The translations under genes were made by a program, and so were the position numbers. A stretch of 36,361 nucleotides of DNA from Petrimonas sp. Lineage in GTDB: Bacteria > Bacteroidota > Bacteroidia > Bacteroidales > Dysgonomonadaceae. The stretch spans positions 1 through 36,361 of the forward strand of contig JAQVEB010000002.1 of assembly GCA_028698105.1 (NCBI GenBank), in the 5' to 3' direction. Shown one piece after another: positions 1 to 36,361 of this stretch. Each line of letters opens with the position of its first letter. Position 1 is the stretch's first letter. The notes below the pieces were generated by a model that was not told the DNA's origin, did no database searches, and worked only from the letters and a program-made list of their open reading frames with translations.

Positions 1-21
1 AAACCGTTTTTTCATTTTCTA

Positions 22-1102
22 CTCTTAATCGCACAATCGTTGAATTAAAACAATAGTTCTCAAAATTATACTGAATAGTCGCCTATCTCTTAATCGCACA
101 ATCGTTGAATTGAAACCCGGATGCGTGATAACCTCAGTTGGGTGTTGCAGCTCTTAATCGCACAATCGTTGAATTGAAACTCGCCAATTTGTGGTTTTAA
201 AGTCGGATTTGGAATGCTCTTAATCGCACAATCGTTGAATTGAAACCTGAAAAATATCAACGGTATAACCAGCCTTGAGGCTCTTAATCGCACAATCGTT
301 GAATTGAAACGCACAATTTCGGGGCTCCCGCGCCTTTCGAGACGTTCTCTTAATCGCACAATCGTTGAATTGAAACTCGAAAAATCGCTATTTTGAGGCT
401 GAAAATCGACTACTCTTAATCGCACAATCGTTGAATTGAAACGATTACGGGAAAGGGATGGGGTATCGGGCTGTTGAACTCTTAATCGCACAATCGTTGA
501 ATTGAAACTTCAGTTTCTTGCCGGTGCTGAATTTGGCGAGTTTCCTCTTAATCGCACAATCGTTGAATTGAAACGGAAATAGAGTTCAAGTTGTTCGAAG
601 CTAAAAAACCTCTTAATCGCACAATCGTTGAATTGAAACCTTAATAACATCATTGAAGGCGATGATGTCATCATCGCTCTTAATCGCACAATCGTTGAAT
701 TGAAACACCGGTTCCTCGTTCATTGCATTATTTGCCTAATCGCTCTTAATCGCACAATCGTTGAATTGAAACTTTTTAGTTTGATTAAATGACTTTTTCA
801 GCCGCCCGCTCTTAATCGCACAATCGTTGAATTGAAACTCATATATTTTATTTCTAAATCCAGCTACGTCTTTTCTCTTAATCGCACAATCGTTGAATTG
901 AAACAAAGAAGAACGTGAAGAAAATGACTTTTACGCAACACTCTTAATCGCACAATCGTTGAATTGAAACACGACAGCGCATTTACCGCTGCACTTGCCG
1001 AGATAGCTCTTAATCGCACAATCGTTGAATTGAAACTCGGTCGATATTTTGTTCCTGCAAAAATCTTTCGGCCTCTTAATCGCACAATCGTTGAATTTTG
1101 CG
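22..1102 (+). CRISPR. CRISPR array, 17 repeats and 16 spacers
   Basis: A 30-nt repeat starts at 22, 87, 151, 217, 281, 347, 413, 479, 545, 610, 677, 743, 809, 875, 941, 1007 and 1073. It begins CTCTTAATCGCACAATCG and ends TTGAATTGAAAC. Spacers are 34-37 nt, mostly 36. The 3' end ATTGAAAC matches the 8-nt crRNA 5' handle typical of Cas6-processed type I-A/I-B/III repeats, so transcription is inferred left to right with the leader to the left of the window. The last repeat (1073-1102) has lost its final five bases, as expected at the distal end. The first repeat (22-51) has a G-to-A change inside the handle (ATTAAAAC), unusual for a leader-proximal repeat, so the array may continue beyond position 1. 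No cas gene is in the window, so the type cannot be fixed. Confidence 0.97.
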
Positions 1103-1114
1103 ATAAATAACATC

Positions 1115-1150
1115 AAAAAAACCGATTCCCTTTTCGGAAACCGGTTTTTT
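1115..1150. terminator. Bidirectional terminator between CRISPR array and hcp
   Basis: An A-run followed by AACCGATTCC, a short loop, then GGAAACCGGTT and a T-run. The arms pair with one small bulge. With A's on one side and T's on the other it can stop both hcp transcripts (minus strand) and read-through from the CRISPR array (plus strand). Confidence 0.8.
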
Positions 1151-1173
1151 GAACTGTAATTTTATTTAATCTC

Positions 1174-2832
1174 TTATGCTCCGAGCAATACCTTCATATC
1201 TTCATCCACGGTGGTGATACCGGTGATTCCGAAGTTATTAACCAACACATTTACTACGTTTGGCGAAAGGAAGGCGGGAAGCGTTGGCCCAAGGTGGATA
1301 TTTTTCACGCCAAGGGAAAGCAACGCCAACAACACGATAACGGCTTTTTGCTCATACCACGCAATGTTGTAAGCAATGGGCAAATCGTTTAAATCTTCCA
1401 AGCCGAAGGCTTCTTTCAGCGCGAGCGCTATTTTCACGAGCGAGTAGCTGTCGTTGCATTGTCCGGCATCCAATACGCGGGGAATTCCGTTGATGTCGCC
1501 CAGCGGCAGCTTGTTGTAACGGTATTTGGCGCAACCGGCGGTAAGGATTACGGTATCTTTCGGCAGTTTTTCGGCAAATTCGGTATAATAATTCCTGTCG
1601 TTCAAACGTCCGTCGCAGCCACCCATCACAAAGAATTTGCGGATAGCGCCCGATTTCACGGCGTCAATTACTTTATCGGCAAGCGCGATCACCTGATTGT
1701 GTGCAAATCCGCCCACGATCTCACCGGTTTCGATTTCGGTGGGAGCCGCACATTTTTTAGCGTGATCAATCAGCGCGGAAAAATCTTTCGGCTGTCCGTC
1801 TTTGCGGTCTGCAATGTGTTTGAATCCTTCAAAACCCGATGCTCCGGTAGTGTAAACTTTATCGGAATACGTGGAAGATTTTTTTGGCGGGACAATACAG
1901 TTGGTGGTGAATAGAATAACGCCGTTAAATGTTTCGAAATCCTGAACCTGACGCCACCAAGAGCTTCCGTAATTACCCACAAAATGGCTGTATTTCTTGA
2001 ACGCAGGGTAATAGTTCGCGGGAAGCATTTCGCTGTGTGTGTAAACATCCACACCCGTGCCTTCGGTTTGTTTCAGCAATTCTTCCATATCTTTCATATC
2101 GTGGCCGCTGATAAGGATTCCCGGGTTGTTTCGCACGCCAAGGTTTACTTTCGTGATCTCAGGATTTCCGTAGCTCGAAGTGTTTGCTTTGTCCAAAAGA
2201 GCCATTACCTGCACGCCGTGTTTTCCGGTTTCAACTACCAATTCGGTTAGTTCGTCGGCCGAAAGCGAATCGTCGGTTGTGGCAACCAATGCACGTTGCA
2301 TAAAGGCGTAAATTTCATTTTCTTCGTAACCCAGGTTGAAAGCGTGTTCGGCATAAGCAGCCATCCCTTTTAAACCGTAGATGGAAAGTTCGCGTAATGA
2401 ACGCACATCTTCGTTTTCCGATGCTAAAACTCCCACTTCTAATGCTTTGTCAGCCATTTCAGCTTCCGTTTCCCCGGTCCAGAAAGCGCCGTCGAATGTG
2501 ATTCCTTCTACACTTCCTCCGGCCGAAATTAATCTTTCTTTGGCGGCATTGCGCATTTCGTAAGCTAATAAAATGCGGGTAATGAAGCGGCTTTTATCGA
2601 AGTTGGCGTTCGTGATCGTCATAAACAAACTGTCGGTGACGAATTTATTGATCTGCGGTATTTCGATTCCCAACGCTCTCAAACGAACCGTGTAGTGCGA
2701 AATTCCTTTACACAAGTGCATCAGTAAGTCTTGCAGATTGGCTACATCGGCAGTTTTTCCGCATACGCCTTTAATAGTACAGCCGGTGTTTTTGGCTGTT
2801 TCCTGACATTGGTAACAAAACATTTTATCCAT
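1174..2832 (-). CDS. hcp: Hydroxylamine reductase / hybrid cluster protein Hcp, class I
   Basis: Cytoplasmic iron-sulfur-oxygen protein of 552 aa. The family reduces hydroxylamine in vitro and is linked to NO detoxification and nitrosative stress defence. The N-terminal cubane cluster motif is C6-x2-C9-x8-C18-x5-C24, the compact class I spacing of strict anaerobes. The hybrid-cluster ligands fall at H244, E268, C312, C406, C434, C459 and E494, followed by K496, the same numbering as I recall for Desulfovibrio Hcp, so the active site looks intact. The start MDKMFCYQ is chosen because it keeps the complete cysteine motif; a second Met lies three codons in. It is divergent from a Crp/Fnr regulator, with a palindromic operator and a TAnnTTTG box between them. 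No hcr reductase gene is adjacent. Confidence 0.97.
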
Positions 2833-2868
2833 TTTCTTTCTTTTAGGTTGTTATTTCTTATTTTGATG

Positions 2869-2876
2869 CAAAGGTA
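2869..2876 (-). promoter_or_regulatory. hcp promoter -7 box
   Basis: On the minus strand this reads TACCTTTG, a full match to the Bacteroidetes -7 consensus TAnnTTTG, 36 nt upstream of the hcp start. No well-spaced TTTG -33 box is present, which fits a promoter that needs an activator. Confidence 0.6.
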
Positions 2877-2897
2877 GCGGCCGCGATTTTCAAAAGT

Positions 2898-2913
2898 TGT
2901 AACCGAAGTTACA
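2898..2913. promoter_or_regulatory. Palindromic operator, probable HcpR/Crp-Fnr site
   Basis: TGTAACCGAAGTTACA is a perfect inverted repeat (6-nt arms, 4-nt centre). Its centre is about 42 nt upstream of the hcp start point expected from the -7 box at 2869-2876. That is the class II activator position used by Crp/Fnr proteins. The divergent regulator gene starts 41 nt to the right, so it may be autoregulated through the same site. Binding by the neighbouring regulator is inferred. Confidence 0.7.
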
Positions 2914-2954
2914 TCCGATGGAATTTTACTGAAATTTTATTGTATTTTTACATC

Positions 2955-3635
2955 ATGAAAGAAAAGGATTGGAGAAAATACCCGGTTGAAACGTGTCCAT
3001 TGTTCCGGGATATGGATAAAGAAACGGTGATAAGCATAATAGAAAGAGCCAATTACGAGACAAAAACGGTGAAGAAAGGCGATTTCGTTGCGCGGCAGGG
3101 CGAAACCATCCGTTTTTTGAATATCATCGTTGATGGCTTGGTGCGAACCGAAATGGTTACCAAAGAAGGTAATCTGCTGGAGATTGAATTCATTGAACCT
3201 GTGCGCCCGTTGGCACCGGCGTTTGTTTTTGCCGAGAAAAACCGGTTTCCTGTTGATGTTATCGCGCTGGAAGAAAGTACGTTCATTGTTATTCCCAAAG
3301 CCGACTGGATGCTGGAGATGATGGCAAATGAGAAATTATTCGATAATTTCATGAAGGTGAATTCCAACATGATGGTTTTTCTCTCCGGCAAGGTACAACT
3401 CTTGTCCATAAAGAGCCTCAAAGCAAAACTCGGCTTGTACATCCTCGAGAACACCACGCCCACCGAAAACAGTTTCTATCTGAAACGTACGCAAACGCAA
3501 CTGGCGGAATATTTCGGCGTGCAACGCCCTTCGCTGGCGCGAACCATTGCCGAAATGATTGATGAGGACATCATCTCGTTATACAAGCGCGATTTAACCG
3601 TGCTGAACCGAAAAAAACTGGAACAGTGCGTGTAA
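2955..3635 (+). CDS. Crp/Fnr-family regulator, HcpR-like
   Basis: 226 aa transcription factor. Residues about 15-125 form the cyclic-nucleotide-binding-type beta-barrel (RQGE at 48-51), followed by a dimer helix and a C-terminal winged helix-turn-helix at about 178-205 (TQLAEYFGVQRPSLARTIAEM). It lacks the N-terminal cysteine cluster of FNR, so it is not an FNR-type oxygen sensor. HcpR proteins of this family control hcp in anaerobes. Divergence from hcp across a perfect palindrome makes nitrosative-stress control of hcp the likely role. ATG 2955 is chosen; an in-frame TTG at 2940 would add only five residues. The exact ligand cannot be read from the sequence. Confidence 0.85.
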   Translation: MKEKDWRKYPVETCPLFRDMDKETVISIIERANYETKTVKKGDFVARQGETIRFLNIIVDGLVRTEMVTKEGNLLEIEFIEPVRPLAPAFVFAEKNRFPVDVIALEESTFIVIPKADWMLEMMANEKLFDNFMKVNSNMMVFLSGKVQLLSIKSLKAKLGLYILENTTPTENSFYLKRTQTQLAEYFGVQRPSLARTIAEMIDEDIISLYKRDLTVLNRKKLEQCV

Positions 3636-3681
3636 AAGAAGATTAGCGGACAAAAAATGTTTTTTATCAGAAAAATATGTT

Positions 3682-3689
3682 TAATTTTG
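3682..3689 (+). promoter_or_regulatory. Promoter -7 box of first Gfo/Idh/MocA gene
   Basis: TAATTTTG matches TAnnTTTG, 36 nt before the chosen ATG (3726). The -33 region is only T-rich. Its presence supports starting the gene at 3726, since an earlier ATG at 3657 would lie upstream of the promoter. Confidence 0.5.
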
Positions 3690-3725
3690 CAAGACAACAT
3701 TCATCGTTTATTTAAATCATTCGTC

Positions 3726-5087
3726 ATGAGTAATCAATTAACAAGAAGAAAGTTTATTAAAACAGCAGCCGTAGGCGCTGCCGGAGCAGTTGTTTTTCCG
3801 CAGTTCCTGGCCTCGTGCACGCAAAACAAAAAAGCGGCAGGTGCCGCGAAAGAAGATGACGGTATCATCCGTTTGGGATTTATCGGTTTAGGACAACAGG
3901 CGATGTATTTGCTGAATGGCTACCTTACCATTCCCGGTGTAAAGGTAGTTGCCGGAAGTGACGTTTATGGCATCAAAAGAGAACGTTTCATCAAACGGGT
4001 GAACGATTATTATGCCAAACAACAAGCCGAGGCAACCGACACGGAGAAAAAGGATGAAGCCGCAGTGGAAACGTATGAGAATTACAAAGACCTGCTGGCC
4101 CGCGACGACATTGACGCCGTTGTGATTGCCACTCCCGACCATTGGCACGCATTCATTGCCATTGCCGCATGCAATGCAAAGAAAAACGTGTATCTTGAGA
4201 AACCGCTGACTTTCACCATCAAAGAAGGCCAGGCGTTGGTTAAAGCCGTTCGCGATAACGGCGTGATTTTGGGCGTTGGAAGCCAACAACGTTCCGACCC
4301 GAATTTCCAGCATGCCGTGAAAATGGTTCAGGAAGGAAAGATCGGTAAACTTGAACGGATCAACGCTTACGTGGGAGGCCCTCCGAAACCGTACGATCTG
4401 CCCGAAGAACCGGTTCCTGCCGACCTGAACTGGACGTTGTGGTTAGGCCCGTCGGAATTCGTGCACTACAACGCACAGTTGGATCCACCCATCACGCTCG
4501 ATCCGGAACAAAACGAACAATTCTGGGGCGCATGGCGCTGGTATAAAGAACTGGGCGGCGGCTTCACCACCGACTGGGGAGCTCACATGTTCGACATTGC
4601 CCAGTGGGGAATGCAAATGGATAACAGCGGCCCGGTTGAAATTATCCCTGCGGGATATAAAGACACCAAGTTCCTGACCTACAAATACGCCAGCGGCGTG
4701 GTGATGACGGAAGAACCGTTTAACGAAAAAATGACCAAAGGTGTGAAATTCTGGGGCGATAAGGGATGGATCGAGGTTTCGAGAGAACATTTCCTTGCTT
4801 CGGACGACAGCCTGTTGCCGCCCAAAGTGGAAGCCACCGAAGGTGCTTACGAGACCAAAATTCCGCATCTGGAAAACTTTATCGCATCGGTGAAATCCAA
4901 AACCGATCCGGTTGTTCCGGTGGAAGTGGGGCACCATTCCTGCACGGTATGTACGCTGGGAAATATCGCTTACGATCTGGGCCGTCCCATCAAGTGGAAT
5001 CCTGATACGCAAACCTTCGTGGACGATCCCGATGCCGAAGAGAACAGGTTATACAACAAAACCTATACCGACGGTTACAGCATTTGA
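3726..5087 (+). CDS. Gfo/Idh/MocA oxidoreductase, Tat-exported lipoprotein (copy 1)
   Basis: 453 aa NAD(P)-dependent sugar oxidoreductase-fold protein. The N-terminus TRRKFIK (6-12) is a twin-arginine signal, followed by a short Ala/Gly-rich hydrophobic stretch and a lipobox LASC ending at Cys31, so it should be exported folded with cofactor and lipid-anchored. The Rossmann motif GLGQQ is at 54-58, TPDHWHAF at about 136-143 and the family's EKP at 158-160. The C-terminal domain has DWGAH. The start at 3726 is chosen over the ATG at 3657 because it gives a clean Tat signal. Exported relatives include GH109 glycosidases and 3-keto-glycoside oxidoreductases; the substrate here is unknown. It is duplicated immediately downstream. 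Confidence 0.9.
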   Translation: MSNQLTRRKFIKTAAVGAAGAVVFPQFLASCTQNKKAAGAAKEDDGIIRLGFIGLGQQAMYLLNGYLTIPGVKVVAGSDVYGIKRERFIKRVNDYYAKQQAEATDTEKKDEAAVETYENYKDLLARDDIDAVVIATPDHWHAFIAIAACNAKKNVYLEKPLTFTIKEGQALVKAVRDNGVILGVGSQQRSDPNFQHAVKMVQEGKIGKLERINAYVGGPPKPYDLPEEPVPADLNWTLWLGPSEFVHYNAQLDPPITLDPEQNEQFWGAWRWYKELGGGFTTDWGAHMFDIAQWGMQMDNSGPVEIIPAGYKDTKFLTYKYASGVVMTEEPFNEKMTKGVKFWGDKGWIEVSREHFLASDDSLLPPKVEATEGAYETKIPHLENFIASVKSKTDPVVPVEVGHHSCTVCTLGNIAYDLGRPIKWNPDTQTFVDDPDAEENRLYNKTYTDGYSI

Positions 5088-5109
5088 TCGGATACAAAAC
5101 TCATATCGT

Positions 5110-5138
5110 AAAAAGCTGCCTCACGGGCAGCTTTTTTT
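5110..5138 (+). terminator. Rho-independent terminator after copy 1
   Basis: AAAAAGCTGCC, a short loop, GGCAGC and seven T's, beginning 22 nt after the stop. It is nearly identical to the terminator at 6703-6731, which suggests that gene and terminator were duplicated together. Confidence 0.88.
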
Positions 5139-5188
5139 ATGCTCGATTTTATTTCCTGACTCAGGCGTATAAAATATAATTCACTTTG

Positions 5189-5221
5189 TTTGTTTATTAT
5201 TGTAAAAATGAATTATATTTG
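5189..5221 (+). promoter_or_regulatory. Promoter of second Gfo/Idh/MocA gene
   Basis: TTTG at 5189-5192, 21 nt, then TATATTTG at 5214-5221: a full Bacteroidetes-type promoter. A short inverted repeat TACGT/ACGTA lies at the expected start point (5222-5234). The 5' UTR of about 125 nt holds a stem-loop at 5279-5298 (CGTTG, bulged T, CCG, loop CAT, CGGCAACG) with no following T-run, so it is not a terminator; its role is unknown. Confidence 0.65.
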
Positions 5222-5354
5222 TACGTCGAACGTATATTAATTTAATGGTTCTCTGCACTGAGCGCCCATAAACTATCGCGTTGTCCGCATCGGCAACGTT
5301 ACTAAAAACACCTGACACCTGACTGATAATCATCTTAATTTATATCTGTAAATC

Positions 5355-6683
5355 ATGAATAATCAACTATCAAGAAGAAAATTTATTAAAACGGCGGCCG
5401 TAGGAGCAGCTGGTGTTGCGGTTCTCCCCCAGTTTTTTGCTTCGTGCAAACAAAACAAAAAAGCGGAAGAAACTAAAAAGCCCGATTACGGCATTGTGCG
5501 TTTGGGTTTTATTGGTTTGGGACAACAAGGTATTGGGTTATTAGGCGCGTTCCTCTCGATCGAGGGCGTGGAAGTCTTGGCCGGGAGTGATGTGTATGGT
5601 GTAAAGCGACAGCGTTTTGAGAAACGGGTGAACGATCATTATGCGCAACAACAGAAAACGGCGACGGTGCAAACGTACGAAAATTACAAAGACCTGCTCG
5701 CGCGCGATGATATTGACTCCGTGGTTATTGCCACGCCCGACCATTGGCATGCTTTTGTTGCCATTGACGCCTGCAAGGCAAAGAAAAACATTTACCTGGA
5801 AAAGCCGCTGACGTTTACCATCAAAGAAGGACAGGCATTGGTGAAAGCGGTTCGCGATAACGGAGTTATTTTGGGCGTCGGCAGTCAGCAACGATCCGAT
5901 CCGAATTTCCAGCATGCCGTGAAAATGGTTCAGGAAGGACGTATCGGCAAGGTTGACCGTGTTAACGCGTACGTTGGGCCGGGGCCGCATCCGTACGATC
6001 TGCCCGAGGAGCCGGTTCCGTCTGATTTGAACTGGAAAATGTGGTTAGGCCCGCTGGAGTATTTTCATTACAATTCCAGACTCAATCCGCCCATCTCACT
6101 CGATCCCGAGCAAAACGAGACGTATTGGGCCGAATGGCGTTATAACAAAGGATTAGGCGGTGGATTTACCACTGATTGGGGCGCACATAATTTCGATATT
6201 GCTCAATGGGGACTCGGGATGGACAAAAACGGTCCGGTGGAAATAATTCCGGCAGGTTATGGAGATACCCAGTTTCTCACGTTTAAATACAAGAACGGAG
6301 CGGTGATTACCAACGAGCCGTTTGATGAGCAAAAAACGTTAGGGATAAAATTCTGGGGTGATAAAGGCTGGATCGAAGTCTCAAGACAATTTTACCATGC
6401 TTCGGACGAAAGTTTGATGCCACCGAAAGCCGAAGCGCAGGAAGGACGATACGAAACGCGGGTGCCGCATAATCAGAACTTTATTGATGCCGTAAAAGCG
6501 AAAAAAGACCCAATCGTTCCGGTGGAAATCGGGCACAGTACCTGCACCACTTGCAATCTGGGGAATATCGCAATTAATCTGAAACGACCGATAAAATGGG
6601 ATCCTGCGACACAGACCCTCGTTGATGATCCCGAAGCGACAAAATACCTCACAAAAGTATATAGTGAAGGTTTTTCTATCTGA
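5355..6683 (+). CDS. Gfo/Idh/MocA oxidoreductase, Tat-exported lipoprotein (copy 2)
   Basis: 442 aa close paralogue of the gene upstream, with long identical stretches from the signal to the EKP region. The Tat signal SRRKFIK is at 6-12 and the lipobox FASC ends at Cys31. The GLGQQ nucleotide motif is at 54-58, TPDHWHAF at about 127-134, EKP at 149-151 and DWGAH in the C-terminal domain. Relative to copy 1 it lacks about 11 residues of a charged linker around residues 102-114 and part of the C-terminal tail. It has its own promoter and terminator, so the two copies can be expressed separately. The same family alternatives apply (GH109-like or 3-keto-sugar chemistry); the substrate is not identifiable. 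Confidence 0.9.
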   Translation: MNNQLSRRKFIKTAAVGAAGVAVLPQFFASCKQNKKAEETKKPDYGIVRLGFIGLGQQGIGLLGAFLSIEGVEVLAGSDVYGVKRQRFEKRVNDHYAQQQKTATVQTYENYKDLLARDDIDSVVIATPDHWHAFVAIDACKAKKNIYLEKPLTFTIKEGQALVKAVRDNGVILGVGSQQRSDPNFQHAVKMVQEGRIGKVDRVNAYVGPGPHPYDLPEEPVPSDLNWKMWLGPLEYFHYNSRLNPPISLDPEQNETYWAEWRYNKGLGGGFTTDWGAHNFDIAQWGLGMDKNGPVEIIPAGYGDTQFLTFKYKNGAVITNEPFDEQKTLGIKFWGDKGWIEVSRQFYHASDESLMPPKAEAQEGRYETRVPHNQNFIDAVKAKKDPIVPVEIGHSTCTTCNLGNIAINLKRPIKWDPATQTLVDDPEATKYLTKVYSEGFSI

Positions 6684-6702
6684 TAATATGGGGATAGTCA
6701 AT

Positions 6703-6731
6703 AAAAAAGCTGCCAACCGGCAGCTTTTTTT
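6703..6731. terminator. Bidirectional terminator between copy 2 and aspS
   Basis: A-run, GCTGCC (6709-6714), loop AACC, GGCAGC (6719-6724), seven T's. It serves the oxidoreductase on the plus strand and, thanks to the A-run on the other side, aspS on the minus strand, whose stop is 6 nt away. Confidence 0.88.
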
Positions 6732-6736
6732 GTTTG

Positions 6737-8494
6737 TTATTTCCGTGGTTGCGGCGCAAGCAAAATTCCCAACTCATCCAACTGTTCCTGTTCCACGCGT
6801 GCCGGTGCATCAATCATCACATCGCGGCCGGCGTTGTTTTTCGGGAAGGCGATGCAATCGCGAATGCTGTCCAGGCCTGCAAAAATGGACACAAACCTGT
6901 CGAGGCCGAAGGCGATTCCTCCGTGTGGAGGCGCGCCGTACTGAAAAGCGTTCATCAGGAAACCGAATTGTTCCTGCGCGCGCTCTTCGGTGAAACCGAG
7001 TACCGAGAACATTTTCTTCTGCAAATCGCTGTTGTGGATACGAATGGATCCGCCGCCTATTTCCACTCCATTGATCACCAGGTCATAAGCGTTTGCGCGT
7101 ACGGCAGCGGGATCGGAATCGAGTAGGGGAATATCTTCGGGTTTAGGTGACGTGAACGGGTGATGTTTTGCGAAAAACCGGTTCAGTTCTTCGTCTTTTT
7201 CCAGCAACGGGAAATCTACCACCCACAGGCATTTGTAGTTGTTTTTATCGCGCAACTCAAGGCGTGAGCCCATTTCGAGGCGCAATTCCGAGAGTTGTTT
7301 CTGCGTTTTTTCGGTTTCTCCTGCGAGCACCAGCATCAAATCGCCGGGTTTTGCGCCAAAACGCTCCGCCCACTGTCTGAGGTCTTCTTCGGAGTAGAAT
7401 TTATCCACCGACGATTTCAATGAACCATCTTCGTTGTAACGCACATAAATCAACCCTTTTGCGCCGATTTGCGGACGTTTCACAAAATCCGTGAGTTCGT
7501 CCAGTTGTTTGCGGGTGTAGGATGCACAGCCTTCGGCGCAAATTCCGCCGACGTATCCGGCGGAATCGAAAACCACGAAATCGTGCCCTTCGGTCAAATC
7601 TTTCAGTTCCACGAATTTCATACCGAAACGGATATCGGGTTTGTCCGAGCCGTAGTTTTTCATCGCGTCTGCATAGCTCATGCGCGGGAAATCGGGTAAA
7701 TCGATGCCTATTACGGTTTTGAAAAGATGTTTAGTCAACCCTTCGAAGGTATTTAGTACATCGTCTTGTTGCACGAACGACATTTCGCAGTCTATTTGCG
7801 TAAATTCCGGCTGGCGGTCGGCGCGCAAATCTTCATCGCGAAAGCATTTCACGATCTGGAAATAGCGGTCGAATCCCGAAACCATCAGCAACTGCTTAAA
7901 CAATTGCGGCGATTGCGGTAGCGCGTAAAACTCGCCCTGATTCATGCGCGAAGGAACAATAAAATCGCGCGCGCCTTCAGGCGTAGAACCGATCAGCACG
8001 GGTGTTTCCACTTCCAGAAATCCCCTTTCGTCAAGGTAACGGCGCGTCTCAAACGCCATCTTGTGGCGAAGTTCCAGGTTTTTACGCACCACATTGCGAC
8101 GCAAATCCAGGTAACGGTATTTCATGCGGATATCATCGCCGCCATCGGTATCGGTTTCAATGGTGAACGGCGGTGTTTTCGCCTGATTCAACACCTTCAA
8201 TTGTGAAACAATGATCTCGATTTCTCCGGTGGGAATATTGGGATTCTTGCTGGAGCGTTCGGCCACTTTTCCTGTGATTTGCACCACAAATTCGCGGCCG
8301 AGTTTGTTGGCTTGTTCAAACAGATCGTGATCCACTTCCTGATTGAAGGATAATTGTGTTATGCCGTAGCGGTCGCGAAGATCAATAAACGTCATGCCGC
8401 CCATTTTCCTCACGCGTGCCACCCATCCGGCTAAGGTTACTTCGTTGTTTACATCGGCTAACCGTAGTTCGCCGCAAGTTTTGCTTCTGTACAT
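6737..8494 (-). CDS. aspS: Aspartate--tRNA ligase
   Basis: 585 aa class IIb aminoacyl-tRNA synthetase that charges tRNA-Asp. An N-terminal OB-fold anticodon-binding domain (about 1-105) includes [18 protein letters not shown]. Motif 2 is at 218-235 ([18 protein letters not shown]) and motif 3 at 525-536 ([12 protein letters not shown]). The long insert between motifs 2 and 3 is the bacterial GAD domain, and the length is normal for bacterial AspRS. A single gene on the minus strand with its own promoter box at 8532-8539. It marks this side of the window as core chromosome next to the accessory PUL. Confidence 0.98.
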
Positions 8495-8531
8495 AATAAC
8501 TGTTAATTACCTGAATTTTTTTTACCGAGTG

Positions 8532-8539
8532 CAAATTTA
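8532..8539 (-). promoter_or_regulatory. aspS promoter -7 box
   Basis: On the minus strand it reads TAAATTTG, a full match to TAnnTTTG, about 38 nt upstream of the aspS start. No clear TTTG -33 box. Confidence 0.5.
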
Positions 8540-8587
8540 CAAATTTCCTGTGTTAATTGTACAGTTCCGTAAAAAAAGCTGAAAAGT

Positions 8588-8618
8588 TTTGACTTCTCGA
8601 ACATTCGTTGTATTTTTG
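8588..8618 (+). promoter_or_regulatory. Promoter of the tRNA-Pro locus
   Basis: TTTG at 8588-8591, exactly 19 nt, then TATTTTTG at 8611-8618: the textbook Bacteroidetes promoter. It points into the degenerate tRNA copy and the intact tRNA-Pro, so both are probably on one precursor transcript. Confidence 0.75.
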
Positions 8619-8640
8619 CACCCACATTTTGAAGACGATT

Positions 8641-8715
8641 CGGGATGTAGCACAGTCCGGTTAGTGAATCCCGTTTGAGACGGGAGGGTCTTGAGTTAGA
8701 AATGTGAGGTATGCA
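8641..8715 (+). pseudogene. Degenerate tRNA-Pro-like sequence
   Basis: It aligns along its length with the intact tRNA-Pro 108 nt downstream: CGGGATGTAGCACAG, the D-loop AGTCCGGTTAG, a 5-bp anticodon stem TCCCG/CGGGA with loop TTTGAGA, then TTAGAAA in place of the T-loop TTCGAAT. The T-stem no longer pairs and the 3' acceptor strand is lost (GGTATG instead of GGTACCCCG). The anticodon position reads TGA. It is probably not charged. The anticodon stem differs at most pairs from the real tRNA yet still pairs perfectly. Confidence 0.65.
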
Positions 8716-8748
8716 TATTGCAAGCAATAAATTTAAAATCTAAATATT

Positions 8749-8823
8749 CGGGGTGTAGCGCAGTCCGGTTAGCGCACCTGCTTTGGGAGCAGGGGGTCCC
8801 AAGTTCGAATCTTGGTACCCCGA
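8749..8823 (+). tRNA. tRNA-Pro(UGG)
   Basis: Complete cloverleaf. The acceptor CGGGGTG pairs with TACCCCG (one G-U), followed by discriminator A. The D-arm is GCGC..GCGC, the anticodon stem CCTGC/GCAGG with loop TTTGGGA (anticodon TGG at 8784-8786), the variable region GGGTC, and the T-arm CCAAG/CTTGG with loop TTCGAAT. CCA is not encoded. It decodes proline codons, with U34 wobble allowing it to read all or most CCN. Confidence 0.96.
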
Positions 8824-8832
8824 CGAAGAAAC
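8815..8832 (+). repeat. Left copy of 18-nt tRNA 3'-end direct repeat
   Basis: GTACCCCGACGAAGAAAC spans the tRNA-Pro 3' end and the first nine bases after it. The identical 18-mer recurs at 9161-9178 beyond the GIY-YIG ORF. The layout resembles the attL/attR repeats left when an element inserts at a tRNA 3' end. Confidence 0.85.
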
Positions 8833-8862
8833 CACTTACATAATTTTGTGAGTGGTTTTTGT
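8829..8862 (+). terminator. Terminator after tRNA-Pro
   Basis: AACCACTTAC, loop ATAATTTT, GTGAGTGGTT (one G-U pair) and a T-rich tail. It ends the tRNA transcript and sits 15 nt before the GIY-YIG ATG. Confidence 0.8.
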
Positions 8863-8876
8863 TTTTACTGTACGGT

Positions 8877-9122
8877 ATGTTTTATTTGTACATTCTTCAA
8901 TCTGAAAAGACCGGAAAGTTTTATATCGGTTCCACCGGAAATCTGGAAGATAGGCTGCTTCGCCATAATTCAGGACGAAGTAAATCAACCAAAGCAGATT
9001 TGCCGTGGAAATTGCTTTATACTGAAACTTTTTTAAGCCGCAGTGAAGCTATGAGACGCGAAAGCGAAATAAAGAGATGGAAAAGCCATGAGAAGATCGT
9101 CAGGTTAGTGCATCCCGATTGA
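8877..9122 (+). CDS. Small GIY-YIG endonuclease ending inside a tRNA-like sequence
   Basis: 81 aa single-domain GIY-YIG nuclease (UPF0213/YhbQ-like size). LYIL (4-7) and FYIGST (15-20) form the GIY-YIG strands. Arg26 is the likely catalytic arginine and the AMRRESEIK helix (59-67) supplies the metal-binding glutamate. The ATG at 8877 is chosen because MFYLYIL is the usual family start. The last residues, VRLVHPD and the stop, are encoded by sequence homologous to the tRNA-Pro D-loop and anticodon arm (9099 onward). The gene lies between two 18-nt tRNA-derived repeats and just after the tRNA terminator; no promoter of its own is clear. A role in moving or maintaining the cassette is inferred. 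A housekeeping nuclease is the alternative. Confidence 0.88.
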   Translation: MFYLYILQSEKTGKFYIGSTGNLEDRLLRHNSGRSKSTKADLPWKLLYTETFLSRSEAMRRESEIKRWKSHEKIVRLVHPD

Positions 9123-9178
9123 GATCGGGAAGGTCACAAGTTCTCCCGATGCTCGGGATTGTACCCCGACGAAGAAAC
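9099..9178 (+). pseudogene. Second tRNA-Pro-derived remnant with insertion in the T-loop
   Basis: Starting with GTCAGGTTAGTGCA it follows tRNA-Pro from the D-loop to the 3' end and on into the flank (GACGAAGAAAC). The anticodon arm is replaced by a 7-bp hairpin, TCCCGAT/ATCGGGA. The T-loop is interrupted after GTTC by TCCCGATGCTCGGGA, itself a hairpin. The 5' third of a tRNA is missing; its place is occupied by the end of the GIY-YIG ORF. The final 18 nt (9161-9178) are identical to 8815-8832. Confidence 0.75.
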
Positions 9179-9207
9179 AGCGAAGAGAAACTCCTCGCTG
9201 TTTTTTT
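9178..9207 (+). terminator. Terminator after the tRNA-derived cassette
   Basis: CAGCGA, mismatch, GAG, loop AAA, CTC, mismatch, TCGCTG and seven T's. It follows the right-hand repeat just as the hairpin at 8829-8862 follows the left one. It points only rightward and does not serve the converging rhamnosidase gene. Confidence 0.8.
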
Positions 9208-9230
9208 ATTATCTATAAAATCATTTTTTC

Positions 9231-11957
9231 TTATTTCTCCGCATACTCAAAAACATAACTTCCCGAACCGATTTCAAACTGCGTTTTTCCATTTTCGGTT
9301 TTAACCGCAGAGATATTTTTGTTTGCCGATAGGGATTTCCCGTTTTCGGTAACCGCTGAAACGGTTTGAAGAATTACCGTTGCTTTCGCATTGGGAGGAA
9401 CAACTACGTTCGCAATTATCTTCCCGTCTTTTCGTTCCCAACCCGATTGAACCGTGCCGTAAGCGCTTTCGAATGTCGCTTTGGAAAAAGATAATTTGTC
9501 CGTTGGATGGGGTTTCAGCAACAGATGTTTGTAGCCGGGAGCCTGGGTATCCAATCCGGCGGAAACCCGGTACATCCAGTCGCCGATGGCGCCGTAAGCG
9601 TAGTGGTTGAAAGAGTTCATCCCTTTGTCCTGAAACGTACCATCGGGACGTTGTCCGTCCCAGCGCTCCCAGATAGTGGTGGCTCCCTGTGTTACGGGAT
9701 AGAGCCACGACGGGAATGTTTTCTGCATCAACAGATCGTAGGCCACATCGGTATAACCGTTGTCGGAAAGCACGTGACACAGATAAGGTGTGCCCAAAAA
9801 CCCGGTGGATAGATGCGTGTTGCGGCTGCGGATATCGTTGACAAGGAACTGTGCTGATTTTGACCGCAAATCATCCGGTAGCAGGTTGAACATTAACGCT
9901 AAAACATACGATGTTTGCGAGTTGGTTCCCACTCTTCCGGCAGGCGTTACGTATTCGTTGATAAATACTTTTTTGATTTTATTGAAAAGCTCATCGTAAA
10001 ACCGGGCATCATCGGTTTTTCCCAATACCCGGGCGGCTTCCGCCAAAATACTGGTTGAGTAGGCGTAAAATGCCGTCGCGATAAAATCGTGGTCGGTATG
10101 TCCGTCGGGTGTGGTATGGTCATTCACGAATGGATGGTAAAAGAGCCAGTCGCCAAACACGCTTCCGCCTTTCCAGATCATACTGTCGCCGGCTTTTGCG
10201 CGTATGTATTCCACCCACGCTTTCATACTTGGGTATTGCGTAGTAAGAAGATCTTTATCTGCGAAAACCTGATACATTGTCCAGGGAATGATGGTTGCCA
10301 CATCTCCCCATCCGGCTGAAGTAGCTGCTGTTTCCGATCCCTGCGGATTGAGCACATCGGGCACAACGAAAGGAATTTCACCGGCTTTCCGTTGATCGAG
10401 CGCTACGTCTTTCATCCATTTTGTGAAGAAAGCGGCTACATTATAATTAAATGATGCAGTGCGACAAAATGCCTGCGCATCGCCGGTCCATCCCAATCGT
10501 TCATCGCGTTGAGGACAATCCGTGGGTACGTCGAGAAAGTTCCCTTTTTGTCCCCAGATAATATTGTGCTGCAACTGATTAAGTAGTGAATCCGATGATT
10601 CGTAATGACTTGTGGGTTGCATATCGGAATGGATCACCACACCCGTTATGTTATCCGCCGTTAATGTTCCCGGAAAACCGATAACTTCGATGAATCTGAA
10701 TCCCATAAACGTGAAGCGAGGTTCATAAATTTCTTCGCCGGTTCCGGCAAGGGTATATTTGAGTTCGCACTCGGCCGCGCGGAGGTTCTCGGTATAAAAT
10801 TCGCCGTCTTTATCCAGCACCTCAGCGTGGTGGATGGTTATTTCGGTTCCCTTTGGCCCCGAAACTTTCAAACGAATATGGCCCACCATGTTTTGTCCCA
10901 TATCCACCAAAAGCCTACCACTGGGCGATTTGAATATCTTTACCGGTTTTATTTCCTGAATTTTTCTGATCTCAGCACCTTCCGATGCTACCAGTTTAAA
11001 ATCATAGTTTCCAATGCTGACTTTCTTCCAGTTGCTGTCGTTGTAGCCTGTTTTGCTCCATCCGGTTAGGTTTTTTGTAGCGTCGTATGCTTCGCCGTAA
11101 TAAATTCCGTTTTTAACGATAGGCCCGTCGTTGGTAGCTTTCCAGCTATCGTCCGTAACGATGAGCGACGAAGTTCCGTCGGTATAATCAATGCGCAATT
11201 GCGCGAATAAGCCGAGTTTTTTTCCGTAAATGCCCCAGTTATCGCTCCACGCCAATGAACCGCGATACCATCCGTCGCCCAAAACCGCTCCAATAGCATT
11301 TTTTCCGTTTTGCACCTGTTTGGTTACGTCATATACCTGATATTGAAGTCGTTTACCGTAGGTTGTCCATCCCGGTGTGAAAACCTGATCACCCACTTTT
11401 TCGCCGTTCAAATGCAATTCGTAAAGTCCGTGAGCAGTGGCGTAAATAACGGCTTTTTTGATCTTTTTCGCTACATCGAACTCTTTGCGGAAGTAGGGCG
11501 CCGGAATGTATCGGCCCGTATCTGCATTAAATTCAATCCATTGTGCTTTCCACTCCGACGGTGATAAAAGCCCTGTTTCCCAAAATGCCGTTTGACTCCA
11601 TTTGGATTCGCGGCCTTTGTTATCCCACACTTTCACTTGCCAGTAGTAGCGTTGTCCCGGTTTCAGTTCGTTTCCGGCATACTTTTGCAAAACCGATTCG
11701 TCGGAAGTTACTTTTCCCGAGTTCCAAACCAAGTTCGAAGATGAAAAAGATGCATTTGTGGATACACGGATCTGGTATGCCGTTTGCATCACGTTGTTTC
11801 CGGTTGCCGAAATTTTCCACGAAAACCGTGGTTGGGCAGCATCAACACCGATGGGATTGATTTTGTGTTCGGTCGTTAGGTTGTTCACGGATAGCTGCTG
11901 CGCGCTTAATCCGGTGAAACAGATGATGAAGACTAAAAGAACGTTGAATGTTTTCAT
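9231..11957 (-). CDS. GH78 alpha-L-rhamnosidase (last gene of the PUL)
   Basis: 908 aa exported glycoside hydrolase that releases terminal alpha-linked L-rhamnose. A signal peptide ends at about GLSAQ (20). Then come N-terminal fibronectin-like and Bac_rhamnosid_N-type beta domains (about 21-330), a further beta domain (about 330-450), the six-hairpin catalytic domain and a C-terminal beta domain (about 800-908). The catalytic motif DCPQRDERLGWTGD is at 480-493 with the putative general acid E486. The second motif GATTIWERWD has the putative base E764. Both are intact. It is separated from the upstream rhamnosidase by a 159-bp repeat element, so it depends on read-through or an unseen promoter. 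Substrate linkage cannot be predicted. Confidence 0.95.
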   Translation of the reverse strand: MKTFNVLLVFIICFTGLSAQQLSVNNLTTEHKINPIGVDAAQPRFSWKISATGNNVMQTAYQIRVSTNASFSSSNLVWNSGKVTSDESVLQKYAGNELKPGQRYYWQVKVWDNKGRESKWSQTAFWETGLLSPSEWKAQWIEFNADTGRYIPAPYFRKEFDVAKKIKKAVIYATAHGLYELHLNGEKVGDQVFTPGWTTYGKRLQYQVYDVTKQVQNGKNAIGAVLGDGWYRGSLAWSDNWGIYGKKLGLFAQLRIDYTDGTSSLIVTDDSWKATNDGPIVKNGIYYGEAYDATKNLTGWSKTGYNDSNWKKVSIGNYDFKLVASEGAEIRKIQEIKPVKIFKSPSGRLLVDMGQNMVGHIRLKVSGPKGTEITIHHAEVLDKDGEFYTENLRAAECELKYTLAGTGEEIYEPRFTFMGFRFIEVIGFPGTLTADNITGVVIHSDMQPTSHYESSDSLLNQLQHNIIWGQKGNFLDVPTDCPQRDERLGWTGDAQAFCRTASFNYNVAAFFTKWMKDVALDQRKAGEIPFVVPDVLNPQGSETAATSAGWGDVATIIPWTMYQVFADKDLLTTQYPSMKAWVEYIRAKAGDSMIWKGGSVFGDWLFYHPFVNDHTTPDGHTDHDFIATAFYAYSTSILAEAARVLGKTDDARFYDELFNKIKKVFINEYVTPAGRVGTNSQTSYVLALMFNLLPDDLRSKSAQFLVNDIRSRNTHLSTGFLGTPYLCHVLSDNGYTDVAYDLLMQKTFPSWLYPVTQGATTIWERWDGQRPDGTFQDKGMNSFNHYAYGAIGDWMYRVSAGLDTQAPGYKHLLLKPHPTDKLSFSKATFESAYGTVQSGWERKDGKIIANVVVPPNAKATVILQTVSAVTENGKSLSANKNISAVKTENGKTQFEIGSGSYVFEYAEK

Positions 11958-11998
11958 TTTGTGGATTATTATATGATTGTTGTTTTATTGACTTTTTT

Positions 11999-12157
11999 CA
12001 TAACCCCTCCGTCCCGACTCTTATCGTCGGGACTCGTCCCCTTTGCTAAAGGGGACAGTTAAGAAGGTTGTATTTTTCATATTACTTGAAATATTCTTAG
12101 TCCGCAACTCTCCTCTTAAATTAAGGGGAGTACCGCCAAAGGCGGGGAGGGGTTATG
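11999..12157. repeat. 159-bp intergenic element with perfect 12-bp terminal inverted repeats
   Basis: It starts CATAACCCCTCC (11999-12010) and ends with the exact reverse complement GGAGGGGTTATG (12146-12157). Inside are several nested hairpins: GTCCCGAC/GTCGGGAC (12011-12033), GTCCCCTTTgctAAAGGGGAC (12036-12056), CTCCTCTTAA/TTAAGGGGAG (about 12110-12130) and CCGCC/GGCGG (12133-12145). There is no ORF. It looks like a REP- or MITE-like repeat of the kind scattered between genes in Bacteroidetes. It fills almost the whole gap between two GH78 genes. Confidence 0.75.
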
Positions 12158-12159
12158 TT

Positions 12160-14943
12160 TTAATTTTCAAATTTATATTTTCCTGATGGGATTTCAAATA
12201 AAATGTACCCGTTTTTTCTGCCGATTTCTTTGGCAAAACCGGAATTTTCATTGATCTTTCTGCCGGGTTTATCGGGAAAATAAACGGTTGCTTCGCAATT
12301 GGGCGGAACGGTTACGGAAAGGATTGTTTTTCCGTTTTCGCGCTTCCAATGCGATTGTATTGTTCCGGAAGGAGAGTTATAATCGGCTTTTGCCCACGAT
12401 ATTTGCCCTTCGGAGAATTCGGGAACGCGAATATCGAATTTTCGGAATCCGGGTGAATCGTCTCTTCTTCGAATACCGGCTACGCCATCAACGTACCAAG
12501 CGCCGGGATAGAGATAAGAACTGTGCAACAGTGAATGTCCGGGCAGGTCTTTTTCCCACATTTCCCAGATGGTGGTGGCGCCGCTTTCGCGCATCAACCC
12601 CCAACTTGGATAGGTGGTTTGGGAGGTCATTGAATAAATTAGATCGTCGCGGCCTTCTTCGCGCAACACCTTGAAAAGCATGGCACCACCGGTGATTCCT
12701 ACGTCAATATGTCCACTTTGGTTGACAAGAATTTCTTCTTCGAGCCGTTTCATCACAAGCGGACGCAGTTCAGCAGGCATTATATCACCGTATAACGCAG
12801 CCGAAAGGCTTCGCATGGTTTTATCGGAGTAGTTATGGTCATCGGCGTGATAGTATTTATCGTGGAGTACCTTACTCGATATTTCAGCCTGATATTTCCA
12901 TTTTTGAGCCTCCTCCGTTTTCCCCAATACTTCTGCTGTTTTTGCACCTGTTTTTAGATTATAAATCCAGTAACAATTGTTGAAAAACAGGTTTTCATCG
13001 GAATAGTTGTTCATTCCTTGCCCAGTTGCGCCCGGCCAAAGCCAGTCGCCCAAAAAATCCCAGCGGCCGCCGTATCGCTTGAGCAGGTTGTTTTCCACGT
13101 GTGTATCGAGGAATGACAGCCAACCTTTTATCATTTCGAAATTCTCTTCGAGAACCCGTGTGTCGCCTTGATATTGGTACATAAACCAAGGCAGTGTAAC
13201 AACGATTCCACCCCAGGCAGGCCCGCCACCACCGTGATACGTGGGCGCCGTTTGAGGTAAAACGCCTCCGCCCAGTTTGCGGCCGCTGCCTTCTTGTTTT
13301 CGCGCCCAGTTGGGGTCGTTCATGTTCCCGACCATCGGCTCGGTGCCTTGCACGTCGCGCCAGTCTTCGAGCCATTTGTTGTAAAACGCCCCAAGTTGGT
13401 AAATAAGCATTCCGGTTTCGGAAGTAGCGTGCGCATCGCCACCGTAACCGAACCGCTCACGTTGCGGACAATCAACAACATACCCTCCTAACGACAAATT
13501 TTGGAATGTCCAGTTCACGGTATTGTAAATCCAGTTTTGCAACGGATTGGAGCATTCAAACGAAGTGGCATCGGCAAAGTTGGTACGAACCATCCAACCT
13601 TTGATGTCTTCGAGTTTGGGTTCAGATTTCAGACCTTTTATCGTGATCCATTGTCCCGAACTGTAATTGAAGCGGTTTTTGAAGGTTCCTGCTCCCGATT
13701 TTCCCAAAACATACGCGTTGTTCAGGCTGAATGTCATATCGTTCTGTTGCCTTTCGGAAAACAAAAAGCGAATGGTGTCGCCGGGAGTCCCTTTCACGTC
13801 AATTTGTGTCCATCCCGCGAAATTGACACCCATATCAACTCGGTACGAGCCATCGGAACGTTTTTTGATCGCGACCGGACGGATTTCATCAAACAACGCG
13901 TTGGTTTCAGCCCGTTGCGCGGATAGTTTGAGCGTTGGCGTGTAAACGGTAGCGTTTTGCCAGTTTTGGTCGCTGAAATCGGCTAAATTCCAACGAACAA
14001 TCTCTTTATTGGCATCATAGATTTCTCCGCCGTACCCGCCGGGTAACCCAAATCCCCAGTTGCCGATCAGTTTATTCGGACTTGGGTGTGTTTTCCACGA
14101 TTCATCGGTCTCGATTCTTGTGAGTTTTCGGTTATTCTTGCCGTAAATATCGGTTTGGGCAATGACGATAGGTGTCCGCGGTTTATCGGGCGTATCGTAT
14201 GGCGCGAAAATTGACCACGAAGTTCCGAGCCACAGGGCAATGACATTTTTACCGGATTTCAGCGCCGGAGCAATGTTGTAAGCAATATATCGAGCGCGCT
14301 GCGTATGGTCGGTAACTGCCGGAGCGAGAACGTGATCACCAATTTTTTGGCCGTTTACATACACTTCGTGATACCCCACCGATGCCACAAAAAGCGTAGC
14401 TTTCTCGGGCTTTTGCTTCAAATCAAACGTTTTTCGAAGCCACGGATCGAAAATTTTGTTGCCTTCCCGCGTGAATTCGTATATTTCGGACGAGCCGATC
14501 CATTTTGCCGTCCACTCTGTTTCATTGAATAATCCGGTGGTGAAAGTTGCCGTCTCACTGAATTTTGATTGGTTATTTTTTTCATCTTTTACTGCAACTT
14601 TCCAAAAGTAACTTTTATCGGATTCGAGTTCCTTTCCTTTGTATTCAATGAGTTGCATATTGTCCGACGAAATCCATCCGGTATCCCATGTATCGCCATT
14701 GTTTTTGGCGATATTCTTTTTCGATGAACTCACCAAAATTCGATACGCGGTTTGCTTTTGCCCGTAAGCGTTTTCGTTGGTGGCTTTGAGCGTCCAACTG
14801 AAGCGGGGTTGCGCGATATCCAATCCGGTAGGGTCGACGAGGTACTCGCAGGTGAGATTGGTGGGGAGGATAGAGGCTGTTTGAGAAAAAACCGAAACGA
14901 CTGCTAACTCTATCAACATCAGGAGAATGATTGTCTTTTTCAT
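12160..14943 (-). CDS. GH78 alpha-L-rhamnosidase, GYGGD subclass
   Basis: 927 aa exported rhamnosidase. The signal peptide MKKTIILLMLIELAVVSVFS is followed by Q21. The usual GH78 order follows: beta domains to about 480, the catalytic barrel, and a C-terminal beta domain. The acid motif is DCPQRERFGYGGD (491-503) with E496; the GYGGD ending replaces the common GWTGD, as also in the gene at 25872-28550. The base motif GATTIWEMWE has E794. The start lies 6 nt after the esterase stop, so the two are translated from one message. The subclass difference suggests a linkage preference different from the GWTGD enzymes. Confidence 0.94.
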   Translation of the reverse strand: MKKTIILLMLIELAVVSVFSQTASILPTNLTCEYLVDPTGLDIAQPRFSWTLKATNENAYGQKQTAYRILVSSSKKNIAKNNGDTWDTGWISSDNMQLIEYKGKELESDKSYFWKVAVKDEKNNQSKFSETATFTTGLFNETEWTAKWIGSSEIYEFTREGNKIFDPWLRKTFDLKQKPEKATLFVASVGYHEVYVNGQKIGDHVLAPAVTDHTQRARYIAYNIAPALKSGKNVIALWLGTSWSIFAPYDTPDKPRTPIVIAQTDIYGKNNRKLTRIETDESWKTHPSPNKLIGNWGFGLPGGYGGEIYDANKEIVRWNLADFSDQNWQNATVYTPTLKLSAQRAETNALFDEIRPVAIKKRSDGSYRVDMGVNFAGWTQIDVKGTPGDTIRFLFSERQQNDMTFSLNNAYVLGKSGAGTFKNRFNYSSGQWITIKGLKSEPKLEDIKGWMVRTNFADATSFECSNPLQNWIYNTVNWTFQNLSLGGYVVDCPQRERFGYGGDAHATSETGMLIYQLGAFYNKWLEDWRDVQGTEPMVGNMNDPNWARKQEGSGRKLGGGVLPQTAPTYHGGGGPAWGGIVVTLPWFMYQYQGDTRVLEENFEMIKGWLSFLDTHVENNLLKRYGGRWDFLGDWLWPGATGQGMNNYSDENLFFNNCYWIYNLKTGAKTAEVLGKTEEAQKWKYQAEISSKVLHDKYYHADDHNYSDKTMRSLSAALYGDIMPAELRPLVMKRLEEEILVNQSGHIDVGITGGAMLFKVLREEGRDDLIYSMTSQTTYPSWGLMRESGATTIWEMWEKDLPGHSLLHSSYLYPGAWYVDGVAGIRRRDDSPGFRKFDIRVPEFSEGQISWAKADYNSPSGTIQSHWKRENGKTILSVTVPPNCEATVYFPDKPGRKINENSGFAKEIGRKNGYILFEIPSGKYKFEN

Positions 14944-14949
14944 TATGTT

Positions 14950-15864
14950 TTATATTATTTTTTCGATTTTCATCCAACGGATACAGCGATTAAACCATTC
15001 TTCGAACTCGGGAATTTGAATGAATCCGTGGTCGCCCCGCGAATAAATATGTAACTCGGCGGGAACATTGCATTTGTTTAATTGCTGATAAAAATACAAA
15101 CTATTTTTCACGGGAACAACTTGATCGTCATCTGTATGAATAAGGATAGTTTTAGGTGTATTCTTGTTAACGTGTAATTCGTTTGAAAAGAATTGAATCT
15201 GTTTTGTGTCGGGATTTTTACCGATCAGGTTATCCCGTGAACCGATGTGTCCGATGCTATCGGTAAAACTTACTACGGGATTGATAAGGATCATAAAGTC
15301 CGGCCTGAGATTAATGCTTTTATCGTTTGCAACGAGAACGGAATCGTAATGTACACCGAGTGATACGGCTAAGTGTCCACCCGCAGAAAAACCCATTATG
15401 CCGATCTTTTCGGGATCAATGCCCCATTTTTCGGCTTTTTCCCTGACCATTTGAATGGCTCTTTGAGCATCGCTAAGTGGAGCAAATGATTTGTTGCTCA
15501 CAATTTCATCATCGGGTAACCGATATTTGAGAACGAATGCAGCAATTCCATGTTTATTGAATTCTTCGGCAACTTTATATCCTTCCCTCTCCATGAGCAT
15601 GGTGTGGTAACCGCCGCCGGGACAAATAATTACCGCGCTTTTGTTTTTATCCTGATTATCGGGAATAAACGGTGTAATGGACGGATTTGTTACTTTGCTT
15701 ACCAGTAATCCAAATAGCGAATCGGTGCGATGCGCTTCTGAAATTTTCTCTTTTATTTTCGGGTACAGAAATATCTCTTCTCTCTGCTCACCGGAAAAAG
15801 CTTGTCCGTAAACGTTGGAGTAAAGTAGAAAAAGTAGTCCGATAATGAAAAGAATGTGCCTCAT
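14950..15864 (-). CDS. Alpha/beta-hydrolase carbohydrate esterase
   Basis: 304 aa exported esterase with a signal peptide ending near SNVYGQ (21). The oxyanion-hole motif CPGGGY is at 81-86, the nucleophile elbow GFSAGG carries Ser160, the acid is in HTDDDQVVP (Asp246/247) and the histidine in RGDHGF (His279). The architecture is that of BD-FAE/acetylxylan-esterase-like lipases (dienelactone hydrolase-like fold). Set tightly between two rhamnosidase genes (4-6 nt gaps), it probably removes acetyl or acyl groups that block rhamnose removal. The acyl group and sugar are not readable. Confidence 0.88.
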   Translation of the reverse strand: MRHILFIIGLLFLLYSNVYGQAFSGEQREEIFLYPKIKEKISEAHRTDSLFGLLVSKVTNPSITPFIPDNQDKNKSAVIICPGGGYHTMLMEREGYKVAEEFNKHGIAAFVLKYRLPDDEIVSNKSFAPLSDAQRAIQMVREKAEKWGIDPEKIGIMGFSAGGHLAVSLGVHYDSVLVANDKSINLRPDFMILINPVVSFTDSIGHIGSRDNLIGKNPDTKQIQFFSNELHVNKNTPKTILIHTDDDQVVPVKNSLYFYQQLNKCNVPAELHIYSRGDHGFIQIPEFEEWFNRCIRWMKIEKII

Positions 15865-15867
15865 ATT

Positions 15868-18579
15868 TTATTTCATCGTTTTTGTGAAAGTATGGTTGCC
15901 GCTTCCGACTTCCTTGTAATTTTCTTCCTGTGGCAGATACACTTTGGCAGAACAATTGGGTGGAACGGAAACGTTTAATGTAAACAGGTTATTCTCCTTT
16001 TTCCAGTCAACGGCGATTTTTCCATACAAAGTTTCGTGCGAAGCTTCCACAAATTTTAAATCGCCGACAGGTTGCGGGGCGATAATGATATTTTTATAAC
16101 CTGAGTTATTTTCCGTGTAAATACCTGCGAGCGACCTGTAAAACCACTCTAATATTTGTCCCATCATGAAATGATTCCACGAAGCACCATCCCTCGGATC
16201 CCAAAGTTCCGTGAGGGTTGTTGCGCCAAACTGTAGTTGAAAGCCGTATCCCGGCACTTCGTTGTGATTGTGCATCTTGTACATCACTTCGTTCAATCCG
16301 TTTCTTGCCAGCGCCTGAAACAAATACCGGTTGCCGACATCTCCGGTGGAGAGCCTGTATCCTTTTGCTTCGATATCCTTAACCAGATTATCGAGAACGG
16401 CTTGTTTGTCTTTGGGATCAACTAATCCGGAAAATAAAGGCATTGCATTGGATGCCTGACTCCCTGTCCCGTATTGCTTGGTAGCTCTATTGAAAAACTC
16501 ATTGTTGAAGGCCGTTTTTACCTTTTCCCTGAGATCGGAATAGAAAGTTACATCTTCCTTTTTGTTGAGCATCTCGACCGCTTGCACAAGATAATCAATT
16601 ACCATGTAATAATGCGTAGTTGCCGATAAAGCAATTGGGGTATTTTTTGACGGGCCATAAGGCTCGTTTTCACGATAATCGCACCAATCGCCCAGCCCGT
16701 GAGAAACAATGTGGTTTTTAGCTGTTGTGGTCAGGTAATCAACATATCTCTTCATTACATCGTAATAATTCACAATCAGCGAATTGTCACCGTAAAACTC
16801 GTAGTACATAAACGGAAAAATCACACTGGCGCTTCCCCATTCGGGAGAATCCCGAAAACCGCCTTCGAAAACCACGTATTCGGGAGCGATACTCGTAACC
16901 AACCCGTTCGGTAACTGTGCGTCGCGAATGTCCTGCATAACTTTTGGGGCAAATCTTGCCAGATTGAAATTGTAATATATGCCGGGGCCGTTTAAGTGAA
17001 TTTCTTCCAGCCATCCGAGCTTTTCCCGGTGCGGACAATCGGTGAACACGGCCTGCATATTGCTTTTTATGGCATTTACGATCAAGTTGTGTGCGTTGTT
17101 GAAGATCTCGTTGGAAGAACGGAACCTTCCCACCGATTTGGCAGCGTTATAAACAAAACAAGACTTTATATCTTTTATTACGGGAATGTCCCTGTTATCT
17201 TGATATTCCGGCAGTTTGGCTCCTTCAACCTGAATATATCTGAACCCATAGTACGAAAACCGTGGTTGCCAGGTTTCTTCATTATCACCCTTCAACGTGT
17301 ATTCATAATAATACGGCCCGCCGGATTGCGTTTGATTGATACTGCCGTCATCGTTTACCCGCTCGGCAACCGTCAACCGAATCTTATCGCCGCGTTTTCC
17401 TTTTACGGTAAATACAGGGTAGCCTGAGAGATTTTGTCCCATATCCAGCACATAGGCATCGCCGATTTTTTTACTGTCTTTTATTCCGAAATACTCCATC
17501 TCCCTTACCGGAGTTGAAGTTTGAGGCTTTAGTCCTCCCTTAGGCGCATTATCCACGACTACCGGCAGCCATTTGGAATCATCGAATCCCGAAGTATCCC
17601 ATCCGGCTTGTTCAAGACGCGCATCGTAATCTTCTCCTCCGTACATGCTGTTAAAAACGATGGGGCTTGGAGAGTATTTCCAATCCTTGTTTGAAGTAAT
17701 TTCTTCTTTGGTACCATCGGTATAGGTGATAAAGAGTTTCAAGAAGAGCGTAGGAGGCCCGAAACTTACCTGCATTTTTTTGTAACGGCCGCCTTGTTCG
17801 TTATAAAATCCGTTTCCGAGCAGTACTCCGATCGTATTATCACCTTTTTTTAGTTCATTTGACAAGTCATAAACGTTGTAATAAACAGTCTTGTCGCAAT
17901 CGCTCCACAACGGATTGTATTGATCGTTGCCGATTTTCTTTCCGTTCAAAGATAACTCGTAGTGTCCCAATCCGCTAATGTATATAATCGCATCCTTGAT
18001 TTGTTTTTGTGAGGAAAACGATTTCCGCAGATAAATACTTCTTTTGGACAGCGGATTGGTTTGTCGCCAAAGCTGCGCTTTTTCTGATGTTTCGGCCAAA
18101 GCGTGATAATTCCTTCCCGGAGGGAGATTGGAATCTTCCCTTTTGATGGCGCTTATCCAGTCGGCATTGAGCGTTGTTTTATTTGGCGCTAAACGGAAAT
18201 CGTTTTTTTCGCTCCATTGAGTCCTTTTGTTTTTATGATCCCATATCCGCACCCGCCATTGATACTTTTCTCCAGGATTTAATTTTATTTTTCCCGTGTA
18301 CGGCACAAGTTGGCTTTTAACGGATTTTATTTTTCCTGAATTCCAGACTCTTTTATTTTTATGGTCGAATATTTCTAATTCATAGGCAGTTTGTGCAACT
18401 CCGTTTTCTGTTGATTGTAATTGCCATCCGAAACGGGGGGGGTGGCCTTCAACCAATAGCGGAAATTCTTCATGCTCACAAACAAGCTTGCCAAACTTTA
18501 AATTAACTGACGAATTATTCTGACCAAAGCCGAGATTGATTGAAGTAAAAGCAACGAAAAGGATAAATATTTTTTTCAT
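15868..18579 (-). CDS. GH78 alpha-L-rhamnosidase with altered GWLEE motif
   Basis: 903 aa exported rhamnosidase. The start at 18579 is chosen because MKKIFILFVAFTSINLGFG is a clean signal peptide and the gene then begins 7 nt after the isomerase stop; an upstream in-frame ATG (18612) would overlap that gene. Beta domains precede the catalytic barrel. The acid motif is DCPHREKLGWLEE: E519 is kept, but the usual closing Asp of GWTGD is replaced by Glu (residues 524-526 are LEE). The base region GATTLTELWD has E791. The catalytic pair is therefore present, while one substrate-contact position differs from the other four GH78 proteins here. Confidence 0.93.
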   Translation of the reverse strand: MKKIFILFVAFTSINLGFGQNNSSVNLKFGKLVCEHEEFPLLVEGHPPRFGWQLQSTENGVAQTAYELEIFDHKNKRVWNSGKIKSVKSQLVPYTGKIKLNPGEKYQWRVRIWDHKNKRTQWSEKNDFRLAPNKTTLNADWISAIKREDSNLPPGRNYHALAETSEKAQLWRQTNPLSKRSIYLRKSFSSQKQIKDAIIYISGLGHYELSLNGKKIGNDQYNPLWSDCDKTVYYNVYDLSNELKKGDNTIGVLLGNGFYNEQGGRYKKMQVSFGPPTLFLKLFITYTDGTKEEITSNKDWKYSPSPIVFNSMYGGEDYDARLEQAGWDTSGFDDSKWLPVVVDNAPKGGLKPQTSTPVREMEYFGIKDSKKIGDAYVLDMGQNLSGYPVFTVKGKRGDKIRLTVAERVNDDGSINQTQSGGPYYYEYTLKGDNEETWQPRFSYYGFRYIQVEGAKLPEYQDNRDIPVIKDIKSCFVYNAAKSVGRFRSSNEIFNNAHNLIVNAIKSNMQAVFTDCPHREKLGWLEEIHLNGPGIYYNFNLARFAPKVMQDIRDAQLPNGLVTSIAPEYVVFEGGFRDSPEWGSASVIFPFMYYEFYGDNSLIVNYYDVMKRYVDYLTTTAKNHIVSHGLGDWCDYRENEPYGPSKNTPIALSATTHYYMVIDYLVQAVEMLNKKEDVTFYSDLREKVKTAFNNEFFNRATKQYGTGSQASNAMPLFSGLVDPKDKQAVLDNLVKDIEAKGYRLSTGDVGNRYLFQALARNGLNEVMYKMHNHNEVPGYGFQLQFGATTLTELWDPRDGASWNHFMMGQILEWFYRSLAGIYTENNSGYKNIIIAPQPVGDLKFVEASHETLYGKIAVDWKKENNLFTLNVSVPPNCSAKVYLPQEENYKEVGSGNHTFTKTMK

Positions 18580-18586
18580 ATTTCTG

Positions 18587-20014
18587 TTATTTACGGATTT
18601 CTTCACACACATTGATCATGGGGATACCTAACAAAAATGCAATTTTTTCAATTTTATTAGCTACATGTCCAACTCCTATTGCACAATGATGCGATGGGCC
18701 ATATTTACTCCACGTGTTCACGAAATCGCGGATATTGCACGAGAAACGGTAACGGCTGTTCGTATTTCCGGTTTCTAAAATCGGACCCTCAACAGAATCA
18801 CCTTCGGCAACCAACAGAAAAACAGAATCTTTGCCCTCTACTACCGAAAGTAAGGTTACAGGCCCGTGTTTTACAGACATTTGAATGGATAATCCGGTAC
18901 CCGGTTTCCCGTGATATACGGGCAGCGGAACCAGTTTCACACGGCCTTCCGCTATATTAAAATGAGCAGGTCCGTCATGGCCCAGGAAAACCACATTATC
19001 CTTAAAATCCATCAGATAAAACTCGGAGAATGAACCTCCGGAGCCCAATTCGCTCATGATTTTCATAGCATGTGCATTTTTTACTTCACATTCACCCGCA
19101 ACAGGAATATTTTTGCCTGTTAGCAATGTATTACCGGCAATTACCGAAGTGATGATATTTTCATAATCATTTCCCGGTTGCCCTTCGTAATAATATGCCA
19201 GTGACTTCAATTGATATGTTTCTATTAGTTTATCCAGAGCAACGGACGTTTTTGCGGCACGTTCAATTTCTTTTGAACTGCATTTTTTATCAATTTCGAA
19301 AACGGATTCAAATTCCGATACTTTTTCATTTATTTCCTCCGAAGAAACTTCATCGCGAAGCTTTTTCAATTCGCACATTTCCAATATTTCGAAATGAGTG
19401 CCAAATGTTACGCTTTGTTTGGTTAAATCGGTATAAACATCAAGCATCCCTCCGTAGTAATTTCCCAAAACGCCCATTCGGTTATCCTGTAATGCTTTTA
19501 CAACCTTTACGGCATCTATCCAGCTTCTGATTTCATCCCACACGTTGTCTTCATGCAAGTGCCCGGTAATAGTATGGTAACGGGTATTAGCCTTGTTCAT
19601 TACGGATGCTATTTCGGGTATGGCACATGCCTGACAGTGTTCGAGCCAAATTCCTGTTTTCTCGGCATAATCATCCAAAGCATTGAACTTTTGGTAGTCC
19701 AAACTCTCCACCGGTTGTAAATTCAGCAATATGAACGGAACTTTTGCTTGTCTTGCAATCGGAAGAATGGTTGACGATAAAGCATAGGTTGATACAAAAA
19801 GAAAGATCAAATCTACATTGCTGTTGCTAAGCAAGACCGCAGTGCTTTTTGCTTTATCTATATTATCTACCATTCCGGCATCCACTACTTCTGCGCCAAA
19901 ACTTTCGATTTTACTTTTTATTTGGCTGTGATATCCTTTGAGGTTATTTAATAAAGATCCGAATTGTCCCCAATACGTATCTAAACCAACACTAAATAAT
20001 CCGACTTTACTCAT
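18587..20014 (-). CDS. AraA/FucI-fold sugar isomerase-like protein
   Basis: 475 aa with no signal peptide, so cytoplasmic, unlike its neighbours. The protein resembles the L-arabinose/L-fucose isomerase superfamily. Putative Mn-binding residues are E308 (VAGECEV), E331 (FSEFYLMDF), H346 (FLGHDGPAHF) and a histidine in PSHHCAIGVGH (442-450). The order and spacing resemble E306, E333, H350 and H450 of E. coli AraA. It would interconvert an aldose and a ketose. In a PUL full of rhamnosidases the substrate may be L-rhamnose or another deoxy or pentose sugar released with it. It is not the classical RhaA fold. It lies 24 nt downstream of the GH106-like gene and 7 nt upstream of a GH78 gene. Confidence 0.75.
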   Translation of the reverse strand: MSKVGLFSVGLDTYWGQFGSLLNNLKGYHSQIKSKIESFGAEVVDAGMVDNIDKAKSTAVLLSNSNVDLIFLFVSTYALSSTILPIARQAKVPFILLNLQPVESLDYQKFNALDDYAEKTGIWLEHCQACAIPEIASVMNKANTRYHTITGHLHEDNVWDEIRSWIDAVKVVKALQDNRMGVLGNYYGGMLDVYTDLTKQSVTFGTHFEILEMCELKKLRDEVSSEEINEKVSEFESVFEIDKKCSSKEIERAAKTSVALDKLIETYQLKSLAYYYEGQPGNDYENIITSVIAGNTLLTGKNIPVAGECEVKNAHAMKIMSELGSGGSFSEFYLMDFKDNVVFLGHDGPAHFNIAEGRVKLVPLPVYHGKPGTGLSIQMSVKHGPVTLLSVVEGKDSVFLLVAEGDSVEGPILETGNTNSRYRFSCNIRDFVNTWSKYGPSHHCAIGVGHVANKIEKIAFLLGIPMINVCEEIRK

Positions 20015-20038
20015 TTCTTTGAAATTAAATTATTAAAA

Positions 20039-23000
20039 TTAATATACCAAATCGAAATCTTCAAACAAGCCGTAATCAATCATCTTGTATTCGGCAGGAA
20101 GTATTGGAGCATTTATATTTCTCCAGTTGAAAGGTCCAGCTAAGCCTTGGGATGGATTGTTATAGTGAGGGCCTAACAGGTTTCTTAAACTGCCAATAAC
20201 GCACACATCAATTTGATTTTTTCCCTTTTGCAAATAAGACGATATATCGAGCATATAAGGATCAAAACCGATAATTCCTGCCTTTTTATTGTTAACATAG
20301 ACTTCACAAACAGTACCATTCCATTTGCCGAGCTTAACAAAGTAATTCTTATTTATATCTTCAATTGAATATGTTTTGCTGTATTTTACATCCCAGGAGT
20401 AAAAAGGTTGATCTTGCTCTTTCCAACTTCCTAAAGTTAATTCCTTTTTTGCATAGTTAATGCTCCATCCAATATTTTCAGGAACAACCGTAAAATCTCC
20501 CAATATATAGATGGGCTCTATTTCAGCGAAAACACTCATTGGATTGACGCTCACTTCAACTTTATTTGTTCCGTTCTTCAAATATTCCCCAACAGTATAT
20601 ACCCCGAAAGACTTATCTAACCACCATTCTCCATTCATTGCAGAAACTTTCTTTCCGTTAACACTGACGGAAAATAATTCCGGCCTTTCCACTACGAGTT
20701 TTGTGTTGTTATCTAAATTTACGTTGACTTTAAAATTATATGTAACTTTAAATCCTCCGTTGGAGAAAGTGTCTCTTTCGATAATATTCTTTTTGAATTG
20801 TACCGATGAATTCCATGGATTTCCTGTTTCAAAACCGTTTGATTTAAAAACAATATCCGTAGCTTTGGATACATGAATATTCGGTTCAAGTTTTCCATTG
20901 ATCTCGAGATCACAAAAATCAATAGGGAGGACGTTGTCTTTTAACCGTGAAACAATTGTTTCAGTATCGCCTTTTACTGTGTTTGTTTGTTGAATTGATT
21001 GCCGTTGAGGGTAATTATTGATTTTTTTTCTCGAGGAAAATAAAAGTAAGCTGCCGGAAGGTTGAAGCTGAAATTCGAAAGATAACTGTCCTTTTTCTCC
21101 TTTTTCTGAAGGATATGTGTACATTTTTCCTTCAAGGGCATCCAATTCGATGAGTGACGTTCCTTTCAAAGATACTTTTCCGGTTGAAGGCTCACTCATG
21201 GAAGAATTGACGATAAACAATATTTCACCGTCCGAATAATTATTTCTGTAATGATACAGGTCTCCACCGGTATGCGTTATTTTGCATGCTTGCTCCGACA
21301 ATAGATTGCCGATTACTTCAGTAGTTAAATCCGTAAAATGTTGTACGCTGCTTTGATTTAACAGATTGCTCAATTTGTCGTTGACTTCGCCATCAACCAT
21401 CGTGGGTTTGGAAAAGCAAATCAACTTACCACCGGAATCGACAAATCTGCTCAAGAGTTCGAATGTTGGCTTGCCGATATTTTCGGTAAGCGGTGGAATT
21501 ACTACTGTTTTGTATTGTGCTTTGCCGATGATGAAATTATTGCGCTGAATTTTTCCGTTATCCTTTATTATGTTTTCAGAGGCCAAATCATATTCTATCT
21601 GACTCTTTTCCATTTTTGTAACAAAAGATTGGAAATTCTTTCCAATTTCCATCAATTGGGGATTACTTCCGGTGTGTGAATAATAGCACCATAAAGTAGA
21701 ATTCGGTTCAATAACAACGATATTATTTATTTGAACTCCTTCACTTAAAACATATGATAACCTGCCGAAATAGTCGTTCATGTACTTATAATTATTCCAC
21801 CAGGGAGAATGATACGTGAAAACGGGCGGGTAATCATATTTACGTGCTCCTTTCAAGGTTTGATGCGATAAATGCTGGTTCATGAAATTTACGCCCAATG
21901 CGTATTCCCAATCTCCCAATCGTTTTAAATCTTTAAAGGTAACATCCCATCCACCGCCGCCATAAGTTTCACTCAACGTTCTTTCATACCCCATTTGATT
22001 TGCGACACTGCGAACTTCTTTTACCGATCTTACATTTCCAAACTGTGCTTGCGGAGATACGTCATTAAACTGATTGAATAACATGTCAATTCCCGGCATT
22101 TGATGCCAGGCATACATGGCCATATTATCAGGCCCGTCGTTCATATTGGGCCATCCGTGTTCCCAATAATGTCCCGTCCATACCAGATTCTTCGCTTCAG
22201 TATATTCAAACCACGGCTTAGACCATCGGTCTATAAATAGTTGAAGCAAGGTTTCCATATAATGATATCGGACTTTTTTCCAATCGCCGGTTTCTTCACT
22301 CAAGAGCGGCAAAAAGTCTTTTAAATCGTATCCCCACTTAGCTTTAAAAACATCAAAAAGATCGGGTGTCCATCTAAAGCCACCGGATGTTACAATGTTA
22401 GGCTCATCCGTAAAAACACCTCTTACTGTTTTACCGTAGTCGCCTCCCAGTACTCTGTTATATCCATCCATGGTTGCATCGATAAATTTCTGCGTTACGC
22501 CGGGCAATAATAAATCCACATACGAATAACCGGCGTACCATGGAGAACGACCATAAAATGTCTTTTGGTATAAATAATAATTTCCTTCCTTACCTTTATA
22601 ATCATTGATTTGCGAAGTGATATCCAGGTATTTATCGTTTGAGTTAAGCAAACATAAATAATATTCGGGCAGGGAATCGGGTAGGAGACTGTATTTCGTT
22701 AATTTTAGTCCTTGCCCCTGATTGAACGACTCCGGCATTTGATCCGGGACATGACCACCCGCAAATCCGCTCGGATATGAATTTTCATCATAAATCCACG
22801 CTTCCATGCCATATTCTGTAGCTTTATCTACTGCATACTTATAAAGTTCAAGCCATTCATCCGAAAGGTATTCAGTAACCAACCCCGGCCTGGGATGAAC
22901 GAAAAAACCCCCGAATCCTGCATCGTGAAGTTCGGTTATCATTCTGTCTAATTCGGGTTTAGTTATAATTTCGTTAAATACTAAAAGGGGACTCGATCTG

Positions 23001-23140
23001 AACTCACTACCCGGATTCACAAACTTCTTCTCGATTTCTTTAAAAGTAAATTTTTCTGTTTCGTTGCTTCCGCAGCTTATAAATAACGTATTTAAAACTG
23101 CAAAATATATGAGAATGAGCAATATATTTATCCTATTCAT
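20039..23140 (-). CDS. GH106-like glycoside hydrolase, lipoprotein
   Basis: 1033 aa. The signal LNTLFISC gives a lipidated Cys23, so it is likely surface or periplasmic. The N-terminal (beta/alpha)-barrel region has GFGGFFVHPRPGL (75-87), WIYDENSYPSGFAGG (115-129) and VFTDEPN (242-248, E246 a candidate catalytic residue). A beta-rich middle and a C-terminal jelly-roll sugar-binding region follow (CEVYVNNKKAGIIGFDPYML). The layout and length fit the large GH106/PF17132-type family, which includes alpha-L-rhamnosidases. Sequence alone does not prove rhamnosidase activity. It is in tight order with the isomerase and GH78 genes. Confidence 0.78.
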   Translation of the reverse strand: MNRINILLILIYFAVLNTLFISCGSNETEKFTFKEIEKKFVNPGSEFRSSPLLVFNEIITKPELDRMITELHDAGFGGFFVHPRPGLVTEYLSDEWLELYKYAVDKATEYGMEAWIYDENSYPSGFAGGHVPDQMPESFNQGQGLKLTKYSLLPDSLPEYYLCLLNSNDKYLDITSQINDYKGKEGNYYLYQKTFYGRSPWYAGYSYVDLLLPGVTQKFIDATMDGYNRVLGGDYGKTVRGVFTDEPNIVTSGGFRWTPDLFDVFKAKWGYDLKDFLPLLSEETGDWKKVRYHYMETLLQLFIDRWSKPWFEYTEAKNLVWTGHYWEHGWPNMNDGPDNMAMYAWHQMPGIDMLFNQFNDVSPQAQFGNVRSVKEVRSVANQMGYERTLSETYGGGGWDVTFKDLKRLGDWEYALGVNFMNQHLSHQTLKGARKYDYPPVFTYHSPWWNNYKYMNDYFGRLSYVLSEGVQINNIVVIEPNSTLWCYYSHTGSNPQLMEIGKNFQSFVTKMEKSQIEYDLASENIIKDNGKIQRNNFIIGKAQYKTVVIPPLTENIGKPTFELLSRFVDSGGKLICFSKPTMVDGEVNDKLSNLLNQSSVQHFTDLTTEVIGNLLSEQACKITHTGGDLYHYRNNYSDGEILFIVNSSMSEPSTGKVSLKGTSLIELDALEGKMYTYPSEKGEKGQLSFEFQLQPSGSLLLFSSRKKINNYPQRQSIQQTNTVKGDTETIVSRLKDNVLPIDFCDLEINGKLEPNIHVSKATDIVFKSNGFETGNPWNSSVQFKKNIIERDTFSNGGFKVTYNFKVNVNLDNNTKLVVERPELFSVSVNGKKVSAMNGEWWLDKSFGVYTVGEYLKNGTNKVEVSVNPMSVFAEIEPIYILGDFTVVPENIGWSINYAKKELTLGSWKEQDQPFYSWDVKYSKTYSIEDINKNYFVKLGKWNGTVCEVYVNNKKAGIIGFDPYMLDISSYLQKGKNQIDVCVIGSLRNLLGPHYNNPSQGLAGPFNWRNINAPILPAEYKMIDYGLFEDFDLVY

Positions 23141-23165
23141 ATTTTAAAATATTAAATTTGAAAAT

Positions 23166-25859
23166 TTATTTTATCGTAAACCTGTAAGCCCCGGCCTTTA
23201 AATTCACAACATGCTGATCTTGTTCCGCTTTAACTGTCTGAATTAACGGATTCTTTTCAAGCGTTTTGTTATTCTCTCTAATATTCTTTCCGTTCAAGTG
23301 TAAAGTTGCCGTACTGTTTGCGGGCACTATTACGCTGTATTCTATCGTTTTACTTTTTCTTTGCCACGATGAAGCGATATCACCATACGGCCCGTTGTGC
23401 GAAGCTTCAAAATGCGATAACCCGGAAACAAAATTCGGTTTGAGAATAATATTTTTGAATCCGGGTTGGCTTTCGTCCGGAAAAATTCCACCCAAAGCTT
23501 TGTAATACCACGCATTAATTTCACCGAACATAATATGGTTCATTGAAACATCGTGAGCGGCATCGAGCGGCCAATTTTCGTAAAATGTTGTAGCTCCGTT
23601 TACAATCCACCAGCCCCACGATGGAAAAGTTTCTTGCGATGCTACTTCGTAGGCCAGTTGTGCGTATCCGTTTTCGCTCAAGGCATTCAGGATGGTTTTG
23701 GTTCCCAATAATCCCACATCAATGTGTTTGTTATCTTGTTCCACCCGTTTTGCCAAATTTTCAGCGACCTTGCTCCTTAATTCATCGGGAACCAAATTCC
23801 AATACAACGCAACACTTAATTCTGTTTGCAATCCGCTTCCGTAAATTCCGGTTTCGTAATTGAGGAATTTCTTATTGATGGCTGATTTTATTTTCTCAGC
23901 GAGAGCAGAATATTTTTCAAAATCAGCTGTTTTCCCAAATAATTTTGCTGTTTTGGCAAGAATAAGCGCATCAATGTAATAATACGTGCTCGAAGTGTAT
24001 TCTTTTGGCGTTACCGATTTTACAGGAACCCAATCTCCCAATCCCCAATCGGTTAATCCCGAAGGATATTGTTCGTTAATATAATCCACATATCGTTTAA
24101 TATTGTCATAGCATAATTCAAGCAATCTTGAATCGCCGTAAAAAAGATAAATATTCCACGGAATAATGGCTATGGTGCTCGTCCAGTCCGGCCCGTTGGC
24201 CCACTGGTAACCCCATCCGCTGGACGGAATAATGGCCGGAAGCACGCCGTTGGGTTGTTGTTCATCACGATGATCTGCCAGCCACTTTTCGTACACGGTG
24301 ATTCCATCAAAATTGTACAATCCTACTTCTATGGCTATGTGAGCGTCGCCCGTCCAGCCGTTTTTCTCCCGTTGAGGACAATCGGTAGGATAGCCGAATA
24401 AATTAGACAAATAAGATACGTTTGATGCCTGCCAGGCCTTGTTCAACGTGTTGTTGGACGAGTTTATCTTCCCAATCGGCGGAACATCGCTGTGCATAAA
24501 ATAAGCCGTAAGGTTTTCTTTGGTCAGATTCAACGGTTGATCTGTTGTAACTTCCACGTATTGAAATCCTTTGTAGTTGAAACGGGGCATAAATTCATCC
24601 TCTTTTTTGCCACTGAGAATAAAAATATCGGTTTGAAAAGGATCGGAATCGTCCGTCGGACGATAGTGTACATCAATATTCGACATATCTGCGCGCCCGT
24701 TCGAATCTAATCTTTCAACATGCTTTAATCGAATAGTTGTACCTTCAGGTCCGTTTACTCTCATTTTAATTACACCCGACATATTTTGTCCGAAATCGTA
24801 AAGCCACGTTCGGTCGTCTATTTTCTTCAGGCTAACAGCTTGATATTCTATGACGTTCCGAATAGGATGCAGAGCTTGAGCCACAATATTTTGAGACGGC
24901 GCACCCGTTGTGTAAATACCTTTCCATCCTTTTGCATCGAAATTGGGAGTGTCCCATCCGGATTGTTCTTTTCGGGCATCGTAATGTTCTGCCGTGTAAA
25001 TGCTGTTGAAAATAACCGGACTTTCCGAAGTCTGCCATCTTTCATCTGTACCGATAATTTCTTTAGTTCCATCGGAATAGGTTATGTGCAAATCCATACA
25101 AAATTTAGGACGGGCGCGCCACGGAGCTTTGTCGAAATACCATACGGCTGTAGATTGATGATTATACCAACCGTTTCCTAACAAAACACCAATTGCATTG
25201 TCACCTTGTTTCAAGTTGTCCGTTACATCATATATTACATACAGGTTTCGTCTGTCAAAACGTGTGTACATCGGATCAAGCCGATGATTACCGATGCGCC
25301 TTCCGTTAATGGAAAGTTCGTAAAGTCCTGCTGCAACAATGTATGCTCTTGCAGATTGGATGGTTTTGTTCGTTTTGAAAGCTCTTCGAAAATAAGCCGC
25401 CGGTTTGAGGTTGAAATCGTACGTATCGGTAATCCATTTTCCTTTCCATCTATGTTGTCCCATCATTCCGGTTTCAAAAAAATAAGGTTGCGACCACGAT
25501 GACCACTGTTTGTTTTCGTCTTGAACGCGGACACTCCAGAAATAGCGAGTGAAAGGTTGTAACTCTGCACCCCGATAAATTACAGGGATAACAGATGTAT
25601 TCACGATTCCCGATTCCCACGCATTTCCTTTCCCCGAAGCAACTTCCGACTCTGATGTTCCTACGGACAGTTCATAAGCCAACTGTGAGTTTCCGGGTTT
25701 TTGCGACTCCATTTGCCACGTAAAACGTGGATGCGTTTCGTCTATCCCGATGGGATTGTCCAAATATTCACATTTCAGGTTCTTAACGCTTATCTGCGAA
25801 TATATTGAGAATTGAATGATAAACAGGGTTAGACAAAGAATGATTGCTTTTTTATTCAT
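23166..25859 (-). CDS. GH78 alpha-L-rhamnosidase
   Basis: 897 aa exported enzyme with a signal peptide ending at FSIYSQ (22). N-terminal beta domains carry the conserved NGRRIGNHRLDP sugar-binding-like stretch (185-196). The acid motif DCPQREKNGWTGD is at 493-505 with E498, and the base motif GATTFYENW has E761. A C-terminal beta domain closes the protein. Both catalytic residues are intact. It starts 12 nt after the preceding GH78 stop and is followed 25 nt later by the GH106-like gene, so it is part of the same operon. Confidence 0.94.
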   Translation of the reverse strand: MNKKAIILCLTLFIIQFSIYSQISVKNLKCEYLDNPIGIDETHPRFTWQMESQKPGNSQLAYELSVGTSESEVASGKGNAWESGIVNTSVIPVIYRGAELQPFTRYFWSVRVQDENKQWSSWSQPYFFETGMMGQHRWKGKWITDTYDFNLKPAAYFRRAFKTNKTIQSARAYIVAAGLYELSINGRRIGNHRLDPMYTRFDRRNLYVIYDVTDNLKQGDNAIGVLLGNGWYNHQSTAVWYFDKAPWRARPKFCMDLHITYSDGTKEIIGTDERWQTSESPVIFNSIYTAEHYDARKEQSGWDTPNFDAKGWKGIYTTGAPSQNIVAQALHPIRNVIEYQAVSLKKIDDRTWLYDFGQNMSGVIKMRVNGPEGTTIRLKHVERLDSNGRADMSNIDVHYRPTDDSDPFQTDIFILSGKKEDEFMPRFNYKGFQYVEVTTDQPLNLTKENLTAYFMHSDVPPIGKINSSNNTLNKAWQASNVSYLSNLFGYPTDCPQREKNGWTGDAHIAIEVGLYNFDGITVYEKWLADHRDEQQPNGVLPAIIPSSGWGYQWANGPDWTSTIAIIPWNIYLFYGDSRLLELCYDNIKRYVDYINEQYPSGLTDWGLGDWVPVKSVTPKEYTSSTYYYIDALILAKTAKLFGKTADFEKYSALAEKIKSAINKKFLNYETGIYGSGLQTELSVALYWNLVPDELRSKVAENLAKRVEQDNKHIDVGLLGTKTILNALSENGYAQLAYEVASQETFPSWGWWIVNGATTFYENWPLDAAHDVSMNHIMFGEINAWYYKALGGIFPDESQPGFKNIILKPNFVSGLSHFEASHNGPYGDIASSWQRKSKTIEYSVIVPANSTATLHLNGKNIRENNKTLEKNPLIQTVKAEQDQHVVNLKAGAYRFTIK

Positions 25860-25871
25860 GATTTTTTGATT

Positions 25872-28550
25872 TTACAACGAATACTCTACTGTGTATTTTC
25901 CACTCTGTAATTCAACTTTTCCGTTTGATGGCTGATGCGATTTATTGTTGATTTTAATGAGAGAATTTTTCGGGGAGTTCAATTTTGCGATGGAACCGAC
26001 CGGAACTTCGACTTCCATTTTCATTTGGTTGCCCAAAATACTCCAGTTTACACTCAATAAGCCTTTTGGAGTTTCAATATGGGTTTTGGCCCAGGTTACG
26101 CCGGCGGGAATTTGTGGGTCAATAAGAAATTCGCTGTAGGCGGTCTTGCTATCGATTTGGCGGATTCCTCCAACCGATTGGTAAAACCATTGTCCCACGC
26201 CGTTGTAGCAATTATGTATGCGGCTTCTGGCCCCGTTCCAGTGCTCCCAGGTGGTAGTGGCTCCGTTTTCGAGCATATGTAAATATCCGGGATACGTTTT
26301 CTTTTTCAGCATGGAATAGATAAAATCGGGTTGATTGTTTTTCGCTGCCCATTCCATCATTACGGGTATTCCGACAAGTCCGGTGTTGAGGTGACCGTTA
26401 TCTTCTGTTTCCGTTCTTTCGATCAATAATTTTGTCAGACTGTCTTGCTGATCTTGCGGAACAACTTCAGCAAGCATCGGGAAAATAAGGTCTATTTGTG
26501 ATCCGGTGCCATAAATACCTGTGTTCGCATCATAAAAAGTATCGTGAATTGTTTTATTCAGTTGAATTTTCCTTTCCGAATATTGCCTTTTATCGTCTTC
26601 TTTGCCCAAAACACCGGCTATATCCACCATTTGGCCGAAACAAACGGACAGGTAACTATTATTCACTAAATCTACCGACCGTTCATCCAGATGATTTGGA
26701 TTTCCAACACCGTCCGGCGTAGCCCAATCACCCAAATACCAATTTCTGTAATCAGTATTAGGCCATTGTTTTAATAACCCGTCTTTGCTGTTGTTATCTA
26801 CGTACCCAAGCCATTTTTGCATTACAGGATAATATTTTTCAAGAAATTTAATATCTCCGTAATCTTGATAAGTGTGCCACGATGCCGATATAATAAACCC
26901 ACACCAATAAGGCCCTCCTCCTGCTGAGTATGGATTTGGCGCTGTATGTGGCATACTCCCGTCTTCTCGGATAACATCGGCCCACGCATCCAGCCAATTG
27001 CTATACATGGGCGCAAGGTTAAACATGGTTTGTGCAGTTACGGTGGATGCATTGCCGTCGCCACCGTAACCCAATCGTTCGATCTGCGGGCAATCCACCA
27101 GATAACCACCTAATCCCAAGCACTTTAAGGTGTATAGCACCATGTCGTGGATGCGATTCAGATCGGGATCGGAGCACTCGAAACCGGAAGTAGATTCAAA
27201 ATCGGTATGAATAAGATGCGCTTTTATGGAAGTGAGATCGGGTGTTTCGTAAAGATTCGATATTTTCACGTATCTGAATCCGTGGTAGTTGAATTTATTC
27301 TTGAAAAATTCTGTACCTTCGCCTGACGCTATGTAACGATCAATCTGTCCCTGATTGACGATTTGCCCGTTATCGTCCAGATGATCGGAATATTCCAGAA
27401 CTACTTTTTGCGCTTTTTTCAGTTGAGGAAAAGTTATCTCAAACCATCCGCTAAGGGTTGTTCCCATGTCCACCAAAAAAGTACTGTCGTTCAGCTTATC
27501 GACTTTGGTTGGTTTTATTTCTTTTGTAATTCGGTTGGGTTCAACCATTTGAGGGGTTACTGCGTGCTTCGGAACATCTACTACGGATGCTCTGTGCCAG
27601 GCCAGATCATCGGGTTTTGTAAACACGAGGTTTTGCGTTTCCAGATTCCCCGAAATTTCTTCTCCGCCGTATCTTCCCGACATCCAATCGCTGATACGCG
27701 TGTACTCACTGTTTCGTGCCATCCATGCATCGTCGGTTGCAACAATGTTTTCGGATGATTGTCCCGAAACCTTTTCCAATTGAGCTTTCACCAACGGGCC
27801 ATCGCCGATAACACCCGGTAACCCTTTTGAATACCAGCCACTTCCTAACCAGATAATCAGGTTGTTTTCACCTTTTGCCACATACGGAGTAACGTCGTAT
27901 GTTTTAATCAACGAACGTTTGTTAAACTGCGAAACTGCCGGTGAAAGAACGTCGTCGCTGATCTTTTGTCCGTTTATAAATGCTTCGTGATAACCTAAAC
28001 TGTTGATATGTAATAGAAAACGGACGTTTTTATTCATTTTTTCTATTGAAAATGTTTTTCTGAATTGCGGACAACTTTGGAATCCTTCCTTTGTGGGATA
28101 ACCAATGTACGAAGCCGACCAATCGCTTTCACTCAGCAATCCGATACCGAAAACGCCCGGTTCACTCCATTTTGAAACGTTGTTGTTTTCATCCCAAGTG
28201 CGAACTTTCCAGTACAGCAACTGTCGTGAATTGAGTTTTTCTCCCTGATAATCGTTCAGAATATTTGAAGAAGATTCAATTTTGCCTGAATTCCAGAAAT
28301 CGGCTTTTCCTTCACTTAGTTTTTTGATATCACCGGCAACAAGAATTTGATATGCCGTTTGGTTCGCGCCTTCCTTATCCGATGTGTTTTTCCAGCTAAA
28401 TCGGGGTTGCTGCGTATTTATTCCTAAAGGGTCTCGCAAATTCTCACATTTCAGATCGGAAATTTTCAAAACGCTGCCTTGAGAACAGCGGAAAAAGCTT
28501 AGCAAAACAAGCGAGCAAATTAGTATTCCTATCGGTTTTATGAATTTCAT
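25872..28550 (-). CDS. GH78 alpha-L-rhamnosidase, GYGGD subclass
   Basis: 892 aa exported rhamnosidase, the first enzyme gene after susCD. The N-terminus is hydrophobic and ends SFFRC (Cys22); the residue before Cys is Arg, so lipidation is doubtful though possible. The acid motif is DCPQIERLGYGGD (486-498) with E491, and the base motif GATTTWEHW has E769. It shares LGGY-DCPQ-GYGGD with the 927-aa enzyme at 12160-14943, so these two form one subclass. It is separated from susD by a strong hairpin (28610-28644), so enzyme transcripts probably arise by partial read-through. Confidence 0.94.
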   Translation of the reverse strand: MKFIKPIGILICSLVLLSFFRCSQGSVLKISDLKCENLRDPLGINTQQPRFSWKNTSDKEGANQTAYQILVAGDIKKLSEGKADFWNSGKIESSSNILNDYQGEKLNSRQLLYWKVRTWDENNNVSKWSEPGVFGIGLLSESDWSASYIGYPTKEGFQSCPQFRKTFSIEKMNKNVRFLLHINSLGYHEAFINGQKISDDVLSPAVSQFNKRSLIKTYDVTPYVAKGENNLIIWLGSGWYSKGLPGVIGDGPLVKAQLEKVSGQSSENIVATDDAWMARNSEYTRISDWMSGRYGGEEISGNLETQNLVFTKPDDLAWHRASVVDVPKHAVTPQMVEPNRITKEIKPTKVDKLNDSTFLVDMGTTLSGWFEITFPQLKKAQKVVLEYSDHLDDNGQIVNQGQIDRYIASGEGTEFFKNKFNYHGFRYVKISNLYETPDLTSIKAHLIHTDFESTSGFECSDPDLNRIHDMVLYTLKCLGLGGYLVDCPQIERLGYGGDGNASTVTAQTMFNLAPMYSNWLDAWADVIREDGSMPHTAPNPYSAGGGPYWCGFIISASWHTYQDYGDIKFLEKYYPVMQKWLGYVDNNSKDGLLKQWPNTDYRNWYLGDWATPDGVGNPNHLDERSVDLVNNSYLSVCFGQMVDIAGVLGKEDDKRQYSERKIQLNKTIHDTFYDANTGIYGTGSQIDLIFPMLAEVVPQDQQDSLTKLLIERTETEDNGHLNTGLVGIPVMMEWAAKNNQPDFIYSMLKKKTYPGYLHMLENGATTTWEHWNGARSRIHNCYNGVGQWFYQSVGGIRQIDSKTAYSEFLIDPQIPAGVTWAKTHIETPKGLLSVNWSILGNQMKMEVEVPVGSIAKLNSPKNSLIKINNKSHQPSNGKVELQSGKYTVEYSL

Positions 28551-28609
28551 TCGAAAATGTATTACTTATGTATTTAAATTCAGAGAAAACTCTTTCTGTC
28601 ATAAATAAA

Positions 28610-28644
28610 CATAGTAAGGGGAAAATTATTTCCTCCTTACTATG
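28610..28644 (-). terminator. Strong hairpin between susD and enzyme genes (partial terminator)
   Basis: A perfect 10-bp stem CATAGTAAGG/CCTTACTATG is extended by GGAAA/TTTCC with one bulged base around a 4-nt loop. On the minus strand it follows the susD stop by 29 nt and is followed by TTTATTTATG, which is U-rich but not a clean T-run. Such a hairpin would attenuate transcription or protect the susCD mRNA 3' end, keeping binding proteins above enzymes. Confidence 0.75.
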
Positions 28645-28673
28645 CTTATGGTTAGGTTTGTTTTCAGGAATGT

Positions 28674-30242
28674 TTAATATCCCGGATTCTGTTCAAGAAG
28701 ATTGTTTATATCTATTTCACGTGTAGGAATAGCATAAATCATTCTAAAATCGTCTATTTTAAAGCATCCATCATTATTAGTAGCTTTTACCCAAGGATGC
28801 AACTCCTTGATTCTTTCACCGTGTGCCGTCATTACTTGTTTGACAATACCTAGTCTTTTTAGATCACTCCAACGATGATTTTCATATGCTAATTCATGAC
28901 GCATTTCGTCAGCGACATTCTGCAAAGTACAACTACTCAATGGTGTAATACCTGCCCGAGTTCGCACTTGATTTATGTACGGTAAAGCTTCAGAGTTTTT
29001 TCCTTGTTTCACCAAGCATTCAGACAATAATAGCAATGTCCCAGAATATCGGTAAATAGGAAAATTTTCTATTCCTCTCAAACTGTAAGCATATGGTGGG
29101 TGGTAATATTTGTTTACCATATATCGATAGTCCTTGCCAGCGGGAACCGCATAATTTTTTGCAGGGCGAATTTGCTCATAATAAAAATTATCCTCTTCAG
29201 AATGTCCCTCCACAACAACGATGGATACAGGCAAACGTGAATCCCCTACTTCGTAAGAATCCACCATTTCTTTTGTAGGTACAACCCAACCGCCGCTAGC
29301 GCCACCAGCATAGTTAGAACCACCTATTCCCATCATGTCTTGCAAGTTACTGCATTTAGGCAGCATTTTCCACGCAAAGGTACTATATTGATTCGTCGAT
29401 CCATCTTCAGTATATTGAACCTCAAATATTGTTTCTTTGTGGTTTTTATTGCTTGGATCAAATACAGATTTGTAGTCAATCAATAATCCATAATTCATTT
29501 GAATTATTGCTTTTAAATCCGATTCGGCAGTTACGTAATCCGGACTTGGTTTTGTCATATTAACATAAGCGCGGAGCATACGTGCCGCGCCCATAGTTGC
29601 ACGACCTTTATTGTCATTAGGAAAGTTAGCGGGGATTGGCAATCCAATATCAATAGCTGTTTTTAAATCAGTCAGTATTTGCGAATAACATTCTTCTATC
29701 GTTGATTTAGCTAGAAAAGCTTCAGATGAAGTTGTAACTTCAGTTAAACTTAGAGGGACGCCTCCGAAACATTTTACGAGATCAAAATAATAATAAGCTC
29801 TCAAAAAAGATGCTTCCGCTTTTACTTTCGATTTTTCAGTGTCAGTCATTTGAGATGCATCCAATCGTCCTAATATCGTGTTGACTTTAGCTATGTTTTG
29901 ATAATTCACCGTCCATCGATCTCTAATAGGTCCGGCGTTTGCAGAAACTACATCATCTATAAAAAGACAAGGCTTTTCATAAGCGCTATATGGGCCTCTG
30001 TCTCCGTAATAAATAGTATAAAATGCATTATCGGATCTCATCTCATCCATAAATAGCCCATCGTAAGCAATGCTTCTTAACCCAGTGTATGCGGCGTTTA
30101 ATGCTTGGTCGAAATGACTAGCAGTCTTATAAAAAGATGCCGATGTAATATTGGTTTCTGGATATAAATTCAAAAACGAATCTTTACATGAAAGTAATAA
30201 ACCAGATATCAATAATATTGTTATTAAAATGTATTTTCTCAT
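28674..30242 (-). CDS. SusD/RagB-family outer-membrane glycan-binding lipoprotein
   Basis: 522 aa. Start 30242 is chosen (MRKYILITILLISGLLLSC), giving a lipobox with Cys19; an upstream in-frame start would add 35 residues and overlap susC. Mature sequence begins KDSFLNLYPETNI, the usual SusD start, followed by the tetratricopeptide-rich N-terminal part and the C-terminal RagB/SusD domain (IYRYSGTLLLLSECLVKQGK and HELAYENHRWSDLKRLG). It caps the SusC channel and binds the glycan at the cell surface. It starts 13 nt after the susC stop, the normal coupled arrangement. Confidence 0.97.
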   Translation of the reverse strand: MRKYILITILLISGLLLSCKDSFLNLYPETNITSASFYKTASHFDQALNAAYTGLRSIAYDGLFMDEMRSDNAFYTIYYGDRGPYSAYEKPCLFIDDVVSANAGPIRDRWTVNYQNIAKVNTILGRLDASQMTDTEKSKVKAEASFLRAYYYFDLVKCFGGVPLSLTEVTTSSEAFLAKSTIEECYSQILTDLKTAIDIGLPIPANFPNDNKGRATMGAARMLRAYVNMTKPSPDYVTAESDLKAIIQMNYGLLIDYKSVFDPSNKNHKETIFEVQYTEDGSTNQYSTFAWKMLPKCSNLQDMMGIGGSNYAGGASGGWVVPTKEMVDSYEVGDSRLPVSIVVVEGHSEEDNFYYEQIRPAKNYAVPAGKDYRYMVNKYYHPPYAYSLRGIENFPIYRYSGTLLLLSECLVKQGKNSEALPYINQVRTRAGITPLSSCTLQNVADEMRHELAYENHRWSDLKRLGIVKQVMTAHGERIKELHPWVKATNNDGCFKIDDFRMIYAIPTREIDINNLLEQNPGY

Positions 30243-30255
30243 AATGCTTGATATT

Positions 30256-33200
30256 TTAAAATGAAACGTTAATTCCGACTGTATAAACACGTGAAACAGG
30301 ATACGCTGTATGATCAACTCCGTAAAAAGAGAGTCCGCTTGTACCACTACGACTGACTTCAGGATTCATTCCCGGGTATTTGGTTAAAGTAAGCAAATTT
30401 TGGGCAGTTAGATAAAGTCGGATTGATTTGACGAAAGGGTTAGTTTTCAATGGGAAAGTATATCCGGCAGTAATATTTTTAACCATTAGATACGAACCGT
30501 CAAAAACCCACCTAGAGTTTGTATATCTAAATAGTTCGGTAGTACCAGTTAGTGTTCTTGGAATAATTCCTGCACCGGGATTTTCCGGAGAACGCCAACG
30601 ATCTGCAACAAGTTTACGTACGTTAAAAACTGCATCAATGTTTTCTGTCCATTCGTAAGTAGCGTCAATAATATCATTTCCCACGGAGCCAGAAATTACA
30701 ACACTAGCGTCAAAGTTTTTCCAGTTGAATGAATTGGTAATACCATAAAGAAAATCTGGATTTGGATTTCCAATGTATGTTTTATCTTTAGAGTCTATTA
30801 CATTATCTCCATTAATATCTTTCATGCGAACAGTTCCAATTGTAGAGCTTGCATGCTTTGGTTGAGAATCATATTCTTGCTGAGTCATATAAACTCCGTC
30901 ATAAACATAGCCAAAAAATATTCCTAACGGCATTCCAACATCTGTTCTGTTGTAATCAACTTGATTATTGTATCCACCTATAGGAGTATCATTTGTGCCT
31001 AATTTGACTGCTTTGTTTCTATCGATTGTTAAATTAAAATCTGTAGACCATTTAAATTCTTTAACCATATTTTTAGTTTGAAGTGTAAATTCATGTCCCC
31101 AGAAACGAAACTCTCCTATGTTCGATTGAATATTTGAAAAACCTGAAGAATAAGGTATATCTATTTGATATAACAAACCATTAGTTGTCTTATCATAATA
31201 ATCGTACATAAAGAAAACACGATCTTTATACAAACTTAAATCTAACCCAATATCCCAAGACTGAGTCTTTTCCCAGGTCAAATCAGCGTTCCCAATGTTA
31301 CTGAGTTGCATTCCAGGTACAATGGAGCCACCCAAAACATAGTTATTAGCACCAATAGAAGCTATAGATGTATAGTTACCAATATTGTTATTACCAACTT
31401 TACCCCAGCTTGCACGTAATTTCAAGAAACTAATATCTGTAAATTTCTTCATAAACTCTTCATCACTCATTACCCAGCCAATTGAAGCAGAAGGAAAGTT
31501 CGCCCAACGCGCGTTGGCGCCGAAGCGAGAGCTGCCGTCCCTTCTAAAAGAAAGTGATAAAATATATTTATTTTTATATTCGTAATTAAAACGGGAAAGC
31601 AATGACGCCATACTCCATGCTGACTTTCCACCACTCCCAACCTTAGTTTTGGCAGCATTAAAAAAACCTATTTCATCGCTAGGGTAGTCATTTGCATTTA
31701 TATTTGAAGAAATATCTTGACTTTCTTGAGCGGTATATCCCAATAAGACATCTACATCATGATCTTCAAGCAATGTTTTTTTGTAAGTTAACATATTTTC
31801 GATCAGCCAATTTTGATAGTTGTAGGTATTATACGATCCATAAGCTGGATTTGGAGGTGCAGAAAACATTCCACCACTAACGTATGAAGGTACCCATCTT
31901 TCTTGTCTAAAACTACCCATATCAGCATTTGCACTGATTCGATAATTTAAACCATCCAAAATCTGCACTTGACTATAGGCGTTTACCGTTCCTCGAATTA
32001 TTTTTGAAGGATTCTGTCTGTCACGTAAAACAAGATAATAATTTGCATTTCCAAACATTCCGGGAGGTGAGTATGAAATTGGGTATGTACCGTCATCGTT
32101 CTTATATTTTAAGGCGGGATCCATTAGGAATGACGAACCAATTATTTGACGATCTATTCCTATTCCGTCTTGAATCTGGCGATTTATATATGAACCTGAA
32201 AGATTCAATCCAAATGTTATTCGATCTGATGCCTTGAATTCGTTATTAGAACGAACAGAGAAACGATTTGAATAAGAATTAATAATGACTCCTTCAGTTT
32301 CATTATAGTTCATATTTATTGCTGAACGCACTATATTGGTACCTGTTTGTAATCCTAAATTATAATCTTGAGATTGAGCTGTTCGTAATAAGACCTTGTA
32401 CCAATCCGTACCTTGTTTTACAGATGACGGGTTTGCGTATTGTTCAGGCACAGGGATTGTCGATCCTTCATATTTTTGCTTATCTTCGTAATATTCTTTT
32501 TTGAATTGAGCAAATTCCTGCGCATTCATAACGTCGGGCATTCCTCTGCTCGAAACTTCCTGAATCCCGTAATTTGCATTAAAGGTAATTTCCGTTCTTC
32601 CAATTTTTCCCTGTTTAGTTGTCACGAGTATAACCCCGTTTGCGGCACGTGATCCGTAAAGAGTTGTAGATGCTGCATCTTTTAAAATAGAAATCGATTC
32701 GATTTCATCCGGGGATAAAGATTCTAATCCAGAGCTTGTTGGGAACCCATCGATTACTATTAGTGGACTATTACCCGCGTTAATTGATGCCTGTCCACGA
32801 ATACGAATAGAAAGATTGCCATTTGGCTCTCCTGAATTATGTAATATTTGAACTCCCGCAAATTTTCCTTGTATTTTCTGTGTAATATTCGAAACAGGCA
32901 TGTCAACCAATTCGTCAGTGTTTATCTTACTCATGGCACCGGTCACTGAACGTGCTTTTTGCGTACCATAAGCAACAACTACAACTTCGTCAAGTAGCTC
33001 TGTGTCAGACTCTAAAACAATATTTATTAAAGCGCTTCCTCTAACATCGATAGTTTGACTTTTCATCCCTACATATGACACTTCTAATTTTGCATTAGAT
33101 GGTACATTGGATAATGTGTAATTGCCATCTGTATCGGTAATCGTTCCGACTGATGTGTTTTGTACTTGGATAGTAACTCCAATCAAAGGCTCGTTATTTA

Positions 33201-33318
33201 CGTCGGTAACTTTTCCCTTTACCGTCAGATTTTGGGAAAAGATAAAAGAGGACAACATGCATAATACTGTTAAAATCATTGTCCGTTTTAATAAGATTGT
33301 ACAATTTCTTTTTTTCAT
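30256..33318 (-). CDS. SusC/RagA-family TonB-dependent glycan transporter
   Basis: 1020 aa outer-membrane transporter. The signal peptide ends at FIFSQ (29). A carboxypeptidase-regulatory-like domain (about 31-103) includes GKVTDVNNEPLIGV. A TonB-box-like segment EVVVVAYGTQ (111-120) is followed by the plug (about 120-240, with IRIRGQASI and YGSRAANGVILVTT) and the 22-strand barrel ending in aromatic VNVSF-type residues (final Phe). It imports oligosaccharides with SusD using TonB energy. No anti-sigma-interacting N-terminal extension is seen, so regulation by a hybrid two-component system or other regulator outside the window is more likely than ECF control. Confidence 0.97.
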   Translation of the reverse strand: MKKRNCTILLKRTMILTVLCMLSSFIFSQNLTVKGKVTDVNNEPLIGVTIQVQNTSVGTITDTDGNYTLSNVPSNAKLEVSYVGMKSQTIDVRGSALINIVLESDTELLDEVVVVAYGTQKARSVTGAMSKINTDELVDMPVSNITQKIQGKFAGVQILHNSGEPNGNLSIRIRGQASINAGNSPLIVIDGFPTSSGLESLSPDEIESISILKDAASTTLYGSRAANGVILVTTKQGKIGRTEITFNANYGIQEVSSRGMPDVMNAQEFAQFKKEYYEDKQKYEGSTIPVPEQYANPSSVKQGTDWYKVLLRTAQSQDYNLGLQTGTNIVRSAINMNYNETEGVIINSYSNRFSVRSNNEFKASDRITFGLNLSGSYINRQIQDGIGIDRQIIGSSFLMDPALKYKNDDGTYPISYSPPGMFGNANYYLVLRDRQNPSKIIRGTVNAYSQVQILDGLNYRISANADMGSFRQERWVPSYVSGGMFSAPPNPAYGSYNTYNYQNWLIENMLTYKKTLLEDHDVDVLLGYTAQESQDISSNINANDYPSDEIGFFNAAKTKVGSGGKSAWSMASLLSRFNYEYKNKYILSLSFRRDGSSRFGANARWANFPSASIGWVMSDEEFMKKFTDISFLKLRASWGKVGNNNIGNYTSIASIGANNYVLGGSIVPGMQLSNIGNADLTWEKTQSWDIGLDLSLYKDRVFFMYDYYDKTTNGLLYQIDIPYSSGFSNIQSNIGEFRFWGHEFTLQTKNMVKEFKWSTDFNLTIDRNKAVKLGTNDTPIGGYNNQVDYNRTDVGMPLGIFFGYVYDGVYMTQQEYDSQPKHASSTIGTVRMKDINGDNVIDSKDKTYIGNPNPDFLYGITNSFNWKNFDASVVISGSVGNDIIDATYEWTENIDAVFNVRKLVADRWRSPENPGAGIIPRTLTGTTELFRYTNSRWVFDGSYLMVKNITAGYTFPLKTNPFVKSIRLYLTAQNLLTLTKYPGMNPEVSRSGTSGLSFYGVDHTAYPVSRVYTVGINVSF

Positions 33319-33647
33319 TCGTTGTTTATTAAATTTAAATTGTTCATGATAAAATTAAACTTCAAGTCAGTTTATTTTGTCTGATTATAGTATTCTAAAG
33401 TTTGATGTTTACGTATTTTTAATTTTATATTACAAAATTAAAGATATGTAAATATTATAACTCTATTTAAAATGATACTTAAGCTGTGTTTTTTGATATT
33501 TAACATTAAATTTTTTGTATGGACTTAATTTTGTTTGAGTCATACATCTTAGTTACTCGCGATTAACTAATTTATAGTAGATTTAATAATAAGCAATAAT
33601 CTAATTTTATAGTCTATATTTTACAGTATTTATTTTTACACGTGTGA
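33319..33647. other. Very A+T-rich intergenic region upstream of susC
   Basis: 329 nt with no supportable gene. On the minus strand a candidate -7 box TAATTTTG lies at 33440-33433, about 115 nt upstream of the susC start, but no TTTG -33 box is correctly spaced. Nothing else is recognisable: no hairpin of note and no tRNA. It carries the susC promoter by position. Confidence 0.5.
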
Positions 33648-36277
33648 TCAATTTATTATTATCTTTTTACTTAAAATTACTTTTACCGGTCCTTCTAACC
33701 CTGATTTTCTGAAAAAAGTTTCTTTATTGTCTTGTTCGAATTTTTTAATGTTAGTTTTAGTGAAACGTTTATCTTTTGGAAGATAACTGTCTCCAATCAA
33801 CCTGTTTAGCCATGAATTTGTTACGGTGACAACAATCTTGTTTTCCTCTTCTTTAACATATGGAGTTATGTCAAGAATGAAAGGTGCGATCCAACAAGTA
33901 CCTGCATTTTCCCCATTTATATTAACAGATGCAATTTCTTGAACGTTACCCAAATTAATGTATATAGTTTTCTCTTTAATTTCATCTTCATTCAAGTCAA
34001 ATGTGCTTGAGTATTCGGCAGAACCGGAATAATATTTAATGAGTTCATCGGATAAGTCACTCCAGAATACCAGACTGTCCATAATAACCTTATTAGTAGG
34101 TGCCCATTTTTCGTGAAAACTTAATTCCCACTTGTTATCAATAACTTTTTCTGTATATGGATTTTTTTCAGTAAAAGAGGAAGTTTCATCATTATTTGAC
34201 CAGAAAAGTGTATACGTTCCAGGATAAAGTATCTCGGCGGAATGCTTTTTGTATTCCTTGTGAAATTTAAAGTTTGGAGAACTTAAAACAGACAGATTTA
34301 GTTCAGGAAATATTTCTATGCCGTTTCTTTCAATTTTTGTAATGTGTTTGTCTTGTTTCTTTTCCCTGAAAACAATGATTTTGGAACCTTCAGGTGTAAA
34401 ATACACAGGGATGTAAGTATATCCATCTTTTTCGTAATAAACGGGAATTTCTTCTACACTACCTGTTATGGGATTCCATAGTTCAGGTACTTTTCCCGTG
34501 ACTCTAAACTTGCAAACGGTTTCCTCATAACGGTCGGGGAGATCGGTAAAATAATGATACTCGTTATAATCTATCTCGCTCCCTGATAGACGATTTGCTA
34601 TGAAATATATGTCTTCTGTAGGTGTATATCGATGAATATAATCGATATATGTGTCGGGATATACACTCTTATATTCAAAGTCCGGTAGAATGTTTAGTGA
34701 TTGCAGAACTTCTTTTGATGATAATCCTGAGAATACTTTTCCTTTTCCAAAACTATTGACGACGATTTCTTTACCGTCAATATCTCCCCACATCTTGTCA
34801 GCTATAATCTTTACAGCTTCGTCAGACGCGGGATAATTTTTTAAGCCGGTAGCTTTTTTGGGTTTTGGACCTACCAATATCATTCCATCTTTCACAAGTT
34901 CCTGGAGTTTTACTAATAGCTCAGCTTTTATTGATGTCTCATCAGGAAGTACTAATAACTTATAATTCATTCCATCCGGTAGGAAGATCATTCCGTTTTT
35001 TATTTTCACATCATTCATTAACACGTCAAAGCTACATTTATCCCAATCGTATCCTTTCCCTAAATCGTTTACCTCTTCTTTCAAGAATATAAAATTAGGG
35101 GAATCATCTCCGTAATAGTATAGTGCATCTGCTCTAAATAATCCTTTAGATAACACAGATGATATTCTGTTTATGTATTCAATGAAAGATTTAGATTCAT
35201 TCCACCATGTGGTGTGCCTATTTAGATGAGTGCCCGCAAAATATTCGTTACCTGGTTCACCGTACTCGTCAGGAGAAGCAGTATAAGTATGCCACACAAT
35301 TCTGTTTACACCGGAACAAAAAATTCTGTCAATATCATGTTTGCAATCTTTTGGAGGACGCTCCCAATGTGGACCGATACTCGTAGGACCTTCAGCGGCA
35401 ACAAACCTTTTCCCATAAATATGAGCTACGCTAGCACTCTGTTTTACAGAAAATCTTTGGTCTTCCTTAGTGAAAAAAGTCTGGGACCTAATCCAAAATT
35501 CACCCATAGGCACGTCATTAAATTTCATTGTTTGAACTGCGTCAATTGGTGCTGCATGAGGCCCTCCTGACTCGGGATGAGTCCCCAGTTTGTTGGAGTG
35601 AGCAATGTCCCTAAATGTTTGATAAAATTCCTCAGCTACCAAATCTGCTACGGTACGTCGAAAATCGTGAAGGAACCTATTGGAAATTTCCCTGTTGATC
35701 ACAATGCGTCCGGTAATTACGGGTAAAAATGAAGTCATATCATAGCCATTTTTTTTTTAAATGTCTTCATAAAATGGTCTGTCCAATTTGCAACACCCAT
35801 TTCCCAGCTATCTGTATGAATAAATTTCAACGAGCTACCGGCACTTTTAGCTGTTCGAATCAATTTAGATATAACATCCTGATTATATTGTAGCAAAGCT
35901 TCTTTATTTAGATGATCTATTGCCAATCCATCCCATCCATCACTGGCTGTAGAAACTCTTTCATCGGTATTTGTCATAACGAATCGGATAATAGTCCACT
36001 TCCCCTTAGGTGCATTCCATTTAAGTTTTTTTCCATCAAAGTATTCCGTAACATCTATTATCTCATTTTTGCTTATTGGAGTACCTTTTTCCTGAAAGTC
36101 TTCTTTCAGGAGATATAAAGGATAAATGCCTGCGTCCCCTAATCTTTGTTCAAGTGTTTTAATCTTAATGTTTTTGATTTCATTGAAAGAAACAGTATCA
36201 TCTGAATTTTTTACTGCAATTACTTTTATCTCCGCAAGAATAAGTAGTTTAAAATAATTATAATTATAATTGTTAAA
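33648..36277 (-). pseudogene. GH106-type glycoside hydrolase, 5'-truncated and frameshifted
   Basis: The main frame is 33648-35738. Reading further upstream, the previous frame (35735-36277) continues the same protein: NAPKGKWTIIRFVMTNTDERVSTASDGW, then FIHTDSWEMGVANW up to FKKK. The frames join at a run of ten A's (35749-35758): one more A (or two fewer) gives KKKNGYDMTSFLPVITGR in one frame. Upstream of 36277 there is a stop, no ATG, and no signal peptide or N-terminal barrel. Total readable length is about 876 codons, against roughly 1000 or more for the family. The C-terminus has a galactose-binding-like beta domain (INLGNVQEIASVNINGENAG). It resembles alpha-L-rhamnosidases of the GH106/PF17132 type. 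It may be a true pseudogene or a slippage-dependent gene. Confidence 0.82.
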
Positions 36278-36304
36278 TTATTTTTATGTTTCATATATTT
36301 TTAC

Positions 36305-36312
36305 TACATTTG
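36305..36312 (+). promoter_or_regulatory. Promoter -7 box of the gene starting at 36331
   Basis: TACATTTG matches TAnnTTTG, 18 nt before an ATG. The upstream sequence is A+T-rich without a clear TTTG at -33. Confidence 0.45.
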
Positions 36313-36330
36313 TCTCACAATCAAAGATAT

Positions 36331-36361
36331 ATGAGAAGAGTAGTACTTGATAGAAACGAAA
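36331..36361 (+). CDS. Start of an unidentified gene, cut by the window edge
   Basis: ATG at 36331 opens a frame reading MRRVVLDRNE before the window ends. A -7 box stands 18 nt upstream. Ten codons are too few to name a family. It points away from the PUL and begins about 50 nt beyond the broken end of the GH106-type gene. It could be a regulator or part of an inserted element; neither can be shown. Confidence 0.35.
   Translation, partial: MRRVVLDRNE

What the first reader, a model, noticed from the sequence alone, without database searches (positions are those of the whole stretch)
8640..9207. Small tRNA-Pro/GIY-YIG cassette bounded by an exact 18-nt tRNA 3'-end repeat
Seen directly: an intact tRNA-Pro, its terminator, an 81-aa GIY-YIG ORF, then a second tRNA-Pro-like 3' part and a second terminator. 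GTACCCCGACGAAGAAAC occurs at 8815-8832 and again at 9161-9178, 346 bp apart. The nuclease's last codons and stop (VRLVHPD) are read from the tRNA-like D-loop and anticodon arm. This is the geometry of a minimal element that copies itself next to a tRNA, rebuilding the tRNA 3' end and using a homing-type nuclease rather than an integrase. GIY-YIG domains are established homing nucleases; the mechanism here is inference.
Basis: partly seen in the sequence, partly recalled or inferred. Interest (0 to 1): 0.75.

Follow-up and report, generated by a model that had tools for sequence, protein, structure and literature searches.

The report
tRNA-gene-invading mini homing element
This is one copy of a widespread, apparently undescribed kind of tiny selfish DNA element that inserts into bacterial tRNA genes, carries a replacement tRNA end plus a small nuclease gene so the host's tRNA still works, and leaves the old tRNA end behind as a hairpin-scarred remnant.

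Summary
The same genome has three more such cassettes, at tRNA-Val, Met and Ser. Across Bacteroidota 72 of 80 members of this GIY-YIG clade lie within 500 bp of a same-strand tRNA (17 anticodon types), against 0 of 22 other short GIY-YIG genes. Subclades track tRNA type across bacterial families. Orthologous empty sites exist, including in the window's own family. In one genus the terminator behind the intact tRNA is foreign and shared between species, while the terminator behind the remnant matches that of empty relatives. So the mobile unit carries a tRNA 3' part, terminator and nuclease gene, and displaces the resident 3' end. Best reading: an intron-less homing element that regenerates the tRNA it invades. 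The closest known analogue is the endonuclease 'mORFs' of fungal mitochondria. DNA cleavage, the cut site, and the role of the hairpins that replace tRNA loops in the remnants are not shown. I found no published description in the library searched.

The parts
8640..8701 (+). T1: 5' tRNA-Pro remnant (tRNA positions 1 to about 61, broken in the T-loop); anticodon arm altered to TCCCG-TTTGAGA-CGGGA (8669-8685)
   Evidence: direct repeat D1, 73% over 64 nt to the intact tRNA; not found as a tRNA by ARAGORN or Rfam
8749..8824 (+). T2: intact tRNA-Pro(TGG)
   Evidence: ARAGORN, Rfam RF00005 64.8 bits
8829..8870 (+). intrinsic terminator behind T2 (differs from the one behind T3)
   Evidence: inverted repeat I3 8829-8858 followed by a T run
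8877..9122 (+). 81-aa single-domain GIY-YIG nuclease gene
   Evidence: PF01541 62 bits; AlphaFold2 pLDDT 94.1; nearest folds UPF0213 and Slx1
9099..9170 (+). T3: displaced tRNA-Pro remnant, D-loop to 3' end, overlapping the last codons of the nuclease gene
   Evidence: direct repeats D2 and D3
9113..9130 (+). hairpin TCCCGATTGAGATCGGGA in place of the anticodon arm of T3
   Evidence: sequence; pattern match
9144..9158 (+). hairpin TCCCGATGCTCGGGA in the T-loop of T3
   Evidence: sequence
9161..9178 (+). exact 18-nt repeat of 8815-8832 (10 nt tRNA 3' end + 8 nt trailer)
9172..9206 (+). terminator behind T3
   Evidence: inverted repeat I2

Best explanation
A minimal, intron-less homing element of tRNA genes. 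The mobile unit is the 3' part of a tRNA gene, that tRNA's terminator, a small GIY-YIG nuclease gene, and a short tRNA stretch ending in a hairpin. When it enters an empty tRNA gene, the resident 5' half (with promoter) is joined to the incoming 3' half, so a working tRNA is regenerated. The resident's own 3' end and terminator are pushed downstream as a non-functional remnant (T3). Shown by comparison: tRNA linkage, empty sites, foreign terminator behind T2 with native terminator behind T3, tRNA-type-specific nuclease clades, purifying selection, tandem amplification. Inferred: the nuclease makes the break in the resident tRNA gene, host recombination copies the element in using tRNA sequence as homology arms, and the hairpin that replaces a tRNA loop in the remnant keeps the right-hand junction from being cut again.
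For: Linkage: 72/80 clade members within 500 bp of a same-strand tRNA against 0/22 other short GIY-YIG genes, Fisher 5e-16; 51/61 in an independent named-genome set, in several phyla of the FCB group and CPR. Empty sites: tRNA-Ala in L192 and L193 against filled L191, same neighbours; the window's site empty in L253, L254, L255, L258, L261, L263. Footprint: in L231, L242, L098, L147 the terminator behind T2 matches no empty relative (score 18 or less) while the one behind T3 does (34-36.5); in L161 T2 plus terminator match other species (allele of L230, terminator of L228/L244) and T3 plus terminator match L232. Isotype clustering: 46 label changes against 89.6 shuffled, 0/200. dN/dS 0.06-0.22. 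Conserved Y5, Y16, G18, R26, H30, E62 and a confident GIY-YIG fold. Tandem copies at fixed period.
Against: The intact T2 has the same sequence as empty-site tRNAs in several filled loci (L098, L231), so it should itself be a target if the nuclease recognises tRNA sequence alone; how it escapes is unexplained. The protein has no DNA-binding domain, and its nearest solved relatives are structure-specific nucleases, not homing enzymes. The upstream remnant T1 does not follow from a single insertion. In 22 of 43 comparable loci the terminators behind T2 and T3 are alike, which also fits local duplication. In the window itself neither terminator could be assigned as native.
Confidence: 0.72

Rival explanations
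1. The element moves by processing its own hairpin ends: the GIY-YIG protein is a structure-specific (Slx1/UPF0213-like) nuclease that acts on the TCCCGA..TCGGGA hairpins, as RAYT transposases act on REP palindromes, and tRNA genes are entered through their hairpin-like DNA rather than by sequence-specific target cleavage.
For: Nearest structures are UPF0213 and Slx1. A TCCCG..CGGGA hairpin sits next to the stop codon in 36/68 3'-type loci, and in 25 of 29 at tRNA-Ala, Gly(gcc) and Asp. The palindrome is dispersed in the genome, often in loops of other hairpins. Its abundance is higher in genomes with the nuclease (median 8 against 2 after removing element copies, p 4e-10; within-family permutation p 0.0035; reversed-pattern control 1 against 1).
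Against: About half of the 3'-type loci lack that palindrome and carry other hairpins (Asn, Met, Ser, Lys). Some genomes have many palindromes and no nuclease, or the reverse. The foreign/native terminator footprint is fully explained by ordinary homologous recombination.
Confidence: 0.17
2. No mobility: local tandem duplication of a tRNA gene with a hitch-hiking GIY-YIG gene, followed by decay of the extra copies.
For: Tandem arrays of identical units; terminators behind T2 and T3 alike in 22/43 loci; T1-type remnants also at tRNA-Asn, Asp and Gly without any nuclease.
Against: Foreign terminators behind T2 shared between species; nuclease clades by tRNA type across families; nuclease under purifying selection.
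Confidence: 0.06
3. A host-useful module that raises or protects tRNA dosage, with nuclease-driven amplification as for SegB of T-even phages.
For: SegB is a GIY-YIG enzyme near tRNAs that drives tandem amplification of tRNA (PMC13096335); fixed-period arrays occur here.
Against: In the arrays it is the nuclease and a broken tRNA that are multiplied, not the intact tRNA (for example L074: one tRNA-Asp, five nuclease copies). Presence is patchy within a genus.
Confidence: 0.05

Closest known systems
Mobile endonuclease ORFs (mORFs) of fungal mitochondria, e.g. atp6 of Allomyces and atp6/atp9/cox2/nad3 of Glomus (PMC3630166)
   Same: Endonuclease gene travels with a foreign 3' part of its host gene, replaces the native 3' end to keep the gene working, and leaves the native 3' end displaced downstream
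   Different: Here the host gene is a tRNA gene in bacterial chromosomes, a terminator travels too, the nuclease is a bare 80-aa GIY-YIG domain, and the remnant has loops replaced by hairpins; no group I intron, protein fusion or LAGLIDADG enzyme
SegB free-standing GIY-YIG homing endonuclease of T-even phages (PMC13096335)
   Same: GIY-YIG enzyme co-localised with many tRNA isotypes; tRNA/nuclease microhomology; tandem amplification
   Different: SegB lies in phages; the window protein finds no viral contigs relative and only weak phage matches; here a displaced tRNA remnant is part of the element
tRNA-targeting integrase islands/ICEs (own knowledge)
   Same: tRNA 3' end regenerated on insertion, partial repeat left at the far end
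   Different: No integrase; about 350 bp per unit; recombination at a variable tRNA loop, not a fixed att core
REP palindromes with RAYT transposases (own knowledge)
   Same: Small nuclease gene flanked by hairpins, palindrome dispersed in the genome
   Different: GIY-YIG rather than HUH enzyme; link to the dispersed palindrome is only statistical
GIY-YIG insertions in rRNA genes of CPR bacteria (PMC11270868)
   Same: GIY-YIG genes in essential non-coding RNA genes
   Different: Those sit inside rRNA genes and are called sparse and outside homing; here an intact tRNA is regenerated

Membership tests
GIY-YIG nuclease superfamily | GIY-YIG domain with conserved Tyr/Tyr/Arg/Glu | tested here: met
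   PF01541 62 bits; invariant Y5, Y16, G18, R26, H30, E62 in 35 sequences; fold pLDDT 94.1, matches UPF0213, Slx1, I-TevI
Homing endonuclease gene | Occurs at a site that is empty in relatives | tested here: met
   L191 against L192/L193; window site empty in six relatives
Homing endonuclease gene | Moves between lineages into the same site | tested here: met
   Element-borne terminator shared between species, native terminator at the far side; isotype-specific clades across families
Homing endonuclease gene | Endonuclease cleaves the empty allele | not testable with these tools
   Needs a biochemical assay
Homing endonuclease gene | Insertion destroys the recognition site in the filled allele | tested here: inconclusive
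   Remnant T3 has the loop replaced by a hairpin, but intact T2 can be identical to empty-site tRNAs
Mitochondrial mORF type (HEG carrying gene 3' end) | Foreign 3' end fused to resident gene, resident 3' end displaced downstream | tested here: met
   Terminator and allele comparison in five tRNA-Ala loci
Group I/II intron or intein | Insert lies inside a gene and is spliced out | tested here: not met
   T2 is contiguous and intact; no Rfam intron match in the window
Integrative element with integrase | Encoded tyrosine/serine integrase | tested here: not met
   Only the 81-aa GIY-YIG gene lies between T2 and T3
REP/RAYT | HUH (Y1) transposase with flanking REP | tested here: not met
   Protein is GIY-YIG

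The most novel reading that the evidence does not exclude
A natural 'cut and rescue' system spread over the FCB group and CPR. A bare catalytic GIY-YIG domain attacks essential tRNA genes of one type, the element supplies the working tRNA, and the hairpin-remodelled pseudo-tRNA that overlaps the nuclease gene is a functional part (immunity site, or structured DNA/RNA cofactor that gives the domain its tRNA-type specificity) rather than debris.
Probability: 0.25. Interest if true: 0.9.

Novelty: new variant of a known kind. Interest (0 to 1): 0.76.

Why it matters
It would be a very common mobile element of Bacteroidota (a clade hit in 241 of 395 sampled genomes, up to 13 copies each) that seems to have gone unnamed because its parts look like a short nuclease gene and stray tRNA fragments. 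It shows how a homing gene can live in an essential RNA gene with no intron: by bringing the gene's end with it. It also explains many pseudo-tRNAs and odd tRNA calls in these genomes, and poses a testable question: how does an 80-residue catalytic domain with no DNA-binding domain choose one tRNA type?

Tried and rejected
Recoding: the filled locus L191 has a different anticodon stem from empty L192/L193, which suggested a recoded, cut-resistant tRNA; rejected because other filled loci carry the same allele as empty ones. Palindrome as element-specific marker: it is dispersed well beyond tRNAs and its correlation with the nuclease is real but imperfect. Viral origin: no relative in viral contigs, none in plasmids, only weak phage matches. 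Defence system: no PADLOC match. Known RNA family: only the intact tRNA reaches Rfam thresholds. The 5' remnant T1 as part of every insertion: it also stands alone at tRNA-Asn, Asp and Gly without a nuclease and at nuclease-free tRNA-Ala loci L225, L228, L249, so it may be a leftover of 5'-type or earlier insertions; unexplained. A direct assignment of native against foreign terminator at the window's own site was inconclusive.

Full report
Observation. Three additions change the picture. A 5' tRNA remnant (T1) lies upstream at 8640-8701. The downstream copy (T3) starts in the D-loop, not at the 3' end. And T3 has two loops replaced by TCCCGA..TCGGGA hairpins. Below, T2 is the intact tRNA.

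Same genome. A search for the GIY-YIG family finds six genes: uvrC, one unrelated broken gene, and four short genes. All four short ones lie directly 3' of a tRNA on the same strand: Pro (window), Val, Met and Ser. Each is followed by a second copy of that tRNA's own 3' end, interrupted by a hairpin, and a terminator. The Ser copy is the simplest: tRNA, start codon two bases on, ORF, then GGGTTCGAA-insert-CCCCCCGCTTCCGC.

Distribution and control. A profile of these proteins hits 241 of 395 Bacteroidota genomes, often in clusters of fixed period. Of 80 clade members with at least 800 bp on both sides, 72 have a same-strand tRNA within 500 bp; four of the other eight are copies in arrays whose tRNA lies further off. 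Of 22 other short GIY-YIG genes taken with the general Pfam model, none does (Fisher 5e-16; expectation about 1% per locus). Seventeen anticodon types are represented. An independent search of named genomes gives 51 of 61, in Bacteroidota, Cloacimonadota, Fidelibacterota, Chlorobiota, Ignavibacteriota, Balneolota and CPR lineages. The window's close relatives include Seramator thermalis.

Geometry. Sixty-three of the 72 loci are 3'-type (tRNA, nuclease, 3' remnant). Nine are mirror images, with a 5' remnant, then the nuclease, then the intact tRNA (Ser, some Pro, Arg, Ala). The remnants are not simply decayed. In tRNA-Ala the anticodon arm (positions 27-43) is cleanly replaced by TCCCGA..TCGGGA; in Asp and Gly(gcc) the replacement is in the T-arm; in Ser, D-loop hairpins; in Asn and Met other hairpins. 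The TCCCG..CGGGA form is seen in 36 of 68 3'-type loci (which counts 3'-type loci without the flank filter). In 32 of those 68 the ORF end overlaps the tRNA-like copy.

Mobility. Three independent results. First, empty sites: L191 is filled, while orthologous L192 and L193 have one clean tRNA-Ala between the same neighbours; the window's own site next to aspS is empty in six relatives. Second, the footprint: for tRNA-Ala in one genus the terminator behind T2 is carried by the element and shared by several species, whereas the terminator behind the last T3 matches empty relatives (L231, L242, L098, L147). In L161 even the tRNA alleles differ between T2 and T3. This is what insertion of 'tRNA 3' part + terminator + nuclease' into a resident tRNA gene must leave. 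Third, the protein tree is clustered by tRNA type across bacterial families: 46 changes against 89.6 expected, 0 of 200 shuffles as low. Resolution is limited by 89 columns. The linked genes are not rejected as one clade (p-AU 0.87), and 24 of 25 controls group together.

The protein. It is a bare GIY-YIG domain, predicted with high confidence. The catalytic Tyr, Arg and Glu are invariant in 35 relatives. It is under purifying selection (dN/dS 0.06-0.22 in pairs where dS is measurable). By sequence and fold the nearest solved structures are UPF0213 and Slx1, ahead of I-TevI. It has no DNA-binding domain, so target choice is an open question.

Mechanism. I infer: a break in the resident tRNA gene, repair from a donor copy with tRNA sequence as homology arms, regeneration of the tRNA by the incoming 3' part, displacement of the resident 3' end, and a hairpin that spoils the displaced copy as a target. 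The recombination outcome is shown by sequence comparison; the cutting step and the role of the hairpin are not. The unsolved point is why intact T2 is not cut. The dispersed TCCCGA palindrome is more common in genomes with the nuclease, which keeps a REP/RAYT-like reading alive.

Known systems. The outcome matches the mobile endonuclease ORFs of fungal mitochondria that bring a foreign gene 3' end (PMC3630166). SegB of T-even phages is a GIY-YIG enzyme tied to tRNAs and tandem amplification (PMC13096335). Nine literature searches of an open-access library found no description of the present element; subscription papers are not covered, so novelty is provisional.

Noticed in passing
own genome, 19 places incl. 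L025-L038: Palindrome TCCCGATnnnnATCGGGA is dispersed in intergenic DNA, often sitting in the loop of another repeat hairpin; enriched across Bacteroidota over a reversed-pattern control.
   Followed up: partly
L039, L045, L042 (own genome tRNA-Asn, Asp, Gly loci): Hairpin-altered tRNA remnants with no nuclease gene nearby, probably relics of lost elements.
   Followed up: partly
L012 (G014 contig 3): Array of about eight tRNA-Val-like copies, the pseudo ones with an 8-nt anticodon loop TCTTAAAA, mixed with two nuclease copies.
   Followed up: no
L070 1501-1575 and 2263-2338: Two tRNA-like genes 763 bp apart with hairpin-like anticodon arms (TCCCGATTTCAAATTCGGGA) and UCA-like anticodons, on both sides of a 184-aa ORF; no GIY-YIG gene.
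   Followed up: no
L076, L078, L090, L183 and others: Contigs often end about 50-130 bp before the nuclease gene, so array lengths and tRNA links are under-counted in draft genomes.
   Followed up: no
L001 (own genome contig 221): A GIY-YIG gene of another clade interrupted by a TAA stop, not near a tRNA.
   Followed up: no
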